A stretch of 64,000 bases of DNA from Paraniabella defluvii (GTDB lineage Bacteria > Bacteroidota > Bacteroidia > Chitinophagales > Chitinophagaceae), in NCBI GenBank assembly GCA_019316985.1, contig CP079215.1, positions 5,332,001-5,396,000 on the forward strand, given 5' to 3'. The notes below the pieces were generated by a model that was not told the DNA's origin, ran no database searches, and saw only the letters and a list, made by a program, of their open reading frames with translations. Position 1 is the first letter of the stretch. Every line of letters begins with the position of its first letter. This document shows positions 1 to 64,000 of this stretch, one piece after another. The translations under genes were made by a program, and so were the position numbers.

Positions 1-308
1 AGAACCGGGTTGGTACAATCAGGAAGTGTATGACGAAATGAAAAAATACAATTGCGCCTTTTGTATTTATGAATTGGCGGGGCATCAATCGCCCTTGACG
101 GTTACCGCCAATTTTGTATACATCCGGCTTCATGGTCCGGGGCCCATAAATACCAGGAAGTTATTCAAAAACGCAACTGAACACCTGGGCTAAACGATGC
201 AGCAAATGGGTGGAAGAAGGTAAAGACGTTTACATTTATTTTGATAACGATGAGCAGGGATACGCTGCCTTTAATGCATTTACTTTAGGTGAAATGCTAT
301 CCGGGTAA
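1..308 (+). CDS. DUF72 family protein, C-terminal part
   Basis: Reading from base 2 gives the C-terminal part of a DUF72 (YecE-like, TIM-barrel) protein of unknown function. The 5' part lies outside the window. Visible family landmarks are YIRLHGPG, a downstream Trp-containing helix (QLNTWAKRC), and the terminal YIYFDNDEQGYA followed by an alanine/leucine-rich end (GEMLSG) and TAA at 306-308. Two frame changes, near base 143 and base 177, interrupt the reading; each is cured by restoring a single base, and the peptide then matches the family pattern without a gap. I take this as one intact gene with base-drop errors rather than a pseudogene. Confidence 0.75.
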
Positions 309-547
309 AATATATCTTAATTTAAAGTTAATTAAAATATATTTAAATTAATTAATGTCAATTATTTATAAATAAATATATTAATTAAAATAGTAGATAA
401 AATGATATTGTATGAAAAATTCAACTGTGAAAGTACCGGTACAAAATCTCATTTAAAATAATACCGGTCTTCATTAAATAATGATGGCCGGATATGAAAC
501 TATACGCGATTAGCATAACGATAAGACCTTTTTCTAAAAGCGCACAC
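309..547. other. AT-rich intergenic spacer
   Basis: Very AT-rich spacer, with 310-400 almost entirely A and T in TTAA/ATTAA runs. It must hold the promoter of the VOC gene, but I could not find a convincing TAnnTTTG box. No coding potential is seen. Confidence 0.5.
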
Positions 548-1437
548 ATGCAAAGATTATTCCTCACCTTTGGTTCGACAAGCAGGCTTTGGAAGCCGCC
601 GATTTTTATACCGCTGTCTTCCCGGATTCACAGATTACCCATACTTCTACCATCCGGGATACACCTTCAGGCGATTGCGACATTGTTCATTTCACACTCT
701 GGAACAAAGAATTCATAGCAATCAATGCAGGACCACTGTTCCGGTTTAACCCGTCGATGTCATTTATTGTTAATTATGACCCGCTATTCTTTAAAGGAAA
801 ACCGGAGGAGCAGGAAGCTGCGGCCCGCGAAAGTCTGGAAAAAGCATGGCAACGATTGATGGATGGCGGCAAGGCGTTAATGCCAATGGGAGAATACTCT
901 TTTAGCCGGCAATATGGCTGGGTTCAGGACCAATATGGGCTCAGCTGGCAGTTAATGCTTACAGAACCCACCGGCGATCCCCGACCGGCTATTTTACCCT
1001 CCTTAATGTTTACAGGTAAAACTTTAGGCAGGGCCGAAGAAGCAATTCATTTTTATACTGCTGTATTCAAAGTATCTAAGCCGGGTACATTGGCGCGCTA
1101 TCCGGAAGGAATGGACCCAGATAAAGCCGGCACCATCATGTTTGCTGATTTTAAGCTGGAAGATACCTGGCTGGCTGTTATGGACAGCGCGCATCAACAC
1201 GGCTTCGAGTTTAATGAGTCTGTTTCACTGATGGTAACTTGCGACGATCAGGCGGAGATTGACTATTACTGGAACCGGCTCTCGGCCATACCCGAGGCAG
1301 AACAATGTGGCTGGTTAAAGGACAAATTCGGGTTCAGCTGGCAAATTACTTCAACTGTGCTGGAAAAGCTGATGAAAGAAGGCACACCAGATCAGGTTGA
1401 TCGTATTACGAAAGCCTTTCTAAGGATGAAAAAATAG
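548..1437 (+). CDS. Two-domain VOC/glyoxalase-fold protein (PhnB-like)
   Basis: Protein of about 295 residues made of two vicinal-oxygen-chelate domains of the PhnB / 3-demethylubiquinone-methyltransferase-like type, probably cytoplasmic; the substrate is unknown. Domain 1 (about residues 1-145) holds DFYTAVFPDS, FTLWNKEFIAINAG and QYGWVQDQYGLSWQL. Domain 2 (about 150-285) repeats the pattern with AIHFYTAVFKVS, FKLEDTWLAVMDS and CGWLKDKFGFSWQI. I chose ATG at 548, not the in-frame ATG at 589, because restoring one A in the CAAAGATT run at 551-556 gives the normal N-terminus MQKIIPHLWFDKQALEAA. The gene stands alone between the AT-rich spacer and the convergent GDPD gene. Confidence 0.85.
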
Positions 1438-1490
1438 ATATCGCTGCAATAAAGGCTGCCGCTACCCTTAAATCATAAAACACCGCCGGT

Positions 1491-2383
1491 TTATTTCTTT
1501 GACGACATGCTGATGGCCCGGGCCACTTCAACCGGCAGATCTGATTCGAGAATGTCTGCTCCTGATTTAAATATTTCCCGGTATGCTTGAGCTCTTTGCT
1601 CTTCGGTAACCAGCTTATCGTAGACCGGCGCTGCTGAGATCATACATTTTACTTTCCTTTGGTGCAGAAGATCCAGCATAATTTTGTTTTCAGGCTTGTT
1701 TTCCGATCCTATATAAGCTATCATATTCTGCCAGGGTATGCCGGCCGCTTCGTATTCCTTTAATGCTTTTTTAGTTTTTACAAATGCAGACATCATGCGG
1801 TTCGGGTCCTTTTGATAATAAAACTTTGCCTGTTCGGCATTATGTACCGTTACCATTACGAAGGCGCCTGCTTTATGTTCTTTTATGATTTTATCAGTGA
1901 TTTCGGCAGGTACATCTTTCTTATCCAGGTTTAAGATCGTCTTGCCCCTAGCCCATTCAATCACCTGCGCTAAAGTTGGGATATGGTAAGGCGTGAGCTT
2001 GCCAAACCGGTCCTTTAGTTGCAGCTTTTGCACCTCGGCCCAGGTGTAGTCAGACAATTTGCCGGTTCCATTTGTGGTGCGGTCAAGCGTAGCATCATGC
2101 ATGAGAACAACAACGCTGTCTTTGGTCATACGCGGGTCTATTTCAAAAAAGCGGGTGTGTATTGTAACACATACTCAAACGCTTCTATTGAGTTTTCAGG
2201 ATAGTCCGCTACGTCGCAGCCCCTGTGTCCGCTGATAATAGCTGCATTATTTTTGTATGCCTGAAAAACTCCTGTAATTGCCGGGGCTTTTAATATTTAG
2301 TCGATGGAGTTTTTGTTGCGAAAAGCAACTTAGCACAATCAGCTGTAATGCTGCTGTCAGTAGCAGATTTTTAAGAGGATCAT
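1491..2383 (-). CDS. Glycerophosphodiester phosphodiesterase family lipoprotein
   Basis: GDPD-family phosphodiesterase, expected to release glycerol-3-phosphate or a related phospho-polyol from a phosphodiester outside the cytoplasm. After repair, the N-terminus (from ATG at 2383) is a lipoprotein signal with lipobox LIVLSC. Family motifs follow in order: GHRGCDVADYPENSIEAF (catalytic His), EIDPR (metal-binding Glu/Asp) and HDATLDRTTNGTGKL (second His), then a TIM-barrel body with NLDKKD. At least three single-base losses split it, near 2373, 2290 and 2140; the last is a T run coding AFFEID. It starts one base after the stop of the histidine phosphatase and is the last gene of the twelve-gene operon. 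The substrate is inferred from family only. Confidence 0.85.
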
Positions 2384-2384
2384 T

Positions 2385-2997
2385 TTATTTCAGTTTTGTG
2401 TTTAGATATTCAAGTGTAAAAAGTCCGTTGGTATCTAAAGTAAAAAAGTAATTGCAGAATTATGTTGTACGATCTGGCGATAATTGCGCAGGGGCATACC
2501 TAATTTGTAAGCCATATACAACCGGTTCACTCCGTTGTGAGCGGCAACCAGTATGGTTTGGCCGGCCCGGCGGCTAATCATTTCTTTAAAAAGTCATCTA
2601 CCCGTTTTACAATTTCCATTCCCGTTTCTCCTGTTACGCCGGCTCTTACATAGGTGGGGTCTGTGTTCCAGTTCTCCCAGGATTGAGGGTCCTCTTTTAT
2701 AAATTCTTCACGGGTTTTATATTCCCATTGTCCGAAATCCACTTCCATTAACCGGTCATCAGAAATTGGTTCAACACCAGACGCAATGCGGGCTGTAGTG
2801 CTGGCGCGCTGTAAGGGAGAAGTATATACGGCATCCAGCTGAATATCGCTCAGTTGCCCGCGCACTGCGGCAGCCTGGTCCAATCCTTTGTCTGTAAGGG
2901 GAATATCTGTTCTTCCGCAATAACGGTTATTATCAGCGTTCCACGCAGTTTGTCCATGCCTTAACAAATAAACGCGAAGTAAAGCGCTTTCACTCAT
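2385..2997 (-). CDS. Histidine phosphatase family protein (phosphoglycerate-mutase fold)
   Basis: Phosphatase of the histidine phosphatase superfamily, about 205 residues, with no signal peptide and so probably cytoplasmic. The phospho-accepting motif LLRHGQTAWN is near residue 10, followed by the arginine/substrate loop TSPLQRASTTA and the acid segment EVDFGQWEY. The second catalytic His is in VAAHNGVNRLY, where the family usually has SHGG. Two base losses, near 2583 and 2455, hide the second half. The start chosen is ATG at 2997, giving MSESALLRVYLLRHG; the reading frame is open further upstream into the kinase gene, but that extension is the kinase C-terminus. The substrate is probably a phosphorylated sugar or polyol intermediate, judged only by its neighbours. 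Confidence 0.8.
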
Positions 2998-4434
2998 TGA
3001 TATATTTTTTTCTCTTAACAAATTAATAAATGCTTCATACCGCGTATGATAAGCCTTAACCAGCCTGCTTTCCGGCATAACGGTCTTTTCTGGGTGAACC
3101 ATAGCAGCAGCTGCTGCCCTGATATTCGGGAAAGAGGTTCCGGCAGCTGCCACTATTGCTGCACCTGCAGCCCTGAAACATTTTTTGTTTTACGTATCGG
3201 CAAATTAAGCACACTGGCCCTGATCTGCACCCATACATCGCTGTTAGAGGCGCCACCGGCGGAAAAGATCTGGGCAACGGGCTCTCCCGAAAGCTGCCTG
3301 ATCTTGTCGAATGCATAACGTTCTATATAGGCAACGCCTTCCATATAAGCAGTAAACAATGATGCATCAGAAAGTCCCTCTGGCGCAAAACCCCTCGCAT
3401 GGGGCGCTACAAAAGGAAAACGTTCTCCCTTTTGCAACAATGGCCATGCAAGATGGGAACCCGGTATCAGCGAGCTGGCTTCATTAGCCAAAGCGGCCAG
3501 ATCAGCTCCTTTGAACAGTTGCGTTACCCAGTCGGCTCCCGTATTACTGGCTCCGCCAGGCATCCACAAACCTTCGGGATGCCGGTGACAATAAATGGCT
3601 CCTGTGGGATCGTAGACTTCTTCTTTAGTTACCCCTTTGATCACGAGTGTGGTACCGATGGTAGTGTTCCAGTCACCCGGATTTACAGCGCCCGATGCCA
3701 CCTGTGAAGCGCATCCATCCGTGAGACCAGCAGTAATTATTACGGACTCGGACAAACCTAAAGCCCGGGCCCAAACTGCTTTCAGAAAACCTATCGGGGT
3801 ACCCGATGGCACTACTTCCTGAAGCCACCGGCGGCGGATGCCTGATGACGAAGTGATATAATCCGGCCAGCGAAAAAGATGAAGGTCGTAACCGGATTTT
3901 AATACATTAGTGTAGTCTGTAACCGAAAAATTGCCGCTAAGCATTCCGGTTATAAAATCCGAAGCATGGATAAAGCGCTTCAGCCTGACAATTTTATCGG
4001 GATAATTTCTCAGAAACCATAGCATCTTAGGCAGGCCGCTAGACGCGTTAAACGCCGTATACCCTTCGACACCAGATGCAAGGGCAGTTTCCTACAGGCT
4101 ACTGCTTCATCTGCCGACCTGCCGTCGCTATACATTATAGCGGGATGCAGCGGCCGATCATTTTCTCCCATGGGAATGATCGTACCGGATGTTGAAGTAA
4201 CACCTATTGCTTTAACCAGCGACAGATCAATTAGTGTTGACAATTCCTTACATACCTGTTGAAGAGAATGGTAACAGGAATTCCACCATACAAGGGCGTC
4301 CTGCTCCTGTCGCGAGTCGGCGGACAGATCAAATACTTCACTACTGGCAGCCATTTCCCGGCCGCTGTTATCGAAAGCAGCCACCCTGGCTCCTGTGTAC
4401 CGATATCAATTCCTATAAAATAGGTTGCTGTCAT
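2990..4434 (-). CDS. FGGY-family carbohydrate kinase, D-ribulokinase-like
   Basis: Sugar kinase of about 480 residues with an ASKHA fold. It starts MTATYFIGIDIGTQGARVAA (phosphate-1 motif). Later landmarks are TSTSGTIIPMGE, PAIMYSDGRS, VTDYTNVLKSGYD, GTTLVIKG, MPGGASNTGADW and FSAGGASNSDVW (adenosine motif). From memory, this set resembles the plant AtXK-1 / cyanobacterial SePSK D-ribulose kinases more than classic xylulokinases; an alignment is needed to settle it. At least three base losses split it, near 4390, 4030 and 3165. Its ATG overlaps the stop of the upstream kinase (ATGA), so translation is probably coupled. The C-terminus runs into the phosphatase gene; with one A restored at 3003-3009 it stops in an 8-base overlap. 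Confidence 0.8.
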
Positions 4435-5889
4435 TGTCTCGCTGCTGTCAACGTTTTAAAATAGTTCCTGGTTTGCTTCCACTGATCCAGTTGCTGAATA
4501 AAAGACTCCCGAAGATGATCCTGGGGTAATACTGATTCAATCTTCATATTCATACCTTCGCTGTCAACTTCCAATACCCGGTTGCAAATCAATGCGCCGC
4601 CAATAGCTGAAGCCTGTTCAAATCCCTTGCGTACCTGTACTTTTTGCCCAGGATTGTAGCAATTAACTGCCGCAACGCCGGACTTTGTAAACCACCCCGC
4701 AAGCCCATATATAATCTTTATCATGCCCCGACACTTCTTTTAGCACCTCGTAATTGCCGGCTATCGAAAATGCGATATCCATCAGCGTCGCCCATACAAA
4801 AGAACTCCTGGAAAGCTCATGCGATACCGGAACAGGGAAAACAAATCCACCCGTAAGCACCGGGCATTTTCAGCGGCAATTAATGATCCCAGTGAGGCTA
4901 CACAATGGCGGTGAGGATTTAAGGCTAGTTCCTTTCAATTACATCGTACCCTTCATTGGGGTAAAACACCTCCTTAAGGCGCTGATAGTTTAAACCCGTT
5001 ACGCCGGCATTGGCCTCAAATACAAAACGTCCCGGTTCAATATCCCTGCTGGTCCATGTGCGCTCCTGCTTATCAGTAATATATCGATCGGTTATTTTTA
5101 CAATAGGCGTGGTGGTGCCGGATACGATAACGATATCATCTACCTGAGGCTGCGTACTTTTTATAGCAAGCTGTGTGTCACCACCACCCGTCACAACAAT
5201 AGCGCCGGTATGCAAACGCCATTCATGAGCTATACCCGGAAGCACTGTACCTATCTTTTCAGCTGAAGTGGTTAGTGCAGGGCAGTAGGACGCCTCCAGA
5301 TCAAACATTGCGGCCAGTTCATTACTCCAGTTGCCCCCGCTACATCATAAAGCAGGGTTTCTGATGCCTGCGAATGTTCATAAGCGGCAACACCACAAAG
5401 TTGAAAAGCAGCCCAGTCGCTGATACTCAAAAAGTACGCACACTGTTGCCAGATTTCAGTACGTCTTTGGCGGATACCTTCGAGCTTATAAGCTGAAAAT
5501 AAAGAAGTAGGGAAACGGCCCGATAGCTGGTACATGCGACTTTTATCTACTACTGTGTCTTCCCATTCCCGGCCCCGGTGATCAATATTGGGTAAACCAA
5601 TCAAAGAGCCGCCGGCCGAAGTCATCAGCACAATCCCTTCCCGCTGGCTGGTAGTGGTTAATGCTTTAATGCTTACTTCGCCGGCCTGCCGCAAAGCGGT
5701 AGTACCCAAACCAATAATTTGTTTCCACAACTGCCCGGGGTCAAAATAGATGGATTCGGGATACAAATCATCTCTTTTATAAATAATATCGCCTCTCCCT
5801 ACGCCCAGTACTTCTCCGCCTGGCGTTACTACCGCTACTCTTACATTACCCGTACCAATATCTATAATTATATATGCATCTCTTTTCAT
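4431..5889 (-). CDS. FGGY-family kinase, LsrK/YoaC-like
   Basis: Second FGGY kinase, about 485 residues. It begins MKRDAYIIIDIGTGNVRVAV, then has TTTSQREGIVLMTSAGG, PNIDHRGREWED, LSISDWAAFQLCG, VVTGGGDTQLA, VSGTTTPIVK, IWACGGGLQS and SAIGGALI. The SQREGIVL segment matches what I know of the LsrK (AI-2 kinase) and Bacillus YoaC branch rather than ribulo- or xylulokinases. Base losses occur near 5300, 4925, 4860 and 4680. It lies 11 bases after a YoaD-like dehydrogenase, with an MFS permease beyond, which copies the yoaB-yoaC-yoaD gene set of Bacillus subtilis, whose substrate is not settled. Nothing else of an Lsr AI-2 system is present, so an AI-2 role is unlikely. Confidence 0.8.
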
Positions 5890-5900
5890 GTGGGGTGAAT

Positions 5901-6903
5901 TTATATGACAGCAGCCAACAACTCTTTATTATAAATTTTATCAGCAGTTTGCTTATTATTTATATACCAGTCGATAAGAACCTTATTCATAATCCGCACG
6001 TGATGGTCTTCTACCTCAAAAGTAGCACCCGCAATATGCGGCGTAGCGATCACATTAGGCAGGTCGATAATTTTATAGTCCAGTTCATCGGGCGGCTCAT
6101 TGTCGAACACATCTAAAATAGCTCCTTTTATACTACCGGAAGCCAATACCTGGTAAAGATGGTTACGATTTACAACAGCAGCCCTGGCTGTATTTACAAA
6201 TAAGGCATCCCCTTCATTAGTTTCAATAAAGAATGGTCGATCAGCTGTTGCGTTTCCTTAGTTACCGGCAGATGAACAGATACAATGTCGCTACTGCTGA
6301 AAAGGTTTTCCAGCGTTGTTTTTTATAACCGGGAAATGCAGTTTCATCAATATAAGGGTCGTAATATTGAATGTTACAGGGATAGTTAACTACCATACCG
6401 GCAATTAGCTGGCCAATAGCGCCAAATCCAACCAGGCCGATCGTTTTACCGGCCATTTCTGTTCCTTTAAATTGCAAATAAGAAGTGTGCGCTCCGGCCT
6501 CCCATCTCCTTTCTTTTAACCACTGTATACCCGGCAATACCTGACGCATAAAGCAGATGGTATTGGCTATAAATAATTCGGCCACGGCTTGCGCATTACG
6601 TGCGGGTGTGTAAAAAACAGGGATCTTCAATGCTGTGGCTACTGCGAGCGCTACATTTGAAGGCGTACCGCGACAAACACCTATAAACTGCAGGTGGTTA
6701 TTCGCCTCCAGCACTTTTTCTGTTACATGGTCATGTTCGGTGATCAGGGCTTCCGCTTTGGTTTCATCAAGCAGGCTTATCAACTCATCTTCGTTAAAAG
6801 CGCGGTCATTGTCTTTCCAGGGCCTGTAAATTACTTCACCAAAATTCGACTTCAATTCCAACAAACCTTGTTCATGGTAAGGTGCGGTTACTAGTATTCT
6901 CAT
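5901..6903 (-). CDS. D-2-hydroxyacid dehydrogenase (SerA/YoaD-like)
   Basis: NAD-dependent D-2-hydroxyacid dehydrogenase family, about 330 residues, cytoplasmic. It starts MRILVTAPYHEQGLLELK; the catalytic-domain loop is CRGTPSNV, the family helix RNAQAVAELFIA, the dinucleotide motif GLVGFGAIGQ, the catalytic Arg is in VNTARAAVVNRN, the Glu-containing segment is LDVFDNEPPDE, and the catalytic His is in TPHIAGATFE. At least two base losses lie near 6315 and 6215. The protein lacks the ACT domain of full-length SerA. Placed between a polyol permease and two FGGY kinases, it may oxidise a hydroxy-acid or reduce a keto-acid derived from the imported substrate; the direction cannot be told from sequence. 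Confidence 0.85.
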
Positions 6904-6958
6904 TTTCTTATTCTTTTATGTTTAAGCCTGTAATAGCATGTTACTACCAGGCAATCGT

Positions 6959-8212
6959 TTATATTGTTTCTATTACCTGTGCGGCGGACGCCTTTACATT
7001 TACTGTTTGAGGCTTTATAAAAAAGTCATAACAGCGCTTATGAAGTACAATATCGCCAATATCCATATTACCCCTTCATTGCCCAGCCGGGCTATAAATA
7101 AACCCACAATAGCGGGTCCCGCAAAACGGCCAGCCCTGCGCCCAGGTTCAGGATAGCCATGGCAGCTCCTTTATCTTTATTAACCAGGGAGGAGTCAGCG
7201 CAGACAATGGTACATAACCGGCCAGGCAGGCCCCATAAAATACCAGCCAGCATTACCAGCCAGTAAGTACCCGGGCTATATTGCGGTACGTAGTAAAGTA
7301 ATAAAGTAGTGATTCCGCAGCCTACGCCGCCGAACCAGATGATGGTTTTACGCCAGCCAAAACGATCACCCACAAAGCCGAATATCAGGTTAAATGCTAT
7401 ATTGCTGGTAAATATTGTGCCCCAGATATATAACCATTCCGTGGTATCAAAACCATGTGATGCCATATAGGTAGGCAAAAAAACGGGTAAGGCGAATTGA
7501 GCCGTGGTATTAATTACCCTTACTATACCCGCCAGTAAAACTTTAGGCTCCTGCTTTACAATAGTTAGCCCCTTACTTAGTTCTGCCAGTTTGCTTTTGG
7601 TTGTATCGCCTGCCGGAAAGGAAGCTTTATTTAAAACCAGGAGAAAAGCGCGCCCAATAACACCCAAAATACCGCGCTCCAAAGCGCATTGATATGACCA
7701 AGTTCTCTGATAGCCCAGCTTGAATAAAAGGCGCCTAATACGTTCAAGCCACCGGTAAATACGAACCAGAACCAGCCAACTGCACGTCCGAGCATTTGCC
7801 TGGGCGTAAGATAAGATATCCATACCAGGAAGGAATAAGCAAATAATGGATAACCGAACCCGCGCAACGCATAGGTAACCAGCATCGTGGGAAAATGCAG
7901 CGACTCCATACCCCAACCAATAAATCCTACTGTACCCAGCAGGTATATAATGAGTCCTATAAGCATTGCCTTTTTGGGTGTCAGCGTTTCTGCCAGTACG
8001 CCCGAAAACCAGGACGCTATAGCGATAGTAATACCATAAGCGGTAAACAGGGAAGCTGTTTGCTGTATGCTCATTCCTTTTTCAATAAGGTAAGGGCTTA
8101 GCCATCCTTGCTCCATTCCATCTCCCATCATAAAAAGCATAATGCCCAGGTAACCCGACAGCAAGGGTCGTGGTATACCCAATTGATTCATAATTGTTGT
8201 TTCTTTTTTCAT
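6959..8212 (-). CDS. MFS transporter, ribitol/polyol permease (RbtT-like) family
   Basis: Twelve-helix major facilitator of about 415 residues in the inner membrane. The N-terminal half carries MGDGMEQGWLSPYL, FTAYGITIAI, ALRGFGYPLFAYSFLVW and GRAVGWFWFVFTGGLNVLG, and the second half NIAFNLIFGFVGDRFGWRKT, WFGGVGCGITTL and DKGAAMAILNLGAGLAVF. These closely follow the ribitol/D-arabinitol permease RbtT family as I remember it, so a polyol or a close relative is the likely substrate. At least four base losses split it (near 7640, 7190, 7130 and 7000); repaired, it ends at TAA 6959-6961. The start may be the second Met (MNQLGIPRPLL, 8191), which fits the family N-terminus better. Confidence 0.85.
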
Positions 8213-8279
8213 TGTGGCTTAATCGTTATACCTGTGGCAACAGGTTGTTATAGTTATCGTTGTTAAACTTTATAAACTC

Positions 8280-9389
8280 CTAATCGAACTTCATCAGGTA
8301 TTCATTGCGGGCATCTTTTTTCCACGCCAGGTGCCTGGTGGAGGGAGAAGCGCCGAAAAAGGGGGAAAAGGTTTTTACTTTAACGGTTTTCCCATCGGGT
8401 AAAAACTCCAGTATGCGCAGCCAGCCATCGCCGCCATTACCATCGCGATGCCCGCCTCCCATTGATTGCGCATCAAATAGCATCTGGTGCACTGTTTTGC
8501 CCGCAACATTTTTATCGGTCCTGTACCCTTCCCCAGATATATGACCGCACAAAACCAGCTCAATATTAGAGGCAGGCTGAACCAGCTTTTGCCAGATCTG
8601 TACACCATTATTCGCAAAAGGCATTTTCACGTGTGGCGCTTTCTGTATCATATTGTCGATATTATAAGGCTCCCAGAATAGCCATTTGATCTCGCCGGAA
8701 GTATGCTGATCTTTTTGAGATAAATAATTGTGTGTGGCCAGGACGATGCGATGATTTTTGTACTGTTGTAAAGCAGCCACTTTTTTAGCCCAGGTAAGCA
8801 CAGAGTCGCGCGGGCCGTATTCCACGGTCAGAAAAAGATAGTCTTTGCCATTCAGATTCCTGAGCTCATAAGCTGAATTCTCTAAAGTGGGTTGGCCCCT
8901 TTCGTTCCGGCTGTTCTGTACCAAAAATTTCTGGTTTAGAAAATTCTTTTCAGGATGGAAGAATTCGTGGTAACGCGAACTGCGGTTACCCTGCCGGTCG
9001 ATGCTATAATCATGGTTACCTGTAGCAGCTATATAAGGCACTTTACCATCAAGCTTACCAAATGCACGTGCAGCTGATTGCCACTGCTGCTGCGTGGTTT
9101 GATTGCCATCATAATCAGTAGTGATCTTTTCATTGTTTTCCACCAGATCACCTACCCCTATCACCATTTTAATATTGAGGCTATCAATATTATCTTCAAC
9201 CCATGCCATCATCAGATCCAGGATGGGCTGGTTTCTGCTCCATTTACATAGTTCTGAATGTCGGGCACCATGATCACTGACCATGATCCTTTTTGCTCTA
9301 AAACCGGTTTCCGGTATACATCCTGTGCGAAAGCCAGCTGGGAAGCCAGCACCAGGAGCAAAGTCCAAACTATTCCTAATTGTTTCATA
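8280..9389 (-). CDS. Secreted calcineurin-like metallophosphoesterase
   Basis: Metallophosphoesterase with a cleavable signal peptide (MKQLGIVWTLLLVLASQLAFA-Q after repair), so probably periplasmic or secreted; about 370 residues. The five metal-site motifs are all visible: VPDIQNY, GVGDLVEN, ATGNHDYS, LATHNYLS and LCGHISGEG. It should hydrolyse a phosphomono- or diester using two metal ions. One A lost near 9242 (YVKWSRNQ region) separates the signal peptide from the body, so the ATG at 9368 is a shadow and I place the start at 9389. The operon partners are an EEP phosphoesterase upstream and the polyol permease downstream, consistent with release of a polyol before uptake. Confidence 0.88.
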   Translation of the reverse strand, partial: YETIRNSLDFAPGAGFPAGFRTGCIPETGFRAKRIMVSDHGARHSELCKWSRNQPILDLMMAWVEDNIDSLNIKMVIGVGDLVENNEKITTDYDGNQTTQQQWQSAARAFGKLDGKVPYIAATGNHDYSIDRQGNRSSRYHEFFHPEKNFLNQKFLVQNSRNERGQPTLENSAYELRNLNGKDYLFLTVEYGPRDSVLTWAKKVAALQQYKNHRIVLATHNYLSQKDQHTSGEIKWLFWEPYNIDNMIQKAPHVKMPFANNGVQIWQKLVQPASNIELVLCGHISGEGYRTDKNVAGKTVHQMLFDAQSMGGGHRDGNGGDGWLRILEFLPDGKTVKVKTFSPFFGASPSTRHLAWKKDARNEYLMKFD

Positions 9390-9468
9390 TTACTGTTTTA
9401 CTATTTGAGCGATACTATTTAATTGTTCTCGGCCTATTACCTATTATCCATCGTCTACATACTATATT

Positions 9469-10370
9469 TCAAAATCGGAAAGCAAAAAAATGATCGCTGG
9501 GGAATTTGCCTTTTATTGCGTCTTTAACTACCTTACTTTGTACCGGCTTAATACTTCCTCTATACCATATATAATCAATGCGACCTTTTGAGGGGGCTTT
9601 TGTATAAGCGGTTCCCTCAAACTCATGACCGGTATGACCTGCTTCTTTTTGTCCATGTAATGTTTCAAAGCTTTCCTTCCAGTCACTGGTTCTCAATGAT
9701 GCGAGTACAGGGCTATTGAAACGGCTATTAAAGTCGCCGGTTAATATTTGGGCAAAACCGGTGGGATACTGTGCACTTTCCCCGCTACCATCCTGGCTTG
9801 TTGCAGTTTAGCCTCATCGGATATATGGTCGAGGTGCAGATTAACAATCCGTAATTCTTTACCGGTTTTACGCTCTTTTAACCGTACCCAGTTGGCATGC
9901 CGCGCCCTCGCGGTCTCCCATGATTTACTACCAGCTATCAAAGGCGTTTCTGAAAGCCAGTAAGTACCTCCTGTTAATAATTCATATCGTTCTTTATTAA
10001 ACAGTACCGGATTTTTGCAATACCATGGTAGCCTGTCGGATGGGCGTCCATTTCGGGGCCTTCGAAGCCAAAAAGATTGAAATGGGGAAATGCTTTCCTG
10101 ATGTCTTCTGCCTGTACTTTTAATACCTCCTGAAATCCCACGATATCGGGTTGCTGACTTTTGATTACCCGAATACAAGTATCTTTTCGCTGCGGCCAGC
10201 CTACCCCTTAGCCTCATCTTCAGGCAAGGCAACCCGAATATTACAGGACAATACCCGGTGAAAACCATGGGAAGCATTTGTTCCGGCAGCCCTACTCAAA
10301 AAGGGAGTATTGTGGCTGAAACAGCACCCAGGCCCAACTGCTTTATAAATTTTCTTCTTGGTGCATACAT
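9469..10370 (-). CDS. Tat-exported endonuclease/exonuclease/phosphatase (EEP) family protein
   Basis: Metal-dependent phosphoesterase of the EEP (DNase I/sphingomyelinase-like) fold, about 300 residues. Repaired, it starts MYAPRRKFIKQLGLGAVSA, a twin-arginine signal. Fold motifs are SCNIRVA, QQPDIVGFQEV (metal Glu), WLSETP, IVNLHLDH (His), LTGDFNSR (Asp/Asn), IDYIWY and FPSDHF (catalytic Asp-His). Base losses occur near 10293, 10210, 10020 and 9740. Secreted Bacteroidota proteins of this family are often annotated as endonucleases, but with GDPD and metallophosphoesterase neighbours a phosphodiester lipid or polyol substrate is as likely. It starts 11 bases after the FAD oxidoreductase gene and resembles a second copy at 52761. 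Confidence 0.88.
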
Positions 10371-10381
10371 ACTTTATAATA

Positions 10382-11769
10382 TTAAATGCTAGTTTCCTGA
10401 GGAATGCGCAGGTAAGCTCCTTTTTCCAGCAGTTCCTGCTGCAATGCTTTTACATCAATCGCATCCGGCTGAATGCCTTGTTTAATTGCCATTTTAGCCG
10501 CACGGCCCGCCGCTTCCCCATGGCCATACAAGGCGCCATCACTCTTATGGCGGACATGGCTTCATGGGTGGTAGAAATAGCCCGGCCCGCTACCAGCAAA
10601 TTTTTGATATGCAGTGGCACCAACGACCGGTAAGGTATATCATAACAATCACCACACCATTCAAGTGTACAGCCACCGCCCACCGGGTGATGAATGTCCA
10701 ATGGATAGCTGGCAACCGCAATCGCGTCGTCAAAATGGCGGCAGCTCATAATATCATCACGATCCATGGTATATTGCCCTTTGATGCGGCGCGTTTCGCG
10801 AATGCCAAGGAAGGGTGCTGTTTTCAGGAAGTAAGCATTTTCAAAGCCAGGCACATAATTCACCAGGTACCGCTGGATATCTTCGATTTGCTTGCGTCCC
10901 TCTATCTCACCCCAGGTAAGACTGGCAGGATCGGTACCGTTGACGCCATTTACACGGGTCATGTTTACCCATATTTCGCCTTTACGCAAACCGGTTATCA
11001 GAATGGTTCTTTCCGTAGGCAATGATAAGCCCTCCTCTTTTGCCTGGTTGATCAGGTTGCGCATGCCTACCAGTACAAACTGGTTGTTCTGACCAAAATA
11101 TTCTGCCGGAATAAAATCTGTTAAATACGTACGAGGCTCTTCCGCAATACTCAGGCGTAGTTTTTCTGTATCAACACCACCCAGGCAGAACATTAATGTG
11201 GGCGGTTGAACGCCGCCTTGTTCATTACCAAATTCGCAGGGCACGCCGGATTTAAAAGCCACATCCGCGTCACCGCTGCAGTCAATAGTTACTTTAGAAA
11301 GCACTACTTCCCTTCCCGCTTTGCTTTCTATGATGACACCTTTCAATTCATCACCTTCTTTTACAACTCCTGCACAAAAGGCATAAAACAATATATTCAC
11401 GCCGGCTTCAACCAGCATTTGCAAGGCTACCGTTTTTACAGCTTCAGGTTCAACCAAAGTAAGGCTCATATGCAGTGGGCAGGGCCGGTGCTCACTGGAG
11501 GCTTCTATAGCTTTTAACCGGTCGATATATTTTTGAGGAAGCCCCTTAATGATCTGGTTACCTTTCTGTCCCAGGAATCCGAGGATCGGTAATCCAATCG
11601 TCATATTGCCACCTACAAAGCTGCGGCTCTCTATAAGCATTACATTAGCACCTTCTTCGGCAGCAGCCAGTGCCGCCATGATACCTGATGGTCCGCCACC
11701 GATAACCAATACATCCACTGATGCTCTAACCGGCAATTCCCTGGCGGGTTCAATAATATTATTTGTCAT
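10382..11769 (-). CDS. FAD-dependent oxidoreductase (FAD_oxidored family)
   Basis: Flavoprotein of about 462 residues. The FAD-binding Rossmann motif VLVIGGGPSGIMAALAAAEE is near residue 20, ending in Glu of LIESRSF; SFVGGNMT and TIDCSGDADVAF are typical of the PF12831 family, and the C-terminal FAD segment is LLVAGRAISTTHEAM. No signal peptide is evident, so it is probably cytoplasmic. I start it at the ATG at 11769 (MTNNIIEPARELPVRA), whose first base is the last base of the permease stop (TAATG coupling). One base lost near 10530 shifts the end; repaired, it stops at TAA 10382-10384. It could oxidise a hydroxyl group of the imported substrate; the exact reaction is unknown. Confidence 0.85.
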
Positions 11770-13046
11770 TATGATTGATTTTGTTTTGAAAGAAGTGAAT
11801 TGTTTTTGGGCTGTTCTTTTCTGGTCATTGTCCATAATATCAAAATGGCGACGGGGTGTAATACTGCCATAGCTAAAAATATTTTACCGGCGCCAACCGT
11901 TCCCATCAGTGAGCCTACAAAACTGTTAAAGAGTACGGCTCCCAATGCACCAAAGCCTCCTGCGATTCCTAATACACTGGCCACATTTTTTACAGGAAAA
12001 GCTTCTGCTACCACCACACTTATGGTAAATAACCAGCTTAAACAGGCTACAGCTACAATACTGAATACGGCAAGCGTACTGGCTGCATTAGGCAGGTAAG
12101 GCGCCAGCGCGCAAAGGGGAGCAAAACAGGCAGTCACCGTCAGCATTAATTTACGGGCTCTTAAAGGGGCATATCCTTTTTTACCAGCCGGTCCGACCAG
12201 GCGGAAGTGCCGATAGCTCCCAGGTCTGCCACCAGGAAAGGTATCCAGCCAAACATACCCACCTGTGCCAGTGACAGGCCGGATTGTTCCTGCAAATACC
12301 CGGGTAGCCAAAACAAACAGAAATACCATACAGGGTCGCTCACAAACCTGATCAGCAACACACCCCACAAGCTTCTGGTGGTCCAAAGCTGTTTCAGGAA
12401 AAAGCTGCAACCGGTACCGGCTGATCAGACGGCGCAGTTTCATCCTGCACGGCTTCCTGCATAATATGTGCGGGAGGGTCCTGGTATACCAGCTTCCATA
12501 GCACTGCAATTACCAGCCCCACAGCTCCCAATACAATAAAAGCCGTTTGCCAACTGTATTGAATAGCCAGCCAGGCTACCAGTGGCGGCGCTATGATGGC
12601 TCCTATAGAGCTGCCCGCTACGCACAAGCTGTTAGCTGTGGCCCTCAATTTTCCCGGGAACCATATTGCCACTACCTTCAGCTGTGATGGGAAGTTAGTA
12701 GGTTCAGCTGCCCCGAGCAGTCCCCTGAAAAAGCCAGCTGCCCCACGGTACGTGCAAAGCCGCCACCAATACAGGCAATGGACCAGGTTAATACCCCATA
12801 AAACATGACCACTTTCGCCCCGAAGCGATCGACCATCCAGCCTGTTACCGGGTACATTAACGCATAGCATATCGTAAATACATTAATGATAATAGCATAC
12901 CCGCTATCGTCCAATTGAAATTCGTTTTTTAAAACGGGTTTCAGTATAGACACTACCTGCCGGTCTACATAATTAAAGACGATCGCAATAAAGATCACTG
13001 CGATGATCCACCATCTCCTGTTTTCGGGGCGAAACAATTTCGTCAT
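11769..13046 (-). CDS. MFS transporter, anion:cation symporter (hexuronate ExuT-like) type
   Basis: Twelve-helix major facilitator of about 425 residues. It begins MTKLFRPENRRWWIIAVIF and carries FNYVDRQVVSILKP, the loop motif WMVDRFGAKVVM, FRGLLGAAEPTNFPSQLKV (a hallmark of the ACS family), WFPGKLRATAN, PLVAWLAIQYSWQTAF and a second half with GYLQEQSGLSLAQVG. The family imports organic anions such as hexuronates, sugar acids or phosphorylated anions. At least three base losses occur, near 12725, 12400 and 12170. It is the first permease after SusCD and is coupled by TAATG to the FAD oxidoreductase. Two different permeases in one operon suggest import of two products of the same external substrate. 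Confidence 0.85.
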
Positions 13047-13099
13047 TCGTTTTTATTTAATTCACTATCGCCTATTGGCCATACACTATCAACCGCTTC

Positions 13100-14866
13100 C
13101 TAATACCCCGGGTTCTGCGTCAGCTTATTGCTGGCATCGATCTCCGATTTGGGCACTGGCCATAACTCATCTTTATTTACCCGGTATACTACCTCCTGCG
13201 TGGTAAAGTATTTAGCCGCTTCAGCATGATTATAAATAGGCGTATAATTATCATCGAAACCGGTTAATACAGCACTGGTCCATGCTTTGGCATCGCGGTT
13301 CAGGTATATCACTCCGTTCATCACCGTCTTTGCTATATCCCAGCGCCGCAGGTCGTACCAGCGCAGCCCGTCATTGGCCAGTTCTACTTTACGCTCATAT
13401 CTCAGCGCCTTGCGTAACTGCGCCTGGGAAAGACCGTTGGGCAATGAGGGCATTTTTGCCCGGGTGCGTATGCGATTGATGGCGTTATATACTGTAGCGT
13501 CAATGTCATTGGACTCGATCTTGGCTTCTGCATAAATCAGCAAAAGCTCTGCCAGCCTGAAAATACCTACATCCAGGTCGGAAACACCGCTAACAGATGT
13601 GGAATTGAAATCAGCAAGATCCGTATGTTTACGCCAGAGATAGCCGCTAAAAGACCTGAACGCATTGGTAGCATCGGTATTGGCAACAGAAGAAGGCGTT
13701 GTAGCCTGCCCGTTGATCACCGGCCAGTAATTGGCTACAGTTTTAAAAGCGGTGTTGGGCTCAAACTGGTAGCCCATATACCTCGATCCCGGGCGAACAC
13801 AATACATATCCAGCCGGGAATCGCGGTTCTCAAAAGGCTTTGCCGGGTTGTACAAAGGAGATTCTGTTATTGGCAAACCATCCGTTGCCTGGAAGGTATT
13901 GATAAAATCCTGTGTAGGTCCCCAGTAACAAACTCCTTTACCTAACCTAGATGCAATATAATATTGCTGGTTATGGGTATTGCCTACAATAGCTTTATTG
14001 TATTCTGCCACCCATATCCATTCTTTGCTGCTTAGATAACCCTCATGTCCGAAAATATTGGCCGTACTGGGTTCGCCGGTACTATGATCCTTACCTACCG
14101 TATTCACCGTTGTGTTAAACGGAGTCAGGTCATTTACACCTGCAGAAAGGTCCAGCGCTTTTTTACTGGCTTCTGCTGCCTGTGGGTATTTTTTAGCGTA
14201 TAAAGCAATACGGGCTTTTAGCATATAAGCCGCAATGCGGGAGGCACGTACATTGCCATAAACAGATTGAGACACCGGTAGCCGTTCAGCTATTTCTGTC
14301 AGCTCATCTAATAAAAACTGCTCAATAGTAGCTTTAGGTGTGCGCTCCACATTCGAGTTACCAAGACCTACAGCCTGTTTGATCAACGGAACGGCGCCAT
14401 ACAATTCTATTAGTTGCGAATAAGCATAAGCGCGAACAAAACGAAGTTCAGCATCTAACTGGTTGTAGGCAGCTTCGGCCATAGATGCTTTTAAACCCGG
14501 CAGCTTATCCAAAACCGCATGGCAACGGGCAATAGTGCGATAATGAAATTGCCAGGGTTTAATGGCCAGCGCGTTATCGGTAGTTAATGCACTGGTAATG
14601 GGTGATGTGTAATTGTTACCAGGACGGGCGTAACCGATATCTGTTATATTATCCATTACATGCCAGATAGGTGTGCTGGAAGCGTCCAATTGGCTGATGG
14701 ACTGATAGGCTGCCAATAATCCCATTTGTGCTTCTTTTTCAGAAGCCGGGAAAGTTTCAGTTGAGGGGCCATTGAGTGGGAAACGGTCGAGGTTGCAGGA
14801 GGTAAACGCCAGGCTACATACCAATGCATATCCCAGGAATTTATTTAATGTATTAAGATATTGCAT
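13100..14866 (-). CDS. SusD/RagB family outer-membrane lipoprotein
   Basis: Surface substrate-binding partner of the adjacent SusC, 588 residues and unbroken, one of few long genes here without a frameshift. The lipobox is LAFTSC near residue 24, followed by the usual NLDRFPLNGPS start of mature SusD. The helical TPR-like part includes RFVRAYAYSQLIELYGAVPL, and the C-terminal SusD domain includes LLIYAEAKIE, INRIRTRAKMP and LRYERKVELANDGLRWYDLRRW, ending ITQNPGY-type (LTQNPGY). It lies three bases from SusC and should form a lid on that transporter. The ligand is not readable from sequence. Confidence 0.95.
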   Translation of the reverse strand: MQYLNTLNKFLGYALVCSLAFTSCNLDRFPLNGPSTETFPASEKEAQMGLLAAYQSISQLDASSTPIWHVMDNITDIGYARPGNNYTSPITSALTTDNALAIKPWQFHYRTIARCHAVLDKLPGLKASMAEAAYNQLDAELRFVRAYAYSQLIELYGAVPLIKQAVGLGNSNVERTPKATIEQFLLDELTEIAERLPVSQSVYGNVRASRIAAYMLKARIALYAKKYPQAAEASKKALDLSAGVNDLTPFNTTVNTVGKDHSTGEPSTANIFGHEGYLSSKEWIWVAEYNKAIVGNTHNQQYYIASRLGKGVCYWGPTQDFINTFQATDGLPITESPLYNPAKPFENRDSRLDMYCVRPGSRYMGYQFEPNTAFKTVANYWPVINGQATTPSSVANTDATNAFRSFSGYLWRKHTDLADFNSTSVSGVSDLDVGIFRLAELLLIYAEAKIESNDIDATVYNAINRIRTRAKMPSLPNGLSQAQLRKALRYERKVELANDGLRWYDLRRWDIAKTVMNGVIYLNRDAKAWTSAVLTGFDDNYTPIYNHAEAAKYFTTQEVVYRVNKDELWPVPKSEIDASNKLTQNPGY

Positions 14867-14869
14867 GAT

Positions 14870-17800
14870 TTAAAATTTAATGTCGATACCAAATGTGAAT
14901 GTCTTAACCTGGGGATAGTAATTACCTTCTCCCAGCGATACGCCGTCGGAAACAGCAGCATTGTAATTGATCTCCGGATCGTACCCTTCGTAAAATTTAG
15001 TTTTAGTTAAAAGGTTCTGACCATTCACATAGATAAACACATTTTTCAGCTTCATATTTTTTACCAGCTGGTTGGGTAATTGGTAGCCCAGCTGGATATT
15101 CTTCAAACGCAGGTAGGCTGCGCTTCTCATCCAAAGGGTAGAGTTTTGTGTATTGTTGGTAGAAGTGATGGATACTCTTGGTAACGCAGCATCCGTATTG
15201 TCAGGTTTCCAGTAATCCAGCTGCCAGGGTTTGATTGCGCTCGAATTAGCAGCGGGGATTACATAATGTGCGTTCAAATATCCATCGGCCTTGCCCACCC
15301 CTTGTATAAAGGCACTCAAAGAAATGCCCTTCCAGCCCAGGTCGAGGTTACCACCGTAGGTATAACGTGGAATCGTGCTTCCAATAATTACTTTGTCAAG
15401 ATCTGTAATTTTACCGTCGGGAATGGCATTGCCGTTTTCATCAAAGGCGCCGGCTATATCTTTATAACGCACATCGCCCGGCTTTAAAGTACCAAACTGT
15501 ACCGGGCCTTTGTCAATCTCTTCCTGCGACTGGTAAAATCCTTCTGCTATATAGCCATAAATAGAATTGATGGCATAACCCTCCTGTTGGCGTAACAAGG
15601 CTCCCGAGGTTTGTCCTTCATATCCGTGATCTTGTTTTTAACATCAGAAAGATTGAAACCGATCCCTAATTTAAGATCTCCAAACTGGTCGTCGTAACGG
15701 GTAGAGAACTCCCAACCCCTGTTAGATACTACCGCCGCATTCTGGTAAGGAGCCGCTAAACCTGTGAGTTGCGAAGTATTTAGCTTTAATAAAATGCCGT
15801 CTGTAACCTTATCGTACCATTCGTAAGTAAATGACCATTTATTAAATAAGGTTGCGTCTACCGCAACACCTTTCATAGTGGTCTCTTCCCAGCGCAGGTC
15901 GGGGTTCGACATATTGGTTTGCGCTATCATCTGGTAAATCTGGTTGCCCATGGATATGCTACCCAGGTTCAGGGTTTCAGAAAACGGATAATAAGAGGTT
16001 CCAATATTCTGGTTCCCAGTTTACCCCAGGAGCCTCTTATTTTCAGCAGGCTCATTACCGGACGCAGTTCCTGCATGAAAGATTCCTTGCTCAATACCCA
16101 TCCCGCAGAGAAAGAAGGAAAAGCTGCCCATCGATTGGCTTTAATAAAACGGGAAGTACCGTCATAACGCATATTGGCTTCAAAAAGGTATTTACCCTTA
16201 AAATCATAATTAAAACGGCCAAAAGTAGATACCAGCAGCCATTGGTCACGGAGCCGTTATTGTCCTTAGTGGCATTGTCTGCCCCGGCGCCGATTACTTC
16301 ATAATCGTCATATGTAAAATCGCGGCGATAAGCCATCAGGTATTTTTCATCGTAGGTTTCTCTTGAGGCGCCTGCCATGAGGTTCAGGTTGTGGTTCCGT
16401 ATGCTCTTTTGCACATTGGCAAAAAACTGGTAAGTACCATATAGATAACGATAAGACGTTTCAGTAAGATCGGTGAAGGTATTGGCTGCACCCGCTTCAG
16501 ATCCGTCTTCAATATAAGTCATTACGCTCTTGGTAAAATTGTGCACATTGGTTGTTACATAACGTGGGGCAACCATACCGGTGAAAGAAAGCCAGGGTGC
16601 TGGCTTGTAGTTCAGGCTAAGGTTACCGTAGAGGTCCAGGTTATTGGTACCGCGGTTACCACCTTCATCGATATAAGCTACCGGGTTGATCTTTACCCAC
16701 CCGTCAGACCAGCGGTCTCCATACCGTATAGGAATATTGGTTGGCATGCGTCCCAGGTAATTCCAGATAGTGCCTTCACTGGCCACCTGCCGGCGGTTCT
16801 TGGTAACAGCAATATCGAACTTGATGTTGAATTTATCGCTTGGTGTGATATCCATATTATTACGGAATACATATCTTTTAAAGTCTGTATTCTTAATAAT
16901 ACCATTCTGGTCGGCGTAGCTTAAAGAAGGATTAACTCTAACGATACCGCTATTAGCCATTAAAGAAATAAAATGGTTATGGGTAAAGCCATTACCCTGT
17001 AAAATAGCATCCTGCCAATCGTAGTTCGAGGGATTTTCGGCATACTTCTTTTTAAATTCCTCTATGTCTTCATCGCTGTAAATTTTAATGCCGTTATCAT
17101 TCATACTGGCATCGTTAAATACCTGCATATAGGTAAGGCCATCGGTTACTTTGGGAATGGCAGCGGGCCTTTGCTGACCTATATAGCCCCTGTATAATAC
17201 CGACATTTTATCTTTGGCTCTTTTGGTGGTAACCAGGATCACACCGTTGGCGGCTCTTGATCCGTAAATAGCAGCAGAAGCCGCATCCTTCAATACAGAT
17301 ATCGATTCAATCAGGTTCGCGTCTATATCGTCTATATTACCGGCCACCCCGTCAATAATTACGAGGGGAGCGCTATTAGAGCCACCGAAAGAATTAATGC
17401 CTCTTATGCGGATCTGCCCGGCATCGCCGCCCGGCGAACCGGTTTGCTGCGTTACCGTAACACCCGGCGCCAAACCCTGCAAAGCAGCAGAAGTAGACAG
17501 GTTGGGGCGTCGCTCCAGCTGTTCGCTGCCAATCTGCGATACAGATCCTGTTACATTCACCTTTTTCTGGGTGCCATACGCTACCACTACCACTTCTCCC
17601 AGGTTAGCAATATCCGGTTCCAGGCTGACATCAATTACAGACCGATCGCCCACCGCTATTTGCCGGGGCAAAAAGCCAATACCTGTAAATACTAGATTAC
17701 CCGCAGCCATATTAAAACTGATGGTGTAATGCCCCTGCGCATTGGTGGTGCCGCCTATACCTGTGCTATCCACCGATACGGTAATGCCTGCCAAAGGTTG

Positions 17801-18049
17801 TCCTTTGTCGTCGGTTACCTTACCGCTGATGGTACGTGTTTGCGCCCTCCCTTCCATAGGTATCATCAATAATAGCAGCAACCCCGCAAGGAAGCCCGGC
17901 AGGCGGATTGCATTAAGAGATAAAACCTGTGACCTGGTAAAGCGATAATAGCAGTTGGTTGCAGCAGGCTGCAGCCTGCCTTTGGTGCAAGCCGCACTTA
18001 CAGGAGGCGGCCAATTTCTTTTCTGAAGCATGATCATTTGTGATGGCAT
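14870..18049 (-). CDS. SusC/RagA family TonB-dependent outer-membrane transporter
   Basis: TonB-dependent importer of about 1060 residues in the outer membrane. The long N-terminus precedes a hydrophobic signal (GFLAGLLLLLMIPMEGRAQ); then come a carboxypeptidase-D-like domain (ISGKVTDDKGQPLAGITV), the TonB-box region (EVVVVAYGTQKKVNVTGSV), the plug (IRIRGINSFG, PLVIIDGVAG, SISVLKDAASAAIYGSRA) and the barrel, ending TFTFGIDIKF. Base losses occur near 16200, 15970 and 15590; one restores GKLGNQNIGTSYYPF. The first in-frame Met (18049) gives an unusually long leader, so the true start may be at a nearby Met (MIMLQKRN, 18034). It heads the twelve-gene operon. Confidence 0.95.
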
Positions 18050-18465
18050 TAGATTGTTTGATTAAATTTTATTTCAAATAATGTTTCAAAACTTTCAAAA
18101 AAAAAAAAATGAAACCTATTTAAACAAATTGTTACCGCTTTGTAAACAAATTATTAGGGTTGAAACCGGCAAAACAGCGCAATCGTTCAAAAAAACAGGG
18201 ACTGGAAACCAACAAGTCTGTTTACTCCAATCCGGCAATCGAAATCAAATGTAATAATATTTAAGTTAATTAAACAAAATTAAATAAAAAAAAAGTTTTT
18301 AAAAGTAGACACCGTCGGTTTTTAACCCTTGAATATTAATTTTAGGGAAAGTTTTTGGAAGCGTTTGAAATTATGAGTATTTCTGGCCACTTTTGTGCAA
18401 ACGAAACGGCCTGCCGGCAACAGCCCGTTATCCAACCTTTGATCAGATTAAACCAAGCAAAATAA
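18050..18465. other. Divergent intergenic region between SusC and the GlpR-like regulator
   Basis: About 416 bases, AT-rich, with an uninterrupted A tract near 18098-18110. It separates the divergent operon and regulator, so operators for the regulator should lie here. A candidate minus-strand promoter is listed separately. I saw no clear palindromic operator and no coding potential. Confidence 0.5.
18246..18278 (-). promoter_or_regulatory. Candidate Bacteroidota promoter for the SusC operon
   Basis: On the minus strand TTTG (18278-18275) is followed after 21 bases by TACATTTG (18253-18246), matching the Bacteroidota -33/-7 pattern TTTG ... TAnnTTTG. Transcription would start near 18239, leaving a leader of about 190 bases before the SusC start. 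AT richness makes a chance match possible. Confidence 0.4.
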
Positions 18466-19232
18466 ATGAAATCAATTACGGAGCGCCACCAGCTGATACT
18501 GCAGAAATTACAGGAAAACGGAAAACTGAGCATCCCGCAGTTAATTGAAGAAATGAATGTGAGCGGGGTAACCGTGCGCAAGGACCTGAAATTACTGGAG
18601 GACAAAAAGCTGCTATTCCGTACCCGTGGCGGCGCGTCTATGCAAAACCCCTATGCTATTGAACGCCCCATCAACGAAAAAGAGTTTATTAAGTCGGATG
18701 AAAAAAACGTATCGCCAAAACGGCGCTTAGCCTTATCGGCCCCAACGATTCTATTATGATCGGCTCCGGCACTACGGTATACGAACTGGCAAAGGCTCTT
18801 TACCCCGAGAAAAAGATTATTGTTATTACACCTGCGTTAAAAGTAGCGCTGGAACTATGTAACCGGCCGAATATAGAGGTATTGCAACTGGGAGGACTGG
18901 TACATCAGAGCTCCTCTTCTACCGCAGGGTCTTTTGCTGAAAAGATACTGGAAGAACTCTCCTGCGGCGTTTTGTTCCTGGGGGTAGATGGTATCGATCT
19001 CGATCATGGTCTTACTATTACCAATATTATGGAAGCCAGCCTGAACCAGAAAATGATCGCCCTGGCGCAGACCGTAGTAGTACTGGCCGACAGCAGCAAG
19101 TTTGATCGCCGTGGCCTGGGTAAGATCTGCAACCTCGAACAAATAGATTACATTATTACCGACAACCAGGTAAACCGCTCTACCGTATCGCAGATTGAAA
19201 AGATGGGTGTGAAAGTGATTATAGCGGAGTGA
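18466..19232 (+). CDS. DeoR/GlpR-family transcriptional regulator
   Basis: Repressor-type regulator of about 255 residues. The N-terminal DeoR helix-turn-helix is seen in ERHQLILQKLQENGKLSI, VSGVTVRKDLKLLEDKKLL and RTRGGA. The C-terminal ribose-phosphate-isomerase-like sensor domain has MIGSGTTVYELAKAL, ITPALKVALEL, QLGGLVHQSSSSTAGSFA, FLGVDGIDLDHGLT and VLADSSKFDRRG. Such domains usually sense a phosphorylated sugar or polyol. One A lost from the A run at 18701-18707 splits the gene; repair gives DEKKRIAKTALSLIGPND. It is divergent from the SusC operon, which it probably controls, with a phosphorylated product of the kinases as a plausible inducer. Confidence 0.92.
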
Positions 19233-19543
19233 GAACCAGCTGTTGGAGCTTGCACCTTGCTTACTACTCTCAACACAGAGGCCAGTCTATCAAAATCAAT
19301 ATAATAACATTACCTCTTGAGCAAAAAAACATTCAAAATAATATAGGTTACTACACATAATAATTCACAATTGAACAGGAGACCAAAAGTTTTTAAGGGC
19401 GCCTTTAGCTAACAGTAAAACAACAGGAAGATAGATAAATCACTTTTTGGTGATATAAATATTTTATCCCTAATTTTGTGCCGCTGTTTATGAGAGAGAC
19501 CGGAGTTTCTCCTATTGCAGCAATCACCTTCTAAATCAATATC
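19233..19543. other. Intergenic region upstream of a secreted protein
   Basis: About 310 bases without a gene. The last 100 bases hold a good promoter match listed separately. A long leader follows it, with no obvious structure. Confidence 0.5.
19446..19478 (+). promoter_or_regulatory. Bacteroidota-type promoter for the secreted protein gene
   Basis: TTTG at 19446-19449, 21 bases, then TAATTTTG at 19471-19478: a full match to TTTG-N19-21-TAnnTTTG. The implied start near 19485 lies about 60 bases before the ATG at 19544. Confidence 0.6.
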
Positions 19544-20596
19544 ATGAAAAAGTATTTTCTATCGGCTATCGGCGGCCTGCTCGCTGCTACTCTCTCTTTT
19601 GCACAAACCAGTACCGCACGATTTGAAACGGAAACTGATGGAAGCACCAATTTCACAGATAATGGAGTTGTTTTCAATATTATTTCTCATACAGGAAGAT
19701 TCAGTATTCAAACAACCTACCCCGGAACCGGGTGGAGCGGAACGGCCAATGATAATGTTTATATTGATAACTCCGGTACCACTAATGGAGTTGATAATAC
19801 TTCACTAAACTCCTCTTTTAGCATTAAAACCACTTCCAATTTATTTAAGGTCAATCGCTTTTGGATTTATTTATCGGCCGCTAACTTTAACAATCAAAAT
19901 GTAATTGGAACTCTTACTATAACCGGTAAACTTGGAACAGTAACCAGATTTACACAAACAAAAACCACTGGTTTTGTCACTTCAACGGCAACTAGTAATG
20001 GTTACACCCTTATTGACCTTACCAACCTAAATGGTCAAAATTATACGAATATTGTTATAAGTGAATTGCAGATCACATTGGGTGGCGCTTACGCCTACGC
20101 TGGCCTGGACGCCCTTACCTGGGTTAAAGATGCCGCCGTATTACCGGTGACTTTCGGATCAGTTAATGCTGCTATCAGAAACAATAGCCTTTCCGTAAAC
20201 TGGACGACAGAGAAGGAAACCGCCAACGATCATTTTGAAATAGAAGCATCTGCCGATGGTCAACAATTTAAAAAAATTGCAACCATTGCTTCCAAGGCTA
20301 GCAAGGGGAACAGCGATGCAGCATTGAACTATAACTGGACGTCCAATGGTAGTTTACCTGTTGCAGCCTTTTCATTAATTGGATTGGCATTGATTCCTTT
20401 CTCAAATTTAGGTCGTAGAAAATCATGGATAATGGCTTTGGCAATATTAAGCGTTGGAGCGTTTATGATCGCGGGTTGCAGCAAACAGGGCGATATGGTT
20501 GCCACACTTCAAAACTATTATATACGCATTGCCCAGGTTGACCAGGATGGTACCAAAACCTACTCAAAAGTAGTACGGGTGCAGCAGGAGCATTAA
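19544..20596 (+). CDS. Secreted/surface protein of unknown function with internal membrane segment
   Basis: Unbroken 350-residue protein with signal peptide MKKYFLSAIGGLLAATLSFA-Q. Residues 22-195 are a Thr/Asn/Ser-rich beta domain with no family I recognise. Residues 200-245 (LPVTFGSVNAAIRNNSLSVNW ... HFEIEASADGQQF) are the fibronectin-like module that usually precedes a Bacteroidota C-terminal sorting tail. The tail is odd: a hydrophobic pair (FSLIGLALIPF, then GRRKSWIMALAILSVGAFMIAGC) is inserted before YYIRIAQVDQDGTKTYSKVV, the usual last strands of that module. It has its own promoter and terminator and so is monocistronic. Function unknown; surface anchoring is the best guess. Confidence 0.75.
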   Translation: MKKYFLSAIGGLLAATLSFAQTSTARFETETDGSTNFTDNGVVFNIISHTGRFSIQTTYPGTGWSGTANDNVYIDNSGTTNGVDNTSLNSSFSIKTTSNLFKVNRFWIYLSAANFNNQNVIGTLTITGKLGTVTRFTQTKTTGFVTSTATSNGYTLIDLTNLNGQNYTNIVISELQITLGGAYAYAGLDALTWVKDAAVLPVTFGSVNAAIRNNSLSVNWTTEKETANDHFEIEASADGQQFKKIATIASKASKGNSDAALNYNWTSNGSLPVAAFSLIGLALIPFSNLGRRKSWIMALAILSVGAFMIAGCSKQGDMVATLQNYYIRIAQVDQDGTKTYSKVVRVQQEH

Positions 20597-20620
20597 TATT
20601 TATTATTCATCGGGTTAACG

Positions 20621-20653
20621 AACTGTCTCAAGATTATTTGAGGCAGTTTTTTT
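20621..20653 (+). terminator. Rho-independent terminator after the secreted protein gene
   Basis: Stem AACTGTCTCAA / TTGAGGCAGTT (11 pairs, one G-T) around a six-base loop, followed by five more T. It lies 25 bases after the stop of the upstream gene. Confidence 0.85.
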
Positions 20654-20743
20654 CGTTTTGAAGAGATGAACCATATGTTGCCAGGTTAGCTGCCATATAA
20701 AATTACAGCTCCACCTAACAACACGCCAATAAATATACTTATA

Positions 20744-21498
20744 TTAACGTTGGTTGCCGGGTTCAGTAATCCATTCCGCATAATGGCTCGCACCTAAATA
20801 AACTGGTAGCTGTGGCACTAATGTGTCTTTTTCAACGGGGCGCCTGAATATAACGCATGCGCATCCGCTGCCACCTCGAGCTTCCTGCCGGTGGCGTTTA
20901 CATATTGGCTGATCCAGGCAGCCATATCAAACTTTTCAGGCCCTCCTATTTCGAGTATAGCATGAGCTGGCTGGGCTACCGCTGTCTTGGCCAGGAAGCG
21001 TACCACATCTTTACTCGCAACGGGTTGAATATGCGCGTCCGGCACTATTACTTTTCCTTCAGTGCTGCTCATTTGTACGATGCCACCGGCAAATTCAAAA
21101 AACTGGGTGGCATGAACAATGGTATAAGGTATGCCGGAAGCCCTGATCATATCTTCCTGCACTTGCTTGGCACGAAAGTAACCGCTGGCCTGCAGCAGGC
21201 TGGTACCCACTACGGACAAGGCGATGTGATGCTTCACACCTGCTTGTTTTTCTGCAGCCAGCAGGTTTTCATTTGAAGTCTTGAAAAAATTCATCACAGC
21301 TGCGGCTTCAAATGAAGGGGAATTAGACACATCGATTACCACATCTGCACCTGTTACTACTTCTTTTACTCCTTCGCCGGTAAGGGTATTAACACCCGAA
21401 CTGGGTGATGCGGCAATAACATCGTGCTCCGTTTGCTGTAATTGATTGACTAACTGGCTACCAATAAGGCCGGTACCGCCGATAATTACTATTTTCAT
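20744..21498 (-). CDS. NmrA/SDR-type NAD(P)-binding protein
   Basis: Atypical short-chain dehydrogenase-like protein of about 250 residues, cytoplasmic. It starts MKIVIIGGTGLIGSQLVNQL, the glycine-rich dinucleotide site; DVVIDVSNSP, ALSVVGTSLL, YFRAKQVQEDMIRASGIPYT (the usual Tyr-x3-Lys is replaced by an F-R-A-K arrangement) and TIVHATQFFEF are typical of NmrA-like quinone or redox-sensing oxidoreductases. I start it at 21498 because the longer frame has no NAD motif before it. One base lost in the T run at 20826-20830 cuts the end; repaired, it ends GASHYAEWITEPGNQR. It lies 72 bases downstream of two Crp-family genes and may be in their operon. Confidence 0.85.
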
Positions 21499-21570
21499 CT
21501 TTGTATATTTTAGAGTTAATTTGTATAGCACAAAGATGAATTGCTGCAATAACGAAAAACTTAAGCTGGT

Positions 21571-22142
21571 TTAAGAAATAAAAGCTGCCTTTAATTGCGT
21601 AAGTTCTTCCAGGCTTACCTGCATATAAGATGCGAAGATAGCATCTGGTATCCTGGCTATCATTTCAGGATATGTAGATTTAAAGTAGCGATAAAAAGCT
21701 TCTTTAGAAAGAGTAGCGTATGTTTTCTGTTTCAGTAAGGCCGCACCATAAGCACGTTCATGAATTTTATTAAAATATAGGGCAATAACCGGATACTGGT
21801 TTAGCAAGTCTTCATATTGCCGGCGGGTCATCACCACCAATTCTGAGTCTTCCATGGCAGCGATACTATACACCGCCGCCCGCGGGATGCAAATGTTTTG
21901 TAATCTGTAATCCACCAGTTTTCCAACGCAAAATGAACTACCTGTTCCGTACCCTCCTGTTCATAATATAGGTACAAACAACCTTTCGCAACAAAATAAA
22001 TTGCGTCGCAGGTCTCGTTCTCCTTTAAAAGCACCTCCCCTTTTTTCAAATTTTGTATTGTTGTATACGGTAAAACATCCTCGGCATTGATAAAGATGCC
22101 TGGAAGAAGCCGGCCCATATGGCGTATCAGCGGGTTCATCAT
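21571..22142 (-). CDS. Crp/Fnr-family protein with degenerate DNA-binding helix
   Basis: About 190 residues: an N-terminal cyclic-nucleotide-binding-like beta-roll (LKKGEVLLKENETCDAIYF, VAKGCLYLYYEQEG, FALENWWITD) and a C-terminal helical part (ERAYGAALLKQKTYATLSKEA). The end, RIPDAIFASYMQVSLEELTQ, aligns with the helix-turn-helix of its neighbour but lacks the basic recognition-helix residues, ending LKAAFIS. It may therefore not bind DNA on its own. One base lost near 21905 splits the gene. Its ATG overlaps the stop of the upstream Crp gene (TAATG), so the two are made together and could form a heterodimer; this is inference. Confidence 0.82.
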
Positions 22143-22719
22143 TATTTCTTTTCTTTACGGTTTTTACGCAGCTCACTCAAATATTCAGGGGTAAACCCCA
22201 GGAAAGACGCCAACACCTTCTGAGGTATGCGTTGTAAAAAATCAGGGTATTTTGAAGCGAAGTTTTCATAAAATGCCTGCTTAGGCATTCGTGAAATTAA
22301 TTGGATCCGTAACAATGACGCAGCATAAGAACGCTCATAAACCCTTCTGAAATATTGCTCCATCAACGGGTTCTTGTAAAGTAGCTGTTCATAATTCTTA
22401 TAAGATATACGCAATACTTCCGTAGGCTCCAGGGCCTGGATGGAATAACCTGACGTTTTGCCTGCCCTGAAAGCATCCAGGTCTGTCATCCACCAGTTCT
22501 CCAATGCAAACTGCAGGGTTTGCTCAGCTCCGTTATCATCCGTAAAAAATAACCGCAGGCAACCACTCGCTACAAAAAAATAAGAAGAACAGCGTTTCCC
22601 TTCTTCCTGTAATATTTCTTTTTTTCGGAATGTATGGGCTTCAAAAAGGATAGAATTGCAGATATATCTGTTACTGGTTGCCCGGTAATTTTGTTTATGT
22701 GTTGTATAAGCGGATGCAT
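22142..22719 (-). CDS. Crp/Fnr-family transcriptional regulator
   Basis: About 192 residues starting MHPLIQHINKITGQPVT. The sensor beta-roll has HTFRKKEILQEEGKRCSSYF, VASGCLRLFF and LQFALENWWMTD; the DNA-binding end has IPQKVLASFLGFTPEYLSEL followed by RKNRKEKK, a normal basic recognition helix. This is the Bacteroidota Crp type without an obvious cAMP site, so the ligand is unknown. One base lost near 22660 separates the first 25 residues. It is the first gene of a Crp-Crp-NmrA group; see the weak promoter at 22757. Confidence 0.85.
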
Positions 22720-23130
22720 ATAAAAAAGCCTGTATTCATTTCTTAATTAAGCCAGGCAAAGCTATTGATTAAAAATTTACGTTTCCGGTTTATATGACGA
22801 TTTCAAACCTGTTTAAGCAGCAGAGTATTTATGGGCATCCATGTCGGAAACACCGGCATTTATGATTTTTTCATTTGCCCTTTCTTTCTCATTAATGAAA
22901 AATTTCATGTACGTTTGCCGTATATAATTTTCCGAAGATTGGCTATAAAACAAACATGCGTCTTCTAAAATTCAGAAATATACTGGCAGGAATCGTACCC
23001 GCTGTTCGGGCAAAAGCAGCACCTATCAGCGAGGTTACTAATGGTAACGCTTTGCGATGGTTTCAAAATAACCCAGTAAACAGGCCTATATCGGATTCTT
23101 ATATGTAATATAAAACGCCTCTGACACAAC
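22720..23130. other. Divergent intergenic region
   Basis: About 410 bases between the Crp operon and a response regulator. It contains a 50-codon open frame at 22956-23108 that I do not accept as a gene (no family, no clear ribosome site). It also holds the weak promoter element at 22757-22764. Confidence 0.4.
22757..22764 (-). promoter_or_regulatory. Possible -7 box of the Crp operon
   Basis: Minus strand TAGCTTTG fits TAnnTTTG and lies 38 bases before the first Crp start, but no TTTG is found at the expected -33 distance. Confidence 0.3.
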
Positions 23131-23502
23131 ATGAGAAAAAGGATCCTGATCGCCGACGATAATCCCGGCATTCTTGATGTAGTAAGCATTATTCTGGAAT
23201 CGGAAGGCTACGAAGTGAGGTCTACCGCCGATCCACAACACGTGTTACAAATAAAGGACGATCCTCCCGGTCTTATTTTGCTGGATATATGGATGGGAGG
23301 CACGGATGGACGCAATATATGCAAACAATTAAAGGCAGATCATGCCACCCGGCATATCCCCGTTATTTTAATGTCTGCTAATAGTGATATAAAAGCAATC
23401 GCCCAGGAATCCGGTGCGGATGGCTTTATCGCCAAACCTTTCGAAATAGACGAACTAATCAGCCGGATACACGCAACTTATGCGTTTAACTCCCGGAACT
23501 AA
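23131..23502 (+). CDS. Single-domain response regulator (receiver only)
   Basis: 123-residue CheY-like receiver. Acid pocket IADDNPG, phosphorylation site LILLDIWMGG, switch residue in ILMSANS and Lys in FIAKPFEID are all present. There is no output domain, so it must act by protein contact or as a phosphate relay. No kinase is adjacent; a second receiver converges on it 32 bases away. Confidence 0.9.
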   Translation: MRKRILIADDNPGILDVVSIILESEGYEVRSTADPQHVLQIKDDPPGLILLDIWMGGTDGRNICKQLKADHATRHIPVILMSANSDIKAIAQESGADGFIAKPFEIDELISRIHATYAFNSRN

Positions 23503-23534
23503 TCAACGGTGATGAAGCAGTATTGTCGTTTCAA

Positions 23535-23933
23535 TTACTTTATTTTGGGCAAGAGAGCGATCCTGATAGCTTCAGCCAAGTGATCAAGATCAAAAGGCTT
23601 GGCCAGAAAATGCTCTGCCCCCGCGGTGTTGGCAAGCTTGGAAATTTCACTGTTTGCGGAGAAGTAAATAACAGGTACATTCATTAAAGCACTATCACTC
23701 TTAATTTCCTGAGTAGCAACAATTCCGCCTTTAGGAGGGATCCAGTTATCCATAAATATAACCTGCGGCTTGCACAGCTTCAGTTTATTAATGATATCGT
23801 CGCAGCTGGTAAAAGTACTTACCGCCCACCCCTGCTCCTGTAACACATAATGGCAAATTGATAGAATATCCTCATCATCATCGAATATGGCTACAGTTTT
23901 GTTCTGCTCGTTCATAAAATGTGAAGTTAGCAA
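23535..23933 (-). CDS. Single-domain response regulator (receiver only)
   Basis: About 127 residues from MNEQNKTVAIFDDDEDIL; the in-frame MLTSHF start adds six residues. Acid pocket FDDDEDI, phosphorylation Asp in VIFMDNWIPPKGG, switch Ser in IYFSANSEI and Lys in FLAKPFDLD. No output domain. It is convergent with the receiver at 23131 and similar to it (NSDIKAIAQESGADGFIAKPF against NSEISKLANTAGAEHFLAKPF), so the pair is probably an inverted duplication or a recruited relay pair. Confidence 0.9.
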   Translation of the reverse strand: MLTSHFMNEQNKTVAIFDDDEDILSICHYVLQEQGWAVSTFTSCDDIINKLKLCKPQVIFMDNWIPPKGGIVATQEIKSDSALMNVPVIYFSANSEISKLANTAGAEHFLAKPFDLDHLAEAIRIALLPKIK

Positions 23934-24438
23934 TTAATTGCTGATGAAATAGTAAAAGTACCAGGTTTACTTTTTTAACTGTTACTATAAGACTCTGTTT
24001 AATTTAATGTATTTTTAGATGTTATAAAAGCTCCTCTGTAGATACAGAGGAGCCAGCATTTTCGGCTTACGCCGGTTTTTTTGTGTTAACCCTCTATTAA
24101 CACAATACGAATATAAGTAATGCGTTCTAATATCAGATTATTTTTAATTAACTATATTCCTTTGAAAGACAATGTTGGGCAAGCTTTTGACAAATAAAAC
24201 TGATGCAATAATTGCTATATCAACCAATAGTTGCTGCGGAATGTTACAGCGGTGAGTAAATGCTATATTGTGCTGTATAAATTACTGATTTAACGAAAGG
24301 TGTAAAAAATGCACTTCGTGCTGCGAACCGGCTCCCTTGAGCTTAGCTACACATATCCTGTATATCAAATCAAAATGAGCAATTTACGGCTTGTTTTCGG
24401 CTGGTGGCTTATAAAACCTTGGCATCCTGGAATAAGAA
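23934..24438. other. Long intergenic region with two hairpins
   Basis: About 505 bases with no supported gene. It holds a perfect inverted repeat at 24030-24053 (listed as terminator) and a second hairpin at 24063-24074 followed on the plus strand by seven or eight T. A 48-codon open frame at 24309-24455 runs into the opposite gene and is not accepted. Confidence 0.45.
24030..24053 (-). terminator. Probable terminator of the small gene at 24439-24648
   Basis: Perfect 11-base inverted repeat GCTCCTCTGTA / TACAGAGGAGC with a two-base centre; on the minus strand it is followed by TTTT. It is far (about 390 bases) from the gene it would end. The adjacent hairpin at 24063-24074 (CGGCTTACGCCG, then T run on the plus strand) points the other way. 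Confidence 0.55.
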
Positions 24439-24648
24439 CTATGCATACTGGTTAACACGCCTGCACATATACATTAGCTCGTCGATATCCTCCACGCCCT
24501 TTACCTTGATATCTGTAACAAATACGTTTACTACAACTCCTGCGCTCACATGTACCTTAACCATTCCATAAGTATATTCATCAAAGGTATCCGGGTTGAT
24601 TTTTAACTCAATAAAACCATTGTTAAGGATATCAGTAAGTGTAGTCAT
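24439..24648 (-). CDS. Small conserved-looking hypothetical protein
   Basis: 69 residues, MTTLTDILNNGFIELKINPD, with no signal peptide, helix-turn-helix or metal motif that I recognise. The pattern of alternating hydrophobics (VKVHVSAGVVVNVFVTDIKVKG) suggests a beta-rich fold, followed by an acidic helix and MCRRVNQ. Divergent from the sigma-factor operon. Supported only by length, an ordinary amino-acid mix and a start with room for a promoter. Confidence 0.55.
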   Translation of the reverse strand: MTTLTDILNNGFIELKINPDTFDEYTYGMVKVHVSAGVVVNVFVTDIKVKGVEDIDELMYMCRRVNQYA

Positions 24649-24953
24649 TGAGTAAATTTTATGATTAGCCCGACTGTGTTCAGATCAATAAATGCAAAGG
24701 ATATGCCAAATACTGAAAGGGTGCTTTCAATACCAATACATCGTCGGCAAACAGCTATTGCAGCAATACTCAAAACTGTAATTTTCAGGTATACTTTCGG
24801 AAATGAGATAAAAGAACTGTTCGAACCCTTACGCTCCCCTGCCGCAACTGAAATAAATTATCCAGGAAAAAAAAAAATTACACAAAGCAACCATTTGTTT
24901 AATCTTGCTGTATATACAAATGTTGAAACATTAATTAAATCACACAAACACTT
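24649..24953. other. Intergenic region upstream of the sigma factor
   Basis: About 305 bases between divergent genes. A 98-codon open frame covers most of it but has no recognisable product and AT-rich, repeat-like codons near its end; I treat it as chance. No clear TAnnTTTG box was found for either side. Confidence 0.4.
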
Positions 24954-25540
24954 TTGAGAATAGCTCTGAGCACTGACCATAGCCTCAATGATCTTATATT
25001 GGGCTGCAAGCAAGATATGCCTGCTGCGCAGAAGCTATTGTATGAGCGGTTTTACGGCTTTGGATTATCAATATGCCTGCGTTATGCAAAGAACCAGGAC
25101 GAAGCCCTGGAGATGCTTAACGATGGATTTGTAAAAGTTTTCAGAAGTATCAGTGGATTTATTGAACCTGGCATGCACGATGAGTTGTTGAAATTATTTA
25201 TGAGTTGGTTTAAAAAATAATGATCAATACAGGTATTAATTACTTCAAAACCTTCCATAAGGCTTCGGCCATTCATATAGCCGAAACGCTGGAAGATAAG
25301 GATGAGTATGTCAAACATAGCGACCCGGACCAGCTGGCGTACGACGAGCTGGTGAAACTGATTCAAAAACTAAGCCCCGCCTATCGGAACACGTTTTGCC
25401 TTTACGTAATAGATGGGTATAAACATGAAGAGATTGCCGGTATGATGGGTATTTCGGTAGGCGCTTCAAAATCGAACTTACTAAAAGCAAGAAAAAATTT
25501 ACGTAAAATGTTAGAAATAGCCAATGCCCAAAAAGTATAA
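24954..25540 (+). CDS. ECF-type RNA polymerase sigma factor
   Basis: About 195 residues. Region 2 is LNDLILGCKQDMPAAQKLLY ... RYAKNQDEALEMLNDGFVKVF (the DE-Al-E type core-binding helix). Region 4 is LVKLIQKLSPAYRNTFCLYV followed by HEEIAGMMGISVGASKSNLL, a helix-turn-helix, and KARKNLRKML. One A lost from the A run at 25212-25217 splits it; repair gives WFKKIMINTGINYF. The first codon I can place is TTG at 24954, so the true start may be obscured by another lost base. It is followed four bases later by a membrane protein that is probably its anti-sigma factor. Confidence 0.88.
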
Positions 25541-25544
25541 AAAT

Positions 25545-26805
25545 ATGACCGACGAAGAGCTTGACAAGCTTTTTAAGGATGCTGCGGAAAATTTCAAAAA
25601 CAGCAATCCTCCGGAGAGGGGCATGGGAGGCTTTTTATACAAGAAATAAGCAGCAATTAAAAGATAACGGAGAAGAGCCGGTGCAGGAGCTCAATAAAAG
25701 ATTACCCCGCTTTTTTACGCTGGGTAAAGCTTACAGAACGGCAGCAGCCGTACTGATCCTGGTAGCAGCCTGCGCTATTGTTTGGTCAATCGTTTCTAAA
25801 CAGAAAAAGAATGACGCCGGCGCTATTACTCAAAAGAGCCCGGGGTCATCTGCTGATACAGCCGGGTATGTAGCAATTGATATTCAAAGAGATACTGTTG
25901 GCGTAACCACCCGGCATTTGGTAAATGACAGCAACCCGTTTTTTCCCGGGGAAACCCTCTATGGAACTACGGGTAATAATTCCAGGAAAGAAACTGATCC
26001 GCCAATTATTGAAGAACGCAATATACATTCAGCAGTCGAGGAAAAAGCTCATTGCAGGTAATACCTGTTGTACCCGAACAAAAGGAAAAGCTCATTGCAG
26101 GTAATACACTGCAGGAGGATCGGAAAAGAATAGACCTGGCTGCAGACTCAAAGGAAAACCCTAAAAGCAATTATACAACGAATAATTTTTTCGCGTCGGG
26201 CAAAGAGGCTCAAAAAGAAGCAGTTCGGGCAGGTGGCAGCTCGGTATAGTTGGTGGCACCAATATCGCAATGGTAAAAGGAGATGTTTCAGCAACTCCGG
26301 GGCTCAATACCGGCATTCTGGTTCAACACAGGATTAATGATTCAAGAATATCACTGGAATCGGGTGTCATTTACGAAAACATGACCTACGCCGTGGAAAA
26401 TGAATATTTTAATCCCGGAGGCAAGCCGGTTTCATCAAAGGTATCCAATATCTCGGGTACCTGCACCATGATTGATGTACCTGTGAATGTACGCTATGAT
26501 ATGGTGCACTCTAAAAAAGAAAAGCTTTTGTAAGTACCGGAGTTTCGCCCACTGTAATGGTAAAGCAAAGTTATGTGTACGACTATACAGATGAAAACGG
26601 CACACGCCTGATTGACCGGGATGTTACAGGGCAGGGAAAGAATTTTTACGCCGTGGCCAACGTATCCGTTGGTTATGAACAAAAATGGAATAAAACTTCC
26701 GTACAGGTGGCCCCTTACCTTAAAATACCGATGGGTGAAATAGGCTATGGAAACCTTAGCCTGGGTGGCATTGGAACGCAGGTATCTATTAAAAGAGACT
26801 TATAA
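25545..26805 (+). CDS. Probable anti-sigma-like protein with C-terminal outer-membrane beta-barrel
   Basis: About 420 residues after repair. A cytoplasmic start (MTDEELDKLFKDAAENF, then ERGAWEAFYTRNKQQLKDN) of the kind found in sigma-linked Bacteroidota proteins is followed by one transmembrane helix (TAAAVLILVAACAIVWSIV) near residue 75, a 150-residue Ser/Lys/Asn linker, and a PorT-like eight-strand-type barrel (GRWQLGIVGGTNIAMV ... VGYEQKWNKTSVQVAPYLKIPMGEIGYG). Such a protein could link outer membrane and cytoplasm. Base losses lie near 25617, 26046, 26243 and 26530. It follows the sigma factor by four bases, so control of that sigma factor is the likely role; this is inference from position. 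Confidence 0.75.
26043..26107 (+). repeat. 22-base direct repeat inside the barrel protein gene
   Basis: The same 22 bases (starting AAAAGCTC, ending GGTAATAC) occur at 26043-26064 and 26086-26107, 43 bases apart. The best repaired reading translates the copies in different frames (SSLQVIP and KLIAGNT). It may be a recent short duplication in the linker, or an assembly effect. Confidence 0.7.
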
Positions 26806-26912
26806 AACCAGGATCCTTTTAAACTAATCACAGAAAAGGTTTAAATAAAAAAATGATGCAGCTGCATCAACAGGATTTCTATTGCCCATATTTTTTAAAC
26901 TAAAAACTATAA

Positions 26913-27281
26913 ATGATGAAAACTACTAAACCGGTACACTTAAAAATTGCATTGCTGTCTCCTTTGTTTTTCATGCTCAGCTGCTCCGCTGATAAAGAAG
27001 ATGTAGTTAAACCTAATCCTGATCCTCCGGCAACTGAAGTAAAATTTTCGACGCAGGTGTTACCGATCTTTCAAAACAGTTGTGCGGGATGCCATATAAA
27101 TACCAATCCGCCTAACGGTATTTCATTAACGAATTATGCGCAGATATCAGCCAACGCTACAGCTGCCTATAACGCTATACAGGCAGACCGTATGCCTAAG
27201 GGCGGACCCGCATTATCAGCGGCTCAGAAAGCGCTTATTAAAACCTGGATCGACGAGGGCAAAAAAACAACTAGTTACTAA
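26913..27281 (+). CDS. c-type cytochrome lipoprotein
   Basis: Unbroken, 122 residues. Lipobox FFMLSC near residue 24, then a Pro/Asp linker. A single haem site CAGCH in VLPIFQNSCAGCHINTN and a distal Met in IQADRMPKGGPALSAAQ define a small monohaem cytochrome c domain of the type found at the end of Bacteroidota surface redox proteins. The C-terminus ALIKTWIDEGKKT is typical. It should sit on a membrane facing the periplasm or outside. It opens a run of redox-linked genes (OB-fold, YceI, DUF5777, COG4315). Confidence 0.9.
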   Translation: MMKTTKPVHLKIALLSPLFFMLSCSADKEDVVKPNPDPPATEVKFSTQVLPIFQNSCAGCHINTNPPNGISLTNYAQISANATAAYNAIQADRMPKGGPALSAAQKALIKTWIDEGKKTTSY

Positions 27282-27300
27282 TCAACGCCTGAATTATGAA

Positions 27301-27710
27301 ATGGAAAAAGTACTGGCCGCGCTATTGCTGGTCATGTTGCTGGGAGCTTCAACGGCGGTCTATTTCTATTATAAAAAGCCCGCTGATATAAGACATTCGG
27401 CAGCCCATTATGAAACAACCGCTTCCGCATTATTGGCGGCGTTTACTGCAAACGAAGCAACAGCGAATGCCAAATATTTAGACAAAGTAGTTACAGTGGA
27501 GGGTGTCATCAGTACGATAAACTCTGATGGTAACAATCCAACCGTATTTCTTAAAACCGGTGACCCAATGGCCTCTGTTACCTGTAGCTTTTATGAAACA
27601 GAAAGTACAGCCCTGAAAAACCTAAAAACAGGCGCCACTATAAAGGTAAAGGAGTTTGCACCGGGATGCTGATGGATGTAGTGCTCAATAAATGCAGTAT
27701 CGTAGAATAA
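27301..27710 (+). CDS. OB-fold (tRNA_anti-like) membrane-anchored protein
   Basis: About 136 residues. N-terminal membrane anchor or signal (LAALLLVMLLGASTAVYFYY), then an OB-fold of the tRNA_anti-like family: KYLDKVVTVEGVISTINSDG, NPTVFLKTGDPMASVTCSFY, LKTGATIKVKGVCTGMLMDVVLNKC. One G lost near 27654 hides the last 19 residues; repaired, the stop is at 27708. The ATG at 27301 is chosen because it gives the anchor directly; a longer upstream frame only reads through the cytochrome gene out of phase. Function unknown; companions of YceI and cytochrome in Bacteroidota. Confidence 0.82.
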
Positions 27711-27724
27711 TTTAAAACAGGATC

Positions 27725-28273
27725 ATGAAAAAAATATTAACCTTATTCACAGTGATCGCACTCACTGCCTACCCGGCTTTTGCCCAAAAGTATTTTACCA
27801 AAAACGGCATCATCAGTTTTAGTGCCGGCACTTCGATGGAAGACATTGACGCAGTGAACAAATCTGCCACCAGTGTAATAGATGTAACATCCGGCAAAAT
27901 AGAGTTTGCCGTTTTGATCAAGGGGTTTGAGTTTAAAAGAGACCTGATGCAGGAACATTTTAATGAAAACTACATGGAGAGCAGCAAATACCCCAAGGCC
28001 GTTTTTAAGGGGACTATTGTTGAATCTATTCCCTTTAGTAAACCAGGCACATATGCGGCCACGGTTAAAGGTGTTATGGAAATACATGGCGTCAGAAGAG
28101 AAACAACAGCTAAAGGAACTATTAAAGTCAGTGCCCAATCGATACAGGCGTTATCGCAATTCACACTTAATACCAGCGATTTCAAGATATCCATTCCCGG
28201 TGTGGTAAAGGATAAAATATCGCCACTGGTCAAAGTATCGGTGAATTGTAACTATAATCCATTAAACAAGTAG
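27725..28273 (+). CDS. YceI family periplasmic protein
   Basis: Unbroken, 182 residues. Signal peptide MKKILTLFTVIALTAYPAFA-Q, then the YceI lipocalin-like barrel: FTKNGIISFSAG, IEFAVLIKGFEFKRDLMQEHF, NYMESSKYPKAVFKG, TAKGTIKV and LNTSDFKISIPGVVKDKI. The family binds long isoprenoid or lipid-like molecules and is often found with cytochromes. It lies 14 bases after the OB-fold gene and two bases before DUF5777. Confidence 0.95.
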   Translation: MKKILTLFTVIALTAYPAFAQKYFTKNGIISFSAGTSMEDIDAVNKSATSVIDVTSGKIEFAVLIKGFEFKRDLMQEHFNENYMESSKYPKAVFKGTIVESIPFSKPGTYAATVKGVMEIHGVRRETTAKGTIKVSAQSIQALSQFTLNTSDFKISIPGVVKDKISPLVKVSVNCNYNPLNK

Positions 28274-28275
28274 TT

Positions 28276-29206
28276 ATGAAAGAGATAAAAAAACATTATA
28301 CAGAAAACGAACGGGGTATCTGGCTATCCTGCTTTTATTAGTGTTTGCGCAAAATGTAGCGGCGCAGGACGATCTTTTGGCATTGGTTGATTCAACAGAT
28401 AGCAGACAGGAACCCGTTACCGGCGCCTTTAAGTCGAGCCGCGTGATCAATGGACATTCAATGGAATTTATTGGCCGCAATGTACTGGATGTACGCATTC
28501 TTCACCGTTTTGGAGTTATTAAGGACGGCATTGGAGAATTGTTTGGGTTGGACCAGGCGAGTATGAGGCTTGGCTTTGATTACGGTATCACTAAAAACCT
28601 TACCATAGGTATAGGACGAAGCACACTGGCCAAGGAGCTGGACGGTTTTGTTAAATACAGGCCGCTACAGCAGTCAAAAGGAAAAAGAAATATTCCTGTG
28701 TCTGTTGTATTGGTGGCCGGAAGCACCATTGCTACTGCCAGGTTCTCGCCGGACACAGAACATACGGCAACCAGGCATCGTATGGCCTACTATACCCAGG
28801 TGATTATTGGGCGTAAGTTCAACGACCTGTTCAGCCTGCAGCTCTCCCCACTTATGTACACAGAAACGCGGTGCCGGCTGCTACCGATTTTAATGATACT
28901 TACGCCATTGGCATCGGTTCGCGGCTGAAACTTTCCAGGAGAGTGGCATTCGTAGCAGATTATCACTATGTTGTTTCGGGACTTGATAAAGATGTTTATA
29001 AAAATCCGCTTTCCCTCGGTTTCGATATAGAAACCGGCGGTCATGTATTCCAGTTACATTTCTCGAACGCTACGGGTATGAATGAAAAAGCCTTTATCAC
29101 CAATACTACCAATAGTTGGGGACGGGGAGAAATAAGATTTGGATTCAATCTTTCACGTGTTTTTACCATTGGCAAAAAGAAAATAGCAACCGAAAACCAC
29201 CTGTAA
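28276..29206 (+). CDS. DUF5777 family beta-barrel protein
   Basis: About 310 residues. Repair of one A lost in the run at 28285-28291 yields the signal peptide RTGYLAILLLLVFAQNVAA-Q. The body is DUF5777: VTGAFKSSRVINGHSMEF, VLDVRILHRFG, GLDQASMRLGFDYGITKNLTIG, GRSTLAKELDGFVKYRPLQQ, then strands to HVFQLHFSNATGMNEKAFIT and RGEIRFGFNLSRVF. A second loss near 28868 splits it. Outer-membrane barrel of unknown role, regularly coupled to YceI genes. The start is two bases after the YceI stop. Confidence 0.88.
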
Positions 29207-29244
29207 ATTTTGATCGGCATATTCTTCACTTTAAAAATAATACT

Positions 29245-30173
29245 ATGTACATACAAACCACTTCCCTGCCGGTAGCATACCTACAACTCTATTACAGACA
29301 AATTATACTGCTACTTTTGGCCGGTACATTATTCAGTTGTCATCATAAGGATGATTATACGCCACCCAAAACCTATACGGTTCAGCTGCAAACCCACGAA
29401 AAATTGGGTAATTATTTAACCGACAAAGACGGCAGAACCCTTTACTATTTTGCCAGTGATTCTGCTACTGTTAACACCTGCGCAGGAGGCTGCGCCCTTC
29501 TCTGGCCGGTCTTTAATGCACAGGATATATCAGAGGCCAATATCGGAGCAGGCTTAAGCTTCTCCGATTTTGGCCAGATCACCACTTCCACCGGAGCCAG
29601 GCAAACTACCTATAAGGGCAGACCTCTTTACTATTACGCACCGGTTTCAGCAGGCGTTAATACGCCGGAGCCTGCGGGATCTACCGGCGGAGAAGCATTT
29701 GGCGGTGTATGGTTTGTAGCTAAACCTGACTATACTATTATGCTGACGCGGGCACAACTGGTGGGGAAAGACAACAAAAATATACTTTTGATACCACAGG
29801 AACACCAACTCCCATCTACACTGAAAATACCGGTAAATCCGTATATTTTACCGATACCAAAGGTGTTACCCTGTATATTTTTAAGCCCGATAAACAAAAT
29901 AAAAATACTTATACTAGCGCCACAGACCTAACAAAAAATGCAGTATGGCCTATTTATGAAATGGATAAGATTGTGGTACCTTCTGTGTTGGATAAGTCTT
30001 TATTCTCGGTTATTGATGTTTTTGGTAAAAAACAGCTTACATATAAAGGATGGCCCTTGTATTACTTTGGTGAAGATGGCATGGTGATGGGAGCCAGCAA
30101 AGGAGTGTCCGTTCCTGCTCCCGGCATCTGGCCCGTGGCCACCCGCGGACTAAACCCTGCACCAGCTCCTTAA
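29245..30173 (+). CDS. COG4315-type secreted-repeat lipoprotein
   Basis: About 310 residues. Lipobox LFSC (LLAGTLFSCHHKDD) near residue 32. Repeats of the Lipoprotein_15 / COG4315 type follow: GNYLTDKDGRTLYYFASDS with CAGGCALLWPVF, YKGRPLYYYAPVSAG with GGVWFVAKPDY, then a second set GKSVYFTDTKGVTLYIFKPD and LTYKGWPLYYFGED. Base losses near 29790 and 29910. The Met chosen at 29245 gives the lipoprotein signal directly; upstream in-frame sequence belongs to the DUF5777 gene. Function unknown, likely redox-associated by its neighbours. Confidence 0.88.
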
Positions 30174-30359
30174 AACATCCAGATGCAACAGGAATATACT
30201 GTTCAATGTTTTGTCGAATTGTGCCAAAATAATTCAGCGGTGACGGTATAGCAGCCATTTCCGGCATAACGAATATAGCATAAGGCCAGCAGCCTCTTTT
30301 AAACGGGCGTCTGGTCTTATTTTTATACCTGCCATTGTATATATTTGGATCAACGAATT

Positions 30360-33300
30360 ATGCGCCGGTTCTATCTCTTTTCTGTTCTTTTACTAACGCT
30401 TGCAGCCCTGCCCTGCTATGGACAGTACTATTTTAAACACTACCAGGTAGACGACGGATTGGCTCATAATGCAGTAATTGCTATCCTGCAGGATAGCAAG
30501 GGCCTGATATGGATGGGTACGCGGGGAGGTGGACTGAACCGCTTTGACGGCTATACCTTCAAAACCTTCTATAATAAAAACAGTAAACTCGGCAATGTAG
30601 GTAATAACATTATTACCGCAATTGTTGAAGACAGCAAAGGAATGTTATGGATAGGTACGGGTAAAGGTATATTTAAATATGATCCGTACCAGGAAGTTTT
30701 CAGCGAGCTTGAAATAGCGCCGCAAACATATATCAGCCACCTGGTCATAGATAATAAAGATAATCTCTGGTTTCTGGCAGGCTATCGTCTTCATCATTTT
30801 AACAGCCTGCTGCATAAAGTTGACGACCTGAAAATACAGGCCTCCTGTATTGCTATAGACCCGAAGATGAATCTTTGGGTGGGTAATGATGATGGTACTA
30901 TAGGCATCTATCATTCCCCGCAGAAAGCAATTAATTATATACGCGTGGTAGACCTGGCGGTGCCGCCTGATCAGCGTTCCGTTAGTAAAATATATGCTAC
31001 TACCCCGAACAACTTATGATCGGTTGCTTTAAACAGGGATTAAAAACATATAATCGCCAAACGGGCCTAGTAAAATCGCTGCATCTTAATCAAAATAAAC
31101 ATACGTCAATATATGTAAGAGATATTATTAAAGGCGCCGGCGATCAATGCTGGATAGCTACCGAATCGGGCATTTACATTTATGATATGCGCTCAGATAA
31201 AGTAGAGCATCTGAGGAAAAGAGCCGGCGACCCCTACTCTATTGCCGATAATGCCGTTTATACTTTTTGCAAGGATAATCAGGATGGAATGTGGGTAGGC
31301 ACTTATTTTGGCGGACTTAACTATTATTCAACCGAAAATGCTAAGTTCAAGAAATACTATCCGTTGCCGGGTACCAATTCCATTTCGGGTGACGCGGTAA
31401 GAGAAATTGTTCGGACGCGTATGGTAACCTTTGGATAGGTACAGAAGATGCAGGTATTAATAAGTTCAACCCTGCAACCGGGCAATTTGTTAACTATACC
31501 GCCACGGGCAAACCGGGGATATATCCTACCCCAATATTCATGGCTTACTGGCTTTCGGTAATCAGCTGTTTTTAGGCATGTTCTTTCATGGCATGGAAGT
31601 CATGGATATTCGTACCGGAAAAATAACAGATAAGTTCAGGCTGGTTGGCGACAACGATTCCATGGCAAGCGATTTTGTATCCAGCATCTACCTCACAAGG
31701 GATAGCACTTTACTGGTGGGCACCGCTTATCATGGACATAGTTTGCTGGTGTATGATAGATTACACCGGTCTTTTAAACGGGTACAACAAATTCCATTCA
31801 ACTCCTATGCGTTCGATATTTATGAAGATAGCGAGGGATATATATGGACGGGCAGCGTTTCGCAGGGAGCTTTTCTTTACAACCCTAAAACAGGCGACCA
31901 TGGTAACATTCGTTTTGGCAACAAGGTAAAAAACAAAATAGTTGATGAATTTGCTGTGTATAATATTTTGGAAGATAGCGACCACACGCTATGGTTTGCC
32001 ACCAACGGGGCGGTTTGATCCGGTTAAATAAGGACCGCAGAACCTTTAAACGATTTACCACCAGTGATGGCTTGCCCAGTAATGTTGTATTCAGTATATT
32101 AGAAGATAATTCCAGGCGCCTGTGGATAAGCTCACTGAAAGGCCTGGTATGCCTGAACAAAACTACCGGGCAGGTGCATATTTACACGCGTTCTAATGGT
32201 CTTATTACCGACCAGTTTAACTATAGCTCAGCTTATAAAGATACCAATGGCACCATGTATTTTGGCTCCGTTAAGGGGATGATTTCTTTTAACCCGTCTG
32301 AGCTGGGCCAGAAGCATATGAGTCCACCCTCTACATTACCGGCTTCCGTGTCAATAATAAAGAGCTGGCTCGAACGACTCTACTAATTGTCTCACCCGTT
32401 CCATTTTATACACAGATACCATTACGCTGGCCTATAATCAAAATAATTTCAGTATAGAATTTGCTGCATTAAATTATGCATCGCCCGATGTTACGAGGTA
32501 TAAATTCCGCATGGAAGGCCTGGATAATTCGTGGACCTACCTGAACACTAATCGCGATGCCTATTTTACAGACCTGGCTCCGGGTAGTTATGCATTTGTA
32601 GTGCAGGCTGAGAGCAATACAGGTACCTGGACGGGTAAAGAGCGGCGGATATTCATTCAGATCCTTCCTCCATTCTGGAAAAGTAACATAGCTTATACCC
32701 TTTATGCATTAATGTTAGTGGCCGTTTTATATTTCTCCATCCGCTATTACCACAATTATTTAGAGCGTAAGAACTATAATAAGCTGATGCTTTTTGAGCA
32801 GGTGAAAGAGAAGGAAATTTACCAGGCCAAGATAGAATTTTTCACCAATATAGCACATGAGATACAAACGCCGCTCACATTGATCATGGGTCCGATTAAA
32901 TGGGTCGTAAAACAAGCAGACAACCTACCTTCTATAAAGAAAAGTTTGGTGCTGGCGGAAAGGAATGCACACAGGTTAGCGGAATTAACCAGCCAGTTAC
33001 TTGATTTCAGAAAAGCGGAAGCCGACCAGTTTGGGTTAAGTTTTGTAAAAGCAGACATTACAGCCTTATTGCAAGAGCAGGTGAATAATTTTAAGCAGGA
33101 AGCTATAAAAAATGGTATAGAGCTCAGCACCGAATTCCCGCAGGGCCCGGTTATCGCTTTTGTGGATATTGAAGCCCTGGTTAAAATATTTACAAACTTA
33201 TTGTCGAATGCAATTAAATACGCAACAACCAACGCCCGGGTTGTGGTGCTGCCATTTAACCTAACTGATGAGTATTTTGTTATCCATTTTATTAACGACG

Positions 33301-33536
33301 GGAAAGCGATAACCGAAGAGTTCAAAGACCGAATATTTGAACCTTTTTTCAGGATGCGTGGTAACGAAAAACCAGGGACGGGAATCGGTTTATCGCTGGC
33401 AAAATCACTGGCAGATTTACATAGCGGCGGCATCAGTTTGAAATCGGGCGACGCTGATGCTATTACATTCGAACTGAAATTGCCGGTGCGACAGAAAATT
33501 GAATTTAAACTAAGCAGTTGGAAAAAGAATATATAA
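30360..33536 (+). CDS. Propeller-type sensor histidine kinase (HTCS-like, no receiver)
   Basis: About 1060 residues. Signal peptide MRRFYLFSVLLLTLAALPCYG, then two-component-propeller blades (DDGLAHNAVIAILQDSKGLI, WMGTRGGGLNRFDGYTF and many similar), a Y_Y_Y domain (YKFRMEGLDNSWTYL ... LAPGSYAF), a transmembrane helix (AYTLYALMLVAVLYFSIRYY), a HisKA helix with phospho-His in FFTNIAHEIQTPLTLIMG, and an ATPase domain with FTNLLSNAIKYA and GTGIGLSLAKSLADLH. At least five base losses lie near 31015, 31415, 31515, 32013 and 32325. It senses a periplasmic ligand, typically a sugar or glycan product. Unlike classic hybrids it ends at the ATPase; its output regulator is the next gene, one base away. 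Confidence 0.9.
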
Positions 33537-33537
33537 C

Positions 33538-34305
33538 ATGACAGAAAGCATACTTATTATAGATGACAATGAAGATATCCTGGAATTCCTGTCGCAGGTA
33601 TTGGGCGATTCCTATACACTGCATCTGGCCCTGAATGGTGAAATAGCGCAGCATATTCTTGATAATGAAACAGTGCACCTGATTGTTTCAGATGTTATGA
33701 TGCCTGGCATTGACGGGTTTGAACTTTGCAGGCTCATTAAATCGAAAGTGGAGTATTGCCACATACCTATCATATTACTAACGGCCAAGAATACCCATAA
33801 GGCCCATATTGAAGGCTTGGAAGTTGGTGCAGACGCATATATACAAAAACCGTTTTCGCCAGAATTGCTGCAGGTACAGATTGCTAACCTTTTAAAGAAC
33901 CGGTTGAAAATAAAAGAGCATTTTGCCAGCTCTCCTTTCGAAGATGTGCGGGTTATGGCGCATTCGAAAACGGATGAAGCCTTCTTAAAAAAACTGGATG
34001 ATTACATCCGTACCAATATTAAAGATCCAAATATTGATATTGATAACCTGGCGGAGCATATGTTTATGAGCCGTACCACGTTTTACAGGAAAATAAAGTC
34101 GCTGTCATCACTTTCCCCGAAAGAATTAATTGATATTACCCGGCTGAAAACCGCGGCAGGCCTGATTGCTCAAAATGAGTTTTCGCTATTCCAGATATCG
34201 AAGATGGTCGGGTACAGTTCTCAAAGTCTTTTTAGCAGGAACTTCCAGAAGTATTTTAAAGTATCTCCTATAGAATACCTGAATTCGCTGCCGCGGGAGT
34301 CGTAA
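33538..34305 (+). CDS. Response regulator with AraC-type DNA-binding domain
   Basis: Unbroken, 255 residues. Receiver with IIDDNEDI, phosphorylation Asp in LIVSDVMMPGIDGF, ILLTAKN and IQKPFSPE; then a linker and an AraC/XylS helix-turn-helix pair (IDNLAEHMFMSRTTFYRKIK and QISKMVGYSSQSLFSRNFQK, FKVSPIEYL). It starts one base after the stop of the sensor kinase, so the two are co-translated and form one system. Its targets probably include the genes that follow on the same strand (oxidoreductase and DUF1080). Confidence 0.95.
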   Translation: MTESILIIDDNEDILEFLSQVLGDSYTLHLALNGEIAQHILDNETVHLIVSDVMMPGIDGFELCRLIKSKVEYCHIPIILLTAKNTHKAHIEGLEVGADAYIQKPFSPELLQVQIANLLKNRLKIKEHFASSPFEDVRVMAHSKTDEAFLKKLDDYIRTNIKDPNIDIDNLAEHMFMSRTTFYRKIKSLSSLSPKELIDITRLKTAAGLIAQNEFSLFQISKMVGYSSQSLFSRNFQKYFKVSPIEYLNSLPRES

Positions 34306-34583
34306 GCAACCGCCGGGAGCCAGGCTGCTGAAAAGAAAAAGAAGCCTCCGCTAAGCAAAAAGCCTGTTCAAACATTTGTTTTTTTGTTCCAAACAGGACA
34401 GGATTTTTAATCATAAAATGCTACACATCAATAAATTACATACACACTCATTAGCACACCATTAATCATTTATCTATTTGCTCCAGTGTTTTTATTAATT
34501 TCATTGCAAATTGTTTGCATGCCATAATATAAAATGCAGCGCAATTGCCATGTTATTGATCCATCAAAACATTTAATAGTTCA

Positions 34584-35937
34584 ATGAAAAAATCACGTCG
34601 CAATTTTATCAGGCAGGCTACTGTGGCCGGCGCCGGTATCCTCGTTTCCAACAGCGTGCTCAGCGCTAAAAGCTATAACAGAATACTTGGTTCTAATGAC
34701 CGGGTACGCGTAGGCGTAGTTGGCTTTTCTGACCGTCATCGTTCATCTCACATGCCCTGTTTCATGAACCATTACAAAGAGCTCAATTTTGAAGTAGTGG
34801 GTGTTTCTGATATATGGAAATTACGACGCGAGCAGGGCGCCGCCATGTGGAAACAGAAAATGGGTAACGATGTAAAAGCTTATCGTAACAATGAAGAGAT
34901 GTACGGAAGCAAATCGGTTGATGCTGTATTTATTGGCACTGCCGATTTTCAGCATGCGCTTCATACAATAGAAGCCGTAAAGGCTGGCTGCGATGCTTAT
35001 GTTGAAAAGCCTTTTGCTGAAACGATGGAGGATAATAAGGCTGCGCTTAAGGCTGTAAAAGAAACCGGAAAGATCGTTCAGATAGGGTCGCAGCGCCGTA
35101 GTGGCACTAATTATCATGCTGCCAACGACTTTATAAAATCGGGGCAGTTCGGCCCCATTACCATGGTTGAATTAACCTGGAATGTGAACCAGCCGGGACG
35201 CTGGCGCCGCCCGGATCTATTAAAACAGCTCAAGGAAGAGGATACTGACTGGAAGCGTTTTTAATGAACCGGCCTTTTGAGAAATTCGACCCTCGTATTT
35301 ACCTGGAATATCGTTTATTCTGGCCCTACTCGTCGGGCCTCCCGGTCAATGGATGAGCCACCAGATTGATACAGTGCATTGGTTTACGGGGTTAAAACAT
35401 CCACGGAGTGTGGTTGCCAACGGAGGCATTTACCAATGGAAGGATGGCCGCCGGAACTGGGATACGCTACTGGCAGCATTTGACTATGGCCCGCAGGATG
35501 ATCTTTCCAGCGGCTTCCAGGTAACCTTTGGCTCAAGAATGCATAATGGAGACGAGCGTCCGGCAGAGATCTATTATTCTAATGGCGGCGAGCTCAATCT
35601 CATCACCAATAAAATATCTCCCCAGGGCGGCCTTACAGAAAAAATGGCTGCAGCTATGGGTATGAAGGCTAATCTCCTGCCTAATATAAGTCTGCCTAAT
35701 AATGAGCAGGTGGTAGCATCAGCTAATACAGGTGGCGATATTCTTACCTCGAATCATGTGCGCAACTGGATGGAATGTGTGCGTAGCCGTAAGCAGCCTA
35801 ATGCCCCGGTAGAAGCAGGATACAGCCATAGCATTGCGAATATAATGACTACAGCGGCAGCTCATACGGGCTTCAAAGCTACTTTTGACGAAAAGACACA
35901 GGAAGTAATGGTTAACGGTAAAGTATTTAAATATTAA
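34584..35937 (+). CDS. Gfo/Idh/MocA family oxidoreductase, Tat-exported
   Basis: About 450 residues. Twin-arginine signal KKSRRNFIRQATVAGAG. NAD(P)-binding domain RVRVGVVGFSDRH, FIGTADFQHALHTIEAVKAG, and the family motif AYVEKPFAETMEDNKA; C-terminal half with GQWMSHQIDTVHWFTGL (His of the catalytic set), VRNWMECVRSRKQPNA and the closing SHSIANIMTTAAAHTG. One or two base losses lie between 35255 and 35345. Exported members of this family typically act on glycosides or 3-keto sugars with a tightly bound cofactor. It precedes a DUF1080 hydrolase, a pairing that supports a 3-keto-sugar route. Confidence 0.9.
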
Positions 35938-35995
35938 CGCAAACTATTCCCTTTTTAATGCCTAAAACAATTTATACATAACAGGATCATATATA

Positions 35996-36748
35996 ATGAA
36001 AATCAAAAAATTTTACACAACATCCGCTTTAGCCATTTTGTTATTAAGTTCGGGCAATTTTATTAATGCCCAGGTAAATACCTTAACACCGGAGGAAAAG
36101 AAGGCTGGCTGGAAATTATTATTCGATGGAAAAACCAATAATGGCTGGAGAAGCGCAAAGGGCAATACCTTTCCTACCGCTGCTAACGGATGGGTGATTA
36201 AAGACGGGCTACTCACCATTCACTCTTCTGACGGGGCCGAGTCTCAAAATGCCGGAGATATTGTAACAACCAATCAGTATGGCGCCTTTGAACTAAGTTT
36301 TGATTTCAAGCTCACCCGCGGAGCCAACAGCGGTGTAAAGTATTTTGTTACTTTAAAGGAGCAGACAGGTTTATCAGCTATCGGCCTGGAATACCAGATA
36401 CTCGACGATGATGTACACCCGGATGCCAAGCTGGGGCGTAATGGCAACCGCACGCTGGCTTCGCTTTACGATTTAAAAACGTCGTCAAAAGCAGGTGCCA
36501 CCCACCCCATAGGCGAATGGAATACCGGCAAAGTAATTGTTTATCCCAATAACCATGTAGAACATTGGCTAAACGGTGTAAAAGTGCTGGAGTATGAGCG
36601 AAAATCACCCGAATTTAAAGAGCTGGTTAAAATCAGTAAATACAAAGTATGGAAAAACTTTGGTGAAGCTGATAAGGGGCACATACTATTGCAGGATCAC
36701 GGTAACGAGGTAAGCTATCGCAATATAAAGATCAGGGAACTGAAATAA
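35996..36748 (+). CDS. DUF1080 (3-keto-disaccharide hydrolase) family protein
   Basis: Unbroken, 250 residues. Signal peptide [19 protein letters not shown] ... NA-Q, then [84 protein letters not shown] and [12 protein letters not shown], the full DUF1080 jelly-roll. Some members are reported to cleave 3-keto glycosides. Placed 58 bases after the oxidoreductase, the two probably act in series: oxidation at C3, then cleavage. Ends at a strong terminator. Confidence 0.93.
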
Positions 36749-36757
36749 ATTGCAGGA

Positions 36758-36786
36758 GAGCAACAATATTATTGTTGCTCTTTTTA
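36758..36786. terminator. Bidirectional terminator between DUF1080 and cheB
   Basis: Stem GAGCAACAAT / ATTGTTGCTC (10 perfect pairs, three-base loop) followed by five T on the plus strand and preceded by A-rich sequence usable on the minus strand. It sits between convergent genes. Confidence 0.85.
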
Positions 36787-37355
36787 TTGAGCCTATTGAT
36801 AAATGGCGCCATCTCTGCGGGTTTCAAAACAGCATCGGCTTCGAGGTTTAAAAGTGTTTGTTGGGGCATATAACCAAACTCTGCCGACAAGGGATCCTGT
36901 ACCAATACTGTTCCTCCATAACGGGCGATAGCCAACAGCCCTTCCATCCCGTCGGCATTGGCACCCGATAAAAGCAGGGCGGTTGTATGCTGCCGGAACA
37001 AAACAGCTGCAGACTGAAAACTGACATCGATGGAAGGCCGTGAATAATTCACCTTCTCCGAGCTGTCAAGTGCGGCCATCAATTTATTTTCCAGTAACAA
37101 ATGATAATCGGCCGGAGCCAGGTAAATACAGCCGTTCCTCAGTAATGTTTTATCTTCAACTTCTGCTACCGGTAAACTGCTGTGTGCCTTAAGTAAATCG
37201 CTGAGGTTGCTTTCGGGATGTGCTTTCCGGTGCAATACAACAATAACGGGAAAAGAAAGATCTTTACGCAAATTGGGTATGATCTTTAGCAGCACGCTGA
37301 TACTGCCTGCTGAACCGCCGATCATTAATATTTCCGTTGAGGTCTTTTTCACCAT
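36770..37355 (-). CDS. cheB: CheB-type protein-glutamate methylesterase domain protein
   Basis: About 195 residues comprising only the CheB catalytic domain. Catalytic Ser is in MIGGSAGSISVLL, His in VIVVLHRKAHPESN and Asp in LLLSGANADGMEGL; FQSAAVLFRQHTTA and GTVLVQDPLSAEFGYMP are family-typical. It lacks the N-terminal receiver of chemotaxis CheB. It starts at 37355, overlapping the cheR stop (ATGGTGA). The frame appears to run through the terminator hairpin to 36732, which is unlikely; a base lost near 36785 would end it inside the hairpin, so the end given is approximate. Together with CheR it may set reversible methylation of the nearby kinases. Confidence 0.88.
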
Positions 37356-38194
37356 GCAGCTGTATAGATAATCAACTTGTTTTCTTCCATATTTTCTCCG
37401 GGCCATTGTTTATACCTGGGCTCTATAACAGAATGCCGAAGTGTTTCCTTAGATCCCAGGGCGAGGTATCCTAAAGATTGCAAACTGTCGTCAAAAAGCT
37501 TCAGTACTTTTCCCTGCAGATCTTTGTCGAAGTAAATCAGCACATTGCGGCATAAAATAAGCTGAAACTCGTTAAAAGACGAGTCTGATACCAGGTTATG
37601 GGTAGAGAAGATCATCTTTTCACTCAACCCTTCATCAAACTTAACCACATCATAACGGGAAATATAGTAGGAGGAAAAATCCCTGGTACCGCCCGACAGC
37701 ATGTAGTTTTCCGAGTATTGTTTGATAGGTCCTGCCTGGAAAATACCGCGGGATGCTTTTTCTATCACACCCGGGTTGATGTCGGTAGCATAGATCAGGG
37801 ATTTGTGATAGAACCCCGCTTCTTTTAAAAGTATAGCTATAGAGTAGGCTTCCTCACCGGTTGAACAACCTGCTATCCATACACGTATAAACGGGTGAGT
37901 GCCCAACGTAGGCAATATATGCTCTCTTAAGGTTTTATAAAACCCGGGATCGCGAAACATTTCCGTTACATTCACTGTAACCTCTTCTATAAAACGTGCC
38001 AGGTAGGTGGGATCCTTGGTAATTCTATAGCGTAATTCAGCAAAACTGGTGAACTTATCCAGCATGCAAATGCGGTTGAGGCGCCGCCGCAGGGAAGAAC
38101 GGGTATATTGCGTAAAGTCATAATCATACAGGTCTGCAATATCCCTGAGCAGCATTTCCATTTCATCGTCCTTTATTATATCCGGTTCTATCAT
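37349..38194 (-). CDS. cheR: CheR-type protein-glutamate methyltransferase
   Basis: Unbroken, 281 residues. N-terminal helical domain with YTRSSLRRRLNRI (the Arg-rich substrate-recognition helix) and TVNVTEMFRDPGFYK; SAM-binding site VWIAGCSTGEEAYSIAILL, then YATDINPGVIEKASRGIF and LILCRNVLIYFDKDLQ. It transfers methyl groups from SAM to glutamates of a receptor-like partner. No classical methyl-accepting chemotaxis protein is in the window; the partner may be the CHASE3/HAMP kinase upstream. It follows the receiver gene directly and overlaps cheB. Confidence 0.95.
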   Translation of the reverse strand: MIEPDIIKDDEMEMLLRDIADLYDYDFTQYTRSSLRRRLNRICMLDKFTSFAELRYRITKDPTYLARFIEEVTVNVTEMFRDPGFYKTLREHILPTLGTHPFIRVWIAGCSTGEEAYSIAILLKEAGFYHKSLIYATDINPGVIEKASRGIFQAGPIKQYSENYMLSGGTRDFSSYYISRYDVVKFDEGLSEKMIFSTHNLVSDSSFNEFQLILCRNVLIYFDKDLQGKVLKLFDDSLQSLGYLALGSKETLRHSVIEPRYKQWPGENMEENKLIIYTAAW

Positions 38195-38590
38195 CTATAA
38201 CCATTTTTGAATCATGTCCAATAATTGATCCACATTGATAGGTTTCGAGATATATCCGTTGGCTCCGGCTTCCAGGCATTTTTCCCGATCGCCGCTCATG
38301 GCATTGGCGGTAACAGCGATAATGGGTACATCAGGATATTCTGACGAGGAACGGATGATTGTGATCGTTTCATACCCATCCATTTCTGCCATCATCATAT
38401 CCATTAATACCAGCCCGATATCCTTATTGGAACGAAGTACCTGCAAGCCCTCCGCAGCTGTTGAGCAGGACAGGTACCTGTATTTTCTTGCCTTCAACGT
38501 CAGTTCCAGGGCAAAAATATTGCGGCTGTCGTCGTCAACTATGAGAATGATCTTTTCTTTACTGTGCATTGACTCGTCTTTAGTTTTCAT
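38195..38590 (-). CDS. Single-domain response regulator
   Basis: 131 residues with acid pocket LIVDDDSRNIF, phosphorylation Asp in LVLMDMMMAEMDGY, AVTANAMSGDREKCLEAGAN and SKPINVDQLL. It is nearly a twin of the last receiver of the preceding hybrid kinase (both with DREKC/DRERC and SKP[IV]), so probably a duplication of that domain. Its ATG overlaps the kinase stop by about 11 bases, and the stop touches the cheR start, giving tight coupling. Confidence 0.92.
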   Translation of the reverse strand: MKTKDESMHSKEKIILIVDDDSRNIFALELTLKARKYRYLSCSTAAEGLQVLRSNKDIGLVLMDMMMAEMDGYETITIIRSSSEYPDVPIIAVTANAMSGDREKCLEAGANGYISKPINVDQLLDMIQKWL

Positions 38591-41500
38591 AAAGCCAAAC
38601 CCTTAATAACGATAATAACTGGTCTTTATCTACCGGTTTCGAAATATAATCCGATGCGCCTGCCCTTATACACCGCTCCCGGTCTCCGGTCATGGCCTTA
38701 GCTGTAACGGCAATAATAGGAAGCCTGGCATATGCTGGTTTATTCCGAATGCGTTGTATCGTTTCGTACCCATCCATTTCTGGCATCATCATATCCATGA
38801 GGATGATCGATGTTTCGGGATGCGCCTCCAACTGCATTAAAGCTTCCTTCCCGTCAATGGTAGAAATTACTTTCATTTGGTATTGCTCCAATGTCTTCGT
38901 CAGCGAGAAAATATTCCGCACATCATCGTCAGCTATCAGAACAGTTTTATCTTTCAACACTTCATTGAGTGACCCCAGCTTATTTATCTTGCGTTTTTCT
39001 GAAGACGGGTTATGCTCTTCTACCAGATGCAGGAATAATCCCACCTCGTCGAGTATACGCTGGAAAGAATGGGCTGTTTTAATGACAATGGAATCTGCAT
39101 ACTGCTTTATTTTCAGCTCTTCAGCATGAGAAAGATTTTTTCCTGTGAAAATGATAATAGGCAGGTCTTCCAGCCCTTGCTTCTGCTTTATGGCCTCCAA
39201 AGTTTCATATCCCGTTTTGTCGGGTATGCCCATGTCCAGTATCACGCAGTTAACTTTATCCGACATCAGCGCTGATATACTGTCTTCAACATTATCCTTT
39301 ATTTCTGAAACAATATTAAAGTTGCTTAGGAAATAGGAAAGTGCCGTAGCATGCTTGGGGTTTTCCTCAACAATAAGCACTTTTTTGGGGTGCCCGTAAG
39401 GGCATCTTCTATTTTTTTGAAAATCTGGCTGATCTGTTCAAGTGCAATAGGTTTATTAATAAAGTCAATAGCCCCTTTTAACAGGCTTTCCTTTTTACCT
39501 CTAAAGACGACATGATATGCACCGGTATATGGCGTGTTCTGGGATTGGTTTTAATCTCATCCATTACCTGCCAGCCATCTTTTACCGGCAGTTGTATATC
39601 CAGTAAAATAGCGGCCGGCTTATATTGCAGCGCAGCCGGCGCAGCCATATCGCCTCTTACAATAATAACACCCTTATAGCCCGCGCTGGTGGGTAAATTT
39701 CAGTAAAGCTTTTGCAAAATTGGTATCGTCCTCTACAATTAAAATAACTTTATCTGTTGGCTTAATCTCATTTCTGTCGTCCGACACATCCTCGGGTATG
39801 TCGGCAACCACCAGGCTGCTGGTGCTGACCAGGGCGGGCTCTTCTTCCAGAATAGGAGCATCGGGGCGCCTCCTAAATTTTCGGTTGGCGGCTTGGCGGG
39901 CGCTGTGCTCTTAGATCTTGGTATGATAAAGCTAAATGTGCTTCCTTCACCTAGTGTACTACTTACAGTAATTTCTCCGCCCAGCAACCTGGCTAGTTCC
40001 CGGCTAATGGAAAGGCCGAGTCCCGTGCCGCCAAATTTACGGCGGGTAGAGCCGTCGGCCTGCTGGAACGCTTCAAAAATGATCTTCTGATTCTCTGCAC
40101 TGATTCCGATACCGGTATCTTTTACTAAAAACTGTACATAGTCTGCATTGTGTTGTACAGGCTCAATTATTAAAGTTACCGAGCCTTGTGTGGTAAATTT
40201 AAGCGCGTTAGAGAGCAAATTACGAAGTACCTGTTCTAAACGCAACTTATCTGTAATGATGTCTTTGCCAGCTTCATCGGGATGCAGGTCAATGGAGAAC
40301 CGGAGCTTCTTTTCTTTGGCCAGAGGTGCGAACATATTCAACAGATCGTTTTTAAGGACCGTTAAATGAACAGAGCTTAATTCCAACTCCATTTTACCTG
40401 CCTCTATCTTCGACAAATCAAGTATTTCATCTATTAAACTCAACAAGCTGGAACCCGAGCTTTGTATAACCCTGGCAGACTCAATCTGATCTTCGTTCAG
40501 GTTGTCGTCACTATTCTCTACCATTAACCTCGACAATAAAAGAATGGAGTTAAGCGGCGTACGCAGCTCATGAGACATGTTGGCAAGAAATTCGGATTTA
40601 TACCTCGTGCTTAGCGCCAGCTCTTCTCTTTTTTCTGAACTTCCAAATTCCTGCTGGCGATCAATTCGTTCTTCTCTTCCAGCAACCGGGAGCGTTCTTC
40701 CAATTCCTGGTTCGATTGCAGTAATTCTTCCTGTTGTACCCGCAATTCTTCTTCAGAAGCCTGAAGCTTTTGTGTTTGCGCTTCCAGCTCTGTATTCAGG
40801 TTTTCCAGTTCTGAATGCTGGGTTTGCAATTCTTCCGACTGGGCCTGCGTTTCTTCTAACAGAACCTGTACCTGTTTCCTGGCTTTAGCCGCGAGTATTT
40901 CCATAGTAATGATCCGGGCTGCCTCCTGGTAAAAGTCCAGGTCCGCTTCTCCAAAAGGATGAGCAGCACCTAATTCAATTACACCAAAGCATTGGCCTTT
41001 GGCCAGCAGCGGTAACCAGATCAGGTTTTGTACTTTAATGCTCCCCACCGAAGTAGTGGCTATAAAATCGGTTTCCGACAGGTTGGTTAACCGGCGCACC
41101 GTCTTGTCATTAAACACCTGCCCTACAATACCTTCGCCCGGCGCATACTGTTGTTTCATATAAGGTTCCAAACCATAGGCGCCCTGCAGGTGCAGGCTGC
41201 CCGTATCCAGGAGATAAACAGCACCATTCAAACAATCACCATATTGAACCAGGTGCGTCAGCGTGTCTTTGGCAACAACCTGCTCACTTTTATTACCTAC
41301 GATCACCTCATTCAGGGTTACGAGCCCTGCCTGCTTCCATTCATTGGTATTAATCTCGTTAAACGATTTTTCAAGAGCAGCGGCCATGGCATTCAACGAC
41401 GCGCCAATGCTACCCAGGTCGTCCTGCTCTTCATCATTTACTCTTACTGTATAATCGCCAACCGATATCTTCTGGGCTAAATGCTGTATTATCGCCAGTC

Positions 41501-42159
41501 GTTTGGAAATGTCTTCGTCCTTCTGTTTAAGCGCCTGCTGCATGCGTTCCCGCTTCTTAAACTCTTCGCGTATCTGAAGGTAGAAGTATAAGGTAATAAA
41601 GATAGATATTAACGCAGCAGCAACGATAAATATCGAAGTGGTATTGAGCTGCGATGCATTTTCTCACTTCTCACCTGCAGCAGCGCCGACTCTATATCGG
41701 TAAACCTGCCAATCAGTATTCTGCTGGCGTCCATAATCCGCTTTCCCTGCACCAATTGATCAACCCTTATAGCCGTACCCGAATTTTTAAGCGCTATCAG
41801 GTTTTCTGACAAATGCAGGCTACTATCTACCAGTACCTGTACGCTATCTATGCGGCGCATCTGCTGCTCATTGTCCTGCACCAAGTCCGCGCGTATTCTA
41901 TAGATCGTGGAAGGGACTTCACACTTTGGTAATAAGGATCTAAAAAGCTGTAAGTACCCGTAAGCAGGAAGCCTCTAAGCCCTGTTTCGGCGTTTTGCAG
42001 GTCCATCAAAACCTGATTTGCCGATCTTATCGTACGCTGGGTATGAATAACCTGGCTCCGGTTGCTAATCTGCTCCCTGATACTGATATAAGAAGCTGAA
42101 GAGCTCAGCAATAAAATGAGCAACGAAATACCGAATCCAATCTGTAGTTTACGGATCAA
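38580..42159 (-). CDS. Hybrid sensor kinase: CHASE3-HAMP-GAF-HisKA-ATPase-three receivers
   Basis: About 1190 residues. Transmembrane helix GFGISLLILLLSSSASY, CHASE3 domain (NQVLMDLQNAETGLRGFLLTG), second membrane helix near 41600, HAMP (KISVGDYTVRVNDEEQDDLG), GAF (LTHLVQYGDCLNGAVYLL, PGEGIVGQVF, IELGAAHPFGEADLDF), a Gln/Glu-rich coiled coil, HisKA with phospho-His in FLANMSHELRTPLNSILL, ATPase (VLRNLLSNALKFT, GGTGLGLSISRELARLLGG), then three receivers: LDIQLPVKDGW, VILDMGIPDKTGY and ILMDMMMPEMDGY. Losses occur near 41890, 41625, 40600, 39800 and 39400. It is coupled to a receiver, CheR and CheB, a layout known for non-chemotaxis methylation-tuned kinases. Confidence 0.92.
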
Positions 42160-42174
42160 TTTTTGGACATATTT

Positions 42175-43639
42175 TTAGCTGGTTGGCAGTGTAAAATAAA
42201 ATGTGGTACCCTCTCCTAAGGTTGACTCAACGCCATAGGTACCCTGGTGCTGCTTAATAATTTCGGCACATATATACAAACCTATACCCAGTCCCTGGAA
42301 TTGTACTGAAGACTCTTCAACCCTGTAGAATTTGGTAAAAACATTTTTCTTCTTATGATCAGGGATACCGATGCCAAAATCCTGCACACCTATATAAATG
42401 TGGTCTTTTCAACGGCTGTATGCAAAATAACTTTTTCTGCACCAGGCGAATATTTAATGGCATTGGTAAAAAAGTTGATCAATATCTGTTCGATCCGAAA
42501 AGCATCACCATTAATGCTCTCTGTGATGAGCGGGCCTTTTCTTTCTATTTTTAACGCAGGTTGGGCGCTCGTGTACTGGATCGTTTCTATAACACCCGTC
42601 AGCAGCTTTTCCATATCGAAAGGGCTCTTATTGATTTTTAGTTTTCCATTTTCAATTTTTGAAACGTCGAGCAAATCATTAATAAGACCGTCGAGTTTGG
42701 AAACCTGGTCGTGGGCACGGTGTATATAAGTGGCTACTTTGCTTCCCGGCTGCTTATCTTCCATGCGTTCTATTAACTGGATATAAGCTTTAATGCTGGT
42801 TAAGGGTGTTTTAAGTTCGTGGCTGGCAATGCTAAGAAACTCATCTTTTTCGTTCTTCCTGTTTCTGATCGTCAATATCGGTAAAAGTGCCTACCCAGCT
42901 TTTTATCCCTCCTTCGCTTTTTACAGGAATAATCCGCAGTAAGTGAAAACGGAACAGGCCAGATCTGAGCTGGCGGATGCGCACCTCTACTTCGTGTGGC
43001 TGCATCCGTTCCATACAGGTATTCCATACCTGATCCATCCCGGTGTCTTCGGGATGTACTTCCGGAAACACTACCGGGCTGGTTGAATACTCAAACCAGT
43101 TTTTATTTACAAAAATACGTTACCAAAAGCATCTGCCCTGAAAGCTATCTGGGGCAAACTTTCGAGCGTAGTATGCAGGTGTTCTACCTTATCATTTAAT
43201 TCCTGCTGAGCTCTTTTACGAGCTTCAACCTCTGATTTAAGGATTTTCTGAGAGTCGCTGAGCGCTAAAGTCTGCTCATATAAACGATAAAAAGTTCTGA
43301 CCTTTAATATCAATATATCCGGATCAACAGGTTTTGTAATGTAATCAATACCTCCAGAAGCATACCCTTTCGTAATAAATTTTTTATCCGTATTAACGGC
43401 AGTCAGGAATATAATAGGTATTTCTTTGGTACGGCTGTAGCCAGACAAGGTTTCCGCTACTTCAAAACCGTCAATTCCCGGCATCTGAACATCTAATATA
43501 ATAAGGGCATAATCCTGCTTTAATACTTTTTAAGCGCTTCCTCGCCCGATTGGGCTGTATCTACCTCAAAATCCCAGGACTTTAATAATTTATTTAAAGA
43601 ATATATATTTTCAATCTGGTCATCAACAATTAAAATCAT
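42175..43639 (-). CDS. Receiver-PAS-histidine kinase
   Basis: About 485 residues. N-terminal receiver from MILIVDDQIENIYSL with the phosphorylation Asp in LIILDVQMPGIDGFE and YITKPVDPDIL; a coiled linker; a PAS domain (VFPEVHPEDTGMDQVWNTC, WVGTFTDIDDQKQ); HisKA with FLSIASHELKTPLTSIKAYI; ATPase with LINFFTNAIKYSPGA, QDFGIGIPDHKKK and GLGIGLYICAEIIKQH. No membrane segment, so it is cytoplasmic. Base losses lie near 43530, 43110, 42855 and 42388. It is the first gene of the signalling operon, 15 bases before the hybrid kinase; its N-terminal receiver may take phosphate from that partner. Confidence 0.92.
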
Positions 43640-43866
43640 GGGTCACTACAGCTTTGATAATTTTAGAAAAGCCAAATGCTATTACACCAATTAAATAGTT
43701 GGGTTATCAGCGTTCGAAAATAGGAAAAAACCACCTTTCAGGCGAATATAATAGCACTAATTAGCGAAAACAGGCACTTAGATCTTACATCATGTATGTA
43801 AACCAATCAAAGCGGATGATCCTCACTGGCAATATTTGTCTGAATACGTTTTCTATTTGAAATTTG

Positions 43867-44362
43867 TTAGTCTTTACGGTTGGCCTCCGCCACTACTCTA
43901 TCGCGCAGTTCCCTGATGGCGTTGTGTGATGCTTTTAATACCGATTGTTGTTTTTGATCAATATTTTAACTTCCGGTGGCAGGGCGTTGCTATTCAGCGC
44001 CTCTTCATAAGCATTTTGAACAGCAGCTTCGCCGGCCTCGCAACTACTCAAAATGGTTCGTTTACCGCCGGCCGTCAGAATAGATTTAACCCCATCCAAG
44101 CCCTGTATAATTTGCCGGTGACTAACGCACCCTTTGCAATTTCACCGCCGTTGGTGGATACAATGGCTTCCAGCTGCGGCTTGAACTGTTTACTTTCTGC
44201 AATCATGCCGGCAAACAAAGGCTTCAAATCTTCTTTATCCTCATCATTTATTTCAGCTAAAGCCTTTTCATAACCTTCTATACGATCGTTGTTGATCTTT
44301 ACCAGGTCATTAATCACATCGGCAATCGCTTCCTTTTTTTCAATGTCTTCAATATTTCCCAT
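43867..44362 (-). CDS. DUF2383 (PA2169-type) four-helix protein
   Basis: About 165 residues, all helical. Starts MGNIEDIEKKEAIADVINDL, then KINNDRIEGYEKALAEIND, FAGMIAESKQFKPQLEAIV, GEIAKGALVTGKLYRAWMGVK, CEAGEAAVQNAYEEAL, the ferritin-like four-helix bundle of the DUF2383 stress-type family. Base losses near 44098 and 43960; repaired, it ends AEANRKD at 43867. I choose 44362 because the longer frame has no family match before it. Function unknown, often stress-associated. Confidence 0.85.
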
Positions 44363-44570
44363 AATCAAAAATCTGGATCCATTAATAAAGTTTAAGTTAC
44401 CAGAACCGATCAACAACTATACCAAAGCGTACTCATCAAAAATGACATCATCTTTACCGAAACTGTTGCTTTTATTAGCCGGAAGCAGTTTATATTTACA
44501 GGTCAATAGCAGCACTCCTTTTGCTGATCAACAACAGCCATTTTGCAATTAAATCTGAAAAAGAGATATA

Positions 44571-46498
44571 ATGCCTACAACGAGCTTTACCCGGTACAAT
44601 CAATCACCACGATATAGAAGGATACTATATGGGGTATTTTTTCTACACTTTTTAATTGTTTCGTCAATAGCCGTTGCGCAGCCAACCGGTGGCGAGCCTG
44701 TTTATAACTATTCAGCAATAGCTCCGCATCCCAGGTTGTTACTGAAAAAGGCGAAGAGAGCCAGATCAGGGCTACCATCGGGCGGAGTGCGGAGCTGAAG
44801 AAAGTGGACGATTATTTACAAAAGGTATCAGCCGGTTTATTAACGCAGCAACCACTGGCATTTCAGAAGGAAGGAAAGCGGTTACTGGCCGTTTCAAGAA
44901 AAGCACTTACCCGCTTATTTTACCTGTCTTATAGTTTCCGTATGACGGGAAACAGCGAATATGCAAAAGAGCAGAGACGGAGCTGAATGCTTTATGCGCA
45001 TTTGAAAGCTGGAATCCCTCGCACTTCCTGGACGTGGGTGAAATGTGTATGGCGGTAGCTATTGCTTACGACTGGTTATACGACCAACTGAAAGAAAGCA
45101 CCAAAAAAATGTGCGTGCCGCTATACTCGAAAAAGCTTTTAAGGCATCTTACAATAAATCGGATGCCTGGTTCTTAGAAGCGCACAGCAACTGGAACTCG
45201 GTATGTAATGCGGGCCTCATTTATGGGGCATTAGCCATACTGGACGAAGAAAAGGATGCGGCTATAGCTATCATTGAAAGATCAATCAAATCGAACCTGT
45301 TGCCGCTAAAAGCCTTTGCTCCAAATGGCAACTATCCGGAGGGACCTGGTTACTGGAACTATGGTACCAGTTTCCAGGTAATGCTTCAGCAGCGCTGCAA
45401 ACAGCCCTTGGATCCGATAAAGACTTGTCGAAGGCGCCCGGTTTTATGCAATCGGCTTATTATATGCTCTTCGCGCAGGGACCATCAGGTTTATATTATA
45501 ATTACTATGATTGTGGCAGAACCGTAGCGCCCTCTCCTGCTATGTTCTGGTTTGCAGGCCAGCTAAACGATCCTTCACTACTCTATAATGAAATTGCATT
45601 GATAAAAAAGGCCGATATACACAAGAAAGCACAGATGATGATCGCTTACTGCCCCTTGCCATGGTATTCGCCAGAAATATGAATCTGTCAAAACCCATAA
45701 TGCCAACAAAAAAGTATTTACCGGTAATGGAATTACACCCGTAACTATAGTGCGTACGAACTGGCAGGATGGGCAGGAAAATACCTCGGTATTAAAGGCG
45801 GCAGCGCAGCAGACGGACACGCTCATATGGACCAGGGCAGCTTCGTTTATGATGAAGCGGGGCTTAGATGGGCGATGGATTTCGGTATGCAAAGTTATAT
45901 CACGCTTGAATCAAAAGGAGTAGACCTCTGGAATATGAGCCAAAACTCGCAGCGCTGGGATATCTTCCGGTACAATAATCTTAATCACAATACTATCAGT
46001 ATCAACAACCAAAGGCATAATGTAAAAGGCCGCGCCGGTATTTTGGAAACTTTTGAACAAGGTAAGGAGTTGGGAGCTACAATAGATCTTACACCAGTGC
46101 TTAACCTGAATAAGGAACTCAGGTCTGCTACCCGGAAAGCTGTAATAATAAACGATGATTATTTGCAGATAGACGATCATATTGAAGCCGGCGCCAGCCC
46201 TGCAGATGTACGGTGGAATATGGTGACGCCGGCAAAAGCCGCCATTGTTGATGATCACACCATCCGTCTTACCCAGCAAGGAAAAACCATGCTGGTAACT
46301 TTCAAAAGCAATGTGCCATTTAATATAGTCATCAGGCCCTCCGAAAATCCGGAAGCTTACCGTTGTGAGTATGGCGACTATCTTTACGCCAGCTATAATC
46401 AATCCAATAAAGGAACGGTTATGATTGGGTTTGATTCGAAAATACCGGCTAGCCAACAGGGCCGGTTTACGGCTGTACTTAAAATGGATACAAAATAA
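44571..46498 (+). CDS. Heparinase II/III family protein
   Basis: About 645 residues. Signal peptide ending SSIAVA-Q; N-terminal alpha-toroid ([67 protein letters not shown]) with the Asn and Tyr typical of the catalytic set; C-terminal beta-sandwich starting [20 protein letters not shown] (His) and [20 protein letters not shown]. This is the fold of polysaccharide lyases PL12/15/17/21; the substrate (uronate glycan or other) cannot be told. At least four base losses near 44750, 44970, 45385 and 45665. It has no SusCD or sulfatase adjoining, so is not part of a clear glycan operon. Confidence 0.85.
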
Positions 46499-46745
46499 GC
46501 AGGGATTGCAAGGGTATACGCAATAGATCCACAGCCCCGCAAATTAAGCTACTTATAAAGTGTAAATTGTAAGATTATATTAAATACACACAATTAGATC
46601 TATTAGTTCACAGGAGCGGAAATTATCCCTGCCTATTATAACTTCGGATTGGAAGATTTACCCGGATTGGCGTATTTGTGACTATCTGCCATCCCGTTGT
46701 GAATTTTAAAGAATGTAAAAGAAGTATCCAAACTGCAATACCTCG

Positions 46746-47111
46746 TTACGCCTTTTTTGAAGCAGCTTTTTTTACCGCTACTTTGGTTCCGGCTCTTGCC
46801 GGTACAGGTTTTTTAGCTGTTTTTTCCGCGACTGGCTTCAACTCTTTTTTGGGTTGTACCGTTTTTTTGGCTGTTGCTTTTTGAGGCACTTTAACTGCTG
46901 GTTTTGCTTTTGCGGCCAGCTCTTCCTTAGTAGCTTCTTTAAATTCTAGGCCTTGCGTAATAATCTTGGCAGATTTCTTTAGCCTTTTAGCCAACTCTTT
47001 CTTTCCCACTAATGTTTCCAGCTGCTGGAACTCACTCAATAAATGCGTAATAATTTTATCCTGTATTAATTTCTTAGGTGACTGCGCCTGTTCTTTTGAT
47101 TTTTTCGCCAT
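46746..47111 (-). CDS. Lys/Ala-rich histone H1-like protein
   Basis: 121 residues from MAKKSKEQAQSPKKLIQ. The N-terminal half is a helical region (KIITHLLSEFQQLETLVGKK), and the C-terminal half is a Lys/Ala/Pro-rich tail (AKKTVQPKKELKPVAEKTAKK, VAVKKAASKKA) like histone H1 or DNA-compaction tails in bacteria. It probably binds nucleic acid. The first Met of the frame (47126) lies outside the Lys-rich start and is not preferred. Isolated gene, between non-coding stretches. Confidence 0.75.
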   Translation of the reverse strand: MAKKSKEQAQSPKKLIQDKIITHLLSEFQQLETLVGKKELAKRLKKSAKIITQGLEFKEATKEELAAKAKPAVKVPQKATAKKTVQPKKELKPVAEKTAKKPVPARAGTKVAVKKAASKKA

Positions 47112-47665
47112 AACTATAGATAACAATTTAATAACCTAAAAGTAATATACTATTCCAAATTCCAATGTTAAGTTTTGGAAGCGCATCATGTGCATCGTAG
47201 TAAGCAGGTAGGCTTTTACAAAAGCAGGGATGTAATAATAAATACGTTCACTTTTCAGTCACCCTATTTGTTGTTCAAAGGCGGAGGTAACCGAGCCGAT
47301 TAACAGCAGCCAGGGAATCAGCACGGTAAGCCTTAATAAAGGTAATATACACACATTTCACTGATTTATCAGCAGCACCGCGGGTACGCAAAATAAATTA
47401 AATGACCATTCAATAAAAAGTAATCCCCGTAACAAATTGTTTATAATTTCTTAAAACACAAATCTGCAGGTGAATCAATTATGTTAATACGTTTGCACTC
47501 CAATTTAAAGCCTTTGCATGCTTCAGCTGAATTTTATTGCGGTTAAGCAATCAGGCTTCGTTATTTAAAATGAAAGTCGACATTTTCAAAAGAAAGCTCA
47601 ATAATAAAAGATACGAATACAGGTAAAAGTATTTTCCTAAATATAATTAACTAAACTATCAAACA
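47112..47665. other. Long intergenic region upstream of SusC
   Basis: About 554 bases. The part near SusC contains a promoter match listed separately. On the minus strand 47170-47450 shows stretches reading like membrane-protein sequence (RGLLFIEWSFNLF, LRLTVLIPWLLLIGS) with two stops; I regard it as at most a remnant. Confidence 0.45.
47463..47495 (+). promoter_or_regulatory. Candidate Bacteroidota promoter for the second SusC operon
   Basis: TACGTTTG at 47488-47495 fits TAnnTTTG; 21 bases upstream lies TCTG (47463-47466), a three-of-four match to TTTG. It is 171 bases before the SusC start. Confidence 0.45.
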
Positions 47666-50600
47666 ATGAAAATTGAACTGAAGCGGCACCGCTTTCGGAG
47701 TGTCTTCTTATTGCTCCTGCTGGGCACCTGGCTCCAGGGATGGGCACAATCCGCCACAATAGTTACCGGTACTGTACGCGATCAAACGGGCGCTGTAATG
47801 CCCAACGTTACGGTTACCGCCATCAATGAATCAGATAGCACTTTGCAAACCAGTACTGTTACCAATGAAAAGGGCGTATTTGGCTTTACGCAGCTTGTTA
47901 CAGGAGCCACGTATCGTTTTAAAGCTACCTATATTGGATACCAGGCGCAGGCGATTGATAATTACAAAGTAAAAGCCGCCGATAATGTACCCGTTGCAAT
48001 CGAGCTGTCGTCCACATCCAACGCAGCTTTGGAGGAAGTGATTGTAGTAGGCTATGGCACACAAAAGAGAGAAAATGCTACAGGCGCGGTAGACCAGATA
48101 TCGTCGAAAAGTTTGGAAAACCGTCCGGTTACCAATCTTACGCAGGGCCTGCAGGGTATGCTGCCCAACCTGAACCTGAAAATGATGGATGGCAAGCCCA
48201 CTCAATCTCCCAGCTATAATATCAGGGTACTACCTCTATCGGCCAGGGCGGCAGTGCATTGGTATTGATCGATGGTTTTGAAGGCGATCCCAGCCTCCTG
48301 AACCCCAATGACATCGAAACTGTTTCTATATTAAAAGACGCCGCATCTGCAGCTATTTACGGAGCGAGAGGTGTATTTGGTGTGGTGCTGATTACTACCA
48401 AGAAAGGAGTTAAAGGAAGAACCAGCGTTTCTTATAATACCAACTATGCACTGAAATCGCCGGTAACCCGTCCCGATTTTGTGACTGATGGTTATACCTG
48501 GGCTAAGATGTTTGCAGAAGCTTTTGTAAACGGCGACGGCGCTTTTCCGCAAAACGTTAACAAAACACAGAAATTCTCGCAGGCTTACCTGGATGAGTTT
48601 AAAAGAAGAGCTGAATCGGGGCAACCTTATAATACCATAGAGATAAACCCTAACACTGGTGAATATACTTACTATGGCAGTACCGACTATTATGCGGAAC
48701 TCTATAAGAGAAATACGGCGGCATTCGAAAATAATATTTCGGTAAGTGGCGGAAGCGATAAAGCCACCTTCCTGATATCGGGTAGGTTATTAAGACAGGA
48801 TGGCCTGTTTCGTTACAACAGCGACGACTACAATATGAAGAATATCCGGGCCAGGGGTACGATACAGGTATTCCCCTGGTTGAGTATAGAAAATAACGCC
48901 GACTATTCTATTATGAATTATCATAATCCCATCAATGTAGGCGAAGGCGGCGGCATCTGGCGAAATATTGCAGATGAAGGCCATCCTACCATGCCTATAT
49001 TTAACCCCGACGGGAGCTTAACTTTTTCAGCTGCATATACCGTTGGCGATTTCATCTATGGTAAAAATGGTATCGATACCCGCAGGAGGTATTCAGGAAC
49101 ATTACGGGTTTGAGAAGCCATTTTTTTGATGATAAATTCAGGGTAAATGCAGACTTCACCTTCCGCAATACCGATAACAATCGCGAACAAAAGCGGGTAC
49201 CGGTTCCTTACAGCAATTTCCGGGGCGTTACCGCCTATGTGGGCACTACTACCAACGACCTGTTGGCCGACTTGCGCGAAACCCGGTATTGGGCTACCAA
49301 TATTTATGCGGAATATGAAAACCGTTTCGGCGACAATCATTACCTGAAGGCCATGGCAGGTTATAACTACGAACAATCTACCTACAACCGTGTGTTGCTG
49401 TACAGCGCAATGGTATTATTTTCGAAGACGCTGGTGACTTAAACCTGGCTTTGGGACAGGCGATCACCACAGGCGGTGGTTATGAGCAATGGGCCATATT
49501 GGGCGGATTCTCCAGGCTGAACTACTCTTTTAAAGACCGTTACCTGGTTGAAGTGAACGCTCGTTATGACGGCTCCTCCAAATTCCCGGCCAATCAACGT
49601 TTTGGCTTTTTCCCTTCTGTGTCTGCGGGCTGGAGAGTCAATAAAGAGTCTTTTGGAATGTATCACCCAAAGCAGTTTCCGATCTTAAAATAAGAGCTTC
49701 CTATGGGGCGCTGGGTAACGGTAATATTGCCTCCTATGCCTTCCAGGAAGTATTCAACATCAGCCAGTCGGGGTAATTTTAAACGGCGCTAGGCCACAAA
49801 CCACCCGCAACCCAGCTGTGGTACCCAACGGGCTTACATGGGAAACGTCTACCACTACCAATGTCGGTTTGGATCTGACCACATTATCAGGACGGCTGAC
49901 TTTTATGGGTGATGCCTATGTACGTAAAACTACCGATATGTTTACATTCGGCTTAACCCCTCCTGCAGTGTTTGGCGCCGACGTACCCAAAGGAAACTAT
50001 GCCGATTTAACCACGCGCGGCTGGGAAGCATCTTTAACCTGGAATGATAAATTTGGCAGCTCAGAAAAACCCTTCCGTTATAATATAAGGCTGACTTTAT
50101 CGGACAACAAAACAAAAATAGACAAGTACAATAACCCGGATAAATTATTGAGCGATTATTATGAAGGACAAACGCTGGGTGAAATATGGGGTTATGAAAC
50201 GGAAGGCTTCTTTATAGACGAAGCAGATATTGCCTCACACGCCAAACAGAACCCGCAGATGAGAGCCTCTCCAACCGGCCTTTGGTTCCCCGGCGATATT
50301 AAGTTAAGAGACCTGAATGGCGACGGCTTTATCAACGTAGGTGAAAATAAAGTAGGGAACTCTGGCGACCGCAGAATTATCGGCAACTCAGCTCCGAGAT
50401 ACATGTATGGCGTGAACCTGGGTGCAGACTGGAACAATATTTTCTTCTCTGTTTTCTTCCAGGGCGTGGGTAAACAACAGTGGTACCCCAGTACTGAAAC
50501 AGAAATGTTCTGGGGACAGTACAACAGGCCTTATAATAATATTCCCGTTTTTCATTTGGGCAATATGTGGACTCCTGAAAATACCGATGCTTATTTCCCC

Positions 50601-50944
50601 GAACCATGTCAAGAGCGGCCTCCAGCAATACCAACCGTACGCTGGGTGTTGCGCAAACCCGTTACCTGCAGAATGTAGCTTATATACGGATGAAGAATAT
50701 ACAGATCGGTTACAACCTGCCTTCTAATTGGATCAACCGTATTGGCGCCCGCTCCCTGAAAGTATTTTTCTCGGGAGAGAATTTGTTCACTCATTCTCCC
50801 ATGTACAAAATTGTTAAGAATACGATCGATGTAGAAAACGCAGTTCCTTCAGACCAGGATCTGAACGCCAACAGTACTAACGGGGACGGCTACAACTACC
50901 CTATGCTGAAAAGCTACTCTTTTGGATTAAACGTTGGATTTTAA
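47666..50944 (+). CDS. SusC/RagA family TonB-dependent outer-membrane transporter
   Basis: About 1095 residues. Signal peptide VFLLLLLGTWLQGWA-Q, carboxypeptidase-D-like domain (VTGTVRDQTGAVMPNVTV), TonB-box region (EEVIVVGYGTQKRENATGAV), plug (LVLIDGFEGDPSLLNPNDIE, TVSILKDAASAAIYGARG) and barrel, ending YPMLKSYSFGLNVGF. Base losses lie near 48230, 49105, 49430, 49685, 49775 and 50610. It takes up a bulky substrate bound by the SusD encoded 19 bases downstream. With the EEP phosphoesterase that follows, a phosphodiester-containing ligand is possible. Confidence 0.95.
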
Positions 50945-50963
50945 CGCAATAAAAAAACAACAC

Positions 50964-52739
50964 ATGAAAAAGTTATATATCGCAATATTGCTGGGCAGCC
51001 TGGGTTTTGCTGCCTGCGACAAACTAGACCAGGTGCCTCAATCAACCGCTACCCGGCAGGCCGTATTTGGTACAGAGAACGGCCTGAAGTTATATACCAA
51101 CTCTTTTTATGGAATGGGCTTTCTGCCTAAAAATTCCACCAGCCAGGATGCTATGTCGGATTACCTTGCGGTAAGAGACGTGCAAAATTTTATCCGGGAA
51201 GGGGCTTTGCTGCCAATAATAGTTCGGGATGGACCTGGACTGATTTGCGGAACATCAATTATTTTATTCAAAATTGTACCGATCCGGCTGTACCGGAAGC
51301 AACACGTAACAATTACCTGGGTATTGCCCGCTATTTTAGGGCATACTTTTACTGGGATAAGGTAAAACGCTTTGGCGATGTGCCCTGGATTGGCAAAGCG
51401 CTTGACATTGATGATCCTTTGCTAACAGCAGGTCGTGACAAACGGGAACGGGTTATGGACTCGGTACTGGCCGATCTTGATTTTGCCTGCAACAATATTA
51501 TTACCACCAATGACGCCAGCCGCACAACTATTACCAAATGGGTAGCTCATGCTTTCAAATCAAGGGTATGTTTATTTGAAGGTACTTTTAGAAAATACCA
51601 TACCGAACTAAATCTTACCGGCACCGCTGCTAAATGGCTGAACGAAGCAGCATCGGCCGCCGACCAAATCATCAGGAACGGAGGCTTTTCATTAAATACG
51701 GCAGGAGGAGCCGGAGCTTCCTACCGCCAGATATTTACCAGCAATACACCGTTGGCCAATGAAGTATTACAGGCTGCTGTGGCCGATGTAAACCTGGGTG
51801 TGCTGAACGAAGCCAACTGGTGGTGGACCAGTGGAACCTACGGCGCCAAAGCCAGTTTTATCCGTACTTTTATCAATACCTATCTAAAGCTCGACGGTAC
51901 CCCTTTTACCAACGACCCGAATTATTCCACCATGCTGTTTAAAGACGAAGTAAAGAATCGCGATCTGCGTTTAAAGCAAACGATCCGTTTGGGCGATTAT
52001 AAAAGGATCAGCAATGGACAACAGGTACCTGCGCCGCCGGTCTTCTCTTATACCTTTACCGGGTACCAACCTATTAAATGGACATTGGACGATATGGCCT
52101 TTGATGCCGGTGCTTTAAACACTAATGCTATTGCCTTGTTCCGCTATGCTGAGGTGTTGCTGAATTATGCGGAAGCCAAAGCAGAGCTGGGTACGCTAAC
52201 CGACGCCGACTGGGCATTAACCGTAGGTGCTTTAAGGTCACGAGCGGGCATTACCGGTGGCTTAACTGCCAAGCCTCTTACAGCCGACCCCTACCTGGTA
52301 GCCAATTATTTCCCCGGCATTACCGACCCCGCGATACTGGAAGTAAGAAGGAAAGAGGAATTGAATTAAGCCTGGAAGGGCTCCGTTTTGCCGACCTGCT
52401 AAGATGGAAAAGAGGTGAGTTAATGCAGCAGGAATGGAACGGCTTTTACGTACCTGCCTTAAATACGCCAATGGATCTTAATGAAGACGGTATACCGGAT
52501 GTGGCATTCTATCAGGGCACACGTCCTTCACCAGCAGTAAGCGGTGTTACCTATGTAGATGTATCGCCCAGGATTGGCAATGCAGTAAACTCTCAACTAT
52601 TAAAAACGGCACTTCCGGTGAGCTTACCTGGATGAACGAAATACCCAGGAAATGGAATGAGCGCAATTATTACTACCCGATTCCTTTAAATGATTTGCAG
52701 CGTAACCCCAATTTAAAACAAAACCCGGGCTGGGAATAA
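50964..52739 (+). CDS. SusD/RagB family outer-membrane lipoprotein
   Basis: About 590 residues. Lipobox LGFAAC in MKKLYIAILLGSLGFAACDK. Helical part with YLGIARYFRAYFYWDKVKRF and GDVPWIGKALD; C-terminal SusD domain with NAIALFRYAEVLLNYAEAKAE, LRSRAGI, ILEVRRKEEL and LEGLRFADLLRWKRGELM, closing PIPLNDLQRNPNLKQNPGWE. Base losses lie near 51215, 52365 and 52620. It is the ligand-binding partner of the preceding SusC. Confidence 0.94.
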
Positions 52740-52760
52740 AAGATACTTTTAATCTGGCAC

Positions 52761-53595
52761 ATGAATTTAAAAACCTGGACTATAGCGGCTTTCATGCTGG
52801 CCGCTACCTGCGCTAATGCACAAAAATAACAGTAGGTACTTTTAACATCCGTTATGATAATCCCCGCGACTCAGGTAACCTGTGGACAGAACGTGCACCT
52901 GTTGTGGCCAGCCTGATCCGGTTTCATGGATTTGACGTGTTGGGTATACAGGAGGGACTGATAAACCAGCTCGAGGATATCAGTACAGCCCTGTCCGAAT
53001 ATGCCCGTTACGGTAAAGGCCGGGATGATGGCGGGAATGCCGGCGAACATGCTGCGATCTTTTACAAAAAGAACGCTTTAACCTATTGCTAAGTGGTGAT
53101 TTCTGGTTGTCTGAAACGCCGGGGCAACCTGGTAAAGGCTGGGACGTTACCTGCTGTAACCGTATCTGCTCATGGGTATATCTCGAAGACAAAACCACTC
53201 ATAAGAAATTCTACGTTTTCAACGTGCACTACGATCACCAGGGAATAATAGCACGTAAAGAAAGCAGCAAATTAATACTCAAAAAAATCCCTGAAATAGC
53301 CGGCAACAATCCCGTATTGCTTACCTGCGACTTAAATGGAAACCGGGAAAGTGAATGGTACCGGCGTTTGGCCACTTCCGGTATATTGACTGATGTGTAC
53401 ACAAAAGTTAAATTTCCTTATGCCAATAATTCATCAGCCAACGGGTTCAAAACGCCACGGGGCAATGACGTTATTGATCATATATTTATGACGAAGCAGT
53501 TTGCCGCCAGCAGGTGGGGTATTTTAACCGACACTTATTTTGGCAAATTTCCTTCAGATCACTTTCCTGTTTTAGCTGAAGTAGAGCTGAAATAG
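52761..53595 (+). CDS. Secreted endonuclease/exonuclease/phosphatase (EEP) family protein
   Basis: About 278 residues. Signal peptide MNLKTWTIAAFMLAATCANA-Q. EEP motifs: VGTFNIRYDNPRDSG, FDVLGIQEGLINQLEDI (metal Glu), FWLSETPGQPGKGWD, FYVFNVHYDHQG (His), LLTCDLNGNRES, DVIDHIFMT and FPSDHFPVLAEV (catalytic Asp-His). Base losses lie near 52828 and 53082. It is third in the SusC-SusD-EEP group, ends at a terminator, and resembles the EEP at 9469 (shared WLSETP and KFPSDHF). The usual annotation is endonuclease, but the substrate could equally be a phospholipid or phospho-polyol. Confidence 0.88.
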
Positions 53596-53616
53596 TACCT
53601 ATTGCAATTTTAGCCA

Positions 53617-53650
53617 AGATCTCCCGGGCCTTTGCTCAGGAGATCTTTCT
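53617..53650 (+). terminator. Terminator after the SusC-SusD-EEP group
   Basis: Stem AGATCTCC / GGAGATCT (eight pairs) with a 14-base loop, then TTCTT. It lies 22 bases after the EEP stop. Confidence 0.65.
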
Positions 53651-53783
53651 TATGAACAGGCCCGCCATTAAAAACGGGCGCGAAATTTAGTACGATCTGT
53701 TGCATAGACTTTAATCCCGGCAAATGAAATTTAAAGTGCAGCCCAACAATAAAACAGGCGTAGGCCATATAAATAGAAACGGT

Positions 53784-55017
53784 TTAATTATTTTTAGTGG
53801 GTACAAATGCAATGTATTTTTCCATTAAATTAATTGCAAAGTTGTACCGCGAAATAAACCTGATTCCGATGGAACCGTCCATTCCCGGCTGCCAGGCGGC
53901 TGTATTAGCTCCGCTTCCCATAAGGGCAACAGGCAGGTTATTTAATGTAAAAGCAGGTAAAAGTTTCAATTGTTCTGCCTTCCCATAAAAAAACAGGTGT
54001 AGAAATACCCATACTTACAGTAGCGCCGGTAGAATCTGGTTTAAATCCATCTACTAATAACTTGTGCTTTAAAACCAGGGGCGAAAAACTATGAGTTCGT
54101 ATCCGGCGCCGGTGTCTAAAATAAACTTTGCTTCTACCGGTTTTTCTTTCCGCATGCTCAGCACGGCGTTTATTTGCATATTGCCTGATGACACATTTAC
54201 CGGTATTCTTTTTTTCGCCGGGCAAGCTATTAAATTTCCCAAAAGTAAATAAGGTCAGTTCTTTCTTATCATAATCAATATAAGTAATATATCGTTTGGC
54301 AATGGTGTTACCTATGATCCCGTCTGTTCCATGTTCCCGGTTACCAAAAACAGCAATGCTCTGCTGGTTGATTGCAAAATCGTTAAGATGCACAGTATTA
54401 TTCCGCGATATTCCGATATTGATACTTCCTCCTACTACCGAAGCTTCCTGCTGGTGAGACACTTCAAGCCCCAATGTATCGGCTAATGCTTTGTTGAGCA
54501 TCATACCATCCGCACCGGTATCAAAAAGTAACTTCAACGGCCTTTTACTGTTATTAACTGTCACCGTAAGAATAATAGAGCCATTACGATCTTCGAAGGG
54601 AATTGTAGCTACTTTCCTGCTCTCGACATTGCGGTTCATACCGTACAGTTGATCGGCGATATCAAAATGCAGTAGCTCAAAGTTCCTGTTAAAATAGAGA
54701 TAGGTAGTAAAATTACCTGCATTATATGCTTTTGCTAAAACCACCCAGGTAGAATCCTGCTGCTGTAACTGCTCGTACACCAAAGAGTCTAATTTATATT
54801 TGTTCAAAACAGCATCCAGGTTTTGCATAGCGGCACGTCCCATGTAGGCCCCTACCGAAAAATCCTTTGCCAGGAAAGAACGCATCAGGCTATCTGTATG
54901 CATCGCAAATGCTGCCCTTACTAAATTGATCCTTTCTTTTAATATATCTTCCTGCGCCTGCATTACTAAGCCCTGCAGCAGGAAGCCAATACCCAAAAAA
55001 AAACAGCTTTTTATCAT
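53784..55017 (-). CDS. Aspartyl-protease family protein with two DTGA motifs
   Basis: About 410 residues after repair. Signal peptide IGFLLQGLVMQA-Q, an N-terminal helical region of about 130 residues, then a retropepsin-like domain with LLFDTGADGMMLNKAL and HGTDGIIGNTIAKRYITYID, then a second with FILDTGAGYELIVF (found after restoring a base at the A run 54210-54216) and GMDGSIGIRFISRYNFAINL. Two DTGA half-sites in one chain suggest a single-chain, pepsin-like pair of lobes. Base losses near 54215, 54085 and 53965. It ends the SusCD-thioredoxin group and is probably periplasmic; substrate peptides are unknown. Confidence 0.82.
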
Positions 55018-55026
55018 TTCTCCTTT

Positions 55027-56175
55027 TTAATTTGCCAGCAGGGCTTCGTAAGCCTTTGTATCCACTTCATATTTTCTTGCTTTGTCAATAGCCATGTTTA
55101 CATATTTTTATAAACTTCAGTTTTATTTTGTTGTTGATATACCCTGGCTACAGATAAAATAGTTTCAAATGCGGTATGCTCATCTATCGCCCCGGATCCC
55201 CACTTAGCCAGCAGCGTAAGTTTTTCAGAGCTGAGCTGTTGTTTATTAGTAAGGGTGCTCACCATAGCACCATAATAGTTTTTGTACAGCACCGGGTTGG
55301 CAGATACAAAACTTAAAAAGGCTTCTGAGTCTTTAGCTATTGTGTTATAATATTGATCAGCAAGCAGAAACCTGATAATTTTCCAGTCGGCTGCCGGGAA
55401 TTTATCTTTATAAGAATTTAGAAATTCTAAAAACAGTTGATCATTGCGCACACCAACTTTTTCCTTTAGGTCACCCGAAAGTATTGTGGTGGCTTTTCCC
55501 AGCACCACAGCCTGCCCGTACAATGCACGGTAAGCATTATAGTGGTTAATAAAATCTTCCTTCAGGTCTGAAGCGGGGTTGCGGGTTATCATAAAAAGCA
55601 TATCGGCTGCTTCTTTATGAAGTTTCCTGTTTTCAATTATCCATCTGTTTGCCACTGTATCATTGACACGCTTACGCTCTTTGCCAAAATAGTCGAGATA
55701 GGCTGGTGCATAGGGTACTTCCAGGCTGGGAGAAAAACCGTTCAGATACGTCTTATGCTTGTCCAGGCTTTCAGCATTATTGAGAAAGTCCATCAATACC
55801 GCCACATCGGCAAAGCCGTTAGTGGCATCAATCAGCGCGCCTTCCTTCGACAGCACCAAAAAGTTGGGAAACCCATCGTTTGATATTTTCGAACGATAGA
55901 ATCACCAAGCTGCTCTTTCAAAATATCGGTTTTCACACCAATAAATTTTTTTCCAGCGTTTCTTTTACCAGCCTGTTTGTAAATACCTCTTTATCCATAA
56001 CTGCGCAGGGATGGCAGCCGGTAAAATAAACATCAATAAAAATAAGCTTATTGTTTTGCCTGGCTTTTGCAAGCACTTCATTCCAGCTTGTAAAATGTTG
56101 TAAGACTTCCTGCTCCTGAGCCGCTGCAAACAGGCATGGCAGGAGCATGATGAAAAAAATGAATCGTTTTTTCAT
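55027..56175 (-). CDS. Thioredoxin-fold secreted protein
   Basis: About 382 residues. Signal peptide MKKRFIFFIMLLPCLFAAA-Q. Thioredoxin-like domain with LIFIDVYFTGCHPCAVMDKEV (active site CHPC), KTDILKEQLGDSIVRKY and cis-Pro in MGFPTFLVLS; then a 230-residue helical C-terminal region (YNAYRALYGQAVVLGKATTI and others) of unknown role. Base losses lie near 55930, 55855 and 55098; repaired, it ends AIDKARKYEVDTKAYEALLAN. It stands between a TlpA-like gene and the protease in the same direction, suggesting disulfide handling of an imported or exported peptide. Confidence 0.85.
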
Positions 56176-56257
56176 TAATAATATTTTTAATCCTGTACTT
56201 AAAAGAGGCGGTTAAGAGTGTAAACCGCCCTATCAATTCATCAGGCCAATTGGATCA

Positions 56258-57632
56258 TCAGAGATACTTTTCCAGTAACGGCTTCAGGTCGGGTGAAGAA
56301 GGCCGCGGAGCATCTACCGTTACAATCTTACCCTCTTTGTCGAAAACCATAAAACGGGGAATACCCGTAATCTTATAATACTTTGTTATATCGCTCCATC
56401 CGCTTGCGAAAAGTTGTATACCACCAAGACTTTGATCTTCGATCATCTTTTTCCATTTGTCCTTATCTTTTTCCTCATCAACCGATATACTAACAATGGC
56501 TACATCTTTGCCCTGCATGGCTTCTTCCAGCTGCTTAAGATGTGGAATTTCCACTTTACAGGGCCCGCACCAGGTAGCCCAGGTATCAATCAATACCACC
56601 TTGCCTTTCAAATCTGAAAATGCAACTGTTTTGCCGTTTTTATCTTCGAATTTAAATTCGTAGCCTTTATCTCCCGGTTTTAAAGTAGCAAGCGCGCTAT
56701 TGATCTGGAACTCGCGTTGCTTTTGATTCTCAGTCAGGATATATTCCTCAATACCGCTTTTATATTCCAGGTATTTACCATAGTCCTTTATAGCAGCGGC
56801 CTGATCGAGCGCAAAATCGCCTTTTAATGTATCGTTGCTGATCAATTTAAACACGGCCTTTGTACCCTCAAGACCACCCTGGGGCTTGTCTCCGCTTTTC
56901 ATACGATCTCGCATCAAAATAGTAGAAAAAGCCCGCATCCCCAGGGGTAACTGTAAGCTTTTTTGAGCAGTAGGAAAACCGAGCTGGCTGATACGGTAGT
57001 ATAATAGTCGGGAAGCTCTTCCTTGTCCGGATGGGCGCTGCGTGGCGTATTTAAAAAGTTAACCGCAAAAATGCCAGGTCAAGGGGTACGATATCTTTTA
57101 AAGCTGCTTCAAATTTTTTGTTACCGGTAGCTTTGGGTGCAGCCAGCCAGGTCTTTGCTTTCGGCAGCAGCTGATTCAACTCGGGAAAAAAATCTACATA
57201 AGTACTTTGATTTCTATTGAAATAGACAGACTTCCACTCTACCAGCCAGGCCATTTTATACCACTGTGTTAACACCTGGTTTTCTTTTGAATTTAAAACA
57301 CCTGTTAAGCTGTAAGCCGTATCATTGATGGAAATACCCAGATGGTCGCCGCTCTTCAGCCAAAACTTATAATTACCCTGTGGATTGATATTGGTTCCGG
57401 TTCCTACTATATATAAACCTTCGTACTCAGGAAAAAACCGGAAGCCGAATTTTCCATCGTTATTGGGTTGTGCAGTAGCAATAGGTTTAGTTACCCCGTC
57501 TACTACCTTGAAAAGCTTTACTTCCGCAAATTTTTCTCGTGCAAAAGATCCTTCAATGGTAACGGGTTTTTGAGCCATTAATGCCGGAAGCCCGATACTC
57601 AGTAATGACAAAAGAGTCGTTATTTTTTTCAT
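56258..57632 (-). CDS. TlpA-like thioredoxin with DUF4369-type N-terminal domain
   Basis: About 460 residues. Signal peptide MKKITTLLSLLSIGLPALMA-Q; N-terminal beta domain of the DUF4369 kind (VTIEGSFAREKFAEVKLFKV, YKFWLKSGDHLGISI); helical middle; C-terminal TlpA domain with YEFKFEDKNGKTVAFSDLKG, VVLIDTWATWCGPCKVEIP (active site WCGPC), IVSISVDEEKDKDKWKKM and cis-Pro in ITGIPRFMVFD. Base losses near 57060 and 56945. Periplasmic or membrane-attached disulfide reductase, common in Bacteroidota next to SusCD and PKD-like genes. Confidence 0.9.
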
Positions 57633-57664
57633 TTTTTATTGTATTTTAATATAATCGGTAAGTA

Positions 57665-59148
57665 TTAGCGTTCTCTGTAAGTGAAATCTTTTATCTTTCC
57701 AAAACCTGTGTACGATTGAAATAAGGTTAAATCCCCGTTTACAGGAGGAACTGTATACAGGTGTAATTCCCCGTTTTCTCCAACGGGCCTGGCCGGATCT
57801 TCTACAGCCACCATCAGTTTATTGTACCACTGGCCATAGGTATCGGGTTTCGACGACCTCCTTAAAAATTCCTGAAACTTCAATTGCGTGATTTTTTGTT
57901 GCCTAAATCAATCATTAGCTTGCTGGTTTTTAAAGACAGATCGTATTCATAAATTTTGCTGCCGACATTATAGAACATATATCCCAGGTCCGGGCTAAAA
58001 GTGTAAAAATCTGCCTTGTCAACATTCGGTGCCAGAACCGGAGCAAAGTAGCTTTGTACCCCGCTCATAGCAAACCTGGCCACATGAATTTTATTAACGG
58101 AATCAGGATAATGAAGTACAGCATATACATTATCGGTTCCATATAAATTCTCCATGAAACGCAGATCACCTTTCACATTATTATGATCAAATAAGGTTCC
58201 GTTATTCATTTTTGTAGCTACAGCGCCGCCACTTGCCAGACGCATAAAGCGCCTGGCATCCTTATCAAACATGATAGCCACGCCGGACGAATTGGAAGCG
58301 ATAAAAGGAGCTACTTTAAATGGGGACACCTGCCCGGCTTCTATATTTACGGGCAGTCCCATCTTTATCTGAAACACCCTGTAATAGTAATACAGGTTAT
58401 CATCCTCTCCAACCAGCCAGGCCATATTGACCCCACCTCTCAGGTATTTTCCTTTGAAAGTGGCCGGCACTGACCCTGCCGACATTTCATAATTGATATC
58501 ATAGGTAAACTGCCATGCAAATGTTTCGGGATGTATTTTGGTGGTTTGGGTTTCTGTTAGCAGGTAAATTCCCCACATGGTGGGATCGTAGTTGTAGCTA
58601 ACGATCTGAACCGGTTTCCCTTGTTGCGGTATTGTTGAGCCAACGGACGACAGTACATCTTTCATCAGCACAAAATTGCCGTCTCTGTACGAAAGCATGT
58701 CCAGCCTGGTCTTATCATTAACATCTGTCAACAGCAAATATCCTTCAAAAATGGAAGTAGATACGTTTAGCTTAAACGACTTATTCCAGGTAATACCCGT
58801 TTCCTTATCCTTTACAAAGAAATAGATTGTCCAGGTGGAGGGCTGCAAGGTAACCGTTGTTAGGTTCAATGTGAAGGAAGTGCCTAACTCCTTTACCCTA
58901 TCGCCTATAAGCAGTGACGCAGGACCAATAGCGGTCCATTTATAAGTATACCTGGCAGTGTCCCCGCTTTTATCAATGGTACCGGTGATCTGCGGCGTAA
59001 CTTTATACGGTTCGCCATAAAATACAGTTGTATCACTAAAACCCTCAATTGCAATTTCATTAATTTCTGTATAGTCGTAATTTCCCTTGTCTTTATAACA
59101 CGAAACAAGTAAAACGGTAGAAAGTAAGAAAAGTATATACGCTCTCAT
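57665..59148 (-). CDS. PKD-like family lipoprotein
   Basis: About 495 residues. Lipobox STVLLVSC near residue 17 followed by the family signature YKDKGNYDYTEINEI; PKD-like Ig fold (RYTYKWTAIGPASLL, WTIYFFVKDKETGITW), then a propeller-like region (YLLLTDVNDKTRLDML, MWGIYLLTETQTTKIH). One A lost at the A run near 57898-57903 shifts the last 70 residues (ITQLKFQEFLRRSSK to DFTYRER). This family is characteristically encoded after SusC, SusD and DUF4843, as here. Surface location likely; ligand unknown. Confidence 0.88.
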
Positions 59149-59179
59149 GCCTTTATTTTATCGTTATTAAATTGATAGT

Positions 59180-59944
59180 TTACTGCACCGATGGCCCCAT
59201 TACCATTCGGGAGCCATCCTCTTCATAAATCGGATTTCCGTCTGCTGCCATTTGATTCAGATACCGCTGCATATACTTGCCATAAAATATAACATCTGCT
59301 ACGCTGATTTGTGTATCCAGGTATGATGGCGTAGTGTTCAGCAACTCACAGATAAGGAATATTTTTTTCCTTGTAAAAGACCCGAGGTAGGCATCTAACC
59401 ACCTGCCCGGCTTTTTAAGTATGTCGGTTACGTAAACGGTGTATTTTGTATAGTTTAACCTCCGGGTAGCAGATGTCATTTTATATTCCATCGCGTTATT
59501 AAAATTTTCATTAGCGGGTAACCGGAATATGATCCTGTAATTAGAGTCCTGCATATCGGCAGTCCGAAGCAGTTTCAGGTTAACGGTATCACGTACTTTC
59601 CCGGCCTTTATATATTGAACGGGCGCCGGTGCTACAAAATGAACACCTGGTTTGGCGGTGCTGGAGTCGCTGTCTACTACCAGGTTGTATGCCCTGTCCT
59701 GGTCTTCAGGTGCTCCCGTTACAACTACATATAGCTTAATAGTTGAATCGCTTGTGCTTCCGCCGGCAAAAGCAAAGCTAATAGCTGTGGTATCCAACAG
59801 CGGGCTGGATCCGAGAGGCATATTAAATACTGCAGGTGCAAAATAAATGCTATTCTCGCTATGGTAAGTCATTAAAAGCTCCTTCTTACAAGACATAAAG
59901 CTTAGCGCTATCAAAACCCCAATGCATACTATATTCTTTCTCAT
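59180..59944 (-). CDS. DUF4843 family lipoprotein
   Basis: Unbroken, 254 residues. Lipobox ALSFMSC, then KKELLMTYHSENSIYF, FAFAGGSTSDSTIKLYVVVTG, AKPGVHFVAPAPVQYIKAGK and RDTVNLKLLRTADMQDSNY, an Ig-like beta domain of DUF4843, with a Tyr/Met-rich tail (GKYMQRYLNQMAADG). It lies nine bases after the SusD stop. Probably an accessory surface lipoprotein of the SusCD complex. Confidence 0.9.
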   Translation of the reverse strand: MRKNIVCIGVLIALSFMSCKKELLMTYHSENSIYFAPAVFNMPLGSSPLLDTTAISFAFAGGSTSDSTIKLYVVVTGAPEDQDRAYNLVVDSDSSTAKPGVHFVAPAPVQYIKAGKVRDTVNLKLLRTADMQDSNYRIIFRLPANENFNNAMEYKMTSATRRLNYTKYTVYVTDILKKPGRWLDAYLGSFTRKKIFLICELLNTTPSYLDTQISVADVIFYGKYMQRYLNQMAADGNPIYEEDGSRMVMGPSVQ

Positions 59945-59953
59945 AAAAGGTAA

Positions 59954-61395
59954 TTATCTGGTTATAGTTTCGGATAAAGGAAGCGGCACCACGTATTTTG
60001 CCGCGTTCATAGTTATATTTCCGGAAGCAGCGCTACCATTAGGAATAGTAGTAATCCCTCTCCTTTTATAATAAAAGAAGAGCTGCCCCTCTCCAAAAAA
60101 CTCTTTTTGATATTCTTTTTGAAGTTCGGTGTTAACCGTAACAGTTGAGGCCAGATCAGTCAGTCCTCTGTTGAACCTTACCTGGTTCAATACACGCAAC
60201 TGCTCGGTTTTATCCGTTTCACACTCGGCTATGATATAATACAATTCAGTTTTTCTTATAAGAGGCTGAAACATTCTTCGCAGTATGGTTTTATCCAATA
60301 TATCCGCATATTTAAAAAAGGTTCTGTAGTTCTTTCCCGATTCGGGATACAACCAGGTAGTGGTATACCGGTAGTCTCCTTCAAGGTTTTCAAATACGGC
60401 AGCCAAACGGGCAGGTTGGGATGCAAGAATGGTAGCATCAGAAATGGCCCCGTTAAAAACAACATCGTGTGTCAGGTACATTGTTGGGTTCTGTAAGCCA
60501 AACAATACTTCATTGGAAAAAATCCTGTCCGGATTTGCTTTCTCCGTGTAAATGCTTGCAAAAGCCGTCCAGGGAAATATACTTCCCCGGTAAGCGCCGC
60601 CTTCGCAGCCTGCAGGGCCGAAACCTTATCGTTCCTGTATAGGTATACCCTTGCCTGCAACGCTTTTACGGCATAGTAATTCATCCTTCGATTCCTGAAG
60701 GTTCGGTAAAAATCATTTCCATCATTGAGTACTACAGCATTAACGCCGGTGGCTCTGACAGGGTCGTTTGTTAAATATTCTTCGGCCTTCTTAAGATCGT
60801 CAACGATCTTATCGATCACGCGGTTGGCAGGAATAATATCTTCTGCGGCAGCCACGGGCCTGGTGTAATAAGGAATCGACGTTAAAACAGAGTCTGCATT
60901 AGAAGGAATGGGGCCATATAGCCTGAGCAAGTCAAAATGCAAAAAAGCACGCAATCCATAAGCCTCCCCTAAAAGCTGGGCCTTTTCCCCTTCTGCCAGG
61001 ATACCCGAAGTTTTTGACAATGATTCAATAAAGTTGTTCGCCCCCAGGATGGCTACGTAGGCATTTTCCCAAATACTTTCAAAAGCGGCCATCACATTCT
61101 GGTCTCCGTAGCTGTAATTTGAAAAAACAGCCCAGGGGCTTTGACTGCTGGCGGTATTGTAACGCTGACCTAACAACTCCGTTGTACTCCAGGTTAAATT
61201 TCGCCCATACAGGGCTGTGGAAGCCAGCTGCATATAAACACCGTTTAGCACCTGGTTAATATTAGATCGATTGGTAAAAACCTGGTCCTGAATAAATTTA
61301 TCTTCCGGCTTTACATCCAGAAACTTGGTACACCCAGGAATGATCGTAGTGATGATAACTGCAAAAAGACTTAAATATTTATGATTCTTTTTCAT
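59954..61395 (-). CDS. SusD/RagB family outer-membrane lipoprotein
   Basis: About 480 residues from MKKNHKYLSLFAVIITTIIP; lipobox IIPGC. The mature start CTKFLDVKPEDKFIQ and the segment AQLLGEAYGLRAFLHFDLLRLYG are SusD hallmarks; the C-terminal part has RRMNYYAVKALQARVYLY, KTELYYIIAECETDKTEQ, LNQVRFNRGL and EYQKEFFGEGQLFFYYKR. One base lost near 60500 splits it. An earlier Met at 61422, overlapping the SusC stop (TAATG), adds nine residues and cannot be excluded. Confidence 0.94.
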
Positions 61396-61421
61396 TATGA
61401 TAGATTTGAAAGAATTGACCA

Positions 61422-64000
61422 TTAGAATGACGCTGATACTTTTAGTGAAACATTCCTGCTGAACGGATAGTCAATACCCCGTTCATTTAAAGTTGTAGCC
61501 CATCTGAATATATCATTGGCATATAAAGTAATACCCAGGCTTTGTGCTCTCAATTTTTTAATCCATGGGCTATACTGCTGCATAAACTGCCAGCCAAGGC
61601 TGATGGACTCACCTATCAATACATCATCGTCCTGCAGAAATCTTGATGATGCAGGCGAAGTGGATGTAGATGATATGGATTTGAACTGGGAGATATCACC
61701 GGGATTCTTCCAGCGCTCATATAATGCACGCTTATCCTGGTTTTCTTTTAAACCTTCTATGGATATGTTCTCTACCTTTTCAAATAAAACTGTGTTGAAA
61801 AGATCTCCGCCGTAACGGTAGCGTAAGGCGATACTCGCAACCAGCCCCTTGTAGCTTACCGAGTTATTGATGACTCCTTCAACCGCGGGTCTTGAGTTCC
61901 CTACCCGCACAATATCATCCGTACTGTAGTCAAATGTTTGCTGGCCGTTTACCTTTAAGAAAATTTCTTTCCCGGTAGCAGGATCAATACCAAGCGAGCG
62001 CACGGCCCAGATATCGTCGGGGCTGTAGCCATCTTTATATCTGATCAGAGATTTATCATCGAGCAGGTTTTTGTTTACTCCCGCAAGTGCGGCGCCGAAA
62101 TGATCATACCTCGATTTCAAAGCAGCGCCATTGACGCCTATATTCCAGATAAACCTGTCCCTGGGGCGGTATATTACAGCATAACGGGCGCTAAACTCAA
62201 TTCCTTTTGTATTCAGCATTCCGGCGTTCATCCCGTACCCGTAAAGGCCGGTGGATGCAGGCAGGTCCAAAACCACTATCAGGGGATCTGTATTTTTATC
62301 ATAGAAGTTGATGTAACCTGTAAGACGGTTGCCTAATACAGTGTAATCAATTGAAAGGTTTTTGGTAAGGGTTTTTGCCATTCCAGCTCATTATTTCCCA
62401 AAGTGGTAAGGCTCATTCCTTGTCCGAAATAGTTTACCGTTTGCTCAAATGTGTAAGTAGAAGTTGATGAAGTAGAGCCTATATTCTGGTTACCCGTATA
62501 CCCGATGCTGCCTTTTAGCCTCAGTAAATTAATCCATGCAGCTTTCGATAACACCTTTTATGCAAGTTCCACCCCAGGCCAACTGACCAGAAAGGCGTAT
62601 ACTTACGTGCAGAGCCAAAAGCGGTGGAGCCGTCTACCCTTCCGGTCAGGTCAGCAAAATAAGTGTCGTCAAAGAGTAGTTGACGGACAGCAAAAGGTTA
62701 TTTCGCCTTGCTATCGAATTTGCATATCCCGGTCTGGAATTCTCAGGGTAGCCAAATGAAAATATCGGGTTACCATTACTTCCTGCCGGAAAACCAACAG
62801 CTACATAATTTTCCCTGTTATTATCCCGGTGTTCCAGTTCTCCCTGCAGGTTAATATTGATCCGGTTACGTTCAATAAGCTTGGCATATGCCGCCTGTAC
62901 ATTGAGCTGGAAACTGTTAGATGCCGTATTACTTCTGGAATATTGCCCTTTTTAAACAGATCCACTTCATCAAAACGGGTTAACTCGGGGGTGCAAATGC
63001 TTTGGTTGATGCATTATTTTTAATAACATTCGCACTGGCTGAAAAACGCCATTCCTTCCCGGAGTGTAGATCAAACTCAGTTGATTCTGTATCTGGTGTC
63101 CGATGGTGTTATTAATATTATTAAACTGGGCATCATACAATGGGTTATAAACGTTGTAGCTGCCCAGCGTGGTATTCATCGACTGCTCCAGGTACTTGGG
63201 AATGCTACCATCATCGTTATATTTTCTGTAGTACGGATTAGCCCGGGAGTATAAAGAGAATGACCCGTAGGGAGATTCGTTGGCGTTACTCCCGCTTAAA
63301 TTGAACCTGTTTACAAAGCTAAATTTATCTATCCGGTAAGTCACATCAATATTAGCTCCATAAGTATTCCTGCCCGAACCTTTCATTATTCCGGGAACAT
63401 CCGGTAATTACCTCCAAGAGAGAACATAAATTCTTTACTTCCCCGCTAACCTGCAGTGAGTGTCCGTTAGTTACAGCGGTTCTCAGGGGCTCGTTCATCC
63501 AATAAGTATTAACACCCCGCTGTACCTCCTTTAATTTATTATCGTATAACTGGTTTAAAGCAAGTTGCTGTTCGGGTAATGTGTTGGTATAAAGTGTATA
63601 CCTGCCGGCTAGTCTTTCAAATTCAAGCTTCTCAGCTGCATTCATCAGGTTATAATCACTAAGATCCGGCATCTGAACCATAAAATCAGCGTTATAGCTT
63701 ACTCTCAATTCTCCGGGTTTAGGTTTTACCGTTTCCACTACTACCACACCGTTTGCGGCCTTTGCACCGTATATAGCAGTTGACGCGGCATCTTTTAATA
63801 AGGTTACCGATTCTATACGGTTAATATCAAGGTCGGTGATCCGTTGAAGCGTGGTGGGAAATCCATCCAGAATAAATAGCGGCTGATTAGGATCTTCTGC
63901 AAATTCGTCGTTCAGAGTAGCCGCAGCTAAACTGGTTTTACCACGTAGTTCAATGGTAGGCAGTGCATTGGGGTTAGAACCCTGTAAATTGTTCTCCAGT
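61422..64000 (-). CDS. SusC/RagA family TonB-dependent transporter, N-terminus outside window
   Basis: About 860 residues of the plug and barrel are visible; the signal peptide and carboxypeptidase-like domain lie beyond 64000. The plug has PTIELRGKTSLAAA, PLFILDGFPTTLQRI, DLDINRIESVTLLKDAAS and TAIYGAKAANGVVVVE; the barrel ends RNVSLKVSASF. At least four base losses occur, near 63370, 63010, 62570 and 62370. It is the first gene in the window of a group SusC, SusD, DUF4843, PKD-like, TlpA-like, thioredoxin and aspartyl protease, whose cargo may be a peptide or disulfide-containing molecule. Confidence 0.93.

Follow-up and report, generated by a model that had tools for sequence, protein, structure and literature searches.

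A conserved SusCD gene run with two thioredoxin-fold proteins and a predicted pepsin-like protease in Paraniabella defluvii and related Bacteroidota

A seven-gene run in Paraniabella defluvii sets a SusC/SusD-type transporter beside two thioredoxin-fold proteins and a predicted aspartic protease, and this gene set recurs across dozens of related species. The recurrence of an importer together with thioredoxins and a protease points to the uptake and breakdown of peptides, some of which may carry disulfide bonds, and not of sugars. On balance, we consider it probable, though only modestly so, that the run encodes a regulated, TonB-dependent uptake system for peptides or protein fragments, which are then degraded in the periplasm. 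SusCD systems are generally interpreted as importing sugars, and where carbohydrate enzymes are missing the cargo is frequently unassigned. A conserved operon in which redox and protease genes stand in place of such enzymes names a cargo class that can be tested, peptides and proteins with disulfides, and hints at what the DUF4843 and PKD_2 lipoproteins may mark.

The run lies in a 64,000-nucleotide stretch of contig CP079215.1 (assembly GCA_019316985.1, positions 5,332,001 to 5,396,000), which we call the window. The original prediction described seven genes in the order SusC, SusD, DUF4843, PKD_2, TlpA, CHPC thioredoxin and protease, with no carbohydrate enzyme among them. All seven genes lie in this order on the minus strand (Table 1), and none of the seven encodes a carbohydrate enzyme. 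Adjacent genes for SusC and a SusD lipoprotein identify the locus as a SusCD system, and Plug and barrel domains are present on the intact SusC of a relative (locus L053). Frameshifts interrupt six of the window genes (SusC, SusD, PKD_2, TlpA, the second thioredoxin and the protease). Because the P. defluvii genome has a completeness rating of 72% and broken reading frames extend along the window, these frameshifts look like assembly errors, although this is not proven.

Table 1. Genes of the run, with positions counted from the first nucleotide of the window
Gene product	Position	Strand	Support and state of the gene
SusC-like TonB-dependent transporter	61422..64000	-	Frameshifted pieces match intact SusC; gene extends past window end
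SusD-like lipoprotein	59954..61422	-	Pfam SusD-like_3 7.8e-18; one frameshift splits gene
DUF4843 lipoprotein	59180..59944	-	PF16132 3.1e-22
PKD_2 lipoprotein	57668..59148	-	PF16407 1.2e-25; final part lies in a different frame
TlpA-like thioredoxin, WCGPC	56258..57632	-	Redoxin/AhpC-TSA ~3e-18; frameshift splits gene
Second thioredoxin-fold protein, CHPC, helical C-terminal half	55098..56175	-	Thioredox_DsbH 1.6e-9, Thioredoxin_7 2.1e-8; frameshifted
Two-lobed aspartic protease (predicted), DTGADG and DTGAGY	53784..55017	-	Asp_protease_2 1.5e-12; frameshift in lobe 2

We collected homologs of the protease with a scan that was blind to their neighbors, in a collection holding one genome per species. 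The scan gave 67 loci, and 65 were counted after two with 24-25% identity (L121 and L122) were dropped. The prediction depended on the protease and thioredoxin genes being conserved with the SusCD genes, and we found that they are. Among the 65 homologs, 54 are encoded in a single run on one strand together with SusC, SusD, DUF4843, PKD_2 and TlpA, and 38 have the full seven-gene set that includes the second thioredoxin; these counts are not independent, since the loci come mostly from Pedobacter and Sphingobacterium. The second thioredoxin is absent from 16 of the 54 runs. The genes follow one another closely, the median gaps at the principal junctions of the run being 4.5 to 34 bp. An arrangement common to 54 of 65 homologs rules out a chance neighborhood. 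Seven homologs have no SusCD genes beside them even though no contig or stretch end truncates their surroundings. At locus L060 the protease gene stands alone, with a sigma/FecR pair and a TonB receptor nearby.

The protease is predicted to be a pepsin-like bilobal aspartic protease with a D[TS]G motif in each lobe. Pfam matches the first lobe only (DTGADG); the second (DTGAGY) is visible in the translation, in the alignment and in a model of the copy from Niabella hibiscisoli. This model shows a bilobal pepsin fold (pLDDT 90.8), and the window copy carries both catalytic motifs. The lobe-1 motif is present in all 54 protease copies from the runs. At the lobe-2 position, 49 of the 54 copies have D[TS]G and two have DLG, and our pattern finds no motif in the remaining three. 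The best structural match to the model is 9iy9, a putative endopeptidase from Bacteroides fragilis (Z 22.4 over 260 residues), which shares the bilobal fold but only 15% identity. Renin and other pepsin-like proteases match near Z 17, and the proteins described here differ from them in an extra N-terminal domain, some copies also being extended at the C terminus.

Both thioredoxin-fold proteins keep their CxxC motif in every copy (86/86 for TlpA and 38/38 for the second protein). The TlpA-like protein has the AhpC-TSA/Redoxin domain, the CxxC motif and an N-terminal export signal, recognized by eye, that characterize the TlpA/ResA group, from which its long N-terminal region sets it apart. The second protein has a related thioredoxin domain with CxxC, as in DsbD-gamma/DsbH-type proteins. 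The model of its N. hibiscisoli homolog combines a thioredoxin fold with a helical C-terminal half of ~240 residues, an addition not shared with DsbD-gamma thioredoxins.

A FecR gene and a piece of an ECF sigma factor gene lie upstream of SusC in the same genome, just outside the window, and locus L049 has matches to FecR (5.5e-19) and Sigma70_r2 (2.6e-10). This placement upstream of the receptor is that of FecR/ECF sigma cell-surface signaling systems. FecR was labeled in 32 of the 54 runs, and many of the others end at SusC. No STN signaling domain was reported at E 0.001 on the SusC of locus L053, the intact relative.

We compared PKD_2 loci in general with SusD loci that lack PKD_2. A thioredoxin-fold protein is encoded downstream at 27 of 39 PKD_2 loci and at 10 of 40 control loci (Fisher p 1.1e-4), and AhpC-TSA accounts for 29 of 84 downstream proteins in the first set and 10 of 90 in the second. 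Other SusCD loci with DUF4843 and PKD_2 carry different proteases at the equivalent position, which makes the protease look like an exchangeable part. Downstream of PKD_2 we found Trypsin_2 (7/84) and Met-zincin (6/84, against 2/90 in the controls), and locus L031 has an S46 peptidase; Peptidase_Mx1 occurs in the control loci (2/90). The lack of carbohydrate enzymes extends to the PKD_2 class, since the commonest 25 of the 49 families among the 84 downstream proteins include no glycoside hydrolase, whereas GH43, GH95, a fucosidase and others lie downstream at the control loci. Seven of the 39 PKD_2 loci encode an ABC-2 type exporter, most of them together with MutS-like genes; six of the seven belong to a single genome, and a thioredoxin is absent from all but one of the seven.

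These proteins could act in sequence. The SusD, DUF4843 and PKD_2 lipoproteins would capture cargo at the cell surface, and SusC, judging from its family, would import it with energy from TonB. TlpA and the DsbD-gamma-like thioredoxin may then reduce disulfides in the cargo within the periplasm, where the protease, given its fold and motifs, would cleave it. The upstream FecR/sigma pair may control the operon. Lipoprotein starts of the surface type are found in the front half of the run, and none occurs across most of the back half. There are good grounds for inferring that peptides are the imported cargo; that this cargo bears disulfides, as the original prediction suggested for small folded peptides, is a weaker inference. 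The transporter proteins contain few cysteines. The median number of cysteines after residue 40 is 0 in SusC and DUF4843, 1 in SusD and 2 in PKD_2. Leaving aside the lipobox cysteine, cysteine exceeds 30% in a single column of SusD (23/56) and a single column of PKD_2 (20/45). This composition disfavors a role for the thioredoxins in folding the transporter and makes the cargo their likelier target. Tentatively, and with some doubt, we propose that Bacteroidota have an import route dedicated to peptides or small proteins with disulfide bonds, in which a fast-changing SusCD-DUF4843-PKD_2 front end captures cargo, periplasmic thioredoxins reduce it and an exchangeable protease, the pepsin-like enzyme being one version, cleaves it. 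If so, one steady back end could handle many cargoes, and the route would be a bacterial counterpart of reduce-then-digest protein breakdown.

The thioredoxins could instead serve the protease, by keeping a cysteine near its second catalytic motif reduced and so giving the protease a redox switch. In 50 of 53 copies a cysteine is conserved nine residues past the lobe-2 aspartate, and no other protease column has more than 30% cysteine. However, this position is valine in the N. hibiscisoli and window copies and alanine in those from Dysgonomonas and Prevotellaceae, and TlpA is still present at these loci, which makes such a switch unlikely. A role for the protease in signaling, by cutting FecR or another regulator, would fit the FecR genes of the runs and the setting of the lone L060 copy. 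We find this very hard to credit, because FecR-like genes adjoin SusC at many PKD_2 loci without the aspartic protease, which argues that signaling is independent of it.

Other explanations concern the cargo itself. Most characterized SusCD systems import glycans, TlpA genes are common beside SusCD genes generally, as the 10 of 40 control loci show, and GH16/GDPD and phospholipase-C-like genes lie farther downstream in locus L057. The run might thus belong to a glycan or glycoprotein system with the thioredoxins and protease as helpers, but the contrast in glycoside hydrolases between the 25 commonest families downstream of PKD_2 and the control loci renders this improbable. Gene clusters for peptide products in Bacteroidota are reported to co-occur with SusC and SusD genes (PMC12636315). 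The cargo could accordingly be a small thiol- or metal-binding peptide product, not a food protein, with the redox proteins and protease freeing its payload. We regard this as quite improbable; no biosynthetic or metal gene came up in an untargeted reading of the runs examined.

Import of peptides or protein fragments has a precedent in RagAB of Porphyromonas gingivalis, a SusCD-type transporter read as an oligopeptide importer in the portion of PMC11817032 we consulted. Binding and import of oligopeptides are putative for the window system. DUF4843, PKD_2, two thioredoxin-fold proteins, a pepsin-like protease and FecR/sigma are additions here, none of which that portion of PMC11817032 shows for RagAB. 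Polysaccharide utilization loci likewise share the SusC/SusD pair, extra surface lipoproteins and a regulator. The run lacks the carbohydrate-active enzymes that accompany the SusCD pair in those loci, and has thioredoxins and a protease with no glycoside hydrolase. We found no description of this gene set in the literature we searched, and we take it for a variant of known SusCD/RagAB-like import.

The trees of the window and N. hibiscisoli copies may reflect an exchange of front ends between loci, but fast divergence would account for them as well. The protease and TlpA trees pair the two copies as sisters (support 100, with paths of 0.3 and 0.08), and their TlpA proteins are 82-94% identical. 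In the DUF4843 tree the path between them is 2.75, although the window remains one of the five rows nearest to locus L056, and in the PKD_2 and SusD trees each lies outside the other's five nearest. Constraining the two together was weakly rejected for PKD_2 (p-AU 0.032) and was not rejected for DUF4843 (0.237), SusD (0.484) or a 138-residue piece of SusC (0.192).

The original prediction described a SusCD system followed by two thioredoxin-fold proteins and a protease. Follow-up confirmed this seven-gene arrangement as a genuine, conserved module. Scanning a single genome for each species yielded 67 protease loci, 65 of which were kept. The protease gene is part of one same-strand run that also holds SusC, SusD, DUF4843, PKD_2 and one or more TlpA genes in 54 of these 65 loci, and the second thioredoxin joins that run in 38. 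Intergenic gaps have medians of 4.5, 11, 18, 34, 28.5 and 16.5 bp at the main steps, with single gaps of up to 810 bp. Runs were found in Pedobacter, Sphingobacterium, Niabella, Arachidicoccus, Nubsella, Desertivirga, Dysgonomonas and Prevotellaceae bins; because most of the set comes from Pedobacter and Sphingobacterium, these counts do not represent independent events. A gene for a phospholipase-C-like phosphoesterase lies close to the operon at 20 of the 67 loci, in two genera and on opposite strands, which may reflect a shared neighbourhood or a functional link.

Features of the window and gene classes at the compared loci
Feature	Position in window or loci	Strand
SusC-like transporter, SusD lipoprotein, DUF4843, PKD_2, TlpA-like thioredoxin (WCGPC), second thioredoxin-fold protein (CHPC), two-DTGA protein, in this order	64000 down to 53784	minus
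Second SusC/SusD pair, frameshifted and directed towards the operon, with the ORF that follows it (by reading only)	47666-53595	plus
Phosphoesterase near operon	L057, L058, L059, L061, L062, L063, L065, L094, L095, L098	plus
Phosphoesterase near operon	L067, L071, L073, L074, L075, L076, L082, L087, L097, L115	minus
Trypsin type protease in PKD_2 run	L010, L013, L015, L025, L048	
Met-zincin protease in PKD_2 run	L016, L023, L034, L045	
S46 protease in PKD_2 run	L031, L035	
Aspartic protease in PKD_2 run	L041	

Among the 11 loci without the run, L095, L105, L106 and L116 are truncated by the end of a contig or stretch, and L106 coincides with L055, where SusC and SusD are visible. L078 carries TlpA, protease, second thioredoxin and TlpA genes without SusCD; a prophage tail gene adjoins them, and displacement by a prophage may account for the missing front half. 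At L060 (10013-16544), the neighbours of the protease are a DUF4249 protein and a TonB receptor with an STN domain rather than SusCD. No SusCD was found at L110, L111, L113 and L118 (Chitinophaga) or L117 (Olivibacter), where protease identity is 33-37%. Within the window's own family, the protease has close homologues (E below 1e-70) in 5 of 394 sampled genomes, the window's own counted. The next matches fall near 1e-20, and at a threshold of E 0.001, matches of some kind turn up in 286 of the 394 genomes. Among the loci of the other four genomes, L053, L054 and L055 each contain sigma, FecR, SusC, SusD, DUF4843, PKD_2 and TlpA genes, L053 carrying the second thioredoxin as well; L052, the same place as L060, has the protease without SusCD.

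The SusC gene extends past the edge of the window, and beyond that edge the genome carries FecR and an ECF sigma piece upstream on the same strand. The genome is a single contig of 6.13 Mb with a completeness rating of 72%. Frameshifts split six of the seven operon genes. Broken frames were also found along the remainder of the window, and the operon frameshifts are therefore taken as probable assembly errors. An ORF resembling an endonuclease/exonuclease/phosphatase protein, again by reading only, follows the second SusC/SusD pair.

We modelled the Niabella hibiscisoli protease with AlphaFold2 using 35 sequences (mean pLDDT 90.8, pTM 0.88). Its top solved match was 9iy9, a putative endopeptidase from Bacteroides fragilis (Z 22.4, rmsd 3.2 over 260 residues, 15% identity), followed by renin, pepsin and cathepsin D at Z of about 17; Foldseek was also run. 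Lobe 1 reads FDTGAD in all 54 copies. Lobe 2 has D[TS]G in 49 and DLG in 2, the pattern missing 3, and each lobe has a psi-loop motif in 52 of 54. From these features we infer peptidase activity.

A CxxC motif is present in all 86 TlpA copies and all 38 copies of the second thioredoxin. Among solved structures, the latter is closest in sequence to 2kuc, a putative disulphide-isomerase, and to DsbD-gamma domains, and its model (pLDDT 89.9) comprises a thioredoxin domain and about 240 helical residues. By a crude lipobox pattern, a cysteine near the protein start, SusD (49/56), DUF4843 (50/54) and PKD_2 (52/56) usually match, and matches are rare in TlpA (5/89), the second thioredoxin (8/38) and the protease (6/55). 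This distribution fits a front half at the surface and a back half that would be soluble and periplasmic. DsbD_TM matches exist in the window's genome, and these proteins could supply electrons to the periplasm. The transporter proteins are cysteine-poor. A protease cysteine nine residues past the lobe-2 aspartate occurs in 50 of 53 copies; N. hibiscisoli and the window have Val there, and L108 and L114 have Ala. By exclusion, therefore, the cargo is the likeliest thioredoxin target.

We compared SusCD loci carrying PKD_2 with SusD loci lacking it. Forty PKD_2 places were listed from 9 of 59 genomes; the fortieth is the window's own locus, leaving 39. The control comprised 40 SusD places drawn from an incomplete list for two genomes (each fourth row, PKD_2 neighbours excluded, eight rows added by hand). 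A thioredoxin-fold protein lay downstream in the same-strand run at 27 of 39 PKD_2 loci versus 10 of 40 controls (Fisher p 1.1e-4, for loci that are not independent and with local profiles biased by their derivation from PKD_2 loci). A Pfam scan free of this bias covered up to three downstream genes, giving 84 proteins from 36 of the 39 PKD_2 loci and 90 from 37 of the 40 controls, the control genes beginning directly after SusD. AhpC-TSA was found in 29/84 versus 10/90, and Met-zincin in 6/84 versus 2/90. Trypsin_2, whose matches may include S46 proteins, was found in 7/84 and was absent among the 25 commonest of 122 control families; Peptidase_Mx1 occurred in 2/90 control proteins. No glycoside hydrolase appeared among the 25 commonest of 49 families downstream of PKD_2, whereas the 25 commonest control families included GH43 (5) and GH95, fucosidase, arabinofuranosidase and GH88 (2 each). 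Local profiles placed a protease in the run at 12 of 39 PKD_2 loci. One of these, L010 (G000:C1:4806000-4825000), is a second SusCD-DUF4843-PKD_2-TlpA locus of the window's genome; a DsbD_TM match lies about 6 kb beyond its PKD_2 gene. The proteins encoded downstream of PKD_2 at L018 (716 aa) and L019 (681 aa) have TlpA matches, contain two CxxC motifs each and are possibly tandem thioredoxins.

Against this pattern, an ABC-2 type exporter occurs at 7 of 39 PKD_2 loci, six of them in one genome (G018), with MutS-like genes at most. An ABC ATPase, an ABC-2 type membrane protein and MutS-like proteins follow PKD_2 at L012, L027, L039, L043, L044 and L046, and also occur at control locus L137. 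The MutS-like proteins are about 430-460 aa and usually paired (L043 has one of 898 aa); DNA-repair-type ATPases beside an importer are an odd combination.

The best reading, which we hold with moderate confidence, is that the operon would import peptides or protein fragments, to be reduced and cleaved in the periplasm. Disulfide-bearing cargo is a natural, hypothetical refinement. Published work describes RagAB as a peptide importer (PMC11817032) and proposes collagen oligopeptide import by a Flavobacterium psychrophilum SusCD system (PMC9723704). The literature searched, mostly at listing level and with most subscription journals outside its scope, held no account of the operon. It contained no mention of DUF5117, DUF4953, DUF5118, PF16407, PF16132 or 'PKD-like family', and its mentions of DUF4843 were unrelated, judging by titles and abstracts.

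The two halves of the operon differ in divergence. Between the window and N. hibiscisoli, identity in the back half is 82-94% for TlpA, 65-80% for the second thioredoxin and 67-75% for the protease, versus 35-54% for SusC, 38-42% for SusD, 31% for DUF4843 and 27-28% for PKD_2 in the front half. The N. hibiscisoli copy ranks first against the window for every back piece and 29 or lower for every front piece; the window's front end is closer to Sphingobacteriaceae loci (Pedobacter, Nubsella, Desertivirga). Exchange of front ends between loci was not demonstrated by trees or topology tests. Across all pairs with protease identity of at least 60%, DUF4843 and PKD_2 are least alike. Where protease identity falls in the 30-60% bins, divergence of the second thioredoxin is similar to that of DUF4843 and PKD_2 (27-30%), so the steady part of the back half is chiefly TlpA and the protease.
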